Assembly: GCF_014189455.1 (NCBI RefSeq)
Contig: NZ_CP050296.1
Span: 2,414,001 to 2,478,000, forward strand
DNA: 64,000 bases
DNA from: Mesorhizobium huakuii
GTDB taxonomy: Bacteria > Pseudomonadota > Alphaproteobacteria > Rhizobiales > Rhizobiaceae
Reading direction: 5' to 3'
Positions 1-64,000 of this stretch are shown in pieces (position 1 is the stretch's first letter; every line of letters starts with the position of its first letter). Both the position numbers and the translations under genes were made by a program. The notes under the pieces are model-generated. The model did not search any database. It was not told the origin of the DNA and was given only the letters and a program-made list of their open reading frames with translations.

Positions 1-744
1 ATTCCGGTACGGATCGGCTCCCGTTCCGCCACGCCGCGCTTCGACTGGGAAGTCCCCGCAAGCTGGGCTCCTGCACTCGAGGACGTCAGCGCGGTCTACA
101 TCAGCTACTACCCCGATATCGCCGTGCCGGGCGCCGCCGAAGTGATCGCTGCCTTCGCCCGCCTTGCGGTGCGGCATGGCGTTCGCCGGCTGGTGCTGTT
201 GTCTGGCCGCGGCGAGCACGAGGCGCAGCGCGCCGAAGAGATGCTGAAAGCTTCCGGGGCCGACTGGACGATCCTGCGCTGCGCATGGTTCTCGCAGAAT
301 TTCAGCGAAGGCTTTCTCGTCGAGCCGCTGCTGGCGGGCGAGGTGGCACTGCCGGTCGGGCCTGTCGGCGAACCCTTTGTCGATGTCGACGACATCGCCG
401 ACGCTGCCGAAGCGGTGCTGACTGAGCCCGGTCATGTCGGCCAGCTCTATGAGCTCACGGGGCCGCGGCTGTTGAGCTTCGCCGGCGCGGTCGCCGAAAT
501 TGCCAAGGCAGCAGGGCGCGACATCCGCTTTGTCAGAATTTCGCATGACGAGTTCACGACCGCTGTCGCGTCGCATGAACTGCCACCCGAAATCGTCTGG
601 CTGCTCGATGAGCTGTTCACCCAGGTGCTCGACGGCCGCAACGAGTCGCTCACCGACGGCGTCCAACGCGTGCTCGGCCGTGCACCGAAAGACTTTTTCG
701 CCTACGCAACCGAAACCGCCGCAACCGGCATTTGGAGTAACTGA
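1..744 (+). CDS. NmrA-like NAD(P)-binding oxidoreductase, 5'-truncated by window edge
   Basis: The reading frame is open from base 1 to the TGA at 742-744, so the N-terminus lies outside the window. At least 247 residues are visible. They read like the middle and C-terminal part of an atypical short-chain dehydrogenase of the NmrA/NAD(P)H-binding type: a VYISYYPDIAVPG segment, then a strand/helix around RRLVLLSGRGEHEAQ, TILRCAWFSQNFSEGFL, and the PFVDVDDIADAAEAVL motif typical of this family. The Rossmann GxxGxxG motif should lie in the missing part. These proteins act as redox sensors or as NAD(P)H:quinone-type reductases; the substrate cannot be told. The GTG at 124 is probably not the true start. 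The next gene begins 1 base after the stop, which suggests an operon. Confidence 0.8.
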   Translation: MPVRIGSRSATPRFDWEVPASWAPALEDVSAVYISYYPDIAVPGAAEVIAAFARLAVRHGVRRLVLLSGRGEHEAQRAEEMLKASGADWTILRCAWFSQNFSEGFLVEPLLAGEVALPVGPVGEPFVDVDDIADAAEAVLTEPGHVGQLYELTGPRLLSFAGAVAEIAKAAGRDIRFVRISHDEFTTAVASHELPPEIVWLLDELFTQVLDGRNESLTDGVQRVLGRAPKDFFAYATETAATGIWSN

Positions 745-745
745 G

Positions 746-1222
746 ATGATCAAGCTTGTCCCCGCCCTCACCATCATCGCCGCGATCAGCTCGGGCGTCG
801 TCGGCGGTGTGTTCTTCGCCTTTTCCAACTTCGTCATGGCAGCACTTGCCCGGCTGCCCGTCCCGCAAGGCATCGCGGCGATGAATTCGATCAACATCAC
901 GGTGATCACGCCGACTTTCATGACAGCACTTTTCGGCACCGGCCTCATCTGCCTCGTGCTCATTGCCGCTGCTCTCTTGGGCTGGAGCCAGTCGGGCACC
1001 TATTGGCTGCTCGCCGGCGCCGCGATCTATTTCGTCGGCAATCCGATTGTGACCATGGTCTTCAACGTGCCGCTCAACGATGCGCTTGCCGCCGTCGACC
1101 CCGCCAGCAGCAATGGCGCCGCCGTGTGGGCGAACCATCTGAGCCAATGGGTGATGTGGAACCACGTCCGCACCATCACCGCCATCGTGGCGATGGCCTG
1201 CTTTATCTTCGCATTGCTCTAG
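746..1222 (+). CDS. DUF1772 (anthrone oxygenase-like) membrane protein
   Basis: A 158-residue integral membrane protein that starts at the ATG 1 base after the NmrA-like stop. About four hydrophobic helices are visible: near residues 5-30, 55-75, 82-100 and 138-156. The pattern GGVFFAFSNFVMAAL, a central NPIVTMVFNVPLNDAL and a terminal WNHVRTITAIVAM fits the DUF1772 family, which includes fungal anthrone oxygenases. In bacteria the family often sits next to NmrA-type reductases, as here. A role in quinone or aromatic redox chemistry is only inference. The stop codon TAG is the first part of a dispersed palindromic repeat, and a terminator follows. Confidence 0.8.
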   Translation: MIKLVPALTIIAAISSGVVGGVFFAFSNFVMAALARLPVPQGIAAMNSINITVITPTFMTALFGTGLICLVLIAAALLGWSQSGTYWLLAGAAIYFVGNPIVTMVFNVPLNDALAAVDPASSNGAAVWANHLSQWVMWNHVRTITAIVAMACFIFALL

Positions 1223-1276
1223 AGCAATTCCAGGAAAAGTGTGAAGCGGTTTTCCGTCCGGAATTGCGTTAAAACA
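1221..1276. repeat. Dispersed rhizobial palindromic repeat (copy A)
   Basis: Nested inverted repeats are visible: GCAATTCC at 1224-1231 pairs with GGAATTGC at 1260-1267, and GGAAAA with TTTTCC inside. The element begins at the stop codon of the DUF1772 gene. Related copies with the same architecture occur at 20237-20280 and 46169-46212. Such extragenic palindromes are common in Rhizobiales genomes. Confidence 0.6.
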
Positions 1277-1298
1277 AGGAGTTAGAGGCCTTATACAA

Positions 1299-1333
1299 CG
1301 CAAAAGACTCCGCTCAGGCGGGGTCTTTTTGCG
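1299..1333. terminator. Probable bidirectional rho-independent terminator
   Basis: A near-perfect stem with arms beginning CGCAAAAGACTCCGC and ending GGCGGGGTCTTTTTGCG, with a short loop and a T-run on both strands. It lies between the convergent DUF1772 gene and the SelW-like gene; the latter's TGA (1314-1316) lies inside the structure. Confidence 0.7.
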
Positions 1334-1637
1334 TGTGCCCCTTCGACGTGTGACCCTTGCGGTCGGAATGACCGAGATCGCGATCCGGGTCGATCACGTC
1401 GCGCACCAGCTGCTTGAGTTTTGCCGCATCGGGAAAGCCGCCGTCGCGCTTGCGGTCCCAGATGAGAACCTCATTGCAGGAGACGGTGAAGATGCCGCCG
1501 GTACCAGGCACCAGCGTCACTTCGCCAAGATCCGTGCCGAAGGTGGAGAGCAGTTCCTGCGCCATCCAGGCGGCGCGCAGCAGCCACTGGCACTGCGTGC
1601 AATAGGTGATGCGGATGGTGGGCTTCTCGCCTAGCAT
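1314..1637 (-). CDS. SelT/SelW/SelH-family (Rdx) protein, 5' end replaced by IS sequence
   Basis: A 107-residue frame. RITYCTQCQWLLRAAWMAQELL contains the CxxC redox motif of the SelW/Rdx family (thioredoxin-like fold, cysteine in place of selenocysteine), followed by the family pattern GTGGIFTV and VLIWDRKRDGGFPDAAKLKQLVRD. The apparent start ATG (1635-1637) lies in the terminal inverted repeat of the IS701-type element. The true first 14 codons are stranded at 3053-3094, and joining them across one CTAG restores a continuous frame beginning [16 protein letters not shown]. So this is an insertion mutant of an intact family member. It could still be translated from the IS-borne ATG if the element supplies a promoter and ribosome site. 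The C-terminal 25 residues (HSDRKGHTSKGHTQK) are low-complexity and polar. Confidence 0.82.
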   Translation of the reverse strand: MLGEKPTIRITYCTQCQWLLRAAWMAQELLSTFGTDLGEVTLVPGTGGIFTVSCNEVLIWDRKRDGGFPDAAKLKQLVRDVIDPDRDLGHSDRKGHTSKGHTQKDPA

Positions 1638-3048
1638 TACAGTTGCATATTTATCTACGGTCTGAATCTATGGGTCTCCATGATTCGGAGGTCATGGATG
1701 ACAGGTGCATCAATCGAGACGACGCTTGAGCTTTGGGCATCATCGCTGCGTGACGTGAAGGCTCGCATGCGCGGACTGTTTACGCAGGAGCGAGTTGCAG
1801 CCTCTGCGAACCTCTTCCTGGACGGCCTGCTGGGTGACGAGCGGCGTAAGACAGGTTGGATGCGCGCTGAGGCGGCCGGTGACCCCGGCCCGTGGCGGCA
1901 ACAAGCCGTTCTGGGTCGCGGGCGTTGGGACGCGGACGCACTTCGCGACATCGTGCGAGAGTATGTTGTAGAAAACCTCGCCACGGATGATGCGGTCCTG
2001 GTCATCGACGAGACGGGCTTCCTCAAGCAGGGCAAGACGTCGTGCGGTGTTGCGCGTCAATATACAGGTTCGGCAGGCAAGATAACGAACTGCCAGATCG
2101 GTGTGTTCGCCGCCTATGTGTCCGCTCGCGGTCATGCCTTTATCGACCGGGCCTTGTACTTGCCCAAAAGCTGGACCGGAGATCGGGCAAGGCTTGCAGC
2201 AACCCATGTTCCTGAGGCTATAGCCTTCGCTACCAAGCCAGGCTTGGCTGTCGATATGATACGGCGTGCGCTGGCAGCCGATGTGCCGTTTTCATGGGTG
2301 GCCGCAGATGCGGTGTATGGCGTCGGGGACGTCGAAGGAACCCTGCGCCGAGCCTGCAAAGGCTACGTTCTTGGGGTCAAATCGGACCACCATTTCGGCT
2401 CCTGGTCGGGTAAGCCTCCGGTCGCCGGCACAGCTCAGGAGATCGCCCGTGATCTTGATCCAACTGCATGGCAGCGTCTTTCCGCCGGTGAGGGCACCAA
2501 AGGCGCGCGGCTTCATGACTGGGCCTACTGCGAACTCGCCGATCTCGATGCCGACGAATATAACGAGACGAAATCGGGGCTTTGGACCCGTGGCCTCCTA
2601 ATCCGGCGCAATATCAGCGACGGTGATCTCGCATTCTTCACCACATGGTGCCCGGCCGGGACGGGCATCCAGACGCTCGTTTCCGTTGAAGGCCATCGCT
2701 GGGCGATCGAAGACAGCTTCGAGACCGCCAAGAACGAGCTCGGACTCGATCACAACGAAACCCGGTCATGGCATGGCTGGCATCGCCACGTCTCCCTCGT
2801 CATGCTGGCCTTCGCCATGATGGCGGTGATCCGATACCGCGCCAATGACGTGACGCCCCAAAAAAGACCGCGGATGCCGACCATCAGGATTTGATCCGCT
2901 GGTCTATCCAGGAAGTCCGGCGCATCGCCATCAGACTCGCCCAGCGTCGCATAAAACCCGCCTACGTCATCGCATGGTCATGCTGGAGGCGCGCCCATCA
3001 GGCGGCCGCTCGACGAGCTCATCTGAAATCTAAACCGCAACTGTAATG
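1635..3048 (+). mobile_element. IS701-family insertion sequence, about 1.41 kb
   Basis: Terminal inverted repeats CATTACAGTTGC (1635-1646) and GCAACTGTAATG (3037-3048) match perfectly over 12 bp. They are flanked on both sides by CTAG (1631-1634 and 3049-3052), read as a 4-bp target duplication. CTAG is itself palindromic, so the arms could also be counted as 16 bp. The element carries a single DDE transposase gene. It sits inside the 5' end of the SelW-like gene. Confidence 0.88.
1698..2894 (+). CDS. IS701-family DDE transposase, C-terminus in -1 frame
   Basis: The frame opens at ATG 1680, but the ATG at 1698 is preceded by GGAGG (1686-1690) and is the better start. Family features are AVLVIDETGFLKQGKTSCGVARQY (first catalytic Asp), FSWVAADAVYGVG (second Asp) and GHRWAIEDSFETAKNELGLDHNETRSWHGWHRH (catalytic Glu region). 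The zero frame ends at 2894 with an unrelated tail after an A6 run at 2850-2855. Shifting -1 there gives a further ~60 residues to a TAA at 3044-3046, including DLIRWSIQEVRRIAIRLAQR, which is the normal IS701-family C-terminus. Either one A has been lost, inactivating the enzyme, or slippage at the A-run produces the full protein. Confidence 0.9.
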   Translation: MTGASIETTLELWASSLRDVKARMRGLFTQERVAASANLFLDGLLGDERRKTGWMRAEAAGDPGPWRQQAVLGRGRWDADALRDIVREYVVENLATDDAVLVIDETGFLKQGKTSCGVARQYTGSAGKITNCQIGVFAAYVSARGHAFIDRALYLPKSWTGDRARLAATHVPEAIAFATKPGLAVDMIRRALAADVPFSWVAADAVYGVGDVEGTLRRACKGYVLGVKSDHHFGSWSGKPPVAGTAQEIARDLDPTAWQRLSAGEGTKGARLHDWAYCELADLDADEYNETKSGLWTRGLLIRRNISDGDLAFFTTWCPAGTGIQTLVSVEGHRWAIEDSFETAKNELGLDHNETRSWHGWHRHVSLVMLAFAMMAVIRYRANDVTPQKRPRMPTIRI

Positions 3049-3052
3049 CTAG

Positions 3053-3094
3053 GTCGGACTGGGCCACACTCATCTCGGACGGGGCTCCGCTCAT
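3053..3094 (-). pseudogene. Detached first 14 codons of the SelW-like gene
   Basis: On the minus strand the ATG at 3094-3092 overlaps the yebC stop (ATGA) and opens [14 protein letters not shown] up to the CTAG where the IS entered. Joined to the sequence left of the IS at 1630 it continues in frame into LGEKPTIRITYCTQC. It therefore marks the original start of the SelW-like gene and its original translational coupling to yebC. Confidence 0.75.
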
Positions 3095-3840
3095 GCCGCG
3101 CTGAGCTTGGCCAGCGTCTCTTCGTCGACTTCGAAGTTGGCGTAGACGCTTTGCACGTCATCGTCGTCCTCGAGCGTGGCGACCAGCTTCATCAGCGACT
3201 GTGCCCGCTCCTCGTCGACCGGAACATTGTTCTGCGGCCGCCAGATCAGCTTCACCGATTCCGCCTCGCCGAGCGAGGCTTCGAGTGCCTTCGACACCTC
3301 GCCGAGATTCTCGAAGGCACAATAGATCGTGTGACCTTCCTCGTCGCTTTCCACGTCATCGGCACCGGCTTCGATCGCCGCTTCCATGACCTTGTCGGCG
3401 CTGCCGGCCGACGCCGGATAATAGATTTCGCCAACACGATCCCACATGAAGGACACCGATCCGGTTTCGCCCATCGCGCCGCCCGCCTTGGTGAAGGCCG
3501 CGCGCACATTCGACGCCGAGCGGTTGCGGTTGTCGGTCAGGGCCTCGACGATGACGGCGACGCCGCCCGGGCCATAGCCTTCATAGCGCACGGCCTCGTA
3601 GTTTTCGGCATCGCCCATCGAGGCCTTGTTGATGGCGCGCTGGATATTGTCCTTCGGCATCGACACGGCCTTGGCGTTCTGGATCGCCAGTCGCAGGCGT
3701 GGATTCATCGACGGATCGGGCGTGCCGCTCTTGGCGGCGACGGTGATTTCGCGCGCCAGCTTGGAAAACATTTTCGACCGCACCGCGTCCTGACGGCCCT
3801 TGCGGTGCATGATGTTCTTGAACTGTGAATGGCCAGCCAT
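3091..3840 (-). CDS. yebC: YebC/PmpR family protein (TACO1-like)
   Basis: A 249-residue protein starting [18 protein letters not shown], the hallmark N-terminus of the YebC/PmpR family; an upstream in-frame extension to 3891 is not part of the family. Further conserved pieces are [14 protein letters not shown] and the acidic segment around [16 protein letters not shown]. Family members were first described as DNA-binding regulators; newer work places some of them as translation factors that relieve ribosome pausing at proline-rich stretches. Cytoplasmic. In rhizobia yebC often lies near ruvCAB, which is not seen here. Its TGA overlaps the original start of the SelW-like gene (ATGA), so the two were once cotranscribed; the IS701 element now lies 42 bp downstream. 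Confidence 0.95.
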
Positions 3841-4033
3841 GGCACCCCTGTCGTCTTCTCGGCTAGAGCATCTCGCGGCCAGGTGGATCACCTCGCTTTT
3901 GCAAAATGCTCGAATTCAAAATTCAGAGCGTCCCAGGTGCAACCCGTGGAAGCACGGCGGTCTCTGTCGGAATGGCCGGCTTATAGATAAATCGGCTCAA
4001 TTCGTCCAGCCGCGCTGTGCTGCGGGCAGGCGC

Positions 4034-4204
4034 TCAGGATCGTCGCTTTTCCTGCCTGCGGCCAACATGGATGCTTCGGCGAGCTTGAGACCAACTATCG
4101 GACGGCACTTCCGGAATGTCCGAAGTGTCGATCTTGTGGTCAGGCAAATCAGCCAGCTTGGCTAACTGATCGCGCTGATCCTGGCTGAGATCATTGATAG
4201 TCAT
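4034..4204 (-). CDS. BrnA-like micro-protein (56 aa) downstream of terC
   Basis: A 56-residue frame starting 2 bases after the terC stop. It reads MTINDLSQDQRDQLAKLADL, then LPDHKIDTSDIPEVPSDSW and a basic tail RRSIHVGRRQEKRRS. The IDTSDIPEVP...W segment resembles the N-terminal neutralising region of BrnA-type antitoxins, but the DNA-binding C-terminal half is absent and no brnT gene is adjacent. It could be an antitoxin remnant, or a small protein that has kept only this element. Codon use and tight spacing support real translation with terC. Function unknown. Confidence 0.55.
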   Translation of the reverse strand: MTINDLSQDQRDQLAKLADLPDHKIDTSDIPEVPSDSWSQARRSIHVGRRQEKRRS

Positions 4205-4206
4205 AT

Positions 4207-4974
4207 TCAATGCCCGTCGCCTGACTTCGCCTTCTTGCGCCGCCTCGCCAGCATGTTGAGCCCTTCGACCAGCGCCGAGAAACCCATCGCCGCGTAAATG
4301 TAGCCCTTGGGCACGTGGTAGCCCATGCCGTCGGCGATCAGCGTCATGCCGATCATCAGCAGGAACCCCAGCGCCAGCATGACGATGCTGGGGTTCTTGG
4401 CGATGAAGTTGGCGAGCGGCCCCGCCGCCAGCATCATCACGGTGACGGCCACGATCACGGCGATATACATGATGGCGATCTCGTCGGTCATGCCGACGGC
4501 GGTGATGATGGAATCGATCGAGAAGACGAGGTCGAGCAGCAGGATCTGGAAGATCGCGCCGGCAAGGCTGATCTGCAGCGTCCCGCCCAACATCGTGTCC
4601 TGATGATCGTCGGGATCGACCGTGTGGTGGATCTCCTTGGTCGCCTTCCAGACCAGGAACAGGCCACCGGCGACCAGGATCAGGTCGCGCCAGGAGAAAC
4701 CGTGACCGAAAGCGGTGAACACCGGCGTCGTCAGCTGGACGATGATCGAGATGGTGGCGAGCAGCACCAGCCGCATGACCAGCGCCGCCGAGATGCCGAG
4801 CCGGCGGGCGCGGGCCCGTTGCGCTTCCGGCAGCTTGTTGGTCAGGATCGAGATGAAGATCAGATTGTCGATGCCGAGCACAATCTCCAGCACCACCAGC
4901 GTCAGCAAGGCGACCCATGCCGTTGGATCGGAGACGAATTGAAAATGCGGCGCAAGAAATTCGATAAGCTGCAT
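4207..4974 (-). CDS. TerC-family integral membrane protein (YoaE/YgdQ type)
   Basis: A 255-residue protein with about seven transmembrane helices. The two signature motifs EIVLGIDN (about residues 29-36) and DLVFSIDS (about 147-154) carry the intramembrane acidic residues of the TerC/Alx family. Members are implicated in manganese or calcium efflux and in metal loading of exported proteins; the exact substrate here is unknown. The C-terminus [12 protein letters not shown] is a short basic cytosolic tail. The start is supported by family length. It is followed after 2 bases by a BrnA-like micro-gene. No yybP-ykoY type manganese riboswitch was recognised in the 78 bp upstream. Confidence 0.9.
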
Positions 4975-5052
4975 GGAGGTCGTTTTCCCCTCGTTTAACG
5001 ATCTGAAGCAGATGTCGTCGGCAGTTAGGTACTGCGTGCGCCTATATCAATG

Positions 5053-5877
5053 TCATGACCAGAAGGATGGAGCCGTTTCTTCGAGTCTCGGCCCGCGACG
5101 AAACGGCGCGATCTTCTCGGTCAGTCCTGTACGATCGGAAATATTGACGCCAACCCCACACAATGTCGCCGGTCCGGTCGCCGCCTCGAAACGCCCCTTC
5201 GGCACTTTCGACAGGAACCGGTTGAGCGGTTCTTCCTTGTCCATGCCGAGCGAGGAATCGTAGTCGCCGCACATGCCGGCGTCCGACAGATAACCGGTGC
5301 CGCCATTGAGGATCTGGTGGTCGGCGGTCGGCTGGTGCGTGTGGGTGCCGACGACCAGGCTGGCGCGGCCGTCGACGAAATGCGCGAAGCACATCTTTTC
5401 CGAGGTCGCCTCGGCGTGGAAGTCGATCACTACGGCATCAGCCTGCTCGCCGAGCGGGCAGGCGGCAAGCTCACGCTCGCCGGCCTGGAACGGATCGTCG
5501 AGCTCGGGATGCATGAACACCCGGCCCATAATGTTGGCGACCAGCACCCTAGCCCCGCTCCTGGCGATATAGACGCCAGAGCCGCGCCCCGGCGTGCCCT
5601 TGGGAAAATTCGACGGGCGCAGGAAGCGTTCTTCGCGCGGCGCGAAGGCGAGCGCGTCGCGCTGGTCCCAGACATGGTTGCCGGTGGTGACAACATCGGC
5701 GCCGGCCGCGATGGTCTCGCGAAAGATCTCTTCGGTGATGCCGAAGCCACCGGCGGCATTTTCGCCGTTGACGATGACGAAATCGAGTTTGAAATCCGAG
5801 ATCAACCCGGGCAGTTGTTCCCACACTGCCGTGCGTCCCGTCTTGCCAACCATGTCGCCGAGGAAAAGAAGTCTCAT
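5053..5877 (-). CDS. YmdB-family metallophosphoesterase (cyclic-nucleotide phosphodiesterase)
   Basis: A 274-residue protein of the TIGR00282/YmdB family. Metal-binding motifs appear in order: GDMVG (residues 7-11), VNGENAAGGFG (about 36-46), TTGNHVWDQ (about 64-72), VIDFHAEATSEK (about 149-160) and GTHTHQPTADHQIL (about 175-188). Bacillus and Deinococcus members hydrolyse 2',3'- or 3',5'-cyclic nucleotides. Cytoplasmic. The start ATG overlaps the stop of the upstream HTH gene (ATGA at 5877-5874), so its translation is probably coupled to the toxin-antitoxin cassette. Confidence 0.93.
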   Translation of the reverse strand: MRLLFLGDMVGKTGRTAVWEQLPGLISDFKLDFVIVNGENAAGGFGITEEIFRETIAAGADVVTTGNHVWDQRDALAFAPREERFLRPSNFPKGTPGRGSGVYIARSGARVLVANIMGRVFMHPELDDPFQAGERELAACPLGEQADAVVIDFHAEATSEKMCFAHFVDGRASLVVGTHTHQPTADHQILNGGTGYLSDAGMCGDYDSSLGMDKEEPLNRFLSKVPKGRFEAATGPATLCGVGVNISDRTGLTEKIAPFRRGPRLEETAPSFWS

Positions 5878-6230
5878 GCGGCGCTACGCGTGCCGAGCGC
5901 CCGCGATACCGTTTCCGGCTCCTTGGCGATAACCTGCAAATAGGCCTGTGCTGCCTGGTCCGGCTCGGTTCTTCCTTGCTCCCAGTCTCTGAGCGTACCG
6001 AGCGGAATGCGATAGCGGACCGAAAACTCCTCCTGGGTGAGATGCAAAGCCCGACGGATCACTTTGACACGCGCGACAGGTGCCATGCCCGGCCGATCCG
6101 TGGCGATCGGAGGATTGTCCTTGTCCGCCAAAGCGCCAGCCTCCGCATCCGCGTCGCTCATCGTGCGCAGGCGGTCCCAATCGGTCTCGGATTCAGTCCC
6201 TGCGTGCTTGGTCATATGCTTTCTGCTCAT
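5874..6230 (-). CDS. Helix-turn-helix antitoxin of a BrnT-type TA pair
   Basis: A 118-residue protein with an N-terminal linker followed by an XRE-like HTH: VIRRALHLTQEEFSVRYRIPLGTLRDWEQGRTEPDQAAQAYL. This is the arrangement found in HTH-type antitoxins paired with BrnT toxins instead of the more usual BrnA. The likely start at 6230 lies inside the toxin gene (toxin stop at 6193); the ATG at 6215 is an alternative. It probably neutralises the toxin and binds the palindrome at 6481-6497 to autorepress the operon. Its stop overlaps the ymdB start. Confidence 0.85.
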   Translation of the reverse strand: MSRKHMTKHAGTESETDWDRLRTMSDADAEAGALADKDNPPIATDRPGMAPVARVKVIRRALHLTQEEFSVRYRIPLGTLRDWEQGRTEPDQAAQAYLQVIAKEPETVSRALGTRSAA

Positions 6231-6474
6231 GGCGCGTCGCCTTTCTGGCGGAGATCAGTCTTATTCGGTCGCCGCGTTCGGTGTAAACCACCGTCAGCAC
6301 CAATCCGTTGACGATGCCGATGCCGATGAACCGCTCCCCCTCGTAGCCCATGGAGCGATCGGAATAGTGCAGCGCATGAATGTCATCGAACAGGCGCTTG
6401 GCATCGGAAAATGCCACACCATGCTTGGCAAGATTGCTCGCTGCTTTCTCGTCGTCCCACTCGAATTCAAGCAT
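6193..6474 (-). CDS. brnT: BrnT-family toxin (putative ribonuclease)
   Basis: A 93-residue protein with the whole BrnT pattern: FEWDDEKAASNLAKHGVAFSDAKRLFDD, then RFIGIGIVNGLVLTVVYTERGDRIRLISARKATRHEQKAY. BrnT toxins have a RelE-like fold and cleave RNA, with catalytic candidates in the K/H-G-V and R-x-I-S-A-R segments seen here. It is the first gene of the cassette, before its antitoxin, which is the usual BrnT order. A palindromic operator lies 7 bases upstream of the start. Confidence 0.9.
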   Translation of the reverse strand: MLEFEWDDEKAASNLAKHGVAFSDAKRLFDDIHALHYSDRSMGYEGERFIGIGIVNGLVLTVVYTERGDRIRLISARKATRHEQKAYDQARRD

Positions 6475-6480
6475 GCCAAC

Positions 6481-6497
6481 CTACTGGAATTCAGTAG
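6481..6497. promoter_or_regulatory. Palindromic operator of the BrnT/HTH operon
   Basis: CTACTGGAATTCAGTAG is a near-perfect inverted repeat (CTACT/AGTAG arms, GAATTC core). It is centred about 15 bases upstream of the toxin start, where an HTH antitoxin would block the promoter. Confidence 0.6.
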
Positions 6498-6566
6498 TAT
6501 TGCCAGACGGGCATAAACGTCAAGCCGTGAACCGGCGCAATTCGCCCTCGGTCAGCACTTCTGCCT

Positions 6567-7094
6567 CTAACGCCGACCGAAAGTACCACGCTGCTGTTGG
6601 CCCTGCTTTGCGACCGCGCCAATGACGCGAACAGGCGACGACGGCGACGGCGGCTTCCGTCCGCGCAACCAGAAAAACCAGACATAGAAGACGATGAAAC
6701 CGCCCGTAACGGCAACAAGCAACAGCCCACCGCGCCAGCCCTTCATCGCGGCGGTATCGAGCTTCGAAGGATCGGCAGGGTCGTAGTACAACTCCACCTT
6801 GTCGCCCACGACTGCCTTGTAAAGGCCGATGATCTTTCCCTTGCCGGACCAGCTCATCGGCGCGTCATTGGCCACATAGGCGACGGCTACATTGATGCCA
6901 TCCGTGGTGAGGCCGCTTTCCTGCTTTTCGCTGTAGGGACTGACAGAGGTCACGGTGGCAACCGTCTGCTGCCAGGCGGCCTGGTGATGCAGGGAGGTTC
7001 CGATGATGTGCAATGCCATCGCCAGCAACGTCACCGCGATCAGGACGAACGGCATCAGCAGGAAGCGTGCAACGACAAAAACCATGGTCGCCAT
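6567..7094 (-). CDS. DUF3592 domain membrane protein
   Basis: A 175-residue protein. A hydrophobic helix spans about residues 8-30, then comes an extracytoplasmic domain of about 90 residues with the DUF3592 pattern TVATVTSVSPYSEK ... GDKVELYYDPADPSKLDTA, then a second helix around 121-143 and a basic, proline/serine-rich cytosolic tail. DUF3592 proteins have no established function. It is separated from the toxin promoter by about 70 bases and from the cyclo-ligase gene by about 70 bases, and appears monocistronic. Confidence 0.8.
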   Translation of the reverse strand: MATMVFVVARFLLMPFVLIAVTLLAMALHIIGTSLHHQAAWQQTVATVTSVSPYSEKQESGLTTDGINVAVAYVANDAPMSWSGKGKIIGLYKAVVGDKVELYYDPADPSKLDTAAMKGWRGGLLLVAVTGGFIVFYVWFFWLRGRKPPSPSSPVRVIGAVAKQGQQQRGTFGRR

Positions 7095-7163
7095 CGGCCC
7101 GGACTGTATTGCAGGAATACTATCCGGTATGTCTTGGAAACGCGTTAAGCAGATCGCGATATT

Positions 7164-7748
7164 TTAAGCGATGCCGAAGCGGCGCAACCCGCTCTCGGTG
7201 AGTATTTCCGGGATGACCACGTCATGGTTCTCGTCCGGAACCTGCGCCACCTCCTGGCAGTCGAAGGCGATGCCGATCAGCCTGGGCGTATGCCCCTTGT
7301 CGACGAGCCTGGCGATCGCGCGGTCGTAATAGCCGGCGCCGTAGCCGATGCGGTGGCCGCGCGCATCGAAGGCGGCGAGCGGCACCAGCATCACCTCGGG
7401 ATCAAGCACCTCGGCCTCTTCATGGGGCCCGACCGTGCCAAAGCCCATGTCCACCATCGGCGCGCCGCGCACCAGTTCGCGAAAGACGATCGTGGTCTTG
7501 TCGAGAATGGCCGGCAGGCAAAGCCTGGCGCCCTGTTCGCGCAGGGCAAACATCAAGGGCCTGACGTCGACTTCCGAACGCATCGGCCAGAAGCCGGATA
7601 CGATCTGACCGGGCTCGATAGCAAGATGATCGCGCGCCGTCTCGGCCATTTCGAGCGCCATCTCCACCCGCCAGAATTCGTCGAGCGCATCGCGGCGTCC
7701 AAGCGCCTGGAGCCGCAGCTGTTTTTTCTGGTCTTTGAGAGATGTCAT
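7164..7748 (-). CDS. 5-formyltetrahydrofolate cyclo-ligase
   Basis: A 194-residue protein starting MTSLKDQKKQLRLQALGRRDAL; the open frame extends upstream to 7859 but homology begins here. It has the family pattern VSGFWPMRSEVDVRPL, a nucleotide-binding LVPLAAFDARGHRIGYGAGYYDRAI (G-x-G-x-G-Y-Y-D) and IGIAFDCQEVAQVPDENHDVVIPEI. It converts 5-formyl-THF to 5,10-methenyl-THF with ATP in the cytoplasm. The 6S RNA gene lies directly upstream on the same strand, an arrangement conserved in many proteobacteria, and the two may be cotranscribed. Confidence 0.95.
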   Translation of the reverse strand: MTSLKDQKKQLRLQALGRRDALDEFWRVEMALEMAETARDHLAIEPGQIVSGFWPMRSEVDVRPLMFALREQGARLCLPAILDKTTIVFRELVRGAPMVDMGFGTVGPHEEAEVLDPEVMLVPLAAFDARGHRIGYGAGYYDRAIARLVDKGHTPRLIGIAFDCQEVAQVPDENHDVVIPEILTESGLRRFGIA

Positions 7749-7845
7749 GCGCGGACGATAGAAAAGGCCGGATACGGATGGCGTTTTGGGAGCGACGTTT
7801 TCTACCGCATCATCCACCGCAATGCATGGATGCGCTGCAAGAAGT

Positions 7846-8000
7846 GACGATCCACACAACCGGTGGAGAGAGCGATCCCGGGAACCTACAAAGTAGGTGG
7901 GCGCCGTGTGAGAAAACCCACGGGTCTTCCCAGGGACAGCTCCCTAAGGATCGTTAAGGCCCCGGGGAAAATGTTCTCCTGCCGGGAAGCACAGACCGTC
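7846..8000 (-). ncRNA. ssrS: 6S RNA
   Basis: A 155-nt region on the minus strand, directly upstream of the cyclo-ligase gene. The ends pair: GACGGTC (8000-7994) with GATCGTC (7852-7846), then CCGG..GGAGA with TCTCC.CCGG. The centre is largely unpaired on both sides, as in the open-promoter mimic of 6S RNA. The alphaproteobacterial hairpin CCTACTTTGTAGG (7885-7897) is also present. 6S RNA sequesters the housekeeping RNA polymerase holoenzyme. The exact ends are inferred from the closing stem. Confidence 0.8.
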
Positions 8001-8136
8001 CTCCCCAATATAGGCCGCTCATCGGTCAAGCGCCAGTGACGCAGGTGGCCTCGGCGGCTTTATTCGCCTCCCGCGTCGCGCCCTTGCACAGGCCGGGCGG
8101 CGTCCTTACGCTCACGGAATGAACCAAGGAGCAAAA

Positions 8137-8976
8137 ATGCGTTTCGAAGGCACGGCGGCCTATGTCGCCGACAAGGATCTGATGGTGGCCGTCAACGCGG
8201 CGATCGCGCTGGAGCGGCCCTTGCTGGTCAAGGGCGAGCCCGGAACCGGCAAGACCGAGCTAGCCCGCCAGGTGGCGGCGGCACTCGGCCTCGATCTCAT
8301 CGAATGGCACGTCAAATCGACGACGCGGGCACAGCAAGGCCTTTACGAGTATGACGCCGTGTCGCGGCTGCGCGACAGCCAACTCGGCGATGCCAGGTTC
8401 AATGACATCAAGAACTACATCAAGCGCGGCAAGCTCTGGGAGGCATTCGCGGCGGGCAAGAAGGTCGTGCTTTTGATCGACGAGATCGACAAGGCCGACA
8501 TCGAATTCCCCAACGACCTGCTGCAGGAACTCGATCGGATGGAGTTCTTCGTCTACGAAACCGGCGAGACCATCCGCGCCGCCGTCCGCCCTATCGTCAT
8601 CATCACCTCCAACAACGAGAAGGAACTGCCGGACGCCTTTCTGCGCCGCTGCTTCTTCCACTACATCCGCTTTCCCGACGTCGACACGCTGCACAGGATT
8701 GTCGATGTCCACTATCCCGGCATCAAGCAGAACCTGGTGCGCGCGGCCCTCACCCAGTTCTACGAGATCCGCGAGGTGCCAGGCCTGAAGAAGAAGCCGT
8801 CGACCTCCGAGGCGCTCGACTGGATAAGGCTGCTGGTCGCCGACGACATCGCACCCGAGGATTTGCGCGCCGACCCGAAAAACGCACTGCCCAAACTGCA
8901 CGGTGCGCTGCTGAAGAACGAACAGGACGTGCATCTGTTCGAGCGGCTGGCCTTCATGGCGAGGCGGCAGCAATAG
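8137..8976 (+). CDS. MoxR-family AAA+ ATPase
   Basis: A 279-residue protein. The start at 8137 is chosen for the AAGGAG at 8126-8131; an ATG at 8119 in the same frame lacks a ribosome site. Walker A is GEPGTGKT, Walker B VVLLIDEIDKAD, sensor 1 IITSNNEKELPDAFLRR. MoxR ATPases act as chaperones for metal-cofactor insertion or complex assembly with VWA-domain partners. The partner here is probably the CoxE-like VWA gene at 10180, separated by a GNAT gene and hicAB. Confidence 0.93.
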   Translation: MRFEGTAAYVADKDLMVAVNAAIALERPLLVKGEPGTGKTELARQVAAALGLDLIEWHVKSTTRAQQGLYEYDAVSRLRDSQLGDARFNDIKNYIKRGKLWEAFAAGKKVVLLIDEIDKADIEFPNDLLQELDRMEFFVYETGETIRAAVRPIVIITSNNEKELPDAFLRRCFFHYIRFPDVDTLHRIVDVHYPGIKQNLVRAALTQFYEIREVPGLKKKPSTSEALDWIRLLVADDIAPEDLRADPKNALPKLHGALLKNEQDVHLFERLAFMARRQQ

Positions 8977-9054
8977 CGCTTTCCCCTTCTGTGGACCGTT
9001 GCTGCCAGTCGGACAGGAAGGCAGCTTCGGCTCAGAACCTTCGGAGGAGATGAA

Positions 9055-9501
9055 ATGTCTGAAATTATTGTCCGCCCGCTCGCGCAGTCCGACCATGCCG
9101 ACTGGAAGCGCCTGTGGACCGACTATCTCACCTTCTACGAGACCAAGCTGCCGGAAGAGGTCTACGCCGTCACCTGGAAGCGGCTGTTTACGGAAGGTGA
9201 GTTCGAGCCGAAAGGTTTTATTGCCACCTTCGACGGCAAGGCGGTCGGCCTCACCCACTATCTCTACCACCGCTCAGGCTGGTCCGAGAAAAACAATTGC
9301 TACCTGCAGGATCTGTTCGCTGACCCAGACGTGCGCGGCAAGGGCATCGGTGCGGCATTGATCAAGGCGGTGAAGGACGCTGCAGAAAAAAACGGCGTCA
9401 AGAACGTCTATTGGATGACGCACGAGACCAACACAACGGCTCGCAAGCTCTACGACCACGTAGCGCGCCGCACCGGCTTCATCGAGTACGACCTGCTGTG
9501 A
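9055..9501 (+). CDS. GNAT-family N-acetyltransferase
   Basis: A 148-residue single GNAT domain. The N-terminal strand is IIVRPLAQSDHADWKRLW, and the acetyl-CoA-binding motif A is LQDLFADPDVRGKGIGAALIKAVKDAA, with R/K-G-K-G-I-G matching the Q/R-x-x-G-x-G/A signature. NVYWMTHETNTTARKLYDHVARRTGFIEYDL follows as motif B. A start with good spacing to GGAGGAG at 9044-9050 is present. The acceptor substrate is unknown. Confidence 0.9.
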   Translation: MSEIIVRPLAQSDHADWKRLWTDYLTFYETKLPEEVYAVTWKRLFTEGEFEPKGFIATFDGKAVGLTHYLYHRSGWSEKNNCYLQDLFADPDVRGKGIGAALIKAVKDAAEKNGVKNVYWMTHETNTTARKLYDHVARRTGFIEYDLL

Positions 9502-9563
9502 AGAAAGTTGACGATTGAAATAGCAGCTTTTGCGCAATATATTGCGCATGATCAGGAGTGTGG

Positions 9564-9758
9564 ATGCCACTGATCGAGACCAATACGCGCAAGATCGTCA
9601 CAAGGCTTTTGCGCGACGGTTGGCTAAGTGTCGGCGGCGGCAAGCACGACAAGTATGAGCATTCGGACCGACCCGAGGTGATAATCATCGTGCCTCGGCA
9701 TCGTGAACAATCTCCCGGTGTCGCCCGGTCGATCGCCCGACTGGCTGGATGGATTTGA
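9564..9758 (+). CDS. hicA: HicA-family mRNA interferase toxin
   Basis: A 64-residue protein with the HicA double-stranded-RNA-binding fold pattern: TRKIVTRLLRDGWLSVGGGKHDKYEHSDRPEVIIIVPRHREQSPGVARSIARLAGW. The G-x-K/S-H motif (GGGKHDKYEH) holds the catalytic His. It would be followed 11 bases later by its hicB antitoxin. The ATG at 9564 is used; a GTG at 9558 is in frame. The toxin frame is intact although hicB appears frameshifted. Confidence 0.9.
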   Translation: MPLIETNTRKIVTRLLRDGWLSVGGGKHDKYEHSDRPEVIIIVPRHREQSPGVARSIARLAGWI

Positions 9759-9769
9759 GGACGGACCGC

Positions 9770-10173
9770 ATGACGCATTATGTCGGAATTCTAGATGGCG
9801 CGAGGGATGTCTGGGGGTGCGGGTGCCTGATCTTCCCGGCTGCCATGGTGGCGGCGCAAGCCCCGAAGAGGCCATTGCCGACGCGACGTCCGCCGTGCGC
9901 GAATGGGCCGAAGCACGCTTGGCAAAACATCTGCCTCTGCCTGGATCCAGTACAGTTGCCGAGCTGCTCAAACAGGGTGAAATCGACAGCGCCTCAGGTG
10001 AATCCGCCGTGATGATACCGGTGCTGATCGACTCCGGCCGCCCCGTCCGGGCCAATCTATCGCTCGACGCCGGTCTCCTGGCGGCGATCGACGAGGAAGC
10101 CGGCCGGCGTGGCTTGACACGTTCCGCCTTCATTGCAAGCGCTGCTCGAGAGAAGATCGAGGGCCATAGATAA
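9770..10173 (+). pseudogene. hicB: HicB-family antitoxin, frameshifted in a G5 run
   Basis: From the ATG at 9770 the frame reads MTHYVGILDGARDVWG, a typical HicB start. It then leaves the family at GGGGG (9813-9817). One extra G would restore VRVPDLPGCHGGGASPEEAIADATSAVREWAEARLAKH and, after a linker, a C-terminal DNA-binding region ending GRPVRANLSLDAGLLAAIDEEAGRRGLTRSAFIASAAREKIEGHR (ribbon-helix-helix type). As given, the C-terminal part is open only from an upstream frame beginning at 9703 inside hicA. HicB normally neutralises HicA and autorepresses. A live cell with intact hicA and no HicB is unlikely, so sequencing error or use of the 9703 frame are both possible. Confidence 0.85.
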
Positions 10174-10179
10174 CTGACC

Positions 10180-11370
10180 ATGTTCATCCCCTTCTTCCTC
10201 GAACTGAAGGCCGCACGTGTCCCCGTTTCGCTGCGGGAATATTTGTCGCTGCTGGAAGGGTTGGAAGCCGGACTGGTCGACTATGACGTCGAGGGTTTTT
10301 ACTACCTGGCCCGGGCTGCTCTGGTGAAGGACGAGCGCCATATCGACCGCTTCGACCAGGTGTTCGCGCATGCCTTCAAGGGCATCGAGGCGCTGGGCGG
10401 AACGGATGCGGTCAATGTCGCCAATATTCCCGAGGAATGGCTGCGCCGCCTTGCCGAAAAGCACCTGACCGAGGAAGAGAAAAAGCTGGTCGAGGCGCTC
10501 GGCGGTTTCGAAAAGCTGATGGAGACGCTGAAACAGCGGCTCGAGGAACAGAAAGGCCGTCACCAGGGCGGCTCGAAATGGATCGGCACCGGCGGCACTT
10601 CGCCCTTCGGCGCTTATGGCTACAATCCCGAAGGCGTGCGCATCGGCCAGCACGAAAGCCGCAACCGGCGTGCGGTGAAAGTGTGGGACAAGCGCGAGTT
10701 CCGGAATTTCGACGATGCCGTCGAGCTCGGCACCCGCAACATCAAGATCGCGCTGAAGCGGCTGCGCCGCTGGGTGCGCGAGGGCGCCGAGGAGGAATTC
10801 GACCTGCCCGGCACCATCCATGCCACCGCCGAGCACGGCTATCTCGACGTGCGGACGCGGCCCGAACGGCGCAACGCCCTGAAACTGCTGATGTTCTTCG
10901 ATGTCGGCGGCTCGATGGACGACCACATCAAGAGCGTCGAAGAGCTGTTTTCGGCGGCGCGGGCCGAATTCCGCCAGCTCGAATATTTTTACTTTCACAA
11001 CTGCCTCTATGAGGGCGTGTGGAAGGACAACCGGCGACGCCACGCCGAGGTGATCCCGACCTTCGACCTTCTCCACAAATACGGTCCAGACTACAAGGTG
11101 ATCGTCGTCGGCGACGCTTCGATGAGCCCTTACGAGATCGCCCACCCCGGCGGGTCAGTGGAACACTGGAACCCGGAGGCCGGCGCCGTCTGGCTTGGCC
11201 GCCTGCTGCAGCAATGGCCGAATGCGGTATGGCTCAATCCCGAGAGCGAGAAGAACTGGGGCTACACCCATTCCATCGCCATGATCCGCGACATCTTCGG
11301 CGGCCGCATGTTCCCGCTGACGCTGGCCGGGCTCGAAAGCGCGACGAAGCAGCTTTCCAGAAAGCATTGA
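10180..11370 (+). CDS. CoxE-like VWA-domain protein, partner of MoxR
   Basis: A 396-residue protein starting MFIPFFLELKAARVPVSLREYLSLLEGLEAG, the N-terminus of the VWA-containing CoxE family. The C-terminal VWA domain begins NALKLLMFFDVGGSMDDHIKSVEELFSAARAEF, in which the MIDAS motif DxSxS reads DVGGSMD (a glycine replaces the first serine). Later pieces are VIVVGDASMSPYEI and WLNPESEKNWGYTHSIAMIRDIF. CoxE/MoxR pairs assist maturation of metalloenzymes such as CO dehydrogenase, but no client enzyme is encoded nearby. It begins 6 bases after hicB. Confidence 0.9.
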   Translation: MFIPFFLELKAARVPVSLREYLSLLEGLEAGLVDYDVEGFYYLARAALVKDERHIDRFDQVFAHAFKGIEALGGTDAVNVANIPEEWLRRLAEKHLTEEEKKLVEALGGFEKLMETLKQRLEEQKGRHQGGSKWIGTGGTSPFGAYGYNPEGVRIGQHESRNRRAVKVWDKREFRNFDDAVELGTRNIKIALKRLRRWVREGAEEEFDLPGTIHATAEHGYLDVRTRPERRNALKLLMFFDVGGSMDDHIKSVEELFSAARAEFRQLEYFYFHNCLYEGVWKDNRRRHAEVIPTFDLLHKYGPDYKVIVVGDASMSPYEIAHPGGSVEHWNPEAGAVWLGRLLQQWPNAVWLNPESEKNWGYTHSIAMIRDIFGGRMFPLTLAGLESATKQLSRKH

Positions 11371-11388
11371 AAGACCTACGGGAGATCC

Positions 11389-12185
11389 ATGACCTGCTTC
11401 CTCTGCCTGCAGTGTGGCGTCCAGTTCGCGGCGACGGAGACACCGCCACAACACTGCCCGATCTGCGAAGACGAGCGGCAGTTCGTGCGCTGGGAGGGCC
11501 AGGCCTGGATCACGCCGCAGGAGCTCGCCGCCGGGCATCGGCTGATGATGCGGGACGATGCCGGCGTGCTCGGCTTCGGCATCGAGCCGCGCTTCGCCAT
11601 CGGCCAGCGGGCGCAGCTGGTGCAGACGCAGCACGGCAATGTGCTGTGGGACTGCGTCTCGCTGGTCAGCGACGAGGCCGTGGCCGAGATCACCCGCCGC
11701 GGCGGCCTGGTGGCCATCGCCATCTCGCACTGCCATTTCTATTCGGCGATGGGTGAATGGAGTGACGCGTTTGGCGGCGTGCCGATCTATCTCCATGCCG
11801 ATGACCGCCAATGGATCATGCGGCCGCATCCCTCGATCGTCAGCTGGCAAGGCGAGACACTGGCCATAAACCCGTCGCTGACACTCATCCGCTGCGGCGG
11901 CCATTTTCCCGGCAGCCAGGTGCTGCACTGGCAGCGCGAGGGCGGCAACGCGCTGCTGACCGGCGACACCGTGCAGGTGACGCCGACGCGCCGCCATGTT
12001 AGCTTCAGTACAGCTATCCCAACCAGATACCGCTCAACGCGGCGGCCGTACGCCGCATCGCGGCAGCACAGGAACCCTTCGACTTCGACGACATCCGTGG
12101 CGCATGGTGGGAGCTGAATATTATCAGCGGCGGGAAGGCGGCGTTCAACGCATCGGTCGCTCGTTATCTCGCGGCCATCGCATGA
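11389..12185 (+). pseudogene. MBL-fold hydrolase with N-terminal zinc ribbon, frameshifted
   Basis: The protein starts with a four-cysteine zinc-ribbon-like segment (CLQC ... CPIC), followed by a metallo-beta-lactamase-fold domain. ITRRGGLVAIAISHCHFYSAMGEW carries the HxH part of the metal motif, and GGHFPGSQVLHW and LLTGDTVQVTPTRRHVSF follow. Just after VSF the frame breaks: TTCAGTACAGC (12003-12013) lacks a T found in the family's ATGTAC. Restoring it gives SYPNQIPLNAAAVRRIAAA and an in-frame end at the TGA 12183-12185 (WWELNIISGGKAAFNASVARYLAAIA). Without it the frame runs on to 12117 with nonsense. The gene follows the VWA gene by 18 bases and probably belongs to the same operon. Substrate unknown. 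Confidence 0.82.
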
Positions 12186-12285
12186 CAGGCGATCGAAAAT
12201 GCGAGAAAATCCGGTAACAAATGCCTATGTTGGTGCGAATATGAGGTTGCAATCAACAACGAGCCGGCAAGGCTGAGGAGATCAA

Positions 12286-12690
12286 ATGGACACCCACACC
12301 TACCCTGTCACCCGCACCGATGCCGAATGGCGCGCCCGGCTGACGCCGGAGCAATATGCGGTCCTGCGCGGCCACGGCACCGAGCGGCCGGGAAGCTGCG
12401 CCCTGCTCTACGAGAAGCGCGCCGGCACATTTTCCTGCGTCGGCTGCGACCAGCCGCTGTTCGAATCCAAGCTGAAGTTCGAGAGCGGCACCGGCTGGCC
12501 GAGTTTCAACGATCCCGTGCCCGGCTCCGTCGAGAACACCATCGACCGCAGCTACGGCATGGTCCGCACCGAGTGCCATTGCGCGCGCTGCGGCAGCCAT
12601 CTCGGCCATGTCTTCGAAGACGGCCCGCCGCCGACCGGCCTGCGCTACTGCATCAACGGCGTGGCGCTGAAATTCGAGCCGGCCGCCTGA
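12286..12690 (+). CDS. msrB: Peptide-methionine (R)-S-oxide reductase
   Basis: A 134-residue MsrB. Two zinc-binding CxxC pairs are visible (CVGCDQ and CARCGS). [11 protein letters not shown] and the catalytic region [24 protein letters not shown] follow, with the catalytic Cys in RYCIN. It reduces the R-epimer of methionine sulfoxide in proteins, using thioredoxin. GAGGAG at 12275-12280 supports the start. A strong terminator follows 23 bases after the stop. Confidence 0.97.
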
Positions 12691-12712
12691 TCGGCATCTT
12701 ATAGCTTTCGGC

Positions 12713-12738
12713 AAAGGGCGGCTTCGGCCGCCCTTTTT
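12713..12738 (+). terminator. Rho-independent terminator of msrB
   Basis: GGGCGGC (12716-12722), loop TTCG, GCCGCCC (12727-12733), with AAA before and TTTTT after. It is a strong intrinsic terminator in the msrB direction and probably also serves the convergent gene at 12760. Confidence 0.9.
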
Positions 12739-12759
12739 CGTATGCGCAGGCTGAGCGCT

Positions 12760-13104
12760 TCAGGCAACAACTGTCGCGATCAGCCAAAGCGCCGAACCCA
12801 GCATCACCAGCGAAGCCTTGGCGCCACCGGATTTCTCGGCCGTCCGCCAGACCGCGATGGTGAGAAAGATGTTGTAGGGCACCGGCAGAAAATGCACCGC
12901 CAGCACCGCCCAGAGCGGCAGCTTCAGCCCGAGCAGCACCAGAGCCAGCGCCGAAGAGGCTATGTTGAGGGCCGTCCCGACAAGCATCATGTCGCGCCAG
13001 AACAGCCGGTCGATCGGGACCTCGCCAAGCCAACGCGAGCGAAAGAAGCCGGCGTTGCGTTTGGCCCCTTCGGGCGCCGCGCCCAGCGCATCGAGATCGT
13101 CCAT
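12760..13104 (-). CDS. Small membrane protein of unknown function
   Basis: A 114-residue protein taken from the ATG at 13104 (MDDLDALGAAPEGAKRN); the frame is open further upstream to 13230 but that part looks non-coding. After a 35-residue soluble N-terminus there are three likely transmembrane helices (about 42-62, 64-84 and 94-112), separated by the short loop WRTAEKSGGAKAS. No recognised domain. It lies convergent to msrB and divergent from arsC. Hypothetical, but codon use fits a real gene. Confidence 0.6.
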   Translation of the reverse strand: MDDLDALGAAPEGAKRNAGFFRSRWLGEVPIDRLFWRDMMLVGTALNIASSALALVLLGLKLPLWAVLAVHFLPVPYNIFLTIAVWRTAEKSGGAKASLVMLGSALWLIATVVA

Positions 13105-13182
13105 CGGTCGAGCCTTCGCTAACTCAGCATGTCTCGAAAAAGCACCTCGGACGGCGCAGAAATCTGTCGTCATACCATGTAT

Positions 13183-13200
13183 GATCACGTAACTGTGATC
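13183..13200. promoter_or_regulatory. Inverted repeat GATCAC-N6-GTGATC upstream of arsC
   Basis: Perfect 6-bp arms GATCAC (13183-13188) and GTGATC (13195-13200), 44 bases before the arsC start and 79 bases before the divergent membrane-protein gene. The size and spacing fit a dimeric repressor or CRP/FNR-like site. The regulator is not identified, and no arsR gene is adjacent. Confidence 0.4.
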
Positions 13201-13243
13201 CGTATCGCATTCTGTCATTTGCGCAAACATGGAGGGGTTCGGA

Positions 13244-13753
13244 ATGAGCGATCATGTCTACAACGTTCTCTTTCTTTGCAACGCCAACTCCGCCCGCTCG
13301 ATCATCGGAGAGGCCATCTTGAACCGGATCGGATCCGGCCGATTCAAAGCCTATTCCGCTGGCGCGCGACCGAAAGGCAGCGTCAACCCCTATGCGCTTC
13401 AGTTGCTGGAAAGCCTGAGCTACGACACGTCCTTTGCCCGTTCGAAGAGCTGGGATGAGTTCTCCGGGCCCGACGCGCCGCAGATGAATTTCATCTTCAC
13501 CGTCTGCGACAACACTGCGGATGAGAGCTGCCCTGTCTGGCCCGGTCATCCGATGACGGCACTTTGGGCGGTGCCCGACCCCGCCAAGGCCAGTGGCACG
13601 GAAGCCGAGTGGCATCTCGCTTTCGCCGACGCCTATCGCATGCTGAACAACCGCATCGCGGTGTTCACCAATCTGCCGATGGGGTCACTTGATCGTCTGG
13701 CCTTGCAGGAACATTTGGACGTTATCGGCAGGGAGGCCCCGCAGCCGAGCTGA
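13244..13753 (+). CDS. ArsC-type arsenate reductase (LMW-phosphatase fold)
   Basis: A 169-residue protein. The start at 13244 is preceded by GGAGGGG at 13231-13237; an ATG at 13229 overlaps that ribosome site. The N-terminal P-loop VLFLCNANSARSIIGEAIL contains C-x5-R, the catalytic signature of low-molecular-weight phosphatases and of thioredoxin-linked arsenate reductases (more often CTHNSARS). AYSAGARPKGSVNPYALQLL and FIFTVCDNTADESCPVWPGHPMTALWAVPDP are family-typical and supply further cysteines. It likely reduces arsenate to arsenite in the cytoplasm. No ars transporter or ArsR lies beside it, so a phosphatase role is possible. Confidence 0.85.
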   Translation: MSDHVYNVLFLCNANSARSIIGEAILNRIGSGRFKAYSAGARPKGSVNPYALQLLESLSYDTSFARSKSWDEFSGPDAPQMNFIFTVCDNTADESCPVWPGHPMTALWAVPDPAKASGTEAEWHLAFADAYRMLNNRIAVFTNLPMGSLDRLALQEHLDVIGREAPQPS

Positions 13754-13778
13754 CGGGTCGCTGGGCGAGTCGAGGCCG

Positions 13779-14231
13779 TCAGACTTGCGACCAGGCGTTT
13801 CCGACCACCGCAATGACGGCCTGCTCGACGCGCGAGCATTCCGTCACCAGCCAGTCGGTCATGGCAGGCCAGTTGTCCTCGGCATAGCAGTTGACCCGCC
13901 ACATCGAATTGATGCCGAGGCCCTCGCAGCTTTGTTCCGGCCTGAGCTTCAGCCTGTCTTCGATCGCCGGCTGGAACGGCTTCAACCGCGACCAGCTTTG
14001 CGTGGCGCCGAACTTCTCGTTACGGCCGAAGAAGACGCCGACATGGTTCTGCGCCGGCGCGACATACATGGAAAGGACCAGGGCGAAGTCGGGCAGCCCG
14101 CGCTGCCAGAACCAGGGTCCGCGCCGCGCCAGCCGGGTTCTTTCTTCCGGATGCCGTTCGGCGAACAGCGACCAGAAGCCGCGATGGCGGAACTCCGAGG
14201 CGCGGCGACCGCCAAAGTCGAATTCGCTCAT
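13779..14231 (-). CDS. Hypothetical protein, 150 aa
   Basis: A soluble protein starting MSEFDFGGRRASEFRHRGFWS; an upstream ATG in frame at 14294 is less likely. Notable features are the tryptophan-rich segment GPWFWQRGLPDFALVLSMYVAPAQNHVGVFFGRN and a C-terminal helix. The pattern recalls DUF4268-like nuclease-associated domains, but not strongly enough to name. No signal peptide or membrane helix. Monocistronic and convergent with arsC. Confidence 0.6.
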   Translation of the reverse strand: MSEFDFGGRRASEFRHRGFWSLFAERHPEERTRLARRGPWFWQRGLPDFALVLSMYVAPAQNHVGVFFGRNEKFGATQSWSRLKPFQPAIEDRLKLRPEQSCEGLGINSMWRVNCYAEDNWPAMTDWLVTECSRVEQAVIAVVGNAWSQV

Positions 14232-14324
14232 GGTTCGATGCCCGCTCCAAGCATCACGCTCAGGCTGTTTCGAAATTCGCTCTTGGCGAGTCATATGGTG
14301 GTGGTTTCGAGAACCGTAGCGGAG

Positions 14325-14371
14325 CGTACTTAAGTACGTGAGCTCAGTTCTACTGCGCCGCCGCAGTAGAA
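14325..14371. repeat. Two perfect palindromes upstream of the 13779-14231 gene
   Basis: CGTACTTAAGTACG (14325-14338) is a perfect 14-bp palindrome. TTCTACTGCG (14348-14357) and CGCAGTAGAA (14362-14371) form a perfect 10-bp stem around CCGC. No T-run follows the second stem on either strand. It could be an operator pair or an extragenic repeat. Confidence 0.5.
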
Positions 14372-14431
14372 CGGGGAAGCGCAGAAAACGCCATCAGATG
14401 GCCGCCGGAGTAGAATTTCCAAACAGTCTCT

Positions 14432-14692
14432 TTATTCCATGCCGAGCGCGGCCATGTACAGATCTAAGATGGCGTCCTCTTCCTGGCGCTCGGCCTGGTC
14501 CTTCTTGCGCAGCCGGATGATGGTGCGGATCGCCTTGGTGTCGAAGCCGGTGCCCTTGGCCTCGGCGAAGACTTCCTTGATATCGTCGGCGATCGTCTTC
14601 TTCTCTTCCTCGAGCCGTTCGATGCGCTCGATGAGGGCACGCAGCTGGCCGGCGGCAACAGTCTGGCTGGTCTCGGTGATATCGTCGGCCAT
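14432..14692 (-). CDS. gapR: GapR-family DNA-binding protein (DUF2312)
   Basis: An 86-residue protein with the DUF2312/GapR pattern: [70 protein letters not shown]. GapR of Caulobacter forms a clamp on overtwisted, AT-rich DNA and helps topoisomerases during replication. The ATG at 14692 is chosen because GGAG lies 7 bases upstream; the in-frame TTG at 14704 is part of that ribosome site. Cytoplasmic, nucleoid-associated. Monocistronic. Confidence 0.93.
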
Positions 14693-14854
14693 GTTTTTCT
14701 CCAAAGATTGGTTCTATGCCGCGACTCGGGCAGAGGCGGCGGCAAATTTGAGCCGGTTCGATGCCCGACCGGCGGCGGCGGGTCAAGCTGTTATCGAACA
14801 GCTCCCCACGGGCTGCCGACAGAAGCCGACAGCCTGCCCGTTCTTTGCGGGCGC

Positions 14855-17800
14855 TTAAGCGAACGCGATCAGCAGATCCTTGGCATCGATCTGGTCGCCG
14901 GCCTTGACCAGCACCTCGGCGACGGTGCCGTCGCGCTCGGCATGCAGCGCCGTCTCCATCTTCATCGCTTCGATGGAGAGCAACACGTCACCGGCCTTCA
15001 CCGCCTGGCCGGCGGCGACCGAAAGTGCCGAGACCACGCCCGGCATCGGCGCGCCGACATGCGCCTCGTTGCCTGGCTCGGCCTTGCGGCGCGCCTTGAC
15101 GGCGGAGGCGCCGTGCGCCCGGTCCGGCACCTTGACGCGGCGCGGCTGGCCGTTGAGCTCGAAGAACACGGTGACCATGCCCTTGTCGTCGACATCGCCG
15201 ATAGCAAGGCAGCGCACGACCAGCGTCTTGCCCTTCTCGATGTCGACGAAGATCTCGTCTTCCGACTTCATGCCGTAGAAATAGGTCGGCGTCGGCAGCA
15301 CGCTGACCGGGCCGTAGGTCTCCTGCGCGCCGGCAAAGTCGGTGAAAACCTTCGGATACATCAGCCACGAGGCGAATTCGTATTCCGAGAGCTTGCGCTC
15401 GAGCTTCTCCTCAATCTCCTTGCGGCTGGCCTTGAGATCGGCCGGCTTCAACAGCGAGCCCGGCCGCGCCGTGATCGGCTTGTCGCCCTTCAGCGCCTTC
15501 TTCTGCAGCGCCGCCGGCCAGCCGCCGGGCGACTGGCCGAGATCGCCACGCAGCATCGAGACGACCGAGTCCGGGAAGGCGATGTCCCTGGCCGGGTTCT
15601 CGACATCGGCGACGGTCAGATCCTGGCTCACCATCATCAGCGCCATGTCGCCGACGACCTTGGACGACGGCGTCACCTTGACGATGTCGCCGAACATCAG
15701 ATTGACGTCGTGATAGGTCTGCGCCACCTCGTGCCAGCGTGTCTCCAGCCCGAGCGAGCGCGCCTGTTCCTTGAGGTTGGTGAACTGCCCGCCCGGCATT
15801 TCGTGCAGATAGACTTCCGAGGCCGGCCCCTTGAGGTCGCTTTCGAAGGCAGCGTACTGGTTGCGCACCGCTTCCCAGTAGAATGAGATTTTGCGGATCC
15901 ATTGCGGGTCGAGGCCCGGGTCGCGCTCGGTGCCCTTCAGCGCTTCGACGATCGAGCCCAGGCAAGGCTGCGACGTGTTGCCGGAGAAGGCATCCATCGC
16001 CGCGTCGATGGCGTCGACGCCGCTCTCCACCGCCGCCAGCACGGTCGCCGCCGACAGGCCGGACGTGTCGTGGGTGTGGAAATGGATCGGCAGGTCGGTC
16101 GCCTCGCGCAGCGCCTTGAACAGCACGCGGGCCGCGGCCGGCTTCAAGAGGCCGGCCATATCCTTGACCGCGATGATGTGGGCGCCGGCGGCCTGCAATT
16201 CGCCGGCGAGCCCGACATAATATTTGAGGTCGTACTTGGCCCGCGCCGGATCGAGAATGTCGCCGGTGTAGCACATCGCCGCCTCACACAGCTTGCCCTC
16301 GGCGCCGACGGCGTCCATGGCGACGCGCATGTTCTCGACCCAGTTCAGGCAGTCGAAGACGCGGAACAGGTCAATGCCGCCGGCGGCCGCCTGCTTGACG
16401 AAATGCTGCACGACATTGTCGGGATAATTGGTGTAGCCGACGCCGTTGGCGCCGCGCAGCAGCATCTGCAGCAACAGATTGGGGGCCGCCTCGCGCACTT
16501 TGCTCAGCCGCTCCCACGGATCCTCGGTGAGGAAGCGCATGGCGACGTCGAAGGTCGCGCCACCCCAGCATTCCAGTGACAGAAGCTGCGGCAGGGCGCG
16601 CGCATAGGTGCCGGCAATGTTGGCGATGTCGTGCGTGCGCATGCGCGTGGCGAGCAGCGACTGGTGGCCGTCGCGCATCGTCGTGTCGGTGACCAGAACT
16701 TCCTTCTGCTCACGCATCCAGCCGGCGAATTTTTCCGGACCGAGCACGTCCAGCTTCTGCTTGCTGCCGCCGGGCACATTGCCGTTGAGGTAGGGCACGA
16801 CGGGTGCGGCAGCATCGGCCTTCGGCATCGGCCGGCCGCGTGTCTCGGGATGGCCGTTGACGCTGACATCGGCCAGATAGTTGATGAGCTTGGTCGCGCG
16901 GTCCTGCCGCTTGACCTGCTGGAACAGCTCCGGCGTCGTGTCGATGAACTTCGTCGTATAGGAATTGTCAGCGAAGCTCGGGTGGTTGATGATCGCTTCG
17001 AGGAAGGTGAGGTTGGTGGCGACGCCGCGGATGCGGAATTCGCGCAGCGCGCGGTTCATGCGCGCGATCGTCTCGGCTGGCGTCGGGGCCCACGCCGTCA
17101 CCTTCTCCAGCAGCGGATCGTAGAAGCGGGTGATGACCGCGCCGGAATAGGCGGTGCCGCCATCCAGCCGGATGCCGAAGCCGGTGGCGCCGCGATAGGC
17201 GGTGATGCGGCCATAATCCGGGATGAAATTGTGCTCGGGGTCCTCGGTGGTGATGCGGCACTGCAAGGCATGGCCGTTCAGCCTGATGTCCTTCTGCGCC
17301 GGCACACCCGATTGCGGTGTGCCGATGGCGAAGCCGTCGAGGATGTGGATCTGCGCCTTGACGATGTCGATGCCGGTCACCTGCTCGGTGACGGTATGCT
17401 CGACCTGGATGCGCGGGTTGACCTCGATGAAATAGAATTTCCCCGTATCGGCGTCCTGCAGGAACTCGACCGTACCGGCGCCGATATAGCTGGTCTCGCG
17501 CGCGATCTTCAGCGCGTAGCCGCAAAGCTCCTCGCGCTGCGACATTTCGAGATAGGGCGCGGGCGCCCGTTCGACGACCTTCTGGTTGCGGCGCTGGATC
17601 GAGCAATCGCGCTCGAACAGGTGCACGACATTGCCATGTGTGTCGCCAAGCACCTGCACCTCGACATGGCGCGCGCGCTCGATCAGCTTTTCGAGATAGA
17701 CCTCGTCCTTGCCGAAGGCGGCTTTCGCCTCGCGCTTGCCTTCCGTGACCTCGCGGGCGAGATCGGCCTCGGCGCGGATGGCGCGCATGCCGCGCCCGCC

Positions 17801-18313
17801 GCCGCCCCAGGAGGCCTTCAGCATCACCGGATAGCCGATCTCCTTGGCCAGTTTCTTGACCGCATCCATATCATCCGGCAGCGGGTCGGTGGCGGGGATG
17901 ACCGGCACGCCGACCTCGATGGCGAGGTTGCGTGCCGCGACCTTGTTGCCGAGGCGGCGCATCGTGTCCGGCTTCGGGCCGATGAAGGTGATGCCGGCTT
18001 GCGCACAGGCTTCGGCGAATTCCGGGCTTTCGGACAGAAGCCCGTAGCCCGGGTGGATGGCATCGGCGCCCGAAAGCCTGGCGACGCGGATCACCTCCTC
18101 GATCGACAGATAACTCTCGATCGGCCCCATATCCTTGGCCAGATGCGGGCCGCGCCCGACCTGGTAGCTTTCGTCGGCCTTGAAGCGGTGCAGCGAGTAT
18201 TTGTCCTCCTCGGCCCAGATCGCCACGGTTTTGAGGCCCAGCTCGTTGGCCGCGCGAAAGACGCGGATGGCGATTTCTGACCGGTTGGCGACGAGGATCT
18301 TCGTGATGGCCAA
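14855..18313 (-). CDS. pyc: Pyruvate carboxylase
   Basis: An 1152-residue enzyme that carboxylates pyruvate to oxaloacetate (anaplerosis). Domains in order: biotin carboxylase (about 1-460; KILVANRSEIAIRVFRAANELG, ATP-grasp GGGGRGMR, EVNPRIQVEHTVTEQ), carboxyltransferase (about 530-810; VTDTTMRDGHQSLLATRMRT, FHTHDTSGLSAATVLAA), PYC/OADA region, and C-terminal biotinyl domain with EAMKMETA, biotin-Lys near 1118. The start is taken as TTG 18313-18311 (then AITKILVAN) because the family begins there and GGAG lies about 9 bases upstream; another TTG at 18355 gives 14 extra residues. The length fits rhizobial enzymes. A 14-bp palindrome lies 93 bases upstream. Confidence 0.97.
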   Translation of the reverse strand: MAITKILVANRSEIAIRVFRAANELGLKTVAIWAEEDKYSLHRFKADESYQVGRGPHLAKDMGPIESYLSIEEVIRVARLSGADAIHPGYGLLSESPEFAEACAQAGITFIGPKPDTMRRLGNKVAARNLAIEVGVPVIPATDPLPDDMDAVKKLAKEIGYPVMLKASWGGGGRGMRAIRAEADLAREVTEGKREAKAAFGKDEVYLEKLIERARHVEVQVLGDTHGNVVHLFERDCSIQRRNQKVVERAPAPYLEMSQREELCGYALKIARETSYIGAGTVEFLQDADTGKFYFIEVNPRIQVEHTVTEQVTGIDIVKAQIHILDGFAIGTPQSGVPAQKDIRLNGHALQCRITTEDPEHNFIPDYGRITAYRGATGFGIRLDGGTAYSGAVITRFYDPLLEKVTAWAPTPAETIARMNRALREFRIRGVATNLTFLEAIINHPSFADNSYTTKFIDTTPELFQQVKRQDRATKLINYLADVSVNGHPETRGRPMPKADAAAPVVPYLNGNVPGGSKQKLDVLGPEKFAGWMREQKEVLVTDTTMRDGHQSLLATRMRTHDIANIAGTYARALPQLLSLECWGGATFDVAMRFLTEDPWERLSKVREAAPNLLLQMLLRGANGVGYTNYPDNVVQHFVKQAAAGGIDLFRVFDCLNWVENMRVAMDAVGAEGKLCEAAMCYTGDILDPARAKYDLKYYVGLAGELQAAGAHIIAVKDMAGLLKPAAARVLFKALREATDLPIHFHTHDTSGLSAATVLAAVESGVDAIDAAMDAFSGNTSQPCLGSIVEALKGTERDPGLDPQWIRKISFYWEAVRNQYAAFESDLKGPASEVYLHEMPGGQFTNLKEQARSLGLETRWHEVAQTYHDVNLMFGDIVKVTPSSKVVGDMALMMVSQDLTVADVENPARDIAFPDSVVSMLRGDLGQSPGGWPAALQKKALKGDKPITARPGSLLKPADLKASRKEIEEKLERKLSEYEFASWLMYPKVFTDFAGAQETYGPVSVLPTPTYFYGMKSEDEIFVDIEKGKTLVVRCLAIGDVDDKGMVTVFFELNGQPRRVKVPDRAHGASAVKARRKAEPGNEAHVGAPMPGVVSALSVAAGQAVKAGDVLLSIEAMKMETALHAERDGTVAEVLVKAGDQIDAKDLLIAFA

Positions 18314-18405
18314 GGACTGGGCTCCAGCAGCGGAAGGAACGGGAAATCGGAGCAATGATTAGCGTGAAAATGCTGCAGCGCAAACAAAATTGACAGATGA
18401 TTCAA

Positions 18406-18419
18406 TCGATTTAAATCGA
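18406..18419. promoter_or_regulatory. 14-bp palindrome in the pyc promoter region
   Basis: TCGATTTAAATCGA is a perfect palindrome, extended imperfectly by GATTC/GAATC on its sides. It is AT-rich in a GC-rich genome and lies between the pyc start and the liv terminator, so it is a candidate operator for pyc. Confidence 0.45.
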
Positions 18420-18565
18420 ATCTTTGCGACAAAGCCGGTCGCATTCATTCGAACGCGCATAAAAGCGCCGGAGCTGTCGTTCAAGGCGCGATCATTTTCC
18501 GGCTAAGCCGCATATCGTCCGGCCTAAAACCGGGGCCGCTTTTGGACGACATGCCGTGAAACGAA

Positions 18566-18594
18566 AAATGCCCGGCGCGAAGCGCCGGGCATTT
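18566..18594 (-). terminator. Terminator after livJ
   Basis: A perfect stem with arms AAATGCCCGGCGC and GCGCCGGGCATTT and a 3-base loop, 24 bases past the livJ stop on the minus strand. The U-tract is short, but the stem is strong. Confidence 0.75.
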
Positions 18595-18617
18595 CATAGT
18601 GATCGATGTCGACAGGC

Positions 18618-19736
18618 TTACATCTTCTGGATGTAGGTGTACTTGCCGTCGGCGCCCTTCTTCCACTCGTACATGACGTAGCCGGGCAGCGTCGGATCGC
18701 CCTTGGCGTCATAGGACAGGTCGCCGAGCACGGTCTTGAACGGGCCGTTCGCATGCAGCGCCTTGGCAACGGCCTGCGGATCGTTCGACTTGGCAGCAGT
18801 TGCTGCTTCCGCAAGCGCCTGCACGGCAGCGTAGGCGTAGAGCGTGTAAGCTTCCGGTTCGAAGCCCTGCGCACGGAACTTCTCGACGAGTTCCTTGTTG
18901 GCGGGGATCAGGCGCGGATCCGGGCCGAACGTGTTGAGCGTGCCCGCAACCGCGTCGCCCGCGATCGAAGCCAGTTCGTTCGACACGATGCCGTCGCCGG
19001 AAATCAGCGTCGCCTTGAGGCCCTGGTCAGCCGCCTGGCGGATGATCAGGCCGGCTTCGGTGTGCAAACCGCCCCAATAGATGATGGTAACGCCGGCTTC
19101 CTTCATCTTGGCGATCAGCGCCGAAAAGTCCTTGTCGCCGACATTGATGCCTTCATACATCACTTCCGTGACGCCGGCGGCGTTCATCGCCTTCTTGGTT
19201 TCGTCGGCAAGGCCCTGGCCGTAGGTGGTCTTGTCGTGCACGACGGCGATCTTGGCGTCCTTGAAGTTCGCGGCGAGATAGGCGCCGGCAATGCTGCCCT
19301 GCTGGTCATCGCGTCCGCAGGTGCGGAACACGTTCCACAGGCCACGCTCGGTGAACTTCGGGTTGGTCGCGGCCGGCGTGATCTCGACGATGTTGTTTTC
19401 AGCGTAGACTTCCGAGGCCGGGATCGACACGCCCGAGTTGAAGTGGCCGACCACGAACTTGACGCCGTCGCCGACGAACTTGTTGGCAACCGAGATACCT
19501 TGCTTCGGGTCGGAGACGTCGTCGCCGATTTCGAGCTTGATCTGCTCGCCGTTGATGCCGCCCTTGGCATTGATCTCGGCGACGGCCGCTTCGGCGCCCT
19601 TCTGCAGCTGTGCGCCGAAGGCCGCATTCGGACCGGTGATCGGACCGGCAACGCCGAACATTACATCAGCCCACGCGCTGCCACCGAACGCGACCAGCGC
19701 GGTCAGGGCGACGGCGGACAAAAGTGTCTTTTTCAT
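18618..19736 (-). CDS. livJ: Branched-chain amino-acid ABC transporter substrate-binding protein
   Basis: A 372-residue periplasmic binding protein. The signal peptide [23 protein letters not shown] ends in an A-x-A site before [18 protein letters not shown]. The Peripla_BP_6 pattern continues with [61 protein letters not shown] and [12 protein letters not shown]. It delivers Leu/Ile/Val-type substrates, possibly broader, to the LivHMGF complex. A ribosome site GGGAG lies before the start. It has its own 140-base upstream gap, suggesting a separate promoter as well as read-through from the liv genes. A terminator follows. Confidence 0.95.
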
Positions 19737-19873
19737 TTAAACGCTCCCATTAACGGAGTGGGCGTGGATGAAGCTTTCATGCGATGCCCACCCTTATCGC
19801 AGAAAGCATAGTTTGCCGATTTTCAGGCACTTGTCACGCCGATTCATCCCTGACGCGGCGTTAATGATGAACG

Positions 19874-20221
19874 TCAACCCTTTGGTTTCCAGCTCAAGAT
19901 TGAAGCTCTTTCGTAGAGCCAATTATACTGTGTGACCATCTGGTTTGTTCGTGTGTATTGATAGCCGACGAAGCCCAATATCATCAGCACGATGGTGTCG
20001 ACGATATAGTAGTGCAGCGAAAACATCGTGCCGCCGAACAGGGCGTGATGGATGAAGCGGATGCCGATGCCGAGACCCAGCAGATAGGCGAACAGCTGGA
20101 TGAAGCTGCGCCACGTCTGGGCGCTGGCCTTGCCGGTCATCCAGGCCGCCCAGCCGCCGAGCAGGCAGGTGACGAACAAGAACTGCCAGATCGAGGGTTC
20201 CTCATAGAGAATGCCCTGCAT
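19874..20221 (-). CDS. DUF6867-like small membrane protein in the liv cluster
   Basis: A 115-residue protein with three hydrophobic helices (about 12-30, 38-60 and 70-88) and a C-terminus ending YNWLYERASILSWKPKG. It matches the small membrane protein found between the ATPase and binding-protein genes of rhizobial branched-chain amino-acid transporter clusters (DUF6867, from memory). Function unknown; an accessory role in the transporter is inferred from position only. Confidence 0.75.
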   Translation of the reverse strand: MQGILYEEPSIWQFLFVTCLLGGWAAWMTGKASAQTWRSFIQLFAYLLGLGIGIRFIHHALFGGTMFSLHYYIVDTIVLMILGFVGYQYTRTNQMVTQYNWLYERASILSWKPKG

Positions 20222-20236
20222 GATGAAGTCTCCCTA

Positions 20237-20280
20237 GCATGATCCCGAAAAGGTGCAGACTTTTCGGACAAAGGTCATGC
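20237..20280. repeat. Dispersed rhizobial palindromic repeat (copy B)
   Basis: GCATGA/TCATGC outer arms and CCGAAAAG/CTTTTCGG inner arms, between livF and the DUF6867-like gene. It has the same two-level design as copies at 1221-1276 and 46169-46212. It may stabilise or attenuate the liv transcript. Confidence 0.6.
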
Positions 20281-20333
20281 GACAAACAAACAACTTGGAG
20301 CGGAATACCGGATGCACACATTCCGCTCCAAAC

Positions 20334-21062
20334 TCAGTGGTGTCCGCCTTCGAGATAGGCGGCGCGCACTTCCGGATTGGCGAGCAGCTCCTTGCCGGTG
20401 CCGCTCATCGTCACATTGCCGTTGACCATGACATAACCGCGCGTGGCGAGCTTCAGCGCGCCGAACGCGTTCTGCTCGACCAGGAACACGGTCAGCCCTT
20501 GGGTGCGGTTCAACTCGCGGATGGCATCGAATATCTGCTTGACGATCAGTGGCGCAAGGCCCAGCGATGGTTCGTCGAGCAGAAGCAGCTTCGGCCGCGC
20601 CATCAGTGCGCGTCCGATCGACAGCATCTGCTGCTCGCCGCCCGACAGCGTGCCGCCGCGCTGGGCGATGCGCTCCTTGAGCCGCGGGAACAGCGCGAAC
20701 ACCTTCTCGACGTCCTCGTCATAGTGCTTGAGGTTGTCCAGGCTGGCGCCCATCTGCAGGTTTTCCATCACCGTCATGCGCGGGAAGATACGGCGACCTT
20801 CCGGCGACTGGGCGATGCGCATGCGTGCGATCTCGTGCGTCGGCAACTGGGTAATGTCGGTGCCGGCGAAGGTGATGGTGCCCGCGCGGGCGCGCGGTGC
20901 CCCGAAAATGGTCATCATCAGCGTCGATTTGCCGGCGCCGTTGGCGCCGATCAGCGCCACGATCTCACCCTCCTTGACGGTGACATCGACTCCGTTCAGC
21001 GCCCGGATGTTGCCGTAGTAGGTTTGCACGCCCTTGATGTCGAGCAGCGTTGTCCCGGCCAT
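20334..21062 (-). CDS. livF: Branched-chain amino-acid ABC transporter ATP-binding protein LivF
   Basis: A 242-residue ABC ATPase. Walker A GANGAGKST, ABC signature LSGGEQQML, Walker B KLLLLDEPSLGLAP, and the H-loop position near VFLVEQN (Q replaces H, as is usual in LivF). It energises uptake by the LivHM permease at the inner membrane. Its ATG shares one base with the livG stop (TAATG), so the two are translationally coupled. Confidence 0.96.
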   Translation of the reverse strand: MAGTTLLDIKGVQTYYGNIRALNGVDVTVKEGEIVALIGANGAGKSTLMMTIFGAPRARAGTITFAGTDITQLPTHEIARMRIAQSPEGRRIFPRMTVMENLQMGASLDNLKHYDEDVEKVFALFPRLKERIAQRGGTLSGGEQQMLSIGRALMARPKLLLLDEPSLGLAPLIVKQIFDAIRELNRTQGLTVFLVEQNAFGALKLATRGYVMVNGNVTMSGTGKELLANPEVRAAYLEGGHH

Positions 21063-22183
21063 TATTTACGCCCTCCACGCGGCTTGGCTGTCGAGGCTTT
21101 TCCGGTCGGCTTGGCCGTGGCCCGCTCGGAGGGCTTTCTTGGCAAGTTGGCCTTTGCATCGACCTGCGCCGCCTTCGAAGCACCCTTCGACACGGTGACA
21201 CGCTCGCCCTCGCTGTGCCCGACGGTGTCGCTCACCGGTCCGGCCAGGTATGACGACGATGTCCCCGGGCCATGCGCGGCATCCGGCCCTATGTCGAGCT
21301 GCTCGATGACGTCTTCGTCGCCGACTTCGGTCAGCACGGTCTCGACCTCCTCGTCGTCGACGCCGAGATAGGCGGCGATGACGCGCGGATCGGTGCGCAC
21401 CGACTGCGGGCTGCCGTCGGAGATCTTGCGGCCATATTCCAGAACCACGACATGGTCGGAAATCTGCATGACCACGGACATGTCGTGCTCGATCAGCAGG
21501 ATTGAGGTGCCCGATGTCTTCTTGATGTCGATCAGCAGTTCATTGAGCGCCGCTGATTCCTTCGGATTGAGGCCGGCTGCCGGCTCGTCGAGGCACAGAA
21601 GCTCTGGCCCGGTGCACATTGCGCGTGCGATTTCGAGACGCCGCTGTGCGCCATAGGGCAGGTCGCCGGCCGGATCGTCGGCGCGATCGATAAGATCGGC
21701 CTTCTCCAGCCAGTGCCTGGCAAGCTCGATCGATTCGGCCGAAGCCTTGCGGTAGCCGCTGAAGCCGAACAGGCCCAGGATCGTATAGCCCGATGCCTTC
21801 ATCAGCTTGTTGTGTTGAGCGACCAGCAGGTTCTCCAGCAGCGTCATGCCGGAGAACAGGCGGATGTTCTGGAAGGTGCGCGCCACCTTGGCACGCGCCG
21901 GGATCTCATGGTTGGGCAACCGCTCGAGCAGGTAGCTCGTGCCATCGTTCCGGTTGAGCGTGATCATGCCTTCCGACGGCTTGTAGAAGCCGGTGATGCA
22001 GTTGAACACGGTGGTCTTGCCGGCGCCATTGGGGCCGATCAGCGCCGTGATCTCACCGCGCTTGGCGGCGAAGGACAGATCGCCGATGGCGACCAGGCCG
22101 CCGAACTTCATCGACAGATGTTGGACCTGGAGGATGGCGTCGTTCATGCCCGGATTGGCTTTCTGAATCGAGTTCGCATTCAT
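21062..22183 (-). CDS. livG: Branched-chain amino-acid ABC transporter ATP-binding protein LivG, with long C-terminal tail
   Basis: A 373-residue protein; typical LivG is about 255-290. Walker A GPNGAGKTT, signature LPYGAQRRLEIARAM, Walker B LLCLDEPAAGLNP, H-loop LLIEHDMSVVM. After the ABC domain (ending VIAAYLGVDDEE near residue 270) a tail of roughly 100 residues runs through an acidic stretch to a Lys/Ala/Pro-rich end (KPTGKASTAKPRGGRK). The tail looks disordered. The start at 22183 overlaps the livM stop by one base (TGATG). A second ATG 12 codons in (MNDAIL) is possible. Confidence 0.93.
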   Translation of the reverse strand: MNANSIQKANPGMNDAILQVQHLSMKFGGLVAIGDLSFAAKRGEITALIGPNGAGKTTVFNCITGFYKPSEGMITLNRNDGTSYLLERLPNHEIPARAKVARTFQNIRLFSGMTLLENLLVAQHNKLMKASGYTILGLFGFSGYRKASAESIELARHWLEKADLIDRADDPAGDLPYGAQRRLEIARAMCTGPELLCLDEPAAGLNPKESAALNELLIDIKKTSGTSILLIEHDMSVVMQISDHVVVLEYGRKISDGSPQSVRTDPRVIAAYLGVDDEEVETVLTEVGDEDVIEQLDIGPDAAHGPGTSSSYLAGPVSDTVGHSEGERVTVSKGASKAAQVDAKANLPRKPSERATAKPTGKASTAKPRGGRK

Positions 22184-23778
22184 CAGCCGTGTCCTTCCTT
22201 GGTAAAGGAACCGGAGACGGCCCTTCGCTCTTTCAGGAAAGCGGTCGGTTCGCGACTGCCGACGAAGCCACGCGGCTTCCACAGCATGACGATGACCATG
22301 GCCATGCCGAAGAGAAGCATGCGGTAGAGTTCTGGCGTGAAGTCCGGCCCGAAGATCTCCTTGAGGAAGTCGAGTTCGCGCAGCGCCTCGGTGCCGCCGA
22401 TCATCACCATCGCGGCAACTGCAATGCCGACCAGCGAGCCCATGCCGCCAAGAACGACGATCGCCAGGATGATGGCCGATTCCAGGAAGACGAAGGATTC
22501 CGGACTGACGAAGCCTTGCCGCGCGGCGAAGAACGAGCCGGCGAAGCCACCGAACATGGCGCCGGTGGCAAAGGCGGTCAGTTTGGTGGTGGTGGTGTTG
22601 ATGCCGAGCGAGCGACAGGCGATCTCGTCCTCGCGTAAGGCTTCCCATGCACGGCCGACCGGCAGACGGCGCAGCCTGATGGTGACGAAGGCGGTGAGCA
22701 GGCACAGGCCCAGGATCAGGTAGTAGAGGAAGATCTTGTAGTAGGCGCCCGACTGGGCGATGCCCAGCACCTTAGCGATGTAGTTGGGGTCCGACACGTT
22801 GAACGACATCAGGCCGAAGAAGCTGACCTTGGGAATGCCGGAAATGCCGGCCGAGCCGTTGGTGACCTCACGCCAGTTGATCAACACCAGGCGGATGATC
22901 TCGCCGAAAGCCAGTGTCACGATCGCCAGATAGTCGCCGCGCAGGCGTAGCACGGGGAAGCCGAGCAGCACGCCCCAGAGAGCAGCCATGGCGCCGGCGG
23001 CCGGCAACAGGATCCAGAACGACAGGCCGTATTGCGTGGCAAGAAGCGCATAGGCATAGGCGCCAAGCGCATAGAAGGCGACATAGCCGAGGTCGAGCAG
23101 GCCGGCGAGGCCGACGACGATGTTCAGGCCCCAGGCCAGCATCACATAGATCAGGATCTGGATGCCGAAATTGTCGACCCATTTCAGCGACCCCTGGAGC
23201 CCGCCGGTGATGGACCAGGCGTTCAGCGACAGCACCGCGACCACGAGGATCGGGTACAGCACAAGCGCCGTTATGCCCAATCTGGTGAAGTTGGCATGGA
23301 TGAAGGCGCGGAAGTAGTAAATCACGCAAGCCAGCAGATAGATGATCGCCAGGGCGCGCAGGAATTGCAGATAGCCGGCCGGTTCTGCTCCCACCCATCC
23401 GGCGAGCGAGCTGTTGAACACGAACAGCAGCACCGCTACGACAACGGCCGCGACGAACCACGGCAACTGGAAGAATCGTGACGCGACGCTGGCCGGCAAC
23501 AGGCCGGTGGCAACATTGGTTATCTTCTGGCTGGCCATGAAGGGCTGGCCATAGGCGACATAGAGGAAGCGCCCGACGGCCGTGGCGATCACCACGGCGG
23601 CGAGCAGGCCCCAGCGCGTCGTCACGACCAGTTCATTGGACATGTTCTGACCGGTCTTCAGACCGATGAACAGCACGAACAGGCCAAGCGAGATGGCGCC
23701 GGCATAGAGCCCTTCCTTGAGGGCGCGTTGGACAGGGGTGGCGACGGTGTCGCGCTCGGGAGATACGGTGACGGCCAT
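22183..23778 (-). CDS. livM: Branched-chain amino-acid ABC transporter permease LivM, N-terminally extended
   Basis: A 531-residue membrane protein, longer than E. coli LivM (about 425). The canonical permease core begins around residue 205 ([38 protein letters not shown]) and includes the ATPase-contact loop [30 protein letters not shown]. The preceding 200 residues hold about five extra hydrophobic helices. It forms the transmembrane channel with LivH. It starts 4 bases after the livH stop and shares one base with livG. Confidence 0.95.
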
Positions 23779-23782
23779 GATC

Positions 23783-24685
<903 letters not shown>

Positions 24686-25130
24686 GTGTACATGGCTCCC
24701 CTGGAATGTCGCCCATGCAGACGCATTCCTTTTCGTATTTCCCCTAGTCGTAAAGTTTCGAGCCCGGATTGCAACGTGATTTTTTTGACCGCCCCGCGTG
24801 TTTCCGATTCACGTCGTTTCGACCGCCCGTTTTTTGCACCCGACCCCTGGACTATCGCGGACCCTATCATTGGCATAACGCAATGTCTTTGACGATTCGG
24901 CCGTATCATGCGCCGCGTTTCGAAGAAATCGCCGTCAAAATTAGGTGATAAGAAGAATCGTTGCGTTCCTGACGCGGTTCGTTTTTTCGCCACACTCCTT
25001 TCCCCAAGGTCAGGATTCCTCCTGACCGACCTCAAAGCCATGCTCGAATGGATCGCGGTCGTCGGCGCGCATCGCATTCAAGCGACTGTGCCTGCCTGGC
25101 CGCCGATCAAGGAAAATTGCCCTCTCCGGA
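24686..25130. other. Non-coding interval between livH and the ectoine synthase gene
   Basis: No convincing gene in 445 bases; open frames here lack family features and ribosome sites. It has several T-runs unusual for this genome (for example TTTTTTT near 24781) and a perfect hairpin GGTCAGGA-TTCC-TCCTGACC at 25008-25027 without a U-tract. The livH promoter presumably lies in its left half. The hairpin may end ectC transcription weakly. Confidence 0.5.
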
Positions 25131-25517
25131 TCAGTACGCCGATCCCCCGTCCTCGCTCAGCGCATGCCGTTCCGTGCCCTGAAGGGGAGGATTGAAGACA
25201 CTCACCAGGATCATGTCGCCGGAGGCGTCGGCACGCAGATAGTGGTCGTCATGTTCGTCGAGCACATAGATCGTGCCAGGCTCGATACGATGCACCGCAC
25301 CGGACATGTCTTCGACCTCACCAGCGCCGGCGATGCAGTAGCAGGCCTCGAAATGCCGCCGATACTGCAGTCGCGATTCGCTGCCGGCGCGCACGACCGT
25401 GTGGCAGACGGTGAAGCCCATGCCGTCCCGCTGCGTCAGCAGGCGGTGGCTGGTGCCATTGCCCCAATCCACGAAGAAGTCAGATTTTTCTACATCAGCC
25501 AATTGTCTGGTGAACAT
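25131..25517 (-). CDS. ectC: Orphan L-ectoine synthase
   Basis: A 128-residue cupin starting [15 protein letters not shown]. It matches Ect[72 protein letters not shown]. The metal ligands known from Paenibacillus EctC (Glu57, Tyr84, His92) fall at exactly these numbers here. EctC closes N-gamma-acetyl-diaminobutyrate to ectoine, yet no ectA, ectB or ectD is present in the window. The ribosome site GGGAAAG precedes the ATG; 75 upstream codons open to 25592 are not family sequence. Divergent from a LysR gene 131 bases away. Confidence 0.9.
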
Positions 25518-25648
25518 GCTTTCTTTCCCTGCAGATCGTGGCCCGGACCAGGAATGCCAACAGGCCGTTGAATGGATGCAGGAGTGCCGCAATGTGCATG
25601 GATATTCAAATGATTGCTTCTCACCCGATGTGTTAGTAAATTTTACAG

Positions 25649-26554
25649 ATGGACTATATCCCGCTGAATGCCATCCGCGCTTTCGAGGCCGCCGCCCGCC
25701 GCTTGAGCTTTTCGGCGGCCGCCGAAGAGCTTCACGTCACGCATCCGGCCATCAGCCACCAGATAAGGCGGCTGGAGGCGTGGCTGGGCGTGCCTCTGTT
25801 CCATCGGGACGCGCGCAAGGTACGGCTGACGGATGCCGGCGTGATCCTGCAGGCGTCGGCGAGCGGCGCCCTTGCCGAACTCGGCGCCACATGCCGGCGC
25901 ATCCGCCGCAATGCGGGGTCGGCGACACTGTCCGTAGGTTGCATACCGTCTATCGCCAGCCGCTGGTTGGTGCCCCGCCTGCCGGACTTTACCGCCAGCC
26001 ATCCCGACATCGGCATGCGGGTCGCTTATGCCAAGGCCGAGGACAGGCTCGGAGATGACGAGAACGATGTGCTGATCACGCTCGGAGCCGATCCGACGCC
26101 TGGCGTCACCAGCCTCAAGCTGTTTTCACGCCTCAACCGACCGGTGTGCAGTCCGCATTACCTCGCTGGCAGGCAGCAGCTGCGAACAGCTTCGGGTATC
26201 GCTGCCGCGGACCTTTTGCATGACGAGAACCGCCAGGGCTGGCGCGAATGGTTCTCCGAGGCCGGCCTTCCCGATGTCGATGTCGGCAACGGCCCCGTCT
26301 TCGCCGACTTCAACATTCTCGCAACGGCGGTCATTGCCGGCCACGGCGTCGCGCTTTGTCCGGTCGACGTCTTTCGTGACGAACTGAAGCGCGGCGACCT
26401 GGTGGTTCTGTCCGATGTCTCGACCAACCGCGACAAGAGCTATTTTCTGACGATGTCGGTGGATGCCTCATCAGCCGCGCGCACCTTCGCCGACTGGTTT
26501 CGCCGGGCGGTCTCGGTCGATGCTGATGATCAGCAGCCTGCCAGGATCACTTGA
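25649..26554 (+). CDS. LysR-family regulator (GcvA-like)
   Basis: A 301-residue regulator. The N-terminal winged [50 protein letters not shown] is GcvA-like; the effector domain starts near [20 protein letters not shown]. It is divergent from the ectC gene and convergent with the hydroxyproline epimerase gene, whose stop it overlaps by 8 bases. By LysR convention it most likely controls the divergent ectC gene; a role in the hyp genes is possible. Cytoplasmic. Confidence 0.9.
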
Positions 26555-27548
26555 CCACGAAACCATGCGCGAACGGATCGCGGTCGTCGATGAAGATCGT
26601 GTTCAGTCCGGTCATGCGCGCCCAGCCGCCGATCGAGGGGATGATCGCCGGTTTGTCAGCCACCGTGACCTCTTTTTCGACCTTGCCCTTGAACAGCGAA
26701 CCGATGATCGATTCATGCACGAAGGCGTCGCCGGCCTTGAGCTTGCCCTTGGCGTGAAGCTGAGCCATGCGCGCCGAGGTGCCGGTGCCGCACGGTGAGC
26801 GGTCGATGGCCTTGTCGCCGTAGAAGACGGCATTGCGGGCGTCGGCTCCTTCCACCGTCGGCTTGCCGGTCCACAGCATGTGCGACAGCTTGTTGATGCC
26901 GGGATTTTCCGGATGCACGAAGGAATATTTCTCGTTGAGCCGCTGCCGCACCACCGGGCTCCAGGCGATGAAATCTCCGGCGGAATGGTCAGCCATGTCG
27001 CGATAGTTCTTCTGCGGCTCGACGATGGCGTAGAAATTGCCGCCATAGGCGACATCGACGGTGATCTGGCCGAGCCCGGGGCATTCGACCGTCAGACCTT
27101 CTGCATAGAGGAAGGACGGCACGTTGGTGATGCGCACCTCCTCGACATAGTCGCCGACCTGTTTGTACTCGGCGATGACCAGGCCGGCCGGCGTGTCGAG
27201 CCTCAGCACACCTGGCGTCTTCGGCTTGATCAGCCCGTGCTCGATGGCCATCGTCACCGTGCCGATAGTGCCGTGGCCGCACATCGGCAGGCAGCCCGAG
27301 GTTTCGATGAACAGGATGGCGATGTCGCAATCCTCGCGCGTCGGCGGGTAGAGGATCGAACCCGACATCACGTCATGGCCGCGCGGCTCGAACATCAGGC
27401 CGGTGCGGATCCAGTCATATTCGGCGAGGAAATGCGCGCGCCTTTCCATCATCGTCGAGCCCTCAAGCAGCGGGCCGCCGCCGGCGACCAGCCGCACCGG
27501 ATTGCCGCATGTGTGGCCGTCGATGCAGAAGAAGGATTTCTTGGCCAT
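26547..27548 (-). CDS. 4-hydroxyproline 2-epimerase (proline racemase family)
   Basis: A 333-residue enzyme, start MAKKSFFCIDGHTCGNPVRLVAGGGP with GAGGA before the ATG. Both catalytic cysteines of the epimerase subclass are present: Cys90 in LPMCGHGTIGTV and Cys253 in DRSPCGTGTSARMA. Cys at both sites separates it from the Thr-containing dehydratases. It converts trans-4-hydroxy-L-proline to cis-4-hydroxy-D-proline in the cytoplasm. It is the last gene of a three-gene run with the FAD dehydrogenase and the deaminase, a known hydroxyproline pathway. Confidence 0.93.
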   Translation of the reverse strand: MAKKSFFCIDGHTCGNPVRLVAGGGPLLEGSTMMERRAHFLAEYDWIRTGLMFEPRGHDVMSGSILYPPTREDCDIAILFIETSGCLPMCGHGTIGTVTMAIEHGLIKPKTPGVLRLDTPAGLVIAEYKQVGDYVEEVRITNVPSFLYAEGLTVECPGLGQITVDVAYGGNFYAIVEPQKNYRDMADHSAGDFIAWSPVVRQRLNEKYSFVHPENPGINKLSHMLWTGKPTVEGADARNAVFYGDKAIDRSPCGTGTSARMAQLHAKGKLKAGDAFVHESIIGSLFKGKVEKEVTVADKPAIIPSIGGWARMTGLNTIFIDDRDPFAHGFVVK

Positions 27549-27565
27549 GTCGTTCCTCAAAAAAT

Positions 27566-28972
27566 TCAAAACCGTTGTGGACTGAAGGGGGCGAGATCAA
27601 CAGACGCAACCTGCCCCAGGACGATTTCCCGGATCAACCGTCCGGTCGCCGCGGCCTGGGTCAGGCCGAGATGGCCATGACCGAAAGCATAGATCACCGG
27701 CAGGCTTCCCGACGCCCTGCCGATGACAGGCACCGAATCCGGCAGCGAGGGCCGGTAGCCCATCCATTCGCGACCGCCCGAAGGATCGAGCCCCGGCAGG
27801 AATTGCCGCGCCTTCTGCAGTAGCGCCTTCGAGCGGGCAAAATTGGGCGGCCGCTCTATGCCGCCGAGTTCGACGGCACCGCCAACGCGCAGGCCCGTCT
27901 CCAGCGGCGTGATGACGAAGCCATGGCCGGAGAAGATCAGCTGCCGCTTCACGTCGAACGCGCTCTTGGGCAAGGTCGTGTTGTAGCCGCGCTCGGTCTC
28001 CAGCGGAATGCGGTCGCCAAGCTGCCGCGCCAAAAGGTGCGACCATGCACCGGCGGCGATGACGAGGTGACTCGCCTGCCTGGTCGTGCCGTCGGCCAGC
28101 GTCAGCGTCGCGCCATCCTGGTCCGCCGCGACCCGGTCGATCCTGGCCATTTCAAAGCGGGCGCCCTTGGCCTCAGCGTAAGCCCACACCGCCTTGCCGA
28201 GCAGCTTTGGATCGGCGACCGTCTTCCAGCCCGGCACGAAGGTGCCCTTGATGAAGCGCGGAGAAAGTCCCGGCTGCAAGCCCGCCAGGCTCTCGCCCTC
28301 GACGTGGCGAAAGCCGATGCCGAAACGCTCGCGCGCCGCCCAGCCCGGCAGGGCGGCGCGGAACTCGGCCTCGCTTTCGTAGAGTTCGAGAGAACCATCC
28401 TCGCGCAGCATCGGCCTTGTGCCCGAGCGATCGAGCAGGCCCATCCACTCCGCTTCGGCGAGCTTCATCATGCCGGCCTGGGCGGCGAGGCTGGTCTCGT
28501 ATTTCGCCGCCGCGCCGGCACGCCAGAAGCGGATCAGCCAGGGCAGCAGCTTCGGCAGGTAGGCGGGCGGAATGCTGAGCGGGCCGAGAGGATCGGCCAG
28601 CCATTTCGGCAGGTTCTTGATCATGCCCTTATGCGCCAGCGGCAGCACATCCGAGAAGGCGAAGGCCGCCGCATTGCCGGAGCTCGTCTCCTCGCAGATA
28701 CCGGTGCGGTCGAAAACCGTAACGTTCCGCCCTGCCTCGGCAAGGAAGGCCGCCGCGCAGATGCCGATGATGCCGCCGCCGATGATGGCGATGTCCTCGC
28801 CTTCCCCCGCGAACGAGGAGAAGGTGCCCCAGTGGCGGAGCGTCGCTCCCGTTCCGGGGAGTTGGAATTTCCTGGCACGTTGGTGCTGTCCCTTATTCGG
28901 CTGCCACCAGTTTGTCCGCCGATCGAGGAGACGTCTGCAGTGACGGCAGCTTCGGCCGCACCGCCAGCGCAT
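27566..28972 (-). CDS. FAD-dependent D-amino-acid/D-hydroxyproline dehydrogenase (5' end uncertain)
   Basis: A DAO-family flavoprotein. The FAD-binding GxGxxG motif is in EDIAIIGGGIIGICAAAFLAEAG, then ETSSGNAAAFAFSDVLPL, and a C-terminal FGHGHLGLTQAAATGRLIREIV. In the pathway it would oxidise cis-4-hydroxy-D-proline to the pyrroline carboxylate. The only in-frame ATG is at 28972, inside the 3' end of the deaminase gene, giving 57 unrelated residues first. No ATG, GTG or TTG lies in frame between there and the FAD motif. A GTG at 28878, 14 bases after the deaminase stop, would feed in if a G were added to the G5 run at 28803-28807. The region 28801-28865 also looks like a dispersed repeat. Confidence 0.82.
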   Translation of the reverse strand: MRWRCGRSCRHCRRLLDRRTNWWQPNKGQHQRARKFQLPGTGATLRHWGTFSSFAGEGEDIAIIGGGIIGICAAAFLAEAGRNVTVFDRTGICEETSSGNAAAFAFSDVLPLAHKGMIKNLPKWLADPLGPLSIPPAYLPKLLPWLIRFWRAGAAAKYETSLAAQAGMMKLAEAEWMGLLDRSGTRPMLREDGSLELYESEAEFRAALPGWAARERFGIGFRHVEGESLAGLQPGLSPRFIKGTFVPGWKTVADPKLLGKAVWAYAEAKGARFEMARIDRVAADQDGATLTLADGTTRQASHLVIAAGAWSHLLARQLGDRIPLETERGYNTTLPKSAFDVKRQLIFSGHGFVITPLETGLRVGGAVELGGIERPPNFARSKALLQKARQFLPGLDPSGGREWMGYRPSLPDSVPVIGRASGSLPVIYAFGHGHLGLTQAAATGRLIREIVLGQVASVDLAPFSPQRF

Positions 28973-29828
28973 CCCCTATGATCTTCTCCACCGCCTTGCG
29001 GCGCTCGCCCGACAGCGGCTGGCGCGGCATGCGCACGCGGTCATTGGTACCAATCGCCAGCACTTCGGCAAGCTTGATATTTTGGACCAGATAGGTCGAG
29101 ACATCGAGGTCGAGCAACGGTCGGAACCAGCGGTAGATAGCCAGCGCCTCTTCGCGGCGGCCCTCTCTCATCAGCTGGAAGATGGCGACGGTCTCGCGCG
29201 GGAAGGCGGTGACCAGGCCGGCCACCCAGCCGATGGCGCCGACCGACAGCGCCTCGAAGGCTAGGTTGTCGACACCGGTGAACAGGTCGTAGCGGCTGCC
29301 CAGGCGGTTGATGATCTCGGTCGAGCGCCTGATGTCGTCGGAGGATTCCTTGATGGCGACGAAGCGCTTGTCCGACGCCAGCTCCTCCATCTGGTCGACG
29401 GTGACGTCGACGCGATAGGCGAGCCGGTTGGAGTAGATCATGACCGGCAGGTCGCCGGCCTCGGCGACTGCGCGCAGCGCCGCGACCGTTTCTTCCGCAT
29501 TGGTGTGGTAGATCGGGCTCGGCACCACCATCAGGCCATTGGCGCCTTCCTTGGCGGCGCGCCTGGCGATGCTGGCCGCCTCGCGGGTGCCCGCCTCGTT
29601 GATCGTCAGCAGCACCGGCTTCTTGCCGGCGACTTTCTGAGCGGTCTTCAGCACCTCGATCTTCTCGTCAGGCGACAGCATCGGCCCTTCGCCGAGCGAG
29701 CCGCAGACGATGATGCCGTCGCAACCGGCCTCCATCTGCAGGCTGAAGCAGCGCTCCATCTCGGCATGGTCGAGCCGATCGTCGGCGGTGAATTTGGTCG
29801 TGACGGCGGGGAAAACTCCAGTCCACAT
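28893..29828 (-). CDS. DHDPS-family enzyme, probable pyrroline-4-hydroxy-2-carboxylate deaminase
   Basis: A 311-residue (beta/alpha)8 aldolase-family protein. GVFPAVTTKFTADDRLD, CGSLGEGPMLSPDEK and VMIYSNRLAYRVDV (Tyr of the family), and the Schiff-base Lys in RFVAIKESSDDIRR. The family includes dihydrodipicolinate synthase and N-acetylneuraminate lyase; between a hydroxyproline epimerase and a D-amino-acid dehydrogenase the expected role is deamination to 2-oxoglutarate semialdehyde. It is the first gene of the run; palindromes resembling GntR sites lie just upstream. Confidence 0.88.
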   Translation of the reverse strand: MWTGVFPAVTTKFTADDRLDHAEMERCFSLQMEAGCDGIIVCGSLGEGPMLSPDEKIEVLKTAQKVAGKKPVLLTINEAGTREAASIARRAAKEGANGLMVVPSPIYHTNAEETVAALRAVAEAGDLPVMIYSNRLAYRVDVTVDQMEELASDKRFVAIKESSDDIRRSTEIINRLGSRYDLFTGVDNLAFEALSVGAIGWVAGLVTAFPRETVAIFQLMREGRREEALAIYRWFRPLLDLDVSTYLVQNIKLAEVLAIGTNDRVRMPRQPLSGERRKAVEKIIGDALAVRPKLPSLQTSPRSADKLVAAE

Positions 29829-29842
29829 AATCGTGTCTCCAT

Positions 29843-29919
29843 CTGATATATCAGTCGTATATCTGTTAAGAAACCCACTGTCAATGCGGAATCTGTTATG
29901 ATATATCTAAAATATATCA
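29843..29919. promoter_or_regulatory. Divergent promoter region with two GATATAT palindromes
   Basis: CTGATATATCAG (29843-29854) is a perfect 12-bp palindrome. TGATATAT (29899-29906) and ATATATCA (29912-29919) form a perfect inverted repeat around CTAAA. Both lie between the divergent deaminase and GntR genes and share the TGATATAT half-site, so they are probable operators for that GntR protein. The AT-richness stands out. Confidence 0.65.
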
Positions 29920-29951
29920 GGAGATCGCCTTTGATATCCATAGAAGCAACC

Positions 29952-30590
29952 ATGACGTCCGAGCCGGCAGCGGCCAAGGCTTATCGCGTGCTCGAGCATA
30001 TGATCGTCACGCTGGAACTGGTGCCGGCGAGCTTCGTCACCGAAGGCGCCCTCATCGAAAAGCTGGCGCTCGGCCGCACGCCGGTGCGCGAGGCGATCCA
30101 GCGGCTGGCCTGGGAAGGGCTGCTGGATGTCCGGCCACGCGCTGGCATCGCGATCGCGCCGCTGCATCCGGGCGACTGGCTGCGCGTGCTCGACGCCCGG
30201 CGCGGCGTCGAAGTGGTGCTGGCCCGTTCGGCCGCCCGCTTCGTCACCCGCGAGGCCGCCGACCTGTTTCACGAGGCGGCCCTTGCCATGCAGAAGGCGG
30301 TCATCTCGGGCAATGTGCTTGCCTTCATCCAGGCCGACAAGGCGCTCGACGAGGCCCTGGCGCTGGCCGCCGACAACCCGTTCGCCGCCCGGCTGGCCGC
30401 CCCCTTGCAGACCCACAGCCGCCGATTCTGGTTCCGCTACAAGGCGGATACGGGCCTGGCCGAGTCAGCCGAGCATCACGTCGCGCTGATCCGCTCGATC
30501 CTCGACGGCGACGAGGAGGCAGCCGCCAAGGACGCCAAGCGGCTGATGGCACTGCTGCGCGGCCATGCCGAGGTCGCCGCGACGCGCTGA
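29952..30590 (+). CDS. GntR-family regulator (FCD type), probable hydroxyproline regulator
   Basis: A 212-residue regulator starting MTSEPAAAKAYRVLEHMIVTLEL; the upstream in-frame ATG at 29898 would place coding sequence across the operator. The winged HTH includes FVTEGALIEKLALGRTPVREAIQRLAWEGLLDVRPRAGIAIAP, with the signature G-R-T-P-V-R-E-A. An all-helical effector domain follows with HVALIRSILDGDEEAA, as in FCD members. Divergent from the hydroxyproline genes; presumably represses them through the GATATAT palindromes. Confidence 0.9.
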   Translation: MTSEPAAAKAYRVLEHMIVTLELVPASFVTEGALIEKLALGRTPVREAIQRLAWEGLLDVRPRAGIAIAPLHPGDWLRVLDARRGVEVVLARSAARFVTREAADLFHEAALAMQKAVISGNVLAFIQADKALDEALALAADNPFAARLAAPLQTHSRRFWFRYKADTGLAESAEHHVALIRSILDGDEEAAAKDAKRLMALLRGHAEVAATR

Positions 30591-30597
30591 CCGGCGA

Positions 30598-30909
30598 TCA
30601 AATCCCTTGCGCCGCGGTGACGGCGGTATTCTCCCACCCGTCACCGGTCGCGAAAATGCAGCTCCGGCCCTGCACGTCAGTCACCAGCATCGACCAAGTC
30701 CCACTTGCCGAAACATAGACCTCGACAATGGCGGCCTGGCCAACCACACCGTAGCCGATCTGTTTTTGTTGCAAAGCCTTTGCCAATGCCGCGACGAGGT
30801 CACTGTGGCCGCCGCAGATGAATTGCGCCTGTGCCGATAGCGTCGACAGCGCCAGCGCGATGCCGGTCGCGGCTATCCTGATCCATCGAAACGAAAATTT
30901 GTGTGCCAT
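30598..30909 (-). CDS. Hypothetical secreted protein, 103 aa
   Basis: The ATG at 30909 follows a perfect AGGAGGT. The N-terminus MAHKFSFRWIRIAATGIALALSTLSAQA is a clear signal peptide with A-Q-A cleavage. The mature ~75 residues (FICGGHSDLVAALAKALQQ ... RSCIFATGDGW) hold two cysteines that may form a disulfide. No recognised domain; similar small periplasmic proteins are frequent in rhizobia. Convergent with the GntR gene, 8 bases away. Confidence 0.7.
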   Translation of the reverse strand: MAHKFSFRWIRIAATGIALALSTLSAQAQFICGGHSDLVAALAKALQQKQIGYGVVGQAAIVEVYVSASGTWSMLVTDVQGRSCIFATGDGWENTAVTAAQGI

Positions 30910-31138
30910 CTGGCACCTCCTTCGCCTTCGCGTTCCGGCAAAGGGAGGCACATGAGGCAGCCTCAATATACCGAAACGCTCCAGGCCGGGTTCGACGTCT
31001 TCATCACGTCACTCCTTCTGGTTTCCGGTCTGTCGTCAGGGGAACTTTATCATTCCCTGGAATCGATATGGTGAGGCCCCGATCCGAAAACAAGCGGCAT
31101 TTCGGAGCGCGCGGCGCGTTGCAGGACGACGACCCGCG

Positions 31139-31534
31139 TCAAGCTTCCGCGGGTTCGCGAAGTGCCGCCCATTTCAGCAAGGCATCGAGAGCCGGGCACA
31201 GTGCCTGGCCCCAATCGGTCAGGCAGTATTCGACCTTCGGCGGCACCTGGTGGTGCACGATACGGCGAACGATCCCGTCGGCCTCCATCTGTCGCAACTG
31301 CTGGATCAGCATTTTCTGCGAGATCGCCGGGATCGCCCGTTCGAGGTCGGAAAAGCGCAGCACCTTGCCGCCGAACAGGTGAAACAGGATCACCAGCTTC
31401 CAGCGGCCTTCGAGGATACGCAGCACATTCTCGACGCCGCTTGCCGCCGACAATGGCGTCAGCGTCTCGGGCTTACTTTCGGGCCGAGCCTTACCTTCAG
31501 GTAAGTACCTTACTTTTTCGTCGGTTCTTGTCAT
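31139..31534 (-). CDS. HxlR-family transcriptional regulator
   Basis: A 131-residue protein starting MTRTDEKVRYLPEGK. The HxlR winged-helix reads GVENVLRILEGRWKLVILFHLFGGKVLRFSDLERAIPAISQKMLIQQLRQMEADGIVRRIVHHQVPPKVEYCLTDWGQAL. Members sense reactive electrophiles or redox stress, often through a cysteine; only two Cys occur here (in EYCLTDW and ALCPALD). Divergent from the SnoaL/SDR pair 83 bases away, which it probably regulates. Confidence 0.92.
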   Translation of the reverse strand: MTRTDEKVRYLPEGKARPESKPETLTPLSAASGVENVLRILEGRWKLVILFHLFGGKVLRFSDLERAIPAISQKMLIQQLRQMEADGIVRRIVHHQVPPKVEYCLTDWGQALCPALDALLKWAALREPAEA

Positions 31535-31617
31535 TTTCCCAGCATATCTCATTTTAGAAGCCGGACAAGCGCCGCCAGCCTCGGCTGGAGGCGGCAACCC
31601 GCACCGGAGACGACACC

Positions 31618-31947
31618 ATGACCGCAACCCTTCCGCAGCCGCTGGCCGATTATTTCGCCGCCAAGAACAGGCATGACATCGACGCCATGCTCATTCCTTT
31701 CGCGTCGGACGCCACGGTCAAGGACGAAGGCAAAACCTATCACGGATCGGCCGCCATCCGCGGCTGGATGGCCGAGACGACACGCAAATACCGGGTGACC
31801 GTCGAGGTAGCCGAGGCGACCGCCAATGGCGACGCATGGCGGGTTGCCGGCATCGTGTCGGGGAATTTCCCAGGCAGCCCTGCGACGCTCCACTACGTCT
31901 TCACGCTGGCCGACAACCGGATCGCCCGGCTGGAGATTGGCGCATGA
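31618..31947 (+). CDS. SnoaL/NTF2-like protein
   Basis: A 109-residue cone-shaped alpha+beta fold protein: PQPLADYFAAKNRHDIDAMLIPFASDATVKDEGKTYHGSAAIRGWM, ending HYVFTLADNRIARLEIGA. The family covers small isomerases, hydratases and ligand-binding proteins; substrate not evident. Its stop overlaps the next gene's start (ATGA), and the pair lies divergent from an HxlR regulator, which suggests a small inducible operon. Confidence 0.9.
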   Translation: MTATLPQPLADYFAAKNRHDIDAMLIPFASDATVKDEGKTYHGSAAIRGWMAETTRKYRVTVEVAEATANGDAWRVAGIVSGNFPGSPATLHYVFTLADNRIARLEIGA

Positions 31948-32744
31948 CCATCGTTCAGAAATTTGCAATCGACGACCGAGAATTCGCCGGCAAGCGCGTT
32001 CTGGTCACCGGCGGTACCAAGGGTGCCGGCGAAGCCATCGTGCGCAGGCTTTCCGCGGCAGGCGCGATTGTTCTCACGACCGCCCGCTCAGCGACCGAAG
32101 CATACCAGCCGAAGCTGTTCGTGCAGGCCGATGTGAGTACTTTGGCGGGTACCGAAACAGTTGCCGCGGCCATCATGGCACAGCTTGGTGGCATCGACAT
32201 CATCGTGCACAGCGTCGGCGGGTCGAAGAGCCCGGGTGGCGGGTTTGCCGGACTGACCGATCAACTCTGGCAGGACGAGCTCAGCCTCAATCTGCTGGCG
32301 GCGGTGCGGCTCGATCGCCTGCTTGTCCCGCATATGATCGAGCAAGGCGCAGGCGCGATCGTCCACATATCGTCGATCCAGCGCCGCCTGCCGCTGCACG
32401 AATCCACCATCGCCTACGCGGCGGCCAAGGCAGCCCTTTCGACCTACAGCAAGGCGCTGTCGAAGGAGCTCGGACCGAAAGGCGTCCGCGTCAACTCAGT
32501 GGCGCCGGGCTGGATCCACACCACCGCTTCGGAAGCCATGGTGAAGCGACTGGCATCCCACTCGGGTTCAGACGAGGAAACCGCCCGTCAGGGCATCATG
32601 GATGCGCTGGGCGGCATCCCGATCGGCCGGCCGGCATGGCCGCAAGAGGTTGCCGAACTCGTGGCATTCCTTGTCTCGGACCGTGCGGCATCGATCCACG
32701 GCGCCGAATACGTCGTCGATGGCGGCACGATACCGACGGTCTGA
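31944..32744 (+). CDS. Short-chain dehydrogenase/reductase
   Basis: A 266-residue classical SDR, start MTIVQKFAIDDREFAGKRVLVTGGTKGAGEAIV. The cofactor motif TGGTKGAGEAI fits TGxxxGxG; the catalytic Ser is in HISSIQRRLPLHESTIAYAAAKAAL with Tyr/Lys in the YxxxK motif (YAAAK). The C-terminus VDGGTIPTV is typical. The first gene product of the overlapping pair (SnoaL-like) may act on the same substrate. Followed by an intrinsic terminator. Confidence 0.93.
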   Translation: MTIVQKFAIDDREFAGKRVLVTGGTKGAGEAIVRRLSAAGAIVLTTARSATEAYQPKLFVQADVSTLAGTETVAAAIMAQLGGIDIIVHSVGGSKSPGGGFAGLTDQLWQDELSLNLLAAVRLDRLLVPHMIEQGAGAIVHISSIQRRLPLHESTIAYAAAKAALSTYSKALSKELGPKGVRVNSVAPGWIHTTASEAMVKRLASHSGSDEETARQGIMDALGGIPIGRPAWPQEVAELVAFLVSDRAASIHGAEYVVDGGTIPTV

Positions 32745-32773
32745 CGGAGGCAAGCGACCGACAAAAACGAAAA

Positions 32774-32797
32774 GAGGCGGGATGACCCGCCTCTCTC
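32774..32797. terminator. Bidirectional terminator between the SDR and mmsA genes
   Basis: GAGGCGGG (32774-32781), loop ATGA, CCCGCCTC (32786-32793), with pyrimidines after on the plus strand and TTTTCG on the minus strand. It serves both convergent genes. Confidence 0.85.
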
Positions 32798-32817
32798 TTA
32801 TCGTGGAACGTTTCCAA

Positions 32818-34314
32818 TCAGTTCATCGTCGGGATGACGAATTCGGCACCGTCCTTGATGCCGGACGGCCAGCGCGAGGTCACCGTCTTGGTCTTGGTAT
32901 AGAAGCGGAAGGCGTCCGGACCGTGCTGGTTGAGGTCGCCGAAGGACGACGCCTTCCAGCCGCCGAACGTGTAATAGGCGATCGGCACCGGGATCGGCAC
33001 GTTGACGCCGACCATGCCGACCTGGACACGGCTTGCGAAGTCACGCGCGGCGTCGCCGTCGCGGGTGAAGATGGCGACGCCATTGCCCATCTCGTGGTCG
33101 TTGGCGAGCTTGATCGCGCTCTCATAGGTCGGTGCGCGCACCACCGAAAGCACCGGCCCAAAGATCTCTTCCTTGTAGATGCGCATGTCTGCCGTCACAT
33201 TGTCGAACAGGCAGCCGCCCATATAGTAGCCGTCCTCATAGCCCTGCATCTTGAAGCCGCGGCCGTCGACGACGAGCGTGGCGCCTTCCTTGACGCCGGT
33301 GTCGACATAGCCCTTCACGCGCTCCAGTGCCTGCGCCGTCACCAGCGGGCCGAAATCGGCGCCCGAATCCGTTGACGGACCGACCTTGAGGCTCTCGACG
33401 CGCGGCACCAGCTTTTCCATCAGCCGGTTGGCGGTGTCGTTGCCGACCGGTACAGCCACCGAGATAGCCATGCAGCGCTCGCCAGCCGAGCCGTAGCCGG
33501 CGCCGATCAGCGCGTCGACGGTCTGGTCCATGTCGGCGTCGGGCATGATGATCATGTGGTTCTTGGCGCCGCCGAAGCACTGCACGCGCTTGCCGGCGGC
33601 CGTGCCGCGCGAATAGATGTAGTGGGCGATCGGCGTCGAGCCGACAAAGCCGACGGCCTTGATGTCGGGATCGTCGAGGATGGCGTCTACGACTTCCTTG
33701 TCGCCATTGACGACGTTGAGGATGCCTGCCGGCAGGCCAGCCTCGAGGAACAGCTCGGCGATGCGGATCGGCACGCCCGGGTCACGTTCCGACGGCTTCA
33801 GGATGAAGGCATTGCCACAGGCGATTGCCGGCGCGATCTTCCACAGCGGGATCATTGCCGGGAAGTTGAACGGGGTGATGCCGGCGACGACGCCGAGCGG
33901 CTGGCGCATCGAATAGACGTCGATGCCGGGGCCGGCACCATCGGTGAACTCGCCCTTCATCATATGCGGCGCACCGATGCAGACTTCGACCACTTCGAGG
34001 CCGCGCTGGATGTCGCCCTTGGCGTCGGCGATGGTCTTGCCGTGCTCGCGCGCCAGTATGTCGGCGAGTTCGTCATAGTCACGGGCGACCAGTTCGAGGA
34101 ATTTCATCAGCACGCGCACGCGGCGCTGCGGGTTGGTGGCGGCCCATTTCGGCTGCGCCGCCTTGGCGTTCTCGACCGCCGCGCGCAGTTCGGCCTGCGA
34201 GGCCAGCGCCACCGTGCCGCGCACGGAACCATCCATCGGCTGCATGACGTCCTGCCTGCGGCCGCTGGTGCCGGCGACACGCTTGCCGCCGATGAAATGA
34301 CCGTATTCGATCAT
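32818..34314 (-). CDS. mmsA: CoA-acylating methylmalonate-semialdehyde dehydrogenase
   Basis: A 498-residue aldehyde dehydrogenase of the MmsA/IolA type, start MIEYGHFIGGKRVAG with GGGAGAG before the ATG. Family pattern: GVVAGITPFNFPAMIPLWKIAPAIACGNAFILKPSERDP, FVGSTPIAHYIYSRGTAAGKRVQCFGGAKNHMIIMPDAD, and the catalytic Cys in GSAGERCMAISVAVPVG. It converts malonate- or methylmalonate-semialdehyde to acetyl- or propionyl-CoA in valine and inositol catabolism. It is not the oxoglutarate-semialdehyde dehydrogenase needed to finish the hydroxyproline route. Monocistronic. Confidence 0.95.
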   Translation of the reverse strand: MIEYGHFIGGKRVAGTSGRRQDVMQPMDGSVRGTVALASQAELRAAVENAKAAQPKWAATNPQRRVRVLMKFLELVARDYDELADILAREHGKTIADAKGDIQRGLEVVEVCIGAPHMMKGEFTDGAGPGIDVYSMRQPLGVVAGITPFNFPAMIPLWKIAPAIACGNAFILKPSERDPGVPIRIAELFLEAGLPAGILNVVNGDKEVVDAILDDPDIKAVGFVGSTPIAHYIYSRGTAAGKRVQCFGGAKNHMIIMPDADMDQTVDALIGAGYGSAGERCMAISVAVPVGNDTANRLMEKLVPRVESLKVGPSTDSGADFGPLVTAQALERVKGYVDTGVKEGATLVVDGRGFKMQGYEDGYYMGGCLFDNVTADMRIYKEEIFGPVLSVVRAPTYESAIKLANDHEMGNGVAIFTRDGDAARDFASRVQVGMVGVNVPIPVPIAYYTFGGWKASSFGDLNQHGPDAFRFYTKTKTVTSRWPSGIKDGAEFVIPTMN

Positions 34315-34504
34315 GATATCTCTCCCTTGTTTGTGATGGGTGCATTCTCCGCCTTTGTGGTGGCGAAGGCAACGCGAGGGAGAACGCAACCGTTGTGCGC
34401 AGAATAGACAACAGCCATCGACTGTGCATTAATTGTCGCAAATGCCATCCCAGGAACGCTCAACGTTGAGCTTCGTCACGCCTGTCCTGCCGGACCCAGC
34501 CTTC

Positions 34505-34640
34505 ACCCTCCCCCTTGTGGGGAGGGTCGGCGAGCGGTCGGAGCGAAGCGGAGATCGTTCGACGGGGTGGGGGTCTGGCGCCAGCGTCACCCCCACCCCG
34601 CTCCGCTACGCGGATCGACCCTCCCCACAAGGGGGAGGGT
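34505..34640. repeat. Large dispersed inverted repeat (136 bp) adjoining the LysR start
   Basis: Perfect 25-bp arms, ACCCTCCCCCTTGTGGGGAG... at 34505-34529 and its complement at 34616-34640, with inner arms GGGGTGGGGG/CCCCCACCCC. This is a MITE-like repeat of the type scattered through Mesorhizobium genomes. Its right arm ends 3 bases before the LysR start ATG, and its GGGGGAGGG can act as the ribosome-binding site. Confidence 0.8.
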
Positions 34641-34643
34641 AAG

Positions 34644-35525
34644 ATGAACTGGGATGACGTCCGCATCTTTCTCGCCGTGGCGCGCGCCGGCCAGATCCTT
34701 GGCGCCGCCAGGCGGCTGGAGCTCAACCATGCCACCGTCTCGCGCCGCATCGCCGCACTCGAGGACGCGCTGCGCACGAAACTCTTTCGCCGGCTGACCA
34801 CCGGCAGCGAGTTGACGCCCGCCGGCGAGCGCTTCCTCGACATTGCCGAGCGCATGGAGGGTGACATGATCGCCGCGCGCTCGACCATATCGGGCGAAGG
34901 TGACGATATCTCCGGCACCGTGCGCATCGGCGCGCCGGACGGGTTTGGCGTCGCCTTCCTGGCCAGGCGCCTCGGCGAACTGACCGCGCTGCATCGCGAG
35001 CTGACGATCCAGCTCGTGCCGGTGCCGCGTTCCTTCTCGCTGTCCCGGCGCGAGGCCGACATCGCCATCACCGTCGAGCGGCCGACCGAAGGCCGGCTGG
35101 TGGCGGGAAAGCTGGTCGACTATTCGCTCGGCCTGTTTGCCTCGCGCGCCTACGCCGATGCCAATGGTCTGCCCAAAACCGCCGCCGAACTCGGCCAGCA
35201 CACCCTGATCGGCTATGTGCCTGACCTGATCGTCAGCCCTTCGCTCGACTATGCCTCTGAATTCAGCGCCGACTGGCGCACCAGCTTCGCCATTTCCTCG
35301 GCACTTGGCCAGGCCGAAGCGGTGCGCTCGGGCGCCGGCATCGGCATCCTGCACACCTTCGTCGCCCGCTCGATGCCGGAACTGGTCGCCGTCGATGTGG
35401 TGGCACCCATCCGCCGCGCCTACTGGCTGGTCTATCACGAATCGGTCAGGCCGCTGCGCCGCATCCAGATCGTCGCCGGCTTCATCACCAAGGCGGTGGA
35501 GCGGGAACGGGGCTTGTTCTTGTGA
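34644..35525 (+). CDS. LysR-family regulator
   Basis: A 293-residue regulator starting MNWDDVRIFLAVARAGQILGAARRLELNHATVSRRIAALEDALRTKLFRR. The effector domain (DDISGTVRIGAPDGFGVAFLARRLGELTALHREL) follows. The frame is open through the repeat upstream, but family homology starts here. The arrangement is unusual in that the 5' leader is a dispersed inverted repeat. It lies divergent from mmsA (330 bases away), which may be its target. Confidence 0.9.
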   Translation: MNWDDVRIFLAVARAGQILGAARRLELNHATVSRRIAALEDALRTKLFRRLTTGSELTPAGERFLDIAERMEGDMIAARSTISGEGDDISGTVRIGAPDGFGVAFLARRLGELTALHRELTIQLVPVPRSFSLSRREADIAITVERPTEGRLVAGKLVDYSLGLFASRAYADANGLPKTAAELGQHTLIGYVPDLIVSPSLDYASEFSADWRTSFAISSALGQAEAVRSGAGIGILHTFVARSMPELVAVDVVAPIRRAYWLVYHESVRPLRRIQIVAGFITKAVERERGLFL

Positions 35526-35527
35526 AT

Positions 35528-36100
35528 TCAGGCTGGATCGAGAGCAAAGGAACGTACAATTCTCTCGATCGGGCCGGCGACCCCTATCCACCTCGCCAGC
35601 ACTTCGTCCGCGCTTCCCATCAACATGCAGTTGACATAGCCAAAGCGTGAGCCGCGTATGGATAAGGCGATCCTGGAATGGCCGTGCAGGCCGAGTTTCT
35701 TGTCGCCAAGTGTAAAGGCTATATCGGCTAAGCGAACAGCATAGCCGGACGACCGTTGCTCAAGTCGTTCATTGCTGAATTCGGCGTTGCTGTAGGTCGG
35801 ACCGATCACCTGCCTCCAGTCCTCAGCAGACCAGTCCTTTTCAATGAATTTTTTCGGGTCGGAGAGCCTTATTGGTGCAGATGTGTTGGAGACGGAGGTT
35901 GATACCTGACAGATCAGCTCACCGCCTCCTATCTGCAGCTGCGTTGCCCCGCTGGAAGGCCGTTCAATCGGAAAGTTCCCCGGAAAGGTCAGCGAAAAGC
36001 CGTTGTCGGCGTCATGTACGGTCTTTTCAGGAAGCATTAAGACATTGAGCAGAATTCCGCCGACCATTGCCGGAAATAGAGTATGCATCGCCGCCGCCAC
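35528..36100 (-). CDS. Hypothetical exported protein, 190 aa
   Basis: An N-terminal hydrophobic stretch (TLFPAMVGGILLNVLML) looks like a signal anchor, followed by a mostly beta domain: DADNGFSLTFPGNFPIERPSSGATQLQIGGGELICQVSTSV, ending GPIERIVRSFALDPA. The pattern FSLTFPGNFP recalls small periplasmic or lipoprotein domains of unknown function. The stop is 2 bases from the convergent LysR stop. The start could also be the ATG four codons in. No name can be given. Confidence 0.6.
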   Translation of the reverse strand: MAAAMHTLFPAMVGGILLNVLMLPEKTVHDADNGFSLTFPGNFPIERPSSGATQLQIGGGELICQVSTSVSNTSAPIRLSDPKKFIEKDWSAEDWRQVIGPTYSNAEFSNERLEQRSSGYAVRLADIAFTLGDKKLGLHGHSRIALSIRGSRFGYVNCMLMGSADEVLARWIGVAGPIERIVRSFALDPA

Positions 36101-36297
36101 CTCGCCTAAAACCTACATCGGACAGCTCTTGCGGGCCGATGCATATCGAGGCAGATGATAGCACATGCATGCTGTGATCGTGCCGCCTTTTCCTTGCCAC
36201 AAAATCAGCGAGGGTGGAAGCAAGCGCGATGTCGCCGATCACGTAGGGGCTGGCTGCGACGGGTGGGACATTTTTTGCATAGCTGGCGCGGATAAAC

Positions 36298-36741
36298 ATG
36301 CGAGCCGTTCTTGCCATCCTGCCGCTGCTTTTCGTCTCGGCTTGCGCCAACCCGTGGACGAAAGTGCCGGAAGCCGAATTGCCTAAGCCGATCCGCTACG
36401 CCATGGCGCGCCCCTCGCCTTTCGTCATTGGCAATTATTGCGGTCCGGGCACTCGCACCGGCGATCTGTCGGCCCGACCGGTCGACCGGCTTGACGCGGT
36501 CTGCCAGACCCATGACGCCTGTTACATCGCCCGCCACAATCATTGCGACTGCGACGGTGCCCTCGTCGCCTCGGCCAGGGCCATCCGCGACGACAAGACG
36601 GCGCCCCGCAAGATGCGCGACGAGGCGGAATTGCTGATCGCTACATTCGCCATTCCCGTCTGCAAGGTATTTCCACAGGGCTTCATGCCGCCGCGCGACC
36701 CGGCACAGTTGAGCGCCATGAAGGCCGGAGCCGCCGGGTGA
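36298..36741 (+). CDS. Phospholipase A2-like lipoprotein
   Basis: A 147-residue protein with a lipoprotein signal MRAVLAILPLLFVSAC (lipobox Cys16). The mature part has a calcium-loop-like GNYCGPGT (residues 45-52) and the active-site helix DAVCQTHDACY with His72-Asp73 flanked by Cys69 and Cys75, the arrangement of phospholipase A2 (C-x2-H-D-x-C-Y). More cysteines follow (CDCDGA at 83-85, CKVF). It is short like prokaryotic PLA2s. Its stop overlaps the start of the PLD-like gene (GTGA). Predicted to hydrolyse or bind phospholipids in the envelope; activity unproven. Confidence 0.72.
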   Translation: MRAVLAILPLLFVSACANPWTKVPEAELPKPIRYAMARPSPFVIGNYCGPGTRTGDLSARPVDRLDAVCQTHDACYIARHNHCDCDGALVASARAIRDDKTAPRKMRDEAELLIATFAIPVCKVFPQGFMPPRDPAQLSAMKAGAAG

Positions 36742-38891
36742 ACCGACGCGCCTCCATCATCCTTGCCCTCATCGGGCTGGCCGCCCTTGCCGGTTGTACC
36801 GGCACAGGCCGTAATACCTGCGATCTCCTGCCGGGACAGGAGGCCTGCGCGCGGCCCTCTCTGTCGGCAGGCACGCCCGGGCCGCGGGTCGCGGCGTCGC
36901 AGTTTTTCGGCGATGCCGGCAGCAGCGACTACGAAAGACGCTTCCTGGCGCTGCTTGCCCACAATCAGCTCGACGCCATGGACCGCGCCAACGGCACCGG
37001 CCCGTTCGGGCGCAACCGGCGCGACGTGCAGAACAATGACTTCCAGGCAACCTATTCGACGCTGCTGCAACTGGCCGGACCAGTCGCCAAGGCGCATCTG
37101 CCGCCGGCCAGTGGCGGCAGCGGCGAGGGCTATTTCGACGGCCGCTGGCGGGTGTCGCGACAGACGCTTTACATCGACGCGGCAGCGCGGCCCTTGGCTC
37201 CCAAGACTTTCGATTTCTCCGGCCTACAGGCACGCAGCACCGAGATCGTCCTGCGCCAAGCGGGCAAGCAGCCTGCCGACATCGAGGGCACCTGCGACGG
37301 TCCTCTGGCGATCCGCGCCGCCGGCGCCTCGCGCACCATCGCCGCCGGCGCGGCGTTTCGCTTTCGCCTGTCCGGCGAAGACGACACGGTCAGCCTGTTT
37401 CCAAGCGACAGCCTGAACCGCTGCACGGTAAGAATCCGCTCCAGCCTTGCGCCGGCCGGCGCGCCGCTCACCATCCGGCGCGAAGAGACCGCCGATCCGA
37501 CACTCGCCAGCATCGACAGCCGCTATGAGCGTTGCCCGGTCCCCGACAGCGCCGGCCTCGACGCGCTCGAGCGCGCCTTCTATGCCAGCCGCTGGCTGTC
37601 GCAGACCTGCGCCCTGCCGATCGGCCAGCCCAAGCTGCTGCGCAAGTCGCGCGACGGCTTCAACGCCAAGGTCGAGGCGCTGATGGGCGCGCCGCTGTCG
37701 GATGCGGCAATAGACAAGGGCGATCCGGAGCTGCCGCTCGATTTCTCCAGGGCGCCAAGGCTGAAGCTGATCTATCTGTCCTCGCTCGAATTCAAGGCCG
37801 ACTTTTCCGGCTGCATCATGGAACGGCTGATCCGTCATCATGCCGCCCTTGGCACCAAGGTGCGCATCATGGTCACCGACGTGCTGGAGCGCGAGAAGGA
37901 CGACGCCATGCTGCACCGGCTGGCGGCCGAGTTCCCCAATGTCGAACTGCAGGAATACCGCTGGCGCGCCGATCATGGCGCGCCGATCGACGAGCAGATC
38001 TCACAACTGCACAAGACCCATCATATCAAGATGCTGGCGACGCTGGCTGAGGTCCCCGCGCGCTCGCGCGTCATCATCGGCGGCCGCAACATCCATGACG
38101 GATTCCTGTTCCACAGCCCGATCGACCTGTCGCGTTATCCGGACCTGCAGCAATACGGCAAGACCGACGGGCTTTCGCTGAACTACTATTCGAACTGGAG
38201 CGACTTCGACATCGAGTTCGCCGACAAGGCGACGGTCGAGACGCTTGCCGCGCATCTGTCGACGATATGGTTGCGCGACGCCGACACCAATCTGGCGCGC
38301 CCCTTCTCCATCCCGGTTCGCGGCGATGGCCGCCCCCGAGGCAACGCCCGGCATTTCATTTCGGTGCCCTATGAGGACGACCATGCGCTGGAGGCCTATT
38401 TCGTCGAGCTGGTCGATGCCGCCCAACACCACATCCAGATCGTCAACCCCTACCTCAATCTGACGCCGAGCCTCGCCCAGGCCGTTGACCGGGCACTTGC
38501 CCGTGGCGTCAAGATCGACATTGTCGGCCGCATCGATCTCAAGGGCGATATTGGCGGCAGGTTCCTCACCGCGCTCAACAAGCTGTTCGTCGAGAAGTAT
38601 GGCGACCGCATCAACATCCGCGAGTTCAAGGCGCCCGACGTGGTGCTGCATTCCAAGATCATGATGATCGACGAAAGGCTGGTCGCCATCTCCTCGGTCA
38701 ATCTCAACAACCGCAGCTTCTTCCACGATTCAGAGAACGGCATGACGGTGCTCGATCCCGCCTTCTACGTCAGGATGAAGCCGATCTATGACGACTACCT
38801 CGCCCACTCGAACCCGGTCGCCACCAAGGTGACGATCCCCTGGGCCTACCGGCTGCTCTTTGACGAGGCTTGGGTCAGGCAGGCGTTCTGA
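36738..38891 (+). CDS. Phospholipase D-family lipoprotein
   Basis: A 717-residue protein starting with GTG (VNRRASIILALIGLAALAGC), a lipoprotein signal with lipobox LAGC. About 300 residues of N-terminal region without a recognised fold precede two PLD modules. The first is KTHHIKMLATLAEVPARSRVIIGGRNIHDG (HxK plus downstream GGRN), the second VVLHSKIMMIDERLVAISSVNLNNRSFFHDSENG (HxKx4D ... N). The two HKD halves form one PLD active site in the family. Predicted envelope phosphodiesterase or cardiolipin-synthase-like enzyme. Overlaps the PLA2-like gene by 4 bases, so the pair is coupled. Confidence 0.85.
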   Translation: MNRRASIILALIGLAALAGCTGTGRNTCDLLPGQEACARPSLSAGTPGPRVAASQFFGDAGSSDYERRFLALLAHNQLDAMDRANGTGPFGRNRRDVQNNDFQATYSTLLQLAGPVAKAHLPPASGGSGEGYFDGRWRVSRQTLYIDAAARPLAPKTFDFSGLQARSTEIVLRQAGKQPADIEGTCDGPLAIRAAGASRTIAAGAAFRFRLSGEDDTVSLFPSDSLNRCTVRIRSSLAPAGAPLTIRREETADPTLASIDSRYERCPVPDSAGLDALERAFYASRWLSQTCALPIGQPKLLRKSRDGFNAKVEALMGAPLSDAAIDKGDPELPLDFSRAPRLKLIYLSSLEFKADFSGCIMERLIRHHAALGTKVRIMVTDVLEREKDDAMLHRLAAEFPNVELQEYRWRADHGAPIDEQISQLHKTHHIKMLATLAEVPARSRVIIGGRNIHDGFLFHSPIDLSRYPDLQQYGKTDGLSLNYYSNWSDFDIEFADKATVETLAAHLSTIWLRDADTNLARPFSIPVRGDGRPRGNARHFISVPYEDDHALEAYFVELVDAAQHHIQIVNPYLNLTPSLAQAVDRALARGVKIDIVGRIDLKGDIGGRFLTALNKLFVEKYGDRINIREFKAPDVVLHSKIMMIDERLVAISSVNLNNRSFFHDSENGMTVLDPAFYVRMKPIYDDYLAHSNPVATKVTIPWAYRLLFDEAWVRQAF

Positions 38892-38904
38892 CCCCCATCG
38901 CCCC

Positions 38905-40161
38905 CTATTTCAGGTAACGTTCCTGCGCCAGCGCACGGGCATCGATGTCGGGCACCTTGTTCGACATGATGTCGGCCAGCACCTTGGCCGAGCCGCAGGC
39001 CATGGTCCAGCCGAGCGTGCCATGGCCGGTGTTGAGGAAGAGATTGGAAAGCTCGGTGCGGCCGATCAGCGGCGGGCCATCCGGCGTCATCGGCCGAAGT
39101 CCGCACCAGAAGGTCGCCTCGCGCATGGCGCCGGCGCCCGCAAAGAGATCGCCGACCGAATGTTCGAGCGTGCGGCGCCGCGATTCGTGCAGCCTGAGGT
39201 CGAAGCCGGAAATCTCGGCCGTGCCGCCGACGCGGATGCGGTCGCCCAGCCGGGTGATCGCCACCTTATAGGTCTCATCCATCACGGTCGACACCGGCGC
39301 CAGGGCGGCATCCTTGATCGGCACGGTGATCGAATAGCCCTTGACCGGATAGACCGGGATCGACCGTTTCATCCGGCGCATGAAGCCGGCCGAGTAGCTG
39401 CCCAGCGCCATCACATAGGCTTCTGAAGCCTTGAACCCCTTGCTGGTGCTGAGATTGGCGATGCGGTTGCGGCTGCGGATAACGCGCCAGATCGTCGTGT
39501 CGTATTCGAACGTGACGCCGCGCGCGACGCAGAGTTCGGCCAGTTTCTCGGTGAACATCTTGCAGTCGCCGGTCTCGTCATGCGGCAGCCGCAGCCCCCC
39601 GACGAACTTCTCGCGCACACCGGCCAGCGCCGGCTCCGCCGCGATGCAGCCGTCCTGGTCGAGGATCTCGTAGGGCACGCCATATTTCTTCAGCACCTCG
39701 ACATCGCCGCCGGTGCCGTCGAGCTGCTTTTGCGTGCGAAACAGCTGCAGCGTGCCCTGGGTGCGCTCGTCATAAGTGATGCCGGTTGCTTCGCGCAGCG
39801 CCTTCAGCGTGTCGCGGCTGTATTCGGCGAGCGGCACCATGCGCGACTTGTTGATCGCATAGCGCTCGGCCGTGCAGTTGCGCAGCATCTTGACCAGCCA
39901 GGTCCACATATGCGGGTCGAAGGCCGGCCGCACCACCAATGGCCCATGCTTCATCAACAGCCATTTGATCGCCTTCAGCGGAATGCCGGGCCCGGCCCAG
40001 GGCGAGGCATAGCCGGGCGAAATCTCGCCGGCATTGGCGAAGCTGGTTTCCAGCGCCGGGCCTTTCTGGCGGTCGAGCACCGTCACCTCGTGACCAGCCC
40101 CGGCAAGATAATAGGCCGTGGTCACCCCGATGACGCCACCGCCCAGCACCATGATCTTCAT
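38905..40161 (-). CDS. dadA: D-amino acid dehydrogenase (DadA)
   Basis: A 418-residue flavoprotein, start [31 protein letters not shown] (FAD motif GGGVIG). DadA pattern: [52 protein letters not shown] and the C-terminal [23 protein letters not shown]. It oxidises D-alanine and other D-amino acids at the membrane face, feeding electrons to quinone. The alanine racemase gene lies 91 bases upstream on the same strand, the classic dadAX arrangement. Confidence 0.96.
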
Positions 40162-40252
40162 CGCATCACGCTCCACGCCGCCACGGACACCGGGCATGCC
40201 ATTCCCTGTCTGCCGGATTTTGCCGCGCCCGCCAAGAGGCTAGCCCAAAGGG

Positions 40253-41398
40253 CTATCCATTGACGTAATGCCTATGAAAGCGCGGGCCGAGGCTGGCCAG
40301 GATTTCATAGCCGATGGTGCCGGCATGGCCGGCGGCATCGTCGACGCTCTGCGAAGGACCGAGCAGCTCGACCAGATCGCCCTCGCGCAGTTTGCCGGGC
40401 AGCAAGGCGGAGACGTCGAGAATGATCGAATCCATCGACACACGGCCGAGGAAAGGCAGGCGCACCCCTTCGAACCACGCCGCCGAAGTGGAGCGACGCA
40501 GCCAGCCATCCGCATAGCCGAACGAGATCGTCGCCAGGCTCAGCGGGCCTTCCGCGTGATAGGTATGGCCGTAGCCGACGCCGGTGCCTTTTTCGACGCG
40601 GCGCGTCTGCGCCACCTTGGCCCGCAGCCGCACGACAGGCAGCATCGGATTGGGCTCGCCAGGCGTGGGATTGATGCCGTAGAGCGCCGCTCCCGGCCGG
40701 GCGAGGTGGTAATGGTAGGGCTGCCCGAGAAAAATGCCGGAAGAGTTGGCAAGCGAGGCGGGCGCCTCGGGCAGCATGGCGCGCAGCCGCTCGAAGGCCT
40801 GCCGCTGTTGTTCATTGGCCGAATGGCGCGGCTCGTCGGCGCAGGCCAGATGGCTCATCACATACCGGATGTCGATGCCTTCGAAAGCATCGGCATCTCC
40901 GGCCAGTGCCTCGACTTCGGACGGCGCCATACCGAGCCGCGACATGCCGCTGTCGACCTGAACCGCCGCCGGCAGCTTTCGGCCGGCAGCGCGTGCCGCA
41001 GCACTCCAGGCTTTCAACTGTCCGACACTGTTGACGACCGCGCAGAGGCCGGCTGCCACCGCTTCCGGTTCGGAACCCGGCGGCAGCCCGTTCAGCACGT
41101 AAATGTCGGGCCCGCCCCCGATCGCCTTGCGCAGCTTGACGCCTTCGGCCAGCAGCGCGACGAAGAAGATATCGCAACCATCCTTGATGAGTGCCGATGC
41201 CACTTGGGCGGCACCGAGGCCGTAGCCGTCGGCCTTGACCACGCCAGCGCAGCGCACGCCACCCAGCCGTGCCTTCAGCCGCCTGTAATTTTCACGGATC
41301 GCGCCGAGATCGATGGTCAGGATCGCGCCAGCCGCCGCTTCGCTGACCGGCCAATCGGTGACGGTTTTCGCTGCAGTCGGGTTGACGGCGTCGTTCAT
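40253..41398 (-). CDS. alr: Alanine racemase (catabolic, DadX-like)
   Basis: A 381-residue fold-type III PLP enzyme. PLP-Lys is Lys55 in CAGVVKADGYGLGA. QVDSGMSRLGMAPSE, YVMSHLACADEP, HLARPGAALYGINPTPGE, and the C-terminal catalytic Tyr near KGTGVGYGHTYHAEG and GRVSMDSIILDVS are all present. It supplies D-alanine for peptidoglycan or, with dadA beside it, interconverts L- and D-alanine for catabolism. Upstream 74 bases separate it from rppH. The convergence with the housekeeping cluster makes it part of a minus-strand run. Confidence 0.95.
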   Translation of the reverse strand: MNDAVNPTAAKTVTDWPVSEAAAGAILTIDLGAIRENYRRLKARLGGVRCAGVVKADGYGLGAAQVASALIKDGCDIFFVALLAEGVKLRKAIGGGPDIYVLNGLPPGSEPEAVAAGLCAVVNSVGQLKAWSAAARAAGRKLPAAVQVDSGMSRLGMAPSEVEALAGDADAFEGIDIRYVMSHLACADEPRHSANEQQRQAFERLRAMLPEAPASLANSSGIFLGQPYHYHLARPGAALYGINPTPGEPNPMLPVVRLRAKVAQTRRVEKGTGVGYGHTYHAEGPLSLATISFGYADGWLRRSTSAAWFEGVRLPFLGRVSMDSIILDVSALLPGKLREGDLVELLGPSQSVDDAAGHAGTIGYEILASLGPRFHRHYVNG

Positions 41399-41472
41399 TG
41401 GCGACCCTCATTGCATCGGCCATCAATACGACCACCGCACGGGCGCGGCAACCTTGGCCAACGTTTTGCGGA

Positions 41473-41994
41473 CTAGCGCGCCAGATGGCTGAACGCCGCC
41501 ACCACGTCTTCATAGACCTTGCGCTTGAACGGCACGATCAGGTCGGGCAGATCCCGCATCGGCCGCCACGACCATTTGTCGAATTCGGCGGTGTGGCCGC
41601 CCGGCGGCGGATTGATCTGGATCTCGCTCACATCGCCATGGAAGCGGAAGGCGAACCATTTCTGCGTCTGGCCGCGATAGCGCCCCTTGAAGGCAATGCC
41701 GACGAGGTGGTCCGGCAGATCATAATTGATCCAGTCCGGCGCCTCGGCGAGCAGCGAGACGCTGCGCATGCCGGTCTCCTCGTAGAGCTCCCGCTCGGCC
41801 GCCTGCAGCGGCTCCTCGCCCTTGTCGATGCCGCCTTGCGGCATCTGCCAGAGCTGCGTCGTGCCCGCGAATTCGCTGTCGGGCTCGGCAATGCGATGCC
41901 CGACCCAGACCAGGCCATCGCCATTGAGGATCATCAGCCCGACACAGGGACGGTAGGGCAGCGTTTCACGGTCGACGATTTTCGTCTTCGGCAT
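41473..41994 (-). CDS. rppH: RNA pyrophosphohydrolase (Nudix)
   Basis: A 173-residue Nudix hydrolase with the N-terminus [23 protein letters not shown] and Nudix box [23 protein letters not shown] (Gx5Ex7REUxEExGU). The C-terminal [29 protein letters not shown] is RppH-like. It removes pyrophosphate from 5'-triphosphate RNA to start decay; it may also act on dinucleoside polyphosphates. Its start overlaps the preceding deacetylase stop by one base (TGATG), marking the last gene of the envC-ctpA operon. Confidence 0.95.
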
Positions 41995-43205
41995 CAGTCA
42001 GTCTCTCCAGCCATCTTCCGATGGCTAACCCTTTGCGGATCGATGGCCACCGCCGAAATCGGCACGATCTCGATGCCGCGTTTCTTGGCCTCGGCAATCC
42101 AGGATGAGACCGTGTCGACCGTCAGGTCGAAGGCCGAGCCGATGCCGACGGCAGAGCCCTTGGCCCGCGCGGTGGCTTCGAGACTGTCCAGTTTCTTCAG
42201 GATGGCACCGCGATCCTGCACCGCGTCGATCGCCATGTCGCCGGCGACGAAGGGCACGCCGTCCTTCAGCGCCAGGTCGGGCGCCAGGCTGCGCGCCGAC
42301 GAGCCATCGTCGATATAGGCGAGACCCCGTTTGCCGAGTTCGGCCATGAACGGCTCCATCGCCGCCGTGTCGGCGGAAAAGCGTGCGCCCATATAGTTCA
42401 TGACACCGGTATAGTTCGTCGTCCGCGACAGCGCCCAGTGCAGGTTTTTCAGGTTTTCTTCGGCGCTCGCCGCCACCGTCAGCGTGTTGCGGCCGGGGTT
42501 GACGTTGGGATAGTCGAACGGTTCGAGCGGCACCTGCATGACGATCTCATGGCCGCTCTGCCGGGCGGCCTGCATCCAGCGGCCGATGCTGTTGCCTTGC
42601 GGCGCGAAAGCCAGCGTCACTTCCGCCGGCAGCTTGGCGATGGCCGCCTGGGTGCCGGTCTGCGACACGGCAAGTCCACCGATGACGATTGCCACCCGCG
42701 CACCGCGCGCGCCGGACCACGGCCGTGCATAGACATCGAACGGCCGCCTGCCATCGGCGGAGCGTATCGGCAAGGGTCCGGCGTCGCTGGTTTCGATCAG
42801 CGCCTTGTCGGGAAGATGCGCAATCTTCAGGTTCTGCCCAATGCTCGACGGATCGCGAATGACGATAGCCGCCTGCGGCGGACCATCGCCCTCCTCCTTC
42901 TGCACATGGATGATCTGCGGACCACCGGTCTTGGTTGGCGTTTCAACCTTTGGTGCCGCGACCGGGGCCAAAGCGGATGGCGCGGCAGCGGGCTCGGCCG
43001 CCGCCGTCACCTTCGGCGTCGAAACGGCGACCTCTTGCGGCTTGCGAAACGGCTTTTCCCGGAGCGCGATCGCGGCGGACACGCCAACCACCGCCAGCAC
43101 GACAATTGTCGACACGATCACGCCCGCACTGACCTTGCCGGCGGCGCGCGGCGCCTGGACGGTCTGTCCAAGCGGGCGTTCGATGTCCTTGCCGATATCA
43201 GCCAA
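41994..43205 (-). CDS. Divergent polysaccharide deacetylase family protein (YibQ-like)
   Basis: A 403-residue protein with an N-terminal transmembrane helix ([21 protein letters not shown], about 27-47) and an Ala/Pro-rich linker, then the divergent polysaccharide deacetylase domain: [73 protein letters not shown]. The NodB-type metal triad is not clearly intact, as usual in this group. It sits with envC-like and ctpA genes, so a role in peptidoglycan metabolism is likely. Confidence 0.9.
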
Positions 43206-43399
43206 GCGCTGTCCCCGGAGCGCATGGTTCCGAAGGCGACCCCCTTCGGCGACATGCGCGAATTCATCAACCCTGGCGCGCCACTGGCGCCGAATCTGGA
43301 GGCCTTGTCTTGCCTCCCCGAATCAAACTGCCGGAACCTTTCGGTCCCGGCAGCATCGCATTGCTTCGTTCAGCCGGCCAGACCTGGCCGGCCAAGCCG

Positions 43400-44731
43400 T
43401 TACTGGTTGAGCACGGCCTTTTCCGGATTGGGCGGGAAGGCCGGATCGGTCTTCTGACCGCGCAGCAGCTGCTCTGCATAGATGAGCTGCAGATCGTCCT
43501 TCGGATCCGGCGGCACATAGGCGGCCGAGCCCGAGCCGGTCGAGCTCTCGTCGGCGCCCTTGATATGACCCTTGAGATCGGACTCGCCGCGCGTCAAATC
43601 CCTGCCCTGCAGTTCGGGCGGCAGCGGCTGGTCGACCTTGATGTCGGGCGTGATGCCCTTGCCCTGGATCGACTTGCCGGACGGCGTGTAATAGAGCGCC
43701 GTCGTCAGCCTGAGCGCACCATTCTCGCCGAGCGGAATGATGGTCTGCACCGAACCCTTGCCGAAGGACTGCGTGCCGACCACCGTGACGCGGCGCAGAT
43801 CCTGCAGCGCGCCGGCGACGATTTCGGACGCACTGGCCGAGCCGCCATTGACGAGCACGATAATCGGCTTGCCGTTGACGTCGTCGACCTGCTTCGGCTT
43901 GGCGTCGAAGCGGGTGACGTCCTTCGGATCGCGGCCGCGCGTCGAGACGATCTCGCCGCGCTTCAGGAAGGCGTCGGACACGCTCACCGCCTGGTCGAGC
44001 AGGCCGCCCGGATTGAGGCGCAGGTCGAGCACATAGCCCTTGAGCTTGTCGTCCGGCACCTGCTTCTTGATGGTGTCGATGGCATTCTCGAGGTCGTCAT
44101 AGGTCTTTTCGGTGAAGGAGGTGATCTTCATGTAGCCGATGTCGTTCTCGACCCGGAACTTGACCGCCTTGACCTTGATGATGTCGCGCACCACCGTCAG
44201 CTCGATCGGCTTGTCGGCGCCCTGGCGCAGGATGGTGAGCTTGATCGGCGTGTTGACCAGGCCGCGCATCTTGTCGACCGCGTCGTTGAGCGTCAGGCCG
44301 CGAACCTCTTCGCCGTCGATCTTGGCGATGTAGTCGCCGGCCAGCACGCCAGCCTTGGCGGCAGGCGTGTCGTCGATCGGCGTGATCACCTTGACCAGGT
44401 CGTTCTCCATGGTGACCTCGATGCCGAGGCCGCCGAATTCGCCCTTGGTCTGCACGCGCATGTCCTGCGCCTGTTCGGCGTTCATGTAGGAGGAGTGCGG
44501 GTCAAGCGACGAAAGCATGCCGTTGATGGCGTTCTCGACCAGCGACTTGTCGTCGGGCGGCGTGACATATTGTGCCCGCACCCGCTCGAAGATGTCGCCG
44601 AAGATCGCCAGCTGCTTGTAGGTCTCCGATCCCGCAGCGTTCGCCGACGAGCCAGGAGCACCATAGACAAGGCTCATGGCGGAGGCGCCCATCAGCGCAC
44701 CGGCAAACAGAAGCGACAGTTTCCGCATCAT
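43400..44731 (-). CDS. ctpA: Carboxy-terminal processing protease, S41 family
   Basis: A 443-residue protease, start MMRKLSLLFAGALMGASAMS (signal/anchor), taken at 44731 with GGAAGGA upstream. The PDZ domain is around GGLGIEVTMENDLVKVITPIDDTPAAKAGVLAGDYIAKIDGEEV; the S41 catalytic core has VLVNGGSASASEIVAGALQDLRR (Ser) and GTQSFGKGSVQTIIPL (Lys). It trims C-termini of periplasmic proteins. It begins 1 base after the EnvC-like stop, so the pair is coupled, as in other Rhizobiales. The last part holds a Gly/Ser-rich insert and PPDPKDDLQLIYAEQLL. Confidence 0.96.
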   Translation of the reverse strand: MMRKLSLLFAGALMGASAMSLVYGAPGSSANAAGSETYKQLAIFGDIFERVRAQYVTPPDDKSLVENAINGMLSSLDPHSSYMNAEQAQDMRVQTKGEFGGLGIEVTMENDLVKVITPIDDTPAAKAGVLAGDYIAKIDGEEVRGLTLNDAVDKMRGLVNTPIKLTILRQGADKPIELTVVRDIIKVKAVKFRVENDIGYMKITSFTEKTYDDLENAIDTIKKQVPDDKLKGYVLDLRLNPGGLLDQAVSVSDAFLKRGEIVSTRGRDPKDVTRFDAKPKQVDDVNGKPIIVLVNGGSASASEIVAGALQDLRRVTVVGTQSFGKGSVQTIIPLGENGALRLTTALYYTPSGKSIQGKGITPDIKVDQPLPPELQGRDLTRGESDLKGHIKGADESSTGSGSAAYVPPDPKDDLQLIYAEQLLRGQKTDPAFPPNPEKAVLNQ

Positions 44732-44732
44732 T

Positions 44733-46100
44733 TCACGTCCTTCCAGAAAAACGGTCCGCCCACCATGGGGCCGGATCGACGGGTTTTCCATCCTTGCGGA
44801 ACTCGACATAAAGTTCCGGCGTGGCATTTCCATTCTTCGAAACCGAGGTGCTTGCCACCCGGGCCTCTCCCATCGCGCCGACCGGCTCTCCTGCGAGCAC
44901 CGACTGGCCAGTCACGACGCTGATTCTGCTCATCCCCGCCAGAACGACATGATAGCCGTCCCCGGCATTGAGGATCAAGAGTTGACCATAGGAGCGAAAC
45001 GGCCCCGCATAAAGCACATTCCCATCCGCCGGCGCGGTGACGATGGCTCCCGATTGTGTCGCAAGCATGTCTCCAAGCATCACTGCGCCGTTACCGTCAT
45101 CGGCGCCAAAGCGGCGTTTGATGCGGCCGGTGACCGGCAGCGCGATCTGCCCCTGCAGCGCCGAAAAGGGAGCTGCTGCGGTGAGCCGGTTGCCTTCGGG
45201 GACCGGCAGTGCTGCCAGCGATGCCGTCTTGTCGCCCGTCTGATCGTCAGCCGGCTGGCCCGCGGCGGCTGCCTTTGCGGCTTCCGCGGCCTTGCGGGTC
45301 TTGTCGGCCTGCGCTTCGAGCGAGGAGATCAGGTCCTTCAGGCTGGAAGCCTTGGCCGCCAACTGCTCGGAGCGCTGCTGCTCGGCCGTCATTTGCGCCT
45401 GCGTATCGGCCTCGAGCTTCTGCTTGGCTTCGAGCAGCATGCCGAGCCGCTTCTTTTCCGCCACCTGCTCGCCGACCGCTTCCGTCAGCCGCGCCCGTTC
45501 GGCCTCGATCGAGGCCGTCACCCGGGTCTGCTCCTTGAGGTCGGCCAGCAGGCTATCGGTCTGCTGGCGCAATTCCGGCACCACGGCGCCGAGCAGGATG
45601 GCGCTGCGCACCGACGACAGCGCGTCCTCCGGCTTGACCAGGATCGCCGGCGGCGGGTTGAGGCCCATGCGCTGCAGCGCGCCCAGCACTTCGGCCAGCA
45701 CGTCGCGCCGCGCCACAAGAGAGGTGCGGATCTTCTGTTGCTGGCCCTTGAGCCCTTCCAGCTTGGCGCCGATGTCCTCGATGTCCTGGCCAAGTTTCTG
45801 CTCGGTCATCGCCGACTGGATCAGCGCCGCGGTGATAGAGGCATGGTCCTTCTTGACCGCGGCGATATCGGCGGCGAGCTTGGCCAGCCGTTCCGACGAC
45901 AGCGTTATTTCCTTGGAAACCTGTTCGTACTCGGCGCGGCTCTGGTCCGGATCGGGCGCCATGTCGAGCGCGTTCTCGGCCCGGGTGGCATGCAACGACA
46001 AAAGCACCGCCACCGCCGCGATGCCGCAGCGCGCGCGCCCAAAGCGCCCGGTTGATGAGCCCGCTGTTGGGCCCAGTGTCGATTTCCAGCCTTCAGACAT
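44733..46100 (-). CDS. EnvC-like murein hydrolase activator with degenerate LytM domain
   Basis: A 455-residue protein: N-terminal signal/anchor (GIAAVAVLLSLHATRA), a long coiled coil (about 55-270, rich in E/K/Q/A), then a LytM/M23 domain starting IALPVTGRIKRRFGADDGNG. The zinc ligands are missing: the HxxxD position is not present and the terminal HxH region reads ELYVEFRKDGKP. This fits a non-catalytic activator of amidases, as known for EnvC. It is the first gene of the envC-ctpA-deacetylase-rppH run. The start follows a dispersed repeat at 46169-46212. Confidence 0.92.
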   Translation of the reverse strand: MSEGWKSTLGPTAGSSTGRFGRARCGIAAVAVLLSLHATRAENALDMAPDPDQSRAEYEQVSKEITLSSERLAKLAADIAAVKKDHASITAALIQSAMTEQKLGQDIEDIGAKLEGLKGQQQKIRTSLVARRDVLAEVLGALQRMGLNPPPAILVKPEDALSSVRSAILLGAVVPELRQQTDSLLADLKEQTRVTASIEAERARLTEAVGEQVAEKKRLGMLLEAKQKLEADTQAQMTAEQQRSEQLAAKASSLKDLISSLEAQADKTRKAAEAAKAAAAGQPADDQTGDKTASLAALPVPEGNRLTAAAPFSALQGQIALPVTGRIKRRFGADDGNGAVMLGDMLATQSGAIVTAPADGNVLYAGPFRSYGQLLILNAGDGYHVVLAGMSRISVVTGQSVLAGEPVGAMGEARVASTSVSKNGNATPELYVEFRKDGKPVDPAPWWADRFSGRT

Positions 46101-46168
46101 TCGCGATCTATACTATCCGCGGCTTCGTTAACGAATCATCAACCATATTCGAAGAGCCCGTCCCCGAC

Positions 46169-46212
46169 TGCATGTTGCCCAAAAGTGGTCCCCTTTTTGG
46201 GAAAACGACATG
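46169..46212. repeat. Dispersed rhizobial palindromic repeat (copy C)
   Basis: GCATGT/ACATGC outer and CCCAAAA/TTTTTGGG inner arms, just upstream of the envC-like gene and downstream of rlmH. Same nested layout as copies A and B but diverged in sequence. Confidence 0.55.
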
Positions 46213-46307
46213 CATAAAACTAGAGATTTTCGATCTTGCGCGGCATTGGGGCGGAAATCCGGGCAATGGGCGACGAATCACCGCTGGCGGCAACTGTAGC
46301 GGCAGGC

Positions 46308-46790
46308 TCAGGAGCGATGATAGGGGTGGCCGGAAAGGATCGTCGCTACCCTGTAGAGCTGCTCGCCCAGCATCACCCGCACCAGCTGATGCGGCCAGGT
46401 CAGCGCACCGAACGACAGCACCAGCTCGGCCTGGTCGCGCAGCGACGGATCGTGGCCGTCGGCGCCACCGATAGCCAGCACCAGCGCCTTGCGCCCGCCG
46501 TCGCGCAACTGTCCGATACGATTGGCGAAATCCTGCGAGGAAAGGCTCTTGCCGCGCTCATCGAGCAGGATCAGTGCCGTGCCCGGCTGCAGCTGCGCCT
46601 GCAGCCTCGAGCCCTCGTCACGCTGGCGCTCGGTAGCGCTCTGCGACCGGCCCTCGGCGATCTCGGTAATCCCGGCGAATTCGAGCCCGACCGCGGGCCC
46701 GCTCTTGGCGAAGCGTTCGAAATAGCGGTCGGCCAACTCCCGCTCGGGACCGGTTTTCATTCGGCCCACGGCATGAACTGAAATCTTCAT
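46308..46790 (-). CDS. rlmH: 23S rRNA (pseudouridine1915-N3)-methyltransferase
   Basis: A 160-residue SPOUT methyltransferase: MKISVHAVGRMKTGPERELADRYFERF, IILLDERGKSLSSQDFANRI, LAIGGADGHDPSLRDQAELVLSFGALTWPHQLVRVMLGEQLYRVATILSGHPYHR. The terminal YHR is the usual RlmH end. It methylates pseudouridine 1915 of 23S rRNA in helix 69. It lies 72 bases after rsfS on the same strand, a common order. Confidence 0.97.
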   Translation of the reverse strand: MKISVHAVGRMKTGPERELADRYFERFAKSGPAVGLEFAGITEIAEGRSQSATERQRDEGSRLQAQLQPGTALILLDERGKSLSSQDFANRIGQLRDGGRKALVLAIGGADGHDPSLRDQAELVLSFGALTWPHQLVRVMLGEQLYRVATILSGHPYHRS

Positions 46791-46862
46791 CCTGCCTCTA
46801 TAAGCCGCTAGTGCATGTCACCCAAAGGAGAAATCCAATTCTGGGCAACGACACGGAGCAGC

Positions 46863-47240
46863 TTAATGAAGGGTCTCTTCCTCGAGATCCGGCGCCTGCC
46901 ACATCTTTTCGAGATTGTAGAATTCGCGGACTTCAGGGCGGAAGACATGGACAATGATATCGCCCGAATCGATCAGGACCCAGTCGGCACCGGACAGCCC
47001 CTCGACGCGCGCGGTGCCGAGGCCGGCATCTTTGAGCGCCTTGAGGAGATGGTCGGCGACAGCCGAGACATGACGGTGCGATCGACCCGACGCGACGACC
47101 ATGTAGTCGCCGAGGCTCGATTTCCCCTGAATGTCGATTGAGACAATATTTTCGGCCTTGGAGTCTTCCAGACTGGCAAGGACTGTCTTGATGGCACGGG
47201 ACACGGCGTCGTCTACGCTGATCCTGGCCGGCGAAGGCAT
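46863..47240 (-). CDS. rsfS: Ribosomal silencing factor RsfS
   Basis: A 125-residue protein of the RsfS/YbeB/iojap family: AVSRAIKTVLASLEDSKAENIVSIDIQGKSSLGDYMVVASGRSHRHVSAVADHLLKALKDAG and ADWVLIDSGDIIVHVFRPEVREFYNLEKMW. It binds uL14 and blocks subunit joining under starvation. The start MPSPARISV at 47240 is chosen; the frame is open to 47330 and some annotations may start there. It is cotranscribed with rlmH. Confidence 0.96.
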   Translation of the reverse strand: MPSPARISVDDAVSRAIKTVLASLEDSKAENIVSIDIQGKSSLGDYMVVASGRSHRHVSAVADHLLKALKDAGLGTARVEGLSGADWVLIDSGDIIVHVFRPEVREFYNLEKMWQAPDLEEETLH

Positions 47241-47419
47241 GATATCGGCCTTCTTCCGCAGTGCTGTTCTCAGTGTATTTCCTTTCGCAGCAAGAACAAC
47301 CAAATCACCCCCAAAAGCAGGTGACACCACTTAGATAGGCAGAGTTCCGTTGCAGTTTCAAGACGCAGCCGCAGAAGCAGGTTCGCCAGGCATCAGAAAT
47401 GAAGCCCGTCGGCCAGGGG

Positions 47420-48709
47420 TCAGCCCGGTTTCCTGGCGGTATCATCCGGCGCATAGGCAAGTTCGACCGGCAGCGGCGCCTGCGCCGTCATCGGTGCGAA
47501 ACTGCCGGTCTCGGTGGCCGGCACGGCCTGTGTTGTGAACACGCGCAACAGCACGAACAGGCAGAAGGCGCAGGCGATGACAACAGCCACATAGATGAAC
47601 GCCTGCGTGCCGAACGCGGCCGAAAGGGCGGTGACGATGCCCGGCACGATGAAGCCCGACAGCGACCAGGCAAACAACAACGAGCTGGACAACGCCACCA
47701 TGTCGTCCTTGCCTGCGCGGTCGGCGGCGTGCGCGCTGGACAGTGAATAGATCGATTCCGAGGCGCCGTCCCACAAGACGTAGATCACCAACAGCGCCGG
47801 CAGCGCGCCGCCGTCGAAACCGAGCGCGAACATGCCGGCAGCGGTGGCCAGTGCGGACGCCCCGATCAGCACGTAACGGCGATCGGTACGGTCGGAGATC
47901 CAGCCGAACGGAAGCTGCAGGATCAGCGTGCCGAGCGGCATCACCGAAAGCAGCAATGCCACATCGGCCTGGCTGTAGCCCTTGGCCGTGGCGTGGATCG
48001 GCGCGAAACCGGAAATCGACATGGACAGGCCGCCGACCGCCAGCATGCCGGCAACGCCGACCGGCGAAATCCGCCAGGCCCGGCGCAGCGCCACCGAGGC
48101 CGCCTGCGGCGCCGGCGGCTGCGCAAGCCGCGTCATGCCGACAGGCAGGATCGACAGAGCGGTAAAGACGATACCGATCAACGGCGCATCCGCCGTTCTG
48201 ATGTCGACCAGCGCCAGCGTCGCATAACCGACGCCGAGCCCGGCGACATAAGCGACGTAGAAGAACGCCATCACCCGGCCGCGTATTGCGTTGGCGACCG
48301 CATCGTTCAGCCAGCTCTGCGCGACGATGAACAGGCCGCAAATGGCAAAGCCATAGAGGGCGCGCGCCCCGATCCACAGCAAGGGATGCGGTCCGGCGCC
48401 GATGGCCGCATTGGAAAGCGCGATCAGCGCCGACAGCACCATGAAGGCGCGGGCATGGCCGACCCTGCGTACCAGCGGTCCGGTCAGGATGCAGCCGGCG
48501 AGGCCGCCGGCCGACAGGCCGGTGACGATCAGCCCGGCCCAGGTCGGATCGAAGCCTTCGACGCCAAGCCGGACCGGGATGTAGGCAAACATCAGCCCGT
48601 TGCCGATGGCGATCAGCGCCATCGACACAATGACGCTGGCGATCGCGATCAGCGGCGTCGGCGCGTTGCCATGCTCCGGCTCGGTCGGGGTGCGGTTCTT
48701 CTCCAGCAT
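47420..48709 (-). CDS. Major facilitator superfamily transporter
   Basis: A 429-residue transporter with about 12 membrane helices. Motif A-like loops are visible at LVRRVGHARAFMVL and the second-half SDRTDRRYVLIGAS (GxxSDRxGRR-type). The pattern resembles YcaD-like sugar/drug MFS proteins of rhizobia. Substrate unknown. It separates nadD from rsfS, which are usually adjacent in this cluster, so it looks like an insertion. It has a dispersed inverted repeat upstream (48768-48799). Confidence 0.9.
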   Translation of the reverse strand: MLEKNRTPTEPEHGNAPTPLIAIASVIVSMALIAIGNGLMFAYIPVRLGVEGFDPTWAGLIVTGLSAGGLAGCILTGPLVRRVGHARAFMVLSALIALSNAAIGAGPHPLLWIGARALYGFAICGLFIVAQSWLNDAVANAIRGRVMAFFYVAYVAGLGVGYATLALVDIRTADAPLIGIVFTALSILPVGMTRLAQPPAPQAASVALRRAWRISPVGVAGMLAVGGLSMSISGFAPIHATAKGYSQADVALLLSVMPLGTLILQLPFGWISDRTDRRYVLIGASALATAAGMFALGFDGGALPALLVIYVLWDGASESIYSLSSAHAADRAGKDDMVALSSSLLFAWSLSGFIVPGIVTALSAAFGTQAFIYVAVVIACAFCLFVLLRVFTTQAVPATETGSFAPMTAQAPLPVELAYAPDDTARKPG

Positions 48710-48767
48710 TCACGCACCATCGCTTACCCCCCACGCGAAAAGCCGCCGCAAAAGCGACATCGGCGGG

Positions 48768-48799
48768 TCTTCCCTTCTCCCCCTGTGGGAGAAGGAAGA
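48768..48799. repeat. Inverted repeat of the CTTCTCCC...GGGAGAAGG type
   Basis: TCTTCCCTTCTCCC and GGGAGAAGGAAGA form a stem with one bulged base, lying between the nadD stop and the MFS start. It is typical of short extragenic repeats in Mesorhizobium. A terminator role for nadD is possible. Confidence 0.55.
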
Positions 48800-48811
48800 T
48801 CCGTGCAAGCC

Positions 48812-49444
48812 CTACCCCTTCGCCATCTTCCGGATCGCGCTCGACGACAGCGATGAGCGTGGGCCATGGATGAAGGTCCAGGCCGGCGCCTGCATGCGGG
48901 CGAGCAGCGGCGCGTCGCCTTCATCGATGCGGGCATAGTCGAAGGTCTTGGCAACGACCGACGACAGGAACGACAGCGTCGCGCCCGGCCGGTCGATGAC
49001 CGCGATGGGGAAGGTCAGCACGATTTCGCGCCAGCGCTGCCAGCGGTGGAAATCGCGCAAACTGTCCGCCCCCATGATCCAGACGAACTCGACTCCAGGA
49101 TTGCGCGCCTTGACCAGCGCCAGCGTGTCGGCGGTGTAGCGCACATGATGCGCGGCTTCGAAGGCGGTGACCTTGATCTTCGGGTTCCTGGCGATCTTCT
49201 CCGACAGCTGCAGCCGTTCAGCCAGCGGCGCCAGCTCGCGCGTGCTCTTCAGCGGATTGCCCGGCGTCACCATCCACCAAAGCTGGTCAAGCGCCAGGCG
49301 CCGCAGCGCAATCTCGGCGACCAGCGCATGGCCGGCATGCGGCGGGTTGAACGAACCGCCGAACAGACCGACAGCCAGGCCTTTTTCGGCATGCGGCATT
49401 TTCAGGTAACGAGAGGGGACCGCCGGTTCGGAAGATGCCAGCAT
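48812..49444 (-). CDS. nadD: Nicotinate-nucleotide adenylyltransferase
   Basis: A 210-residue nucleotidyltransferase. GLFGGSFNPPHAGHALVAEIALRRLALDQLWWMVTPGNPLK has the GxFxPxHxGH signature; FVWIMGADSLRDFHRWQRWREI and the terminal GPRSSLSSSAIRKMAKG (SxxxIR) are NadD features. It makes deamido-NAD from nicotinate mononucleotide. The start could also be the ATG at 49399 (MPHAEKGLAV); neither has a strong ribosome site. It follows proA by 27 bases. Confidence 0.95.
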   Translation of the reverse strand: MLASSEPAVPSRYLKMPHAEKGLAVGLFGGSFNPPHAGHALVAEIALRRLALDQLWWMVTPGNPLKSTRELAPLAERLQLSEKIARNPKIKVTAFEAAHHVRYTADTLALVKARNPGVEFVWIMGADSLRDFHRWQRWREIVLTFPIAVIDRPGATLSFLSSVVAKTFDYARIDEGDAPLLARMQAPAWTFIHGPRSSLSSSAIRKMAKG

Positions 49445-49471
49445 CGCCTCAGGCTCTAGCGACGAAAAGCG

Positions 49472-50758
49472 TCAAGGCCTCACCTGTCCCGACCCGCGCA
49501 CGCGGTATTTGAACGAGGTCAGCTGCTCGACGCCGACCGGCCCGCGCGCATGCATCTTGCCGGTGGCGATGCCGATCTCGGCGCCCATGCCGAACTCGCC
49601 GCCATCGGCGAACTGCGTCGAGGCGTTGTGCAGCAGGATCGCCGAATCGATCTCGTTGAAGAACCGCTCCACGGCCTTCGCGTCCTCGGCGACGATCGCC
49701 TCGGTGTGATGCGAGGAGAAGGTTTCGATGTGTTCGATCGCACCGCCAATGCCGTCGACCAACTTCACCGCGATGATGGCGTCGAGATATTCGGTCACCC
49801 AGTCGGCATCGGTCGCCGGCTTGGCGTCGAAAAACACTTTCAGCACCTCGGCATCGGCATGGATCTCGCAGCCGGCGGCGCGCAGCGCATCAAGGATCGG
49901 CACCAGATGGGTTGATGCAACCGAGCGGTCGATCAGCAGCGTCTCGGCGGCACCACACACGCCGGTGCGCCGCATCTTGGCGTTGACGGCGATCTTCACC
50001 GCCATGTCGAGATCGGCGGAGCGGTCGATGTAGAGATGGCAGATGCCTTCGAGATGCGCGAAGACCGGCACCCGTGCCTCGCTCTGCACCCGCCCGACCA
50101 GGCTTTTGCCGCCGCGCGGAATGATGACGTCGAGCGCACCACCTAGCCCCTTCAGCATCTCGCCGACCGCGGCGCGGTCGGTGGTCGGCACCAGCTGGAT
50201 GGCGTCCTCAGGCAGGCTGGCTTCCTTCAACCCCTCTACCAGGCAGGCATGAATAGCGGCGGATGAATTGAGCGAATCGGAGCCGCCGCGCAGGATCACC
50301 GGATTGCCGGCCTTAAGGCAGAGCGCGCCGGCATCGGCAGTGACGTTCGGCCGGCTTTCGTAGATGACACCGACGACGCCGAGCGGCGTGCGCACGCGCT
50401 CGATCTGCAAGCCATTCGGCCGTTCCCAGGCCGCGATCACGTCGCCGACCGGATCGCTGAGTTCGGCGATTTCGCGGATGCCGTCGGCCATGGCGCGGAT
50501 ACGTGCCGGATCGAGCTTCAGCCGGTCCATGAAGGACGCGGACAGCCCGGACTCCTCGCCATTCGAGACGTCGATGGCGTTGGCGTCGAGAATGTCCTGC
50601 TCGCGGGTGATTATGGCCTTGGCCATGGCGGCAAGAGCGGCGTTCTTGGCTGCGGTCGACGCGACGGCCAACGGTCGGGCAGCGGCGCGGGCGCGGCGGC
50701 CTATATCGGCCATCAGCGCCACTGTGTCGTCTCCGGATTGTTCATGCAGCTTCAGCAT
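49472..50758 (-). CDS. proA: Gamma-glutamyl phosphate reductase
   Basis: A 428-residue ALDH-superfamily enzyme. [92 protein letters not shown], and the catalytic Cys in [16 protein letters not shown]. It reduces glutamyl-5-phosphate to the semialdehyde for proline synthesis. It starts 3 bases after the proB stop. Confidence 0.97.
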
Positions 50759-50761
50759 GGC

Positions 50762-51898
50762 TCATCCTCCGCTTATGTCGCCTCCGGCGTGACTCACCAC
50801 GAGGTCGTTGCGGTGGATCATCGCCGAGCGCGCTTCGTAACCGAGCACGGTTTCGATCTCGGCCGTCTTCAGGCCTGCGATCCTTACGGCATCGGCGGCA
50901 TCATAGGCAACCAGCCCGCGCGCGATCTCGCGGCCCTCGGGTGACAGGATCGCCACCGTATCGCCGCGCGAAAAATTGCCGCTGACCAGCTTGACGCCGG
51001 CCGGCAGCAGCGATTTGCCCGAGGTGAGCGCGCCAACGGCGCCGGCATCGACCGTCAGCCGGCCGGCCGGTTCGAGCTGGCCGGCGATCCAGGTCTTGTA
51101 GCCCTTGACCGGATTGGCGCTCGGCCGGAAGAAGGTGGCGCGTTCGCCGCGCTCGATCGCCATCAGCGGCGACAGCCGTGTGCCCGAGGTGATGATCATC
51201 GCGGTGCCGGCGGCGGTGGCGATCTTGCCGGCATCGAGTTTTGTCCGCATGCCGCCGCGCGACAGTTCGGACGCGGCAGCTCCCGCCATCGCCTCGATGT
51301 CAGGCGTGATGCGGTCGACCACCGGAATGAATTTGGCTTGCGGATCGCGCGCCGGCGGCGCCGTATAGAGCCCGTCGATATCGGACAGCAGAACCAGAAG
51401 ATCGGCGCCCATCATCGTCGCGACACGCGCGGCCAGCCGGTCATTGTCGCCATAGCGGATTTCGGAAGTGGCGACCGTGTCGTTCTCGTTGATGACCGGC
51501 ACCGCCTTCATCTTGAGCAGCGTCGAGATCGTCGCCCGCGCATTGAGATAACGCCGGCGTTCCTCGGTGTCGCCAAGGGTCAAAAGAATCTGGCCTGATT
51601 TCAGCGCGCCCTTGCCAAGCGCATCCGACCAGGCGCCGGCCAGCGCAATCTGTCCGACGGCCGCCGCCGCCTGGCTCTCCTCGAGCTTCAAGGCGCGCTT
51701 GCCCAACCCCAGAATGGTGCGGCCAAGCGCAATGGCGCCGGAGGACACGACGAGGATTTCGGCGCCGCCTTGAGCCAGCACGGCGATGTCGTCGGCGAGC
51801 GAAGCCAGCCAGTCACGCTTCAGGCCGCTCGCGCGGTCGACGAGCAATGCCGAGCCGATCTTGACGGTGATGCGCCGGTATTTTTTCAGCGACTGCAT
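50762..51898 (-). CDS. proB: Glutamate 5-kinase
   Basis: A 378-residue enzyme: N-terminal amino-acid-kinase domain ([88 protein letters not shown]) and C-terminal PUA domain (about 280-378). It phosphorylates glutamate, the feedback-regulated first step of proline synthesis. The start [15 protein letters not shown] at 51898 is chosen over an open extension to 51958 that overlaps obgE. Confidence 0.97.
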
Positions 51899-51902
51899 GG
51901 CC

Positions 51903-52949
<1,047 letters not shown>

Positions 52950-53065
52950 TTATTGGCCTTGCGGCATTGCTCTAAACCTTGGGCCTTGCTCTAAACCAAG
53001 GCGCGGTCAAGGGCGAGACCGTTTTGTGACAATGGCCGCGTGGGGTCGGCCGGAGAAATGTTGCT

Positions 53066-53935
53066 ATGAAGCTTGTAACCTACAACATCCAGTACGGCAT
53101 CGGTCTTGATGGCCACTATGATGTCGCGCGCATTGCCGAGGCGGTGCGCGGCGCCGATGTGATCGCGCTGCAGGAGGTCACCCGCAACAATCCGAGAAAC
53201 GGCGGGCGCGACATGGTCGCCGAGATCGGCGAGGCACTGCCCGACTATTTCGCCGTCTATGGCAGCAATTTCGAGGCCAATATCGGCTCGCGCATCGAGA
53301 ACGGCCGTGCCATCACCACGACCTTCCAGCTCGGCAACATGATGCTGTCGAAAACGCCCATTCATCTGTCGCGCAACCTGCTTTTGCCGCGCAGCCGCAG
53401 CTTCGAGATGATGAACTTCCAGCGCGGCGCGCTGGAAGCGCTGATCGAGACGCCGCTTGGTTTCATCCGCTTCTATTCCATTCATCTCGATCACCGCAGT
53501 CCGGTCGAACGCACCAGCCAGATCCAGTTCCTGCGCCGGCGCCTGTTGAACTATGCGCTTGAAGGCGGCGCGCTGTCCGGCGTCGCCGAGATCGGCCTGC
53601 CGGAATTGCCGCATCCCGAGGCCTTTGTGGCGATGGGCGATTTCAACATGCTGGCCGGCTCGCCCGAATATGTCGAACTCGCCGGCCGGCCGGACCACCA
53701 ATTCGGCATGCCGCTGACCGCCGACTTCGCCGTCGATGCCGCCGTGCGCCTCAATGCCACCGGCGAGGATCTCGCCAGCTGGGCCGACCCCAAGGACCCC
53801 GCTAACGCCAGCCGCCACAAGCGCATCGACTATGTCTTCACCAGCGCGTCGCTTGCCCGATCGCTGCAGCGCCTGTGGGTCGACCACCAGGCAACCGGTT
53901 CGGACCATCTGCCGGTGTGGGCCGAACTGGGCTGA
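53066..53935 (+). CDS. Endonuclease/exonuclease/phosphatase family protein
   Basis: A 289-residue protein with all EEP motifs: KLVTYNIQYGIGLD, VIALQEVTRN, IRFYSIHLDHRSPVERT, FVAMGDFNML, RHKRIDYVFTS and GSDHLPVWAEL (Asn, Glu, His/Asp, Asp/Asn and terminal His). No signal peptide, so cytoplasmic. The substrate could be DNA, phosphoinositides or sphingomyelin-like lipids; nothing decides. It is the only plus-strand gene inside the housekeeping run. Confidence 0.9.
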   Translation: MKLVTYNIQYGIGLDGHYDVARIAEAVRGADVIALQEVTRNNPRNGGRDMVAEIGEALPDYFAVYGSNFEANIGSRIENGRAITTTFQLGNMMLSKTPIHLSRNLLLPRSRSFEMMNFQRGALEALIETPLGFIRFYSIHLDHRSPVERTSQIQFLRRRLLNYALEGGALSGVAEIGLPELPHPEAFVAMGDFNMLAGSPEYVELAGRPDHQFGMPLTADFAVDAAVRLNATGEDLASWADPKDPANASRHKRIDYVFTSASLARSLQRLWVDHQATGSDHLPVWAELG

Positions 53936-53942
53936 TGGCTCT

Positions 53943-54494
53943 TCATCCGGCTGCGTTTTCGCGCTGGACGATCGCCATCATGATCGTATCGCCGTATTGC
54001 CCGTCGATACAGATAGCGTCGCGCTGCACACCCTCCCTGACAAACCCGACCTTGTCGTAGAGAGCGATGGCGCGGGCATTGTCGGCATGCACGGACAGCT
54101 CGACGCGGACAAAGCCCACCTTGCGTGCCTGCGCCAAGGTCGCGTTGATAAGCCGCAGTCCGAGGCCACGCCCGCGATGGGAGGCAACAATCCCCATTCC
54201 GAGGCTGCCGCGATGGGCATGGATGAGCCGGTCATGGCGTGAGATATCGCACCAACCGACAACCCCGCCACGAACCACGGCGACGAAACCTGGATCGCCT
54301 GCCGCGATACGGTCCAATACGAATCGCCGGGTTTGATCCAGTGGTGGCGCCTCGAGGAAAGACAGGTACTTCCGCTCACGCGCAACGAGATCAAGCGCGC
54401 GATGAAAGCTTTCGATATGATCCGGCGTTATCGGCGCGATCGCGATCGTTTCAATATCGTTGCTGTCATCGACCATTGGCTTGACCGACGTCAT
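53943..54494 (-). CDS. GNAT-family N-acetyltransferase
   Basis: A 183-residue GNAT: IETIAIAPITPDHIESFHRALDLVARERKYLSFLEAPPL, GWCDISRHDRLIHAHRGSLGMGIVASHRGRGLGLRLINATLAQARKVGF (motif A with R-G-R-G-L-G), and the terminal FVREGVQRDAICIDGQYGDTIMM, which resembles RimI/phosphinothricin-type acetyltransferases. It follows another GNAT gene by 3 bases. The substrate is unknown. The start may also be the ATG at 54476. Confidence 0.88.
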   Translation of the reverse strand: MTSVKPMVDDSNDIETIAIAPITPDHIESFHRALDLVARERKYLSFLEAPPLDQTRRFVLDRIAAGDPGFVAVVRGGVVGWCDISRHDRLIHAHRGSLGMGIVASHRGRGLGLRLINATLAQARKVGFVRVELSVHADNARAIALYDKVGFVREGVQRDAICIDGQYGDTIMMAIVQRENAAG

Positions 54495-54497
54495 CGA

Positions 54498-55085
54498 TCA
54501 AAAATGCACCCAGTTGCGCAGGCTAATCCACGTCTTGCGATCCAGCCTGTAGCGCTCGACCGGCACCTGGCCGGCGACGATCGAATTCAGCATGCCCTGG
54601 CCGGCATACTGGAAGCCGCACTTGTGGATCACCCGGCGCGAGGCCGGATTGATGACCCGCGTCGAGGCATGCAGCACCTGGACCGACGTCTTCTGGAAGG
54701 CGAGGTCGACCAGCGCGTGGGCCGCTTCCGTCGCATAGCCGCGCTTCCAGTAGGGTTCGCCGATCCAGTAGCCGAGCTCCAGCCCGCGATCGGTGGTGTT
54801 GAGCCCGGCGCAGCCGACGAAAGTGTCGGTGCCGGCCAGCGTCAGCGCATAGGCGATGCCGGCGCGGCGCGACCTTGTCATGGCGAGGAAAGCCCGGGCC
54901 TCGGCCTCGCCATAGGGGTGCGGCATGCGCGCCAGCATTTCGGCGACATGACGGTTGTCGGCAAGCTCGACCAGTTGCGCGATGTCGCTCTCGCTCGGCG
55001 CCCGCATCACCAGCCGCTCGGTGACCAGCACCGGGCAGTCTATCGCGTAACTTTCGTCTTCTGAGTCTTCCGCTTCGGCAACCAT
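54498..55085 (-). CDS. GNAT-family acetyltransferase (RimJ/RimL-like)
   Basis: A 195-residue protein, start MVAEAEDSEDESYAIDCPVL with GGAGGAC upstream. The RimJ/L pattern is LVTERLVMRAPSESDIAQLVELADNRHVAEML, GYWIGEPYWKRGYATEAAHALVDLAFQ (G-Y-A-T-E-A) and VLHASTRVINPASRRVIHKCGF. Such enzymes acetylate ribosomal-protein N-termini or small molecules. Placed after rpmA beyond a terminator; probably a separate transcript with the following GNAT. Confidence 0.9.
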   Translation of the reverse strand: MVAEAEDSEDESYAIDCPVLVTERLVMRAPSESDIAQLVELADNRHVAEMLARMPHPYGEAEARAFLAMTRSRRAGIAYALTLAGTDTFVGCAGLNTTDRGLELGYWIGEPYWKRGYATEAAHALVDLAFQKTSVQVLHASTRVINPASRRVIHKCGFQYAGQGMLNSIVAGQVPVERYRLDRKTWISLRNWVHF

Positions 55086-55105
55086 TTCAAAGTCCTCCAG
55101 GCACA

Positions 55106-55137
55106 AGAAAAAGGGGAGATGGAAACCCATCTCCCCT
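55106..55137 (-). terminator. Terminator of the rplU-rpmA operon
   Basis: On the minus strand GGGGAGATGG-GTTT-CCATCTCCCC is followed by TTTTTCTT. A strong intrinsic terminator about 70 bases after rpmA and 20 bases before the GNAT start. Confidence 0.92.
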
Positions 55138-55204
55138 GATCCTTTCCTGGCGTTGCCAGACACCGGTTCCCGAGATGGGCGCCGGTGTTCTAGTGCGGAA
55201 CCGG

Positions 55205-55474
55205 CTACTCCGCGGCTTTGGTAATCGGGTTGACCGATACGTAGGTTCGGCCGTTGGCTTTTTTGTTGAACGTCACGGCGCCGGATTCGAGCGCGAAAAG
55301 GGTATGGTCCGTGCCCATGCCGACATTGACGCCGGGATGCCAGGTCGTGCCGCGTTGACGAATGATGATGTTGCCCGGGATGACGGCTTCGCCGCCGAAC
55401 TTCTTCACGCCCAGACGCTTGGAATGCGAGTCGCGACCGTTGCGCGACGAGCCGCCAGCTTTCTTGTGTGCCAT
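55205..55474 (-). CDS. rpmA: 50S ribosomal protein L27
   Basis: An 89-residue bL27 starting [29 protein letters not shown], the conserved N-terminus near the peptidyl-transferase centre, then [26 protein letters not shown]. No N-terminal cleavage extension as in Firmicutes. It follows rplU by about 100 bases and ends at an intrinsic terminator. Confidence 0.98.
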
Positions 55475-55572
55475 CTAACTAACTCCGTTGCGCCGCAAGG
55501 CGCCTAAAAGGCCTTATGAACGCGTTCGCGTTCCGTTTCAAGTCCGATCCGGCGGATGTTTCGCCGGAAAAA

Positions 55573-56256
55573 TTACTTCTTCGCCAGTTCCTTGGCCTGT
55601 TCGCGCCAGTCCTTGATCTGGTCGGCGCTAAACGGCATGTGCTCGTCGATCTTGGCGACATCCTTGTCGGTCAGCTTGGCGAGCTGCACGAAGGTGATGA
55701 TGCCCTGCTCGTTAAGATCCTTGGCGGCGACCGGGCCGATGCCCTTGATCACGGTCAGGTCGTCCGGCTCGCCCTTCGGCGCCTTGAACAGCGGCGCGGC
55801 GGCCGTCTCGGCCGTCACTTCTGCCTTGGGGGCAGCTTCCTTCTTGGCCTTGGCCTCCTTCGGCGCGGCCTCGGCCTTAGCCTCGGCAGCAACCTCAGCC
55901 TTGGCTTCCGCCTTCACGGCGGCCTTCTTGGCGGGCTTGGCGCCACCCAGCAGGATCTCGGCGATCCGCACGGTGGTCAGAAGCTGGCGATGGCCGATCT
56001 TGCGGCGCGAATTCTGGCGGCGGCGCTTCTTGAAAGCGATGACCGTGCGGTTCTTGCCCTGCTCGACGACTTCAGCGGTAACCAGAGCGCCATCGACGAA
56101 CGGCGCGCCGAACGTGACATTCTCGCCCTCGCCATGCGCGAGCACGTGGCCGATCTCGACGATATCGCCGACATTGGCTTCGACTTTTTCGATCTTCAGG
56201 AGATCGTTGGCGGCAACGCGATACTGCTTACCGCCCGTTTTAATGACTGCGAACAT
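55573..56256 (-). CDS. rplU: 50S ribosomal protein L21 with C-terminal HhH extension
   Basis: A 227-residue protein, start [31 protein letters not shown]. The bL21 core covers about residues 1-103 (ending [24 protein letters not shown]). It is followed by a ~55-residue Ala/Lys/Glu-rich linker and a helix-hairpin-helix-like domain [44 protein letters not shown] (the GIGP hairpin). Usual L21 is about 103 residues. The HhH type seen resembles those fused to other ribosome or quinone-related proteins in alphaproteobacteria; function of the tail unknown. Followed by rpmA. Confidence 0.96.
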
Positions 56257-56659
56257 TTTTTGCCTTTCGCTGTTCGGTCGGCCTCGATGAACCGCCTGAG
56301 GCGGTTCGGCCGTCTTTTTGTCAGTCTGCGGGTTCAAAAAACAAGCGGCGCGGAAGAACCCTCCACGCCGATTGCGCGCTGTCCCTAACCGAAGGTTGAG
56401 TTGGAGTCAAGGCAAACGGCCGTTGCCGGGTCTGGTGATTGGCGGGCAACCACTTGTCGTGTCAACATGACGACCCAGCGTTACCGTCGCCTGGAGATGG
56501 GAGGCATGGCTGGCCGTGAAACCGTATGGGCTCGACGGTAAACACCGCCTTGAATCCGCCACTTGTCCGGCAAGCCAAATATCGGCGGATTTGGCCTTGT
56601 AACCTGCCCGTTCAGCCGTTATCTAGTGCGCCGCGCCGGCAACGGCCGACCATGACCGC
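56257..56659. other. Interval between rplU and tRNA-Ser
   Basis: No gene recognised in about 400 bases. The left end (56257-56400) is the rplU leader, which contains AAAAAGACGGCCGAACCGCC-type inverted sequence (GGCGGTTC/GAACCGCC near 56289-56310) that may be a leader hairpin. The right end is the tRNA promoter region. Confidence 0.4.
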
Positions 56660-56749
56660 GGAGAGGTGGCAGAGTGGTCGAATGCACCGCACTCGAAATG
56701 CGGCATGGGTGCAAGCCCATCGGGGGTTCGAATCCCTCCCTCTCCGCCA
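56660..56749 (+). tRNA. tRNA-Ser (anticodon CGA)
   Basis: A 90-nt class II tRNA with acceptor arms GGAGAGG/CCTCTCC, the anticodon loop CTCGAAA in the stem CCGCA/TGCGG, a long variable arm (CATGGGTGCAAGCCCATCG), the T-loop GGTTCGAATCC and an encoded 3' CCA. The anticodon CGA reads UCG serine codons. Confidence 0.97.
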
Positions 56750-56842
56750 CCCTGCGCCCTGTGGGTTTCGGGTGGCAGGCCACCCGAAACCGCAATCGGG
56801 CGTAGGAGTGTCGCCCGAAGCTACGAAGTAGCGTAGGGGACC

Positions 56843-56959
56843 ATGTGGTACGTCTATTTCCTGCAGCTCCGTAACGGCGATATCTATGTCGGATCGACAA
56901 ACGATCCGTACCCCGCCGTGTGGCAGCGCACATGTCACGTGACAAAAATCCGACTATGA
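56843..56959 (+). pseudogene. GIY-YIG nuclease remnant after tRNA-Ser
   Basis: A 38-codon frame starting MWYVYFLQLRNGDIYVGSTND, the complete first strand of a GIY-YIG domain (Y-V-Y ... I-Y-V-G-S). It then diverges into 17 unrelated residues and stops. Full-length proteins are about 90 residues. The 3' part was removed or replaced, perhaps by an event at the tRNA-linked site. Confidence 0.6.
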
Positions 56960-57080
56960 TCGATAAATAAAAGGATCTCTAAGGGACCCAACCTGCGGAG
57001 GACCGTTTCGACATGCGTTCTGGGAAATCCAGCAGTGTCCGGCCGCTCCCTGGATCGGCTGTTTCACAACGGGTGATCAG

Positions 57081-57497
57081 ATGATCGGGCGAACTATAGC
57101 GACTGCCTTTGCAATTGCGGCTTCCTTTTCGCCTTCGCATGCGCAAGCACAGCATCGTTTGCCGAGCGGTTATAAATGGGGCCGCTGCCTGCTTGTCGTT
57201 CAGGGTGAGACCCGCATATCCGGAAAATGCTCCTATCAAATCGAGAAGGGCGGCGATTTCAATATTCAGGGGCCTCATCAGGTTTTCGCAGGTATCGACT
57301 ATCCCGACACCCATAGTGGGGCCGGTGAAATGTCCAAGGATTACTGGGCGGTTGTATACAAGGACCGAGATTCTTGGGCAGGCTATGCGAACGGGGATAT
57401 TCGCGACACCCACGGCGACGGACAAGATTGGGGAGCACTTCACCGCGAAGGCGCGTGCTATATTGGAAATGACGTCCGGGTGTGCCTTTGGCGTTAG
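57081..57497 (+). CDS. Hypothetical secreted protein, 138 aa
   Basis: The N-terminus MIGRTIATAFAIAASFSPSHAQA is a signal peptide. The mature domain (GRCLLVVQGETRISGKCSYQIEKGGDFNIQGP ... REGACYIGNDVRVCLWR) has four cysteines and a mostly beta pattern. No domain was recognised; related short secreted proteins with a GxCxLxVxGxxxIxGxCxY start occur in alphaproteobacteria. Monocistronic, between the GIY-YIG remnant and convergent parE. Confidence 0.65.
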   Translation: MIGRTIATAFAIAASFSPSHAQAQHRLPSGYKWGRCLLVVQGETRISGKCSYQIEKGGDFNIQGPHQVFAGIDYPDTHSGAGEMSKDYWAVVYKDRDSWAGYANGDIRDTHGDGQDWGALHREGACYIGNDVRVCLWR

Positions 57498-57532
57498 CCG
57501 ACTCCGGGCGGCAGTCTTTGACCTGAGCCGAC

Positions 57533-57826
57533 CTAGAGAATATCGCTCGCCCAATCCTCGTGTCCGTGTCGTATTCGGACAATGAGAATATCGCCATCTG
57601 CTTCGATCCGGTAGACGACAAGGTGGGCCTTGAACGGGTGGATGCGCATAGGCGGCGATATCTCATACCGCTCCCGGGCCATGCGAGGGTTCGCAGCGAT
57701 CAGATCGAGCATCGCAAACAACTGCTCATGGTACAGTCTGGCCTGCGCTGCGCCGAACAGGCGCACGCCCTGTTCGGCAATGGCGATGATGTCGTCTTCC
57801 GCCGCCAGGGAAAGGCGGAATCCCAC
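57533..57826 (-). CDS. parE: ParE-family toxin
   Basis: A 97-residue RelE/ParE-superfamily protein: FRLSLAAEDDIIAIAEQGVRLFGAAQARLYHEQLFAMLDLIAANPRMARERYEI, then HPFKAHLVVYRIEADGDILIVRIRHGHEDWASDIL. The terminal strand with R-I-R-H-G fits ParE, which poisons DNA gyrase. It starts with GTG, overlapping the parD stop by one base (TAGTG). The antitoxin gene comes first, the usual parDE order. Confidence 0.93.
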   Translation of the reverse strand: MGFRLSLAAEDDIIAIAEQGVRLFGAAQARLYHEQLFAMLDLIAANPRMARERYEISPPMRIHPFKAHLVVYRIEADGDILIVRIRHGHEDWASDIL

Positions 57827-58080
57827 TACCCATTGCCGCGCGGCGCATTGGCACGCGTCAGCGCCTCCGCAAAAAGCGCGTCTTTGGAACGAGTGCCGAT
57901 GCCGCTTTTCAGACCGTCATCGACAAAGCGCTGCATGGCCGCGATCTTGTCATTGCGCTCCTGATCCCGGCGGATCAAATCCCGCACATAGTCGCTGGCA
58001 TTGGCATAGCGACCTGTCTTGGTTTGCGCCTCGACCCAGTCTTTCATGGGATCAGGCAAGGACACGTTCATCGTCGCCAT
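57826..58080 (-). CDS. parD: ParD-family antitoxin
   Basis: An 84-residue protein with a ribbon-helix-helix N-terminus (MATMNVSLPDPMKDWVEAQTKTGRYANASDYVRDLIRRDQER) that binds its own operator, and a C-terminal toxin-binding tail (MQRFVDDGLKSGIGTRSKDALFAEALTRAN). The ATG at 58080 has GGAG 6 bases upstream. It represses the parDE promoter through the palindrome at 58101-58113. Confidence 0.94.
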   Translation of the reverse strand: MATMNVSLPDPMKDWVEAQTKTGRYANASDYVRDLIRRDQERNDKIAAMQRFVDDGLKSGIGTRSKDALFAEALTRANAPRGNG

Positions 58081-58100
58081 AGCGGTCTCCAATCACCTAC

Positions 58101-58130
58101 AATATGGCATATTTTGGCAAAGTTTGTCAA
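58101..58130 (-). promoter_or_regulatory. parDE promoter and operator
   Basis: On the minus strand TTGACA (58130-58125) is followed, after 18 bases, by CATATT, a good -35/-10 pair. AATATGGCATATT (58101-58113) is a perfect palindrome with one central base that covers the -10, the expected ParD site. Confidence 0.7.
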
Positions 58131-58169
58131 AGCTGGCTGCGCGTATCTCGCCGCCAGATGCCATTGCGG

Positions 58170-59051
58170 TCATCCTTTGCAGCGCCTCAGATGCTCGACC
58201 AGCGCGCGCAATTTCGGCGCGGCGTTGCGCCGGCTTGGATAATACAGATAGAAACCGGCAAAGCGCGGACAGTAGTCCTCCAGCAGCGGGACCAGTTCTC
58301 CCCGCTCGACAAACGGTCGAAAACTCTCCTCCATGCCGAAGGTGATGCCGGCGCCGGCCACGGCCAGCTTGATCATCAGCTCCATGTCGTTGGTGGTGAT
58401 TTCGGGCGCGACCGCGACGCTGAAATCCTTGCCGTCCTCGGTGAATTCCCAGCGGTAGGGAACCGCCTTGGGTGATGGCCGCCAGCCGATGCAGCGATGC
58501 CCGGCAAGGTCGGGAATGCCGAAGCGGTCGCGATAGGCTGGTGAGCAGACCGTCAGTTGCCGCTCGTCACCCGCTACGGGCACCGCGATCATGTCCTGTT
58601 CGATGACCTCTCCCAGCCGCACGCCCGCATCATAGCCTTCGGCGACGATATCGAACTCCTCGTCGGTCACCGTGATGTCGAGCCGGATTTCGGGATTGGC
58701 CTCGGTGAAGCCGGCGAGAAACGGTCCCGACAGGAAGCGCTCGGCGATCGAGGAGACGGCCAGCCGCAAATGCCCGCGCGGCCGGTCGCGCCACTGTTCG
58801 GTCTGGCTGAGCGCCGCGCGCACATCGGCGATGGCCGGCGCGACGTCTTCGTACAATTGCTCTCCCGCCTCGGTCAGGCTCACGCTGCGCGTCGTCCGTG
58901 AAACCAGCGCGATGCCGAGGTTTTCCTCGAGCCGCCGGATCGTCTGGCTGACGGCCGACCGGGTGACACCGAGCCGCTCGCCCGCCGCGCGGAAACTGCG
59001 TTCCTCGGCAACGAGTGCGAACACCGAAAGCATATTGAAATCGGGTAGCAT
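58170..59051 (-). CDS. LysR-family regulator
   Basis: A 293-residue regulator starting MLPDFNMLSVFALVAEERSFRAAGERLGVTRSAVSQTIRRLEENLGIALVSRTTRSVSLTEAGEQLYE (winged HTH), then the effector domain from HLRLAVSSIAERFLSGPFLAGFTEANPEI. Such CrgA/AaeR-like regulators often control a divergent oxidoreductase; here the divergent gene is the stop-interrupted SDR 112 bases away. Confidence 0.92.
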   Translation of the reverse strand: MLPDFNMLSVFALVAEERSFRAAGERLGVTRSAVSQTIRRLEENLGIALVSRTTRSVSLTEAGEQLYEDVAPAIADVRAALSQTEQWRDRPRGHLRLAVSSIAERFLSGPFLAGFTEANPEIRLDITVTDEEFDIVAEGYDAGVRLGEVIEQDMIAVPVAGDERQLTVCSPAYRDRFGIPDLAGHRCIGWRPSPKAVPYRWEFTEDGKDFSVAVAPEITTNDMELMIKLAVAGAGITFGMEESFRPFVERGELVPLLEDYCPRFAGFYLYYPSRRNAAPKLRALVEHLRRCKG

Positions 59052-59162
59052 TGGTTAGCTCAGCTTTCCACGGCGACAACAATTGGATGTCTTATCGCGA
59101 CAGTGGCGGAGACGTAAATCCTTGGCAATCTTGATCCCATTGAAGACGAAAGGATTTTTGCA

Positions 59163-59891
59163 ATGGCTCTCGACAAGGTCGTTCTCATCACTGGAGCCTC
59201 CAGCGGGATCGGCTCCGGCATTGCCCGCGAACTCGGGGCTGCCGGCGCCAGGCTGATGCTGGGTGCACGCCGCATCGACAGGCTGCAAGACCTGGCGGGC
59301 GAGATCCGCGCGAAAGGTGGGGAGGTGATGACCCGCAGGCTCGACGTGACCGACCGGACCGATGTCGCCGCCTTCGCGGAAGCCGCGCGCCAGGCCTGGG
59401 GGCAGGTCGACGTCATCATCAACAATGCCGGCATCATGCCGCTGTCGCTGATGGCGTCGATGAAGGTCGACGAGTGGGACCGCATGATCGACGTCAACAT
59501 CAAGGGCGTCCTGCACGGGATCGCCGCCGTGCTGCCGCAGATGACGGCGCGCTGAGCCGGCCACATCATCAACATAGCCTCCGTGGGTGCGCTCACCGTC
59601 TCGCCGACAGCGGCTATCTATTGCGCCACCAAATATGCGGTGCGGGCGATCTCCGACGGTCTTCGCCAGGAGAGGGATGACATCCGCGTCACCTGCATCC
59701 ATCCCGGCGTTGTCGAAAGCGAACTGGCCGACACCATCACCGATACGATTGCCGCTGAAGCGATGAAAACGTACCGCGCGATCGCGCTGCAACCGGATGC
59801 CATCGGCAGGGCGGTGCGCTTCGCCATCGAGCAGCCCGATGACGTCGACGTCAACGAGATCGTCGTGCGTCCGACACGGGCGGCGCACTGA
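59163..59891 (+). pseudogene. Short-chain dehydrogenase with in-frame TGA
   Basis: MALDKVVLITGASSGIGSGIARELGAAGARLMLGARR is a full SDR start (TGASSGIG), with NNAGIMPLSLM and VDEWDRMIDVNIKGVLHGIAAVLPQM. At 59553-59555 a TGA follows ACGGCGCGC (MTAR), and the same frame continues as AGHIINIASVGALTVSPTAAIYCATKYAVRAISDGLRQE (catalytic Ser and YxxxK motif) to a stop at 59891. The break removes the catalytic residues from the first product. A single substitution (for example TGA from GGA) explains it; the gene would otherwise give 242 residues. The ribosome site GAAAGGA precedes the start. Confidence 0.85.
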
Positions 59892-59929
59892 GCATGGCGC
59901 CGCTCGGCGTCACAACCACAGAGGACCAG

Positions 59930-60169
59930 ATGAACAACCATCCCTATGTCGGCATGTGGGTCACGGCCGACCGCACCATCCGCCACGAACTTTTAGCCGA
60001 CGGCCGCTATGTCGAGGCCAGGGGCAAACGCGAGCGTGCTTATCTGGGACGCTATCTCGTCACGGGGAATCACATCGATTATTGGGACGACACCGGCTTC
60101 ACAGCGGACGGCGAGTTCATCGACGGGATCCTGCACCACGCCGGCATGATCCTCTACCGGGATAGATGA
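59930..60169 (+). CDS. Atu4866-domain protein
   Basis: A 79-residue protein, MNNHPYVGMWVTADRTIRHELLADGRYVEARGKRERAYLGRYLVTGNHIDYWDDTGFTADGEFIDGILHHAGMILYR. The whole length matches the Atu4866 domain, a small lipocalin-like beta barrel found in rhizobia and named after an Agrobacterium structural-genomics target. Function unknown. Often it is next to an SDR; here it lies 38 bases after the interrupted SDR, so the two were probably an operon. AGAGGACC lies upstream of the ATG. Confidence 0.88.
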   Translation: MNNHPYVGMWVTADRTIRHELLADGRYVEARGKRERAYLGRYLVTGNHIDYWDDTGFTADGEFIDGILHHAGMILYRDR

Positions 60170-60260
60170 CGAGCCGTGCAGGCCGTCCGAACCGATTGGC
60201 GCGAACGGATTTCTAAGCCTCTGTTGCTATCGGTTTGCCGACGGACGGAGCTTCCAGGCA

Positions 60261-60635
60261 GTGACCCAGCGCGCCTTCATCATCTTGCTCATCCTGCTGG
60301 CGGTGGCGGTCGCGCTGTCGGCGACAGCGTTTCCGGGCTCGATGATCGGCTTCCTGTTTGCGATCGCCGGAGCCTTCTTCGTCGCAGTACCGGGAGCAGC
60401 CATCGGCGACGCGCTCAGACAGGGCGGCGTTCCGGTGACCGGCGAGCAACTCCTGTGGGCTCTGGCCGGCCTCTACGCCCTGCTCCCGCTTGGCGCCGCC
60501 GTGCAGGCATGGCTGCGGCTGAGACGAGGTGATTTCGACAAAGCTCGATCGGCAGCGCTACGCCTGGCGCTCCTGCTGGCGCTGCCGCTGATGGCCTGGC
60601 TGTCGGTCAATTCAATGCAACACGCCTGGCCGTGA
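60261..60635 (+). CDS. Hypothetical membrane protein, 124 aa
   Basis: GTG start (V-T-Q-R-A-F-I-I-L-L). Four hydrophobic segments are seen: about 4-22, 26-50, 62-82 and 98-116. A central loop reads DALRQGGVPVTGEQLLWALAGLY. No recognised domain. Convergent to the autotransporter gene, 91 bases away. Weak evidence beyond composition. Confidence 0.5.
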   Translation: MTQRAFIILLILLAVAVALSATAFPGSMIGFLFAIAGAFFVAVPGAAIGDALRQGGVPVTGEQLLWALAGLYALLPLGAAVQAWLRLRRGDFDKARSAALRLALLLALPLMAWLSVNSMQHAWP

Positions 60636-60688
60636 GGCTTGGCCTGGGCCGCTCATGGCGAACTCCGCAAATGCCGGGTTGCGGACGA

Positions 60689-60750
60689 CCAGCTGATCCC
60701 GATGGCTACCAGTTGATCTCGATCGCTTACCAGTTGATCCCGATCTTTGC
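60689..60750. repeat. Three imperfect tandem copies over the autotransporter 3' end
   Basis: CCAGCTGATCCCGATGGCTA (60689), CCAGTTGATCTCGATCGCTTA (60709) and CCAGTTGATCCCGATCTTTGC (60730) lie head to tail with period 20-21. The third copy encodes the last residues of the autotransporter (K-I-G-I-N-W, read on the minus strand); the other two lie after the stop. The copy at 60709 reads A-I-E-I-N-W and a stop in the same frame. Confidence 0.75.
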
Positions 60751-63635
60751 CTTGCCGGCATAGCTCTGGACATTGCCGGAGAATTCACCCTGGAAGCCGA
60801 GCGAAGCAAACAGGCCGGAGCTTGTTGTGTATGTCGCGCTGGTGTTGAGGAGAGCGGCGTTGGTGTCCGGCTCGGCCCCGTCGATGGTGAATGTTGCGCC
60901 GGGCAGGCCCTGGAACGTCGCCGTCACCCTGCGGTCGGTGCCGCCGTTGATCGCCCAGGCGGCGCGGCCCGACAGCGTCAGCTTCGCGCCATCCCGCAGC
61001 GGGATGTCCTTGTCGAGGTTGAGGCCCAGTTCGAAACGCGTCGCGGTGGTCGTCTGCGATCCGTAACCGAGCGCGAAGTCGCCGGAACCGGCGCTGGTCT
61101 CGGAATAAGCCGGCAAATGATAGGCCGTGGCCTGGAAGGCGGCGTAGGGTGTCAGCACCGCAACCGGCGTGGCGAAGCGATAGCCGCCCTCGACGCGTCC
61201 CGACCAGGTCTGCGCGTTGAAGGACGCCTCCAGCGTGTCGCCCGGCACCACCCGGCTGGTGTTGGTGTCGTTGAACCCGTAGGCCAGCACGCCGCCGATA
61301 TAGGCATCGCCAAAACCCTGCCGGCCGAACACGCCGACATTGAAAGTGTCGGCATGGCCGGAGCCGAGATCATCCGACAATGAGAAGCTGGACGAACCGC
61401 CGCCGATGGCGACGCCAAGGCGCGTGTCGCCCCAGTTCCTGACGATGCCGCCGGCGATGCCAAAGATATCCGAATTCGTGTCGTGCGAGCCGACGCCGGC
61501 ATCTCCGCCGATCTTCTGCGAACCACCATAGACGGCGCCCCATGCCTGCCAGCGGCTGGCGAAGACAGACCCCACCAGGTCGGCATTGTGGCTGGCCTTG
61601 ATGCCGAGCGAGGCAAACTGGTCCTTGTCGCCGGCTGCCCTGTCTTCCGCATAGGCCGTCGCCCCGCCGCCACCGGCCGGACCCGCCGCGCCCTGGCCTG
61701 CCTGGGCATCGAGCGCATTGATGAACTGGTCGGCGCTGTCGATGCCGGCATTGGCGGCACCGGCCGCCACCTCGCCCGACACCTGGGAAAGCCCGTTCGC
61801 GTCAAGCCCGGCAAACGCGCCGGGCAATGAGCCGGTCCGGTCGAAGTAATCGAGGAGTGCCGTATCGACGCTCTTCTGGTTCTCGTTGAGCCCGGCGCCC
61901 ATGGTCGGCACGGCGGTCGTCTGCAGATAGACGTCGTTCGCGGTGTAGTCATAGACGAGGCTGCTTGTAAGGCCCGGCAGCGTCGGGGCGTCGATACCCG
62001 CGAATGCAGTGCCGCCCAGTCCCCCGTCGGCATGGAGGATGGTATAGCTCTTGGCCACGAAAGTGCCCGGCAGGTAGGTCACCGCCACCGTGCCGCCCGA
62101 GAGGTCGGCCGTGCCGGTAACGTTGGTGCGGTCGGCCGTAACAGGCGAAACCTCGACGCTGTATGTGGAGCCCGCGCCGAACACGAGGTTCCCGGCGACC
62201 GTGATGGTGCCGATCGAATTGCCTGGCGCCAGAACGCCGCCCACGATCGTTGTGTTGCCAACCGTGCCGGTACCCCCAGCGTGCCGCCACTGTTGACCGT
62301 CGTCAGCACGGACGATGCAATCGACCCGTTCACCGACAGGACGCCACCATTCACCGTCGTCGCGCCGGTGTAGGTGTTGGCACCATCAAGAACGGTGCCG
62401 CCGCTGTTCTGGGTCACCGTGCCGTCGCCGCTTATGGCGGGTGAGAACGTGACGGCGTTCGATTGGTTGAAATTGATCGCGCCGTTATTGGTCAGGCTGG
62501 ACAGGCCCGAAATCGTCCCGGCGACAGTCCCATTCGCAACCGCATTGCCGAGATTGAACGTGCCTGTGGCATTGATGGTAAAGCTGCCGCCGCTCTGGAA
62601 ATTCAACGCACCCGCGAGGTTCAGCGTGCCTGCGCCACCGGCGCCACTGGGTCCAAGATACGAACCGACGAGAACTCCCGGAACTCCGGTGCCACCCAGG
62701 ATAATTGCGCCCCCACTGCCGATGGCGATGGATGAGGTGGAGTCGACCGTAACGGCACCGCTGCCGCCCGCTCCGCCCCCGGCTACCGCAGTGTACCATG
62801 AGGCGCCGCTGCCGCCCATCCCGCCGACCAGCAGCGTTTCGCCTACAGAAAGGCTGGCGCCGTCCTCCAGCAAAACCGTGCCGGCACCACCAACCCCGCC
62901 GACACCGAAGGCGCCCGCGCCGCCGCCGCCGCCGCCAACCAGAATCGAGCGGTTCACGGTCAGCGTGACACCAAAGACGGTAAGGTCACCCGCGGATCCG
63001 TCACCGCCAGTGCGGTCCCAGCTACCGCCGCCGCCGCCGCCGCCCACGCCGACGAATTCGTAGCTTCCGCTGTTGGTCAGAATAAGCGAAGAGGGGCCAC
63101 TCGCACCGGCATCCGGCGTCTTGCCCGAAATGTCGTTGCCGTCACCATCGACCACTTTGCCGCCGCCGCCGCCGCCGCTGCTATTTGCACCACCGCCGCC
63201 ACCCAAGAGACCGCCAAGGCCGCCGCCAGCACCGTTGGCTCCCGATCCATCCGGGTTGACGCCAGCAGCGCCACCGGGGTTGACGATAGCAGGGCCCGCG
63301 CCGCCGGCAGGGTGCCCGCCGGTACCGCCGGCGCCGCCAAGCGCACCGCCGCCGCCGCCCGCGGCAGCCGTTGCACCACCGCCTCCGACGCCGCTGATAC
63401 CGCCGCCAGTGCCTCCGGAAAATTGTGCCCCAATGCCGCCGCCGCCGCCGCCGATGCCGCCACCGCCGCCATTGCCCCAGCCGCTAGTGCCGCCGTCGCC
63501 GCCACTGCCGACCAGCAGACTATCGGCTGCCGCTGGCAGCGTGGCCAGCAGCAGAGCCGCTACGGACGTTGTGGCAAGAAGAACTTTTACACGGCCCGAT
63601 CGACGAGCCGCCCCCGGAAATGTCACGCCAGACAT
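60727..63635 (-). pseudogene. Glycine-rich autotransporter (type Va), frameshifted at a G5 run
   Basis: Signal peptide MSGVTFPGAARRSGRVKVLLATTSVAALLLATLPAAADS, then a very Gly-rich passenger (about residues 40-330), a PATR-like segment GANTYTGATTVNGGVLSVNGS, and after a further 180 residues a beta-barrel translocator (from about SLGIKASHNADLVGSVF) ending in KIGINW with a terminal aromatic residue. The two halves are in different frames: the frame opening at 63635 leaves the family at GGGGG (plus-strand CCCCC at 62273-62277) in GGTLG, and the C-terminal half opens at 62244 in another frame. One extra G restores GGTLGGTGTVGNTTIVGGVLAPGNSIG. About 969 residues if intact. The ribosome site GAGGGCAAGG precedes the ATG. 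Confidence 0.88.
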
Positions 63636-64000
63636 GCCTTGCCCTCAAAAAACCGTCGCGCGCCCTACCGGCACAACAACATCGGCCAGGTGCGCCGACT
63701 GCAACGACCCAAGGCATGTCTCATCATGATTATGAAGGCTTTGAACGAGAATCCGTGCGCCTCTTGCAGTAGAGAGCCCAGACATCTGGGAGAGCAAGAG
63801 CGGCATTCGCGCCGCGGGCTTTTCATCTTGGGTTGTTGCTTGCCGGCAACAGGATCATAGAAGTAACCGACCAGATGAACCAAGTAGTGCATAAAAAAGT
63901 GGCACAGTCTGCAAAAAATAGTGCCGTCGAGCTTCGGATTCATGCGCCGCGATCGCGCCCGGAAAAACCTCGCCCAACGCCTTAAGCGTGGCGACACGAA
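63636..64000. other. Region upstream of the autotransporter
   Basis: No secure gene. On the minus strand a frame enters from the right edge and ends at a TGA at 63856-63858 (about 47 codons, including VATLKALGEVFPGAIAAHESEARRHYF). It could be the 3' end of a gene outside the window, but evidence is weak. The stretch 63858-63925 is AT-rich with T-runs on the minus strand and probably holds the autotransporter promoter. Confidence 0.35.

Follow-up and report, generated by a model that had tools for sequence, protein, structure and literature searches.

Two described systems come closest in function, by analogy, to the locus analysed here: E. coli PldA and ClsO. PldA (OmpLA) uses calcium and is described as degrading mislocalised surface phospholipids (PMC5874903). 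ClsO, a member of the PLD superfamily, is described as a surface-exposed lipoprotein which produces outer-leaflet cardiolipin and contributes to maintaining the barrier; it is said to be most like ClsC, its homologues were validated by both HKD motifs, and the same source names another putative synthase in which Tyr stands for one HKD Asp (PMC12846801). The main text of that paper makes no mention of Mesorhizobium (PMC12846801).

The window, a 64,000-nucleotide stretch of the Mesorhizobium huakuii contig NZ_CP050296.1 (positions 2,414,001 to 2,478,000), holds a gene pair that a sequence-only reading had put forward as a coupled lipoprotein pair, one PLA2-like (gene 1) and one of the PLD superfamily (gene 2). 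Motifs, Pfam matches, the overlap and the pairing bear this out, and both the gene limits and the four-base GTGA overlap were confirmed from the sequence (Table 1). We found no description of such a PLA2/PLD lipoprotein pair among the titles and abstract openings of the open-licence papers listed, which is weak evidence of novelty. We give about an even chance to the reading that this is a coupled operon of two outer-membrane lipoproteins which remodels or mends the phospholipids of the cell's own outer membrane; phospholipid remodelling was also the first of three roles suggested from the sequence, and is the one that our analysis supports. The pair would extend the very recent idea of phospholipid chemistry at the bacterial surface (ClsO, 2026).

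Table 1. Features of the gene pair and its upstream region (positions in the window)
Feature	Position	Strand	Basis
Gene 1, PLA2-like lipoprotein gene, 147 aa	36298..36741	+	ORF, Pfam, homologues, predicted fold
Gene 2, PLD-superfamily lipoprotein gene, 717 aa, GTG start	36738..38891	+	ORF, Pfam, homologues, predicted fold
GTGA stop/start overlap of gene 1 and gene 2	36738..36741	+	sequence
Lipobox VSAC of the PLA2-like protein (Cys16; +2 Ala)	36334..36345	+	sequence pattern
Calcium-loop motif YCGPG, PLA2-like residues 47-51	36436..36450	+	YCGxG in 73/73 loci
His72-Asp73 of the PLA2-like protein	36511..36516	+	invariant in alignments A1, A3
Asp86 of CxCD, candidate Asp99 equivalent, PLA2-like protein	36553..36555	+	conservation across loci
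Lipobox LAGC of the PLD-like protein (Cys20; +2 Thr)	36786..36797	+	sequence pattern
First PLD active-site motif, H429-x-K431...GGRN, Asp missing	38022..38090	+	sequence, alignment
Second PLD active-site motif, HSKIMMID...SVN	38649..38702	+	Pfam, alignment
25-bp inverted repeat, 103 bp upstream of the PLA2 start	36195..36219	.	upstream alignment
LysR-type regulator gene, next upstream on the same strand as gene 1	34644..35525	+	homology

Pairing and distribution of the two genes

A scan of GTDB genomes yielded 74 loci encoding gene 1, 67 of them titled Mesorhizobium. Gene 2 lies directly downstream in 73 of the 74; at the remaining locus (L086) a contig edge falls inside gene 1, and two of the 73 gene-2 neighbors are incomplete, one mostly deleted (L047) and one cut by the contig end (L057). 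The four-base NTGA overlap is available as a gene-2 start in 69/73 loci by script and can also be seen in the sequence of L084 and L085, with L047 and the frame-broken gene 1 of L083 left unscored. When the start closest to where the query match begins was chosen, the same overlap was recovered in 65 of 72 loci. The two genes would form one translationally coupled operon and are probably transcribed together.

Among 61 genomes of the same genus, gene 1 is found in 39 (E<=0.001) and gene 2 in 40 (E<=1e-40). Both genes occur together in 38 of these genomes; 20 have neither, and 3 have a fragment of one gene only. The fragments comprise residues 1-62 of gene 1 (G040) and C-terminal pieces of gene 2 (G028, G048); within the 38, gene 2 is truncated in one genome (G019) and gene 1 is in two pieces in another (G001). 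Remnants or truncated copies of one or both genes were also seen at the conserved site in L122, L123, L124 and L125.

In 199 genomes of the family we found gene 1 in 10 and gene 2 (E<=1e-30) in 15, including all 10 with gene 1, and in 297 genomes of the order gene 2 in 8 (6 of the same genus and 2 others without gene 1) and gene 1 matches in 16 (the same 6 and 10 distant genomes with solitary relatives); absences in both searches are soft, because only part of the candidates was scored in most genomes. The pair is adjacent in all 10 gene-1 genomes of the family (3 of the same genus), gene 1 lying just upstream on the same strand, with one TAA counted inside the matched stretch of gene 1 in G085. 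Five family genomes carry gene 2 without gene 1 (G067, G171, G241, G126, G221). The distant solitary PLA2-like proteins occupy 13 places in the 10 non-genus genomes of the order, and no PLD protein of the gene-2 profile was found within about 5 kb at any of the 9 places inspected (8 genomes). Solitary PLA2-like proteins from other families of the order (L138-L146) have a signal-like N-terminus by eye, and 8 of 9 carry HGNYCGxG.

A search for co-occurrence had been proposed with the sequence-only reading; the pair recurs widely and is not confined to one strain, and adjacency across the GTDB, genus and family genomes led us to reject the idea that the genes are neighbors by chance in a single strain. 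In a tree of 19 PLD proteins the presence of gene 1 changes three times, at least two of these changes being forced by strongly supported branches. One early gain of gene 1 followed by losses fits this tree and is a possible history, of which the long branches leave us unsure.

The PLA2-like protein

The lipobox, YCGPG and CQTHDACY reported from the sequence are all present in the gene 1 product, which carries NYCGPGT and LDAVCQTHDACY. PF00068 matches it at E 1.5e-5 with 25.9 bits, below the gathering score of 32.1, and PF08398 also matches, at E 5.4e-4 (both Pfam); NCBIfam gave no match at E<=1. PF00068 is matched at E<=0.01 by 43 of the 44 members of alignment A3, the window protein included, and 50 of 68 gene-1 homologues among the matches listed bear a precomputed PF00068 label. 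A profile built from 23 gene-1 proteins reaches sPLA2 chains in the PDB, with a best E of 4.1e-5. The gene 1 product also matches a phage family of unknown function, phrog_11353, at E 4e-12, lower than any of its Pfam matches.

Foldseek alone gave no PLA2 match to the PLA2-like model at E<=0.001; a second-look structure aligner placed the predicted fold closest to rice PLA2 (2wg7-2wg9). Structure prediction had been named as one check on the PLA2 assignment, and the predicted fold is most like PLA2, with the calcium-loop/His-Asp core kept in 73/73 loci (L013-L085). The protein shares with the secreted PLA2 superfamily the YCGxG calcium loop, the HDxCY helix and a second helix with CxCD. It differs from sPLA2 in its lipoprotein signal, its PF00068 score below the cut-off and the PLD gene that adjoins it in 73/74 loci. 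The loop between YCGxG and the HD helix is about 5 residues longer than in the aligned animal PLA2 chains, and only 14 residues separate His72 from Asp86, whereas pancreatic sPLA2 has far more residues across the equivalent span.

The calcium loop and His72-Asp73, which we take to be positions 48-49 in sPLA2 numbering, are invariant in gene-1 alignments A1 and A3. At residue 86, 70 of 73 loci have Asp and 2 have Asn, with one locus unmatched; the candidate equivalence of this residue to Asp99 is drawn from the CxCD pattern and helix positions, not from coordinates. The Asn found here in some members, the PF00068 score below gathering and the partnership with a PLD protein in 10/10 family genomes would suit a non-enzymatic role, in which the protein binds lipid as a partner or subunit and hands substrate to the PLD protein. 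Such a role is improbable in our view, as the residues that are invariant include the catalytic positions in sPLA2, and we regard it as less likely than outer-membrane remodelling by two enzymes.

The PLD-superfamily protein

The gene 2 product has the two-half layout of the PLD superfamily, with a PLDc_2 (PF13091) match at E 2.7e-17 and 63.3 bits against a cut-off of 27 (Pfam), and its model is predicted to have a PLD fold (Foldseek E 1.8e-13). In NCBIfam it matches PssA, cardiolipin synthase, DrmC and NucT, but each score falls far short of its cut-off. The sequence-only reading had assigned it two HKD-type motifs. The second is complete (His638-Lys640-Asp645), and the first has Leu for Asp (His429-x-Lys431...GGRN), so that the phrase is inexact. 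The HxK...GGRN form of the first motif is found in 72/73 loci and the full HxKxxxxD...SxN second motif in 71/73, the excepted loci in these counts being L047 (deleted copy), L057 (gene 2 off the contig end) and L060. The N-terminal region had been described as lacking a recognised fold; this can be amended, as AlphaFold2 predicts, with moderate confidence, helices at residues 48-116 and a run of strands at 138-248.

Compared with three E. coli proteins, the gene-2 profile scores 47.1 bits with ClsA, 25.5 with PssA and 24.4 with ClsC. ClsC aligns over both halves in the same order, GGRNI included, but the closest of the three is the C-terminal half of ClsA. Among solved structures, the best match to the catalytic part is 7E0M by sequence, and 7E0M and E. 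coli PssA by Foldseek. PssA is a protein of 451 aa with two HKD motifs and without an N-terminal region of the gene-2 type. The 7E0M protein, Serratia plymuthica SpPLD, is described as having both HKD motifs complete and, by prediction, an ordinary signal peptide (PMC8004604), whereas gene 2 lacks the Asp of the first. ClsO resembles the gene 2 product in its lipoprotein signal, superfamily and two-half layout. The gene 2 product differs from ClsO in its first motif and in the extra N-terminal region before the PLD halves; it is also nearer to the C-terminal half of ClsA and partnered with a PLA2, while ClsO is described as nearer to ClsC. Filing gene 2 as ClsO or ClsC was rejected on the incomplete first motif and the E. 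coli profile scores.

Besides gene 2, the window's genome has further PLDc_2 frames (502, 478 and 751 aa), each matching the domain twice. The 502- and 478-aa frames are plausibly ordinary cardiolipin synthases, and gene 2 is therefore probably dispensable for bulk cardiolipin. We also considered known defence systems: PADLOC gave no match for the PLA2-like protein and, for the PLD domain, just weak ones resembling DrmC, MkoB and MkoC, and this candidate was rejected.

Lipoprotein signals and selection

Lipoprotein signals were called by lipobox pattern, not by SignalP. A gene-1 lipobox (loose pattern) is present in 72/73 loci, with Ala at +2 in 68 and an unusual Asp before the Cys (LSDC, LADC) in 17 of the 72; for gene 2 a lipobox is present in 71 of the 72 loci scored. 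In the E. coli sorting rule, Asp at +2 bears on lipoprotein location. Since there is no case of Asp at +2 in either gene, this rule favors an outer-membrane location for both lipoproteins. Lipoprotein sorting rules are described as differing between species (PMC12846801).

Both genes are under purifying selection. Pairwise dN/dS has a median of 0.137 in gene 1 (2332 pairs from 71 of 73 sequences after the divergence filter) and of 0.256 in gene 2 (2483 pairs from 71 of 72 sequences after the same step), the pairs not being independent of one another.

Genomic neighborhood

The usual order in Mesorhizobium is aldehyde dehydrogenase, LysR, an optional exported protein, gene 1, gene 2, DAO-family oxidoreductase, alanine racemase and Nudix. 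We take the aldehyde dehydrogenase to be mmsA-like and the oxidoreductase to be dadA-like. The LysR gene is present in 71/74 gene-1 loci. The exported protein (35528-36100 (-) in the window, 190 aa) is found at the same place in 35/74 loci (E<=1e-15), has no Pfam or NCBIfam match at E<=1, and is not counted here as part of the gene 1/gene 2 unit. The order mmsA-LysR-gene 1-gene 2 is kept in G085 and G127, and mmsA-LysR-gene 2 without gene 1 occurs in G067 and G171; in G091 and G090 the pair is present, with no mmsA or LysR match in the surrounding 12-13 kb.

Mesorhizobium is a soil and plant-associated genus that nodulates legumes. In such a setting, surface enzymes could take acyl chains and the head groups choline, ethanolamine and glycerophosphate from the phospholipids of plants or dead cells as nutrients. 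Lipoprotein anchoring suits surface digestion, the patchy presence of the pair (38/61 genus genomes) fits an accessory catabolic trait, and amino-acid catabolic-type genes are among the neighbors. We recognised no gene for uptake of phospholipid, choline or phosphate in the conserved neighborhood, however, and the repeat upstream of gene 1 is by eye unlike a phosphate box; we consider scavenging unlikely.

The predominance of loci titled Mesorhizobium could also point to the legume host, on which lysophospholipids, phosphatidic or lysophosphatidic acid and free fatty acids released by the pair would act during infection. The genes around the pair are, however, ordinary metabolic ones with no symbiosis gene recognised beside it, and the PLD gene also occurs in other families within the order, which makes host signalling quite improbable.

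Known membrane toxins make use of both PLA2 and PLD chemistry, and attack on other cells or toxin delivery had been suggested from the sequence. The metabolic-gene setting, conserved in its synteny, the lipoprotein-type signals on both proteins and the purifying selection weaken this suggestion. No immunity or secretion gene was recognised among the conserved neighbors looked at, in agreement with the sequence-only reading, which had seen none nearby. For ClsO itself, an earlier interpretation as a secreted lipase in two species is regarded by the authors of the ClsO study as a misannotation (PMC12846801). An antibacterial or anti-eukaryotic toxin pair delivered to other cells is thus very improbable; like scavenging and host signalling, we rate it below outer-membrane remodelling.

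Proposed role

Under the remodelling reading, both products would be outer-membrane lipoproteins acting on the envelope phospholipids of the cell itself. The PLA2-like protein, as a small calcium-dependent enzyme of the sPLA2 fold, would take off the sn-2 acyl chain, and the PLD-superfamily protein would act on the head group, cleaving it or exchanging it by phosphatidyl transfer, possibly with cardiolipin synthesis as in ClsO. Together they may clear or rebuild phospholipids that are damaged or in the wrong leaflet, jobs done elsewhere by OmpLA.

The role proposed for gene 1 resembles that of OmpLA/PldA, calcium-dependent acyl removal from outer-membrane phospholipids, although OmpLA is an unrelated beta-barrel and the gene 1 product has a predicted fold most like PLA2. 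OmpLA (PF02253) was matched in none of the 61 genus genomes, the window's included; in a control set of 14 named genomes, PF02253 had matches in 2 (E. coli and Methanocaldococcus jannaschii), of which one exceeds the cut-off. A fuller claim would be a previously undescribed two-enzyme repair system of the outer membrane, in which a coupled, lipid-anchored pair of an sPLA2-fold enzyme and a PLD/transphosphatidylase acts sequentially, replaces OmpLA and answers to a dedicated regulator through one operator; this we hold tentatively, and would sooner doubt than assert. If true, a bacterium would have an sPLA2-type enzyme at work in its own envelope, coupled with one of PLD type, and rhizobia without OmpLA would gain a means to mend or remodel their outer membrane.

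Upstream inverted repeat

An alignment of 67 gene-1 upstream regions, the window included, contains a conserved block; within it lies an inverted repeat upstream of gene 1 that the sequence-only reading did not include. The family consensus is TGCCACA-N11-TGTGGCA (25 bp). The repeat occurs with at most 1 mismatch in 59/73 loci, with a spacer of 11 bases every time (9-13 allowed). Taking the best site within 400 bp upstream, 39 of the 73 loci show 0 mismatches, 20 show 1, 6 show 2, 5 show 3 and 3 show 5-6. The 70 loci with at most 3 mismatches have the repeat starting either 78-104 bp (59 loci) or 156-214 bp (11 loci) before gene 1, and those without it (L082, L084, L085) are outside or at the edge of the main group. 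Among control blocks of 400 bases from elsewhere in the same loci, 4/2032 reach 2 mismatches or fewer.

Perfect repeats occur at 23 places in 21 of the 61 genus genomes, and 21 of these places lie directly upstream of gene 1; a reversed control pattern occurs at 1 place. They are found in 21 of the 39 genus genomes with gene 1, the window's genome not among them, and in none of the 22 without a gene-1 match. The window copy has 2 mismatches and is not unique in its own genome once mismatches are allowed: a loosened pattern with 1 mismatch allowed gave 34 forward and 28 reverse matches there, against 62 and 65 for the reversed control.

The repeat looks like an operator serving the gene 1/gene 2 operon, a reading suited by the constant 11-bp spacing and by the almost single target that the perfect form has, and the operon would be controlled through this dedicated upstream site. 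The adjacent LysR protein is a possible regulator acting through it. A scan for transcription signals gave no sigma-70-like site, and 3 terminator-like sites compared with 2.7 in shuffles.

The repeat may instead be an RNA hairpin. Of 50 distinct repeat sites, 43-49 retain Watson-Crick pairing at each of arm positions 2-7, G-T cells occur at two positions in 4 sites each, and the outermost position is broken in 14/50. Rfam at gathering scores gave nothing inside the operon. Elsewhere in the window, Rfam places a 6S RNA gene at 7845-8000 (-) (RF00013) and a tRNA gene at 56660-56746 (+) (RF00005).
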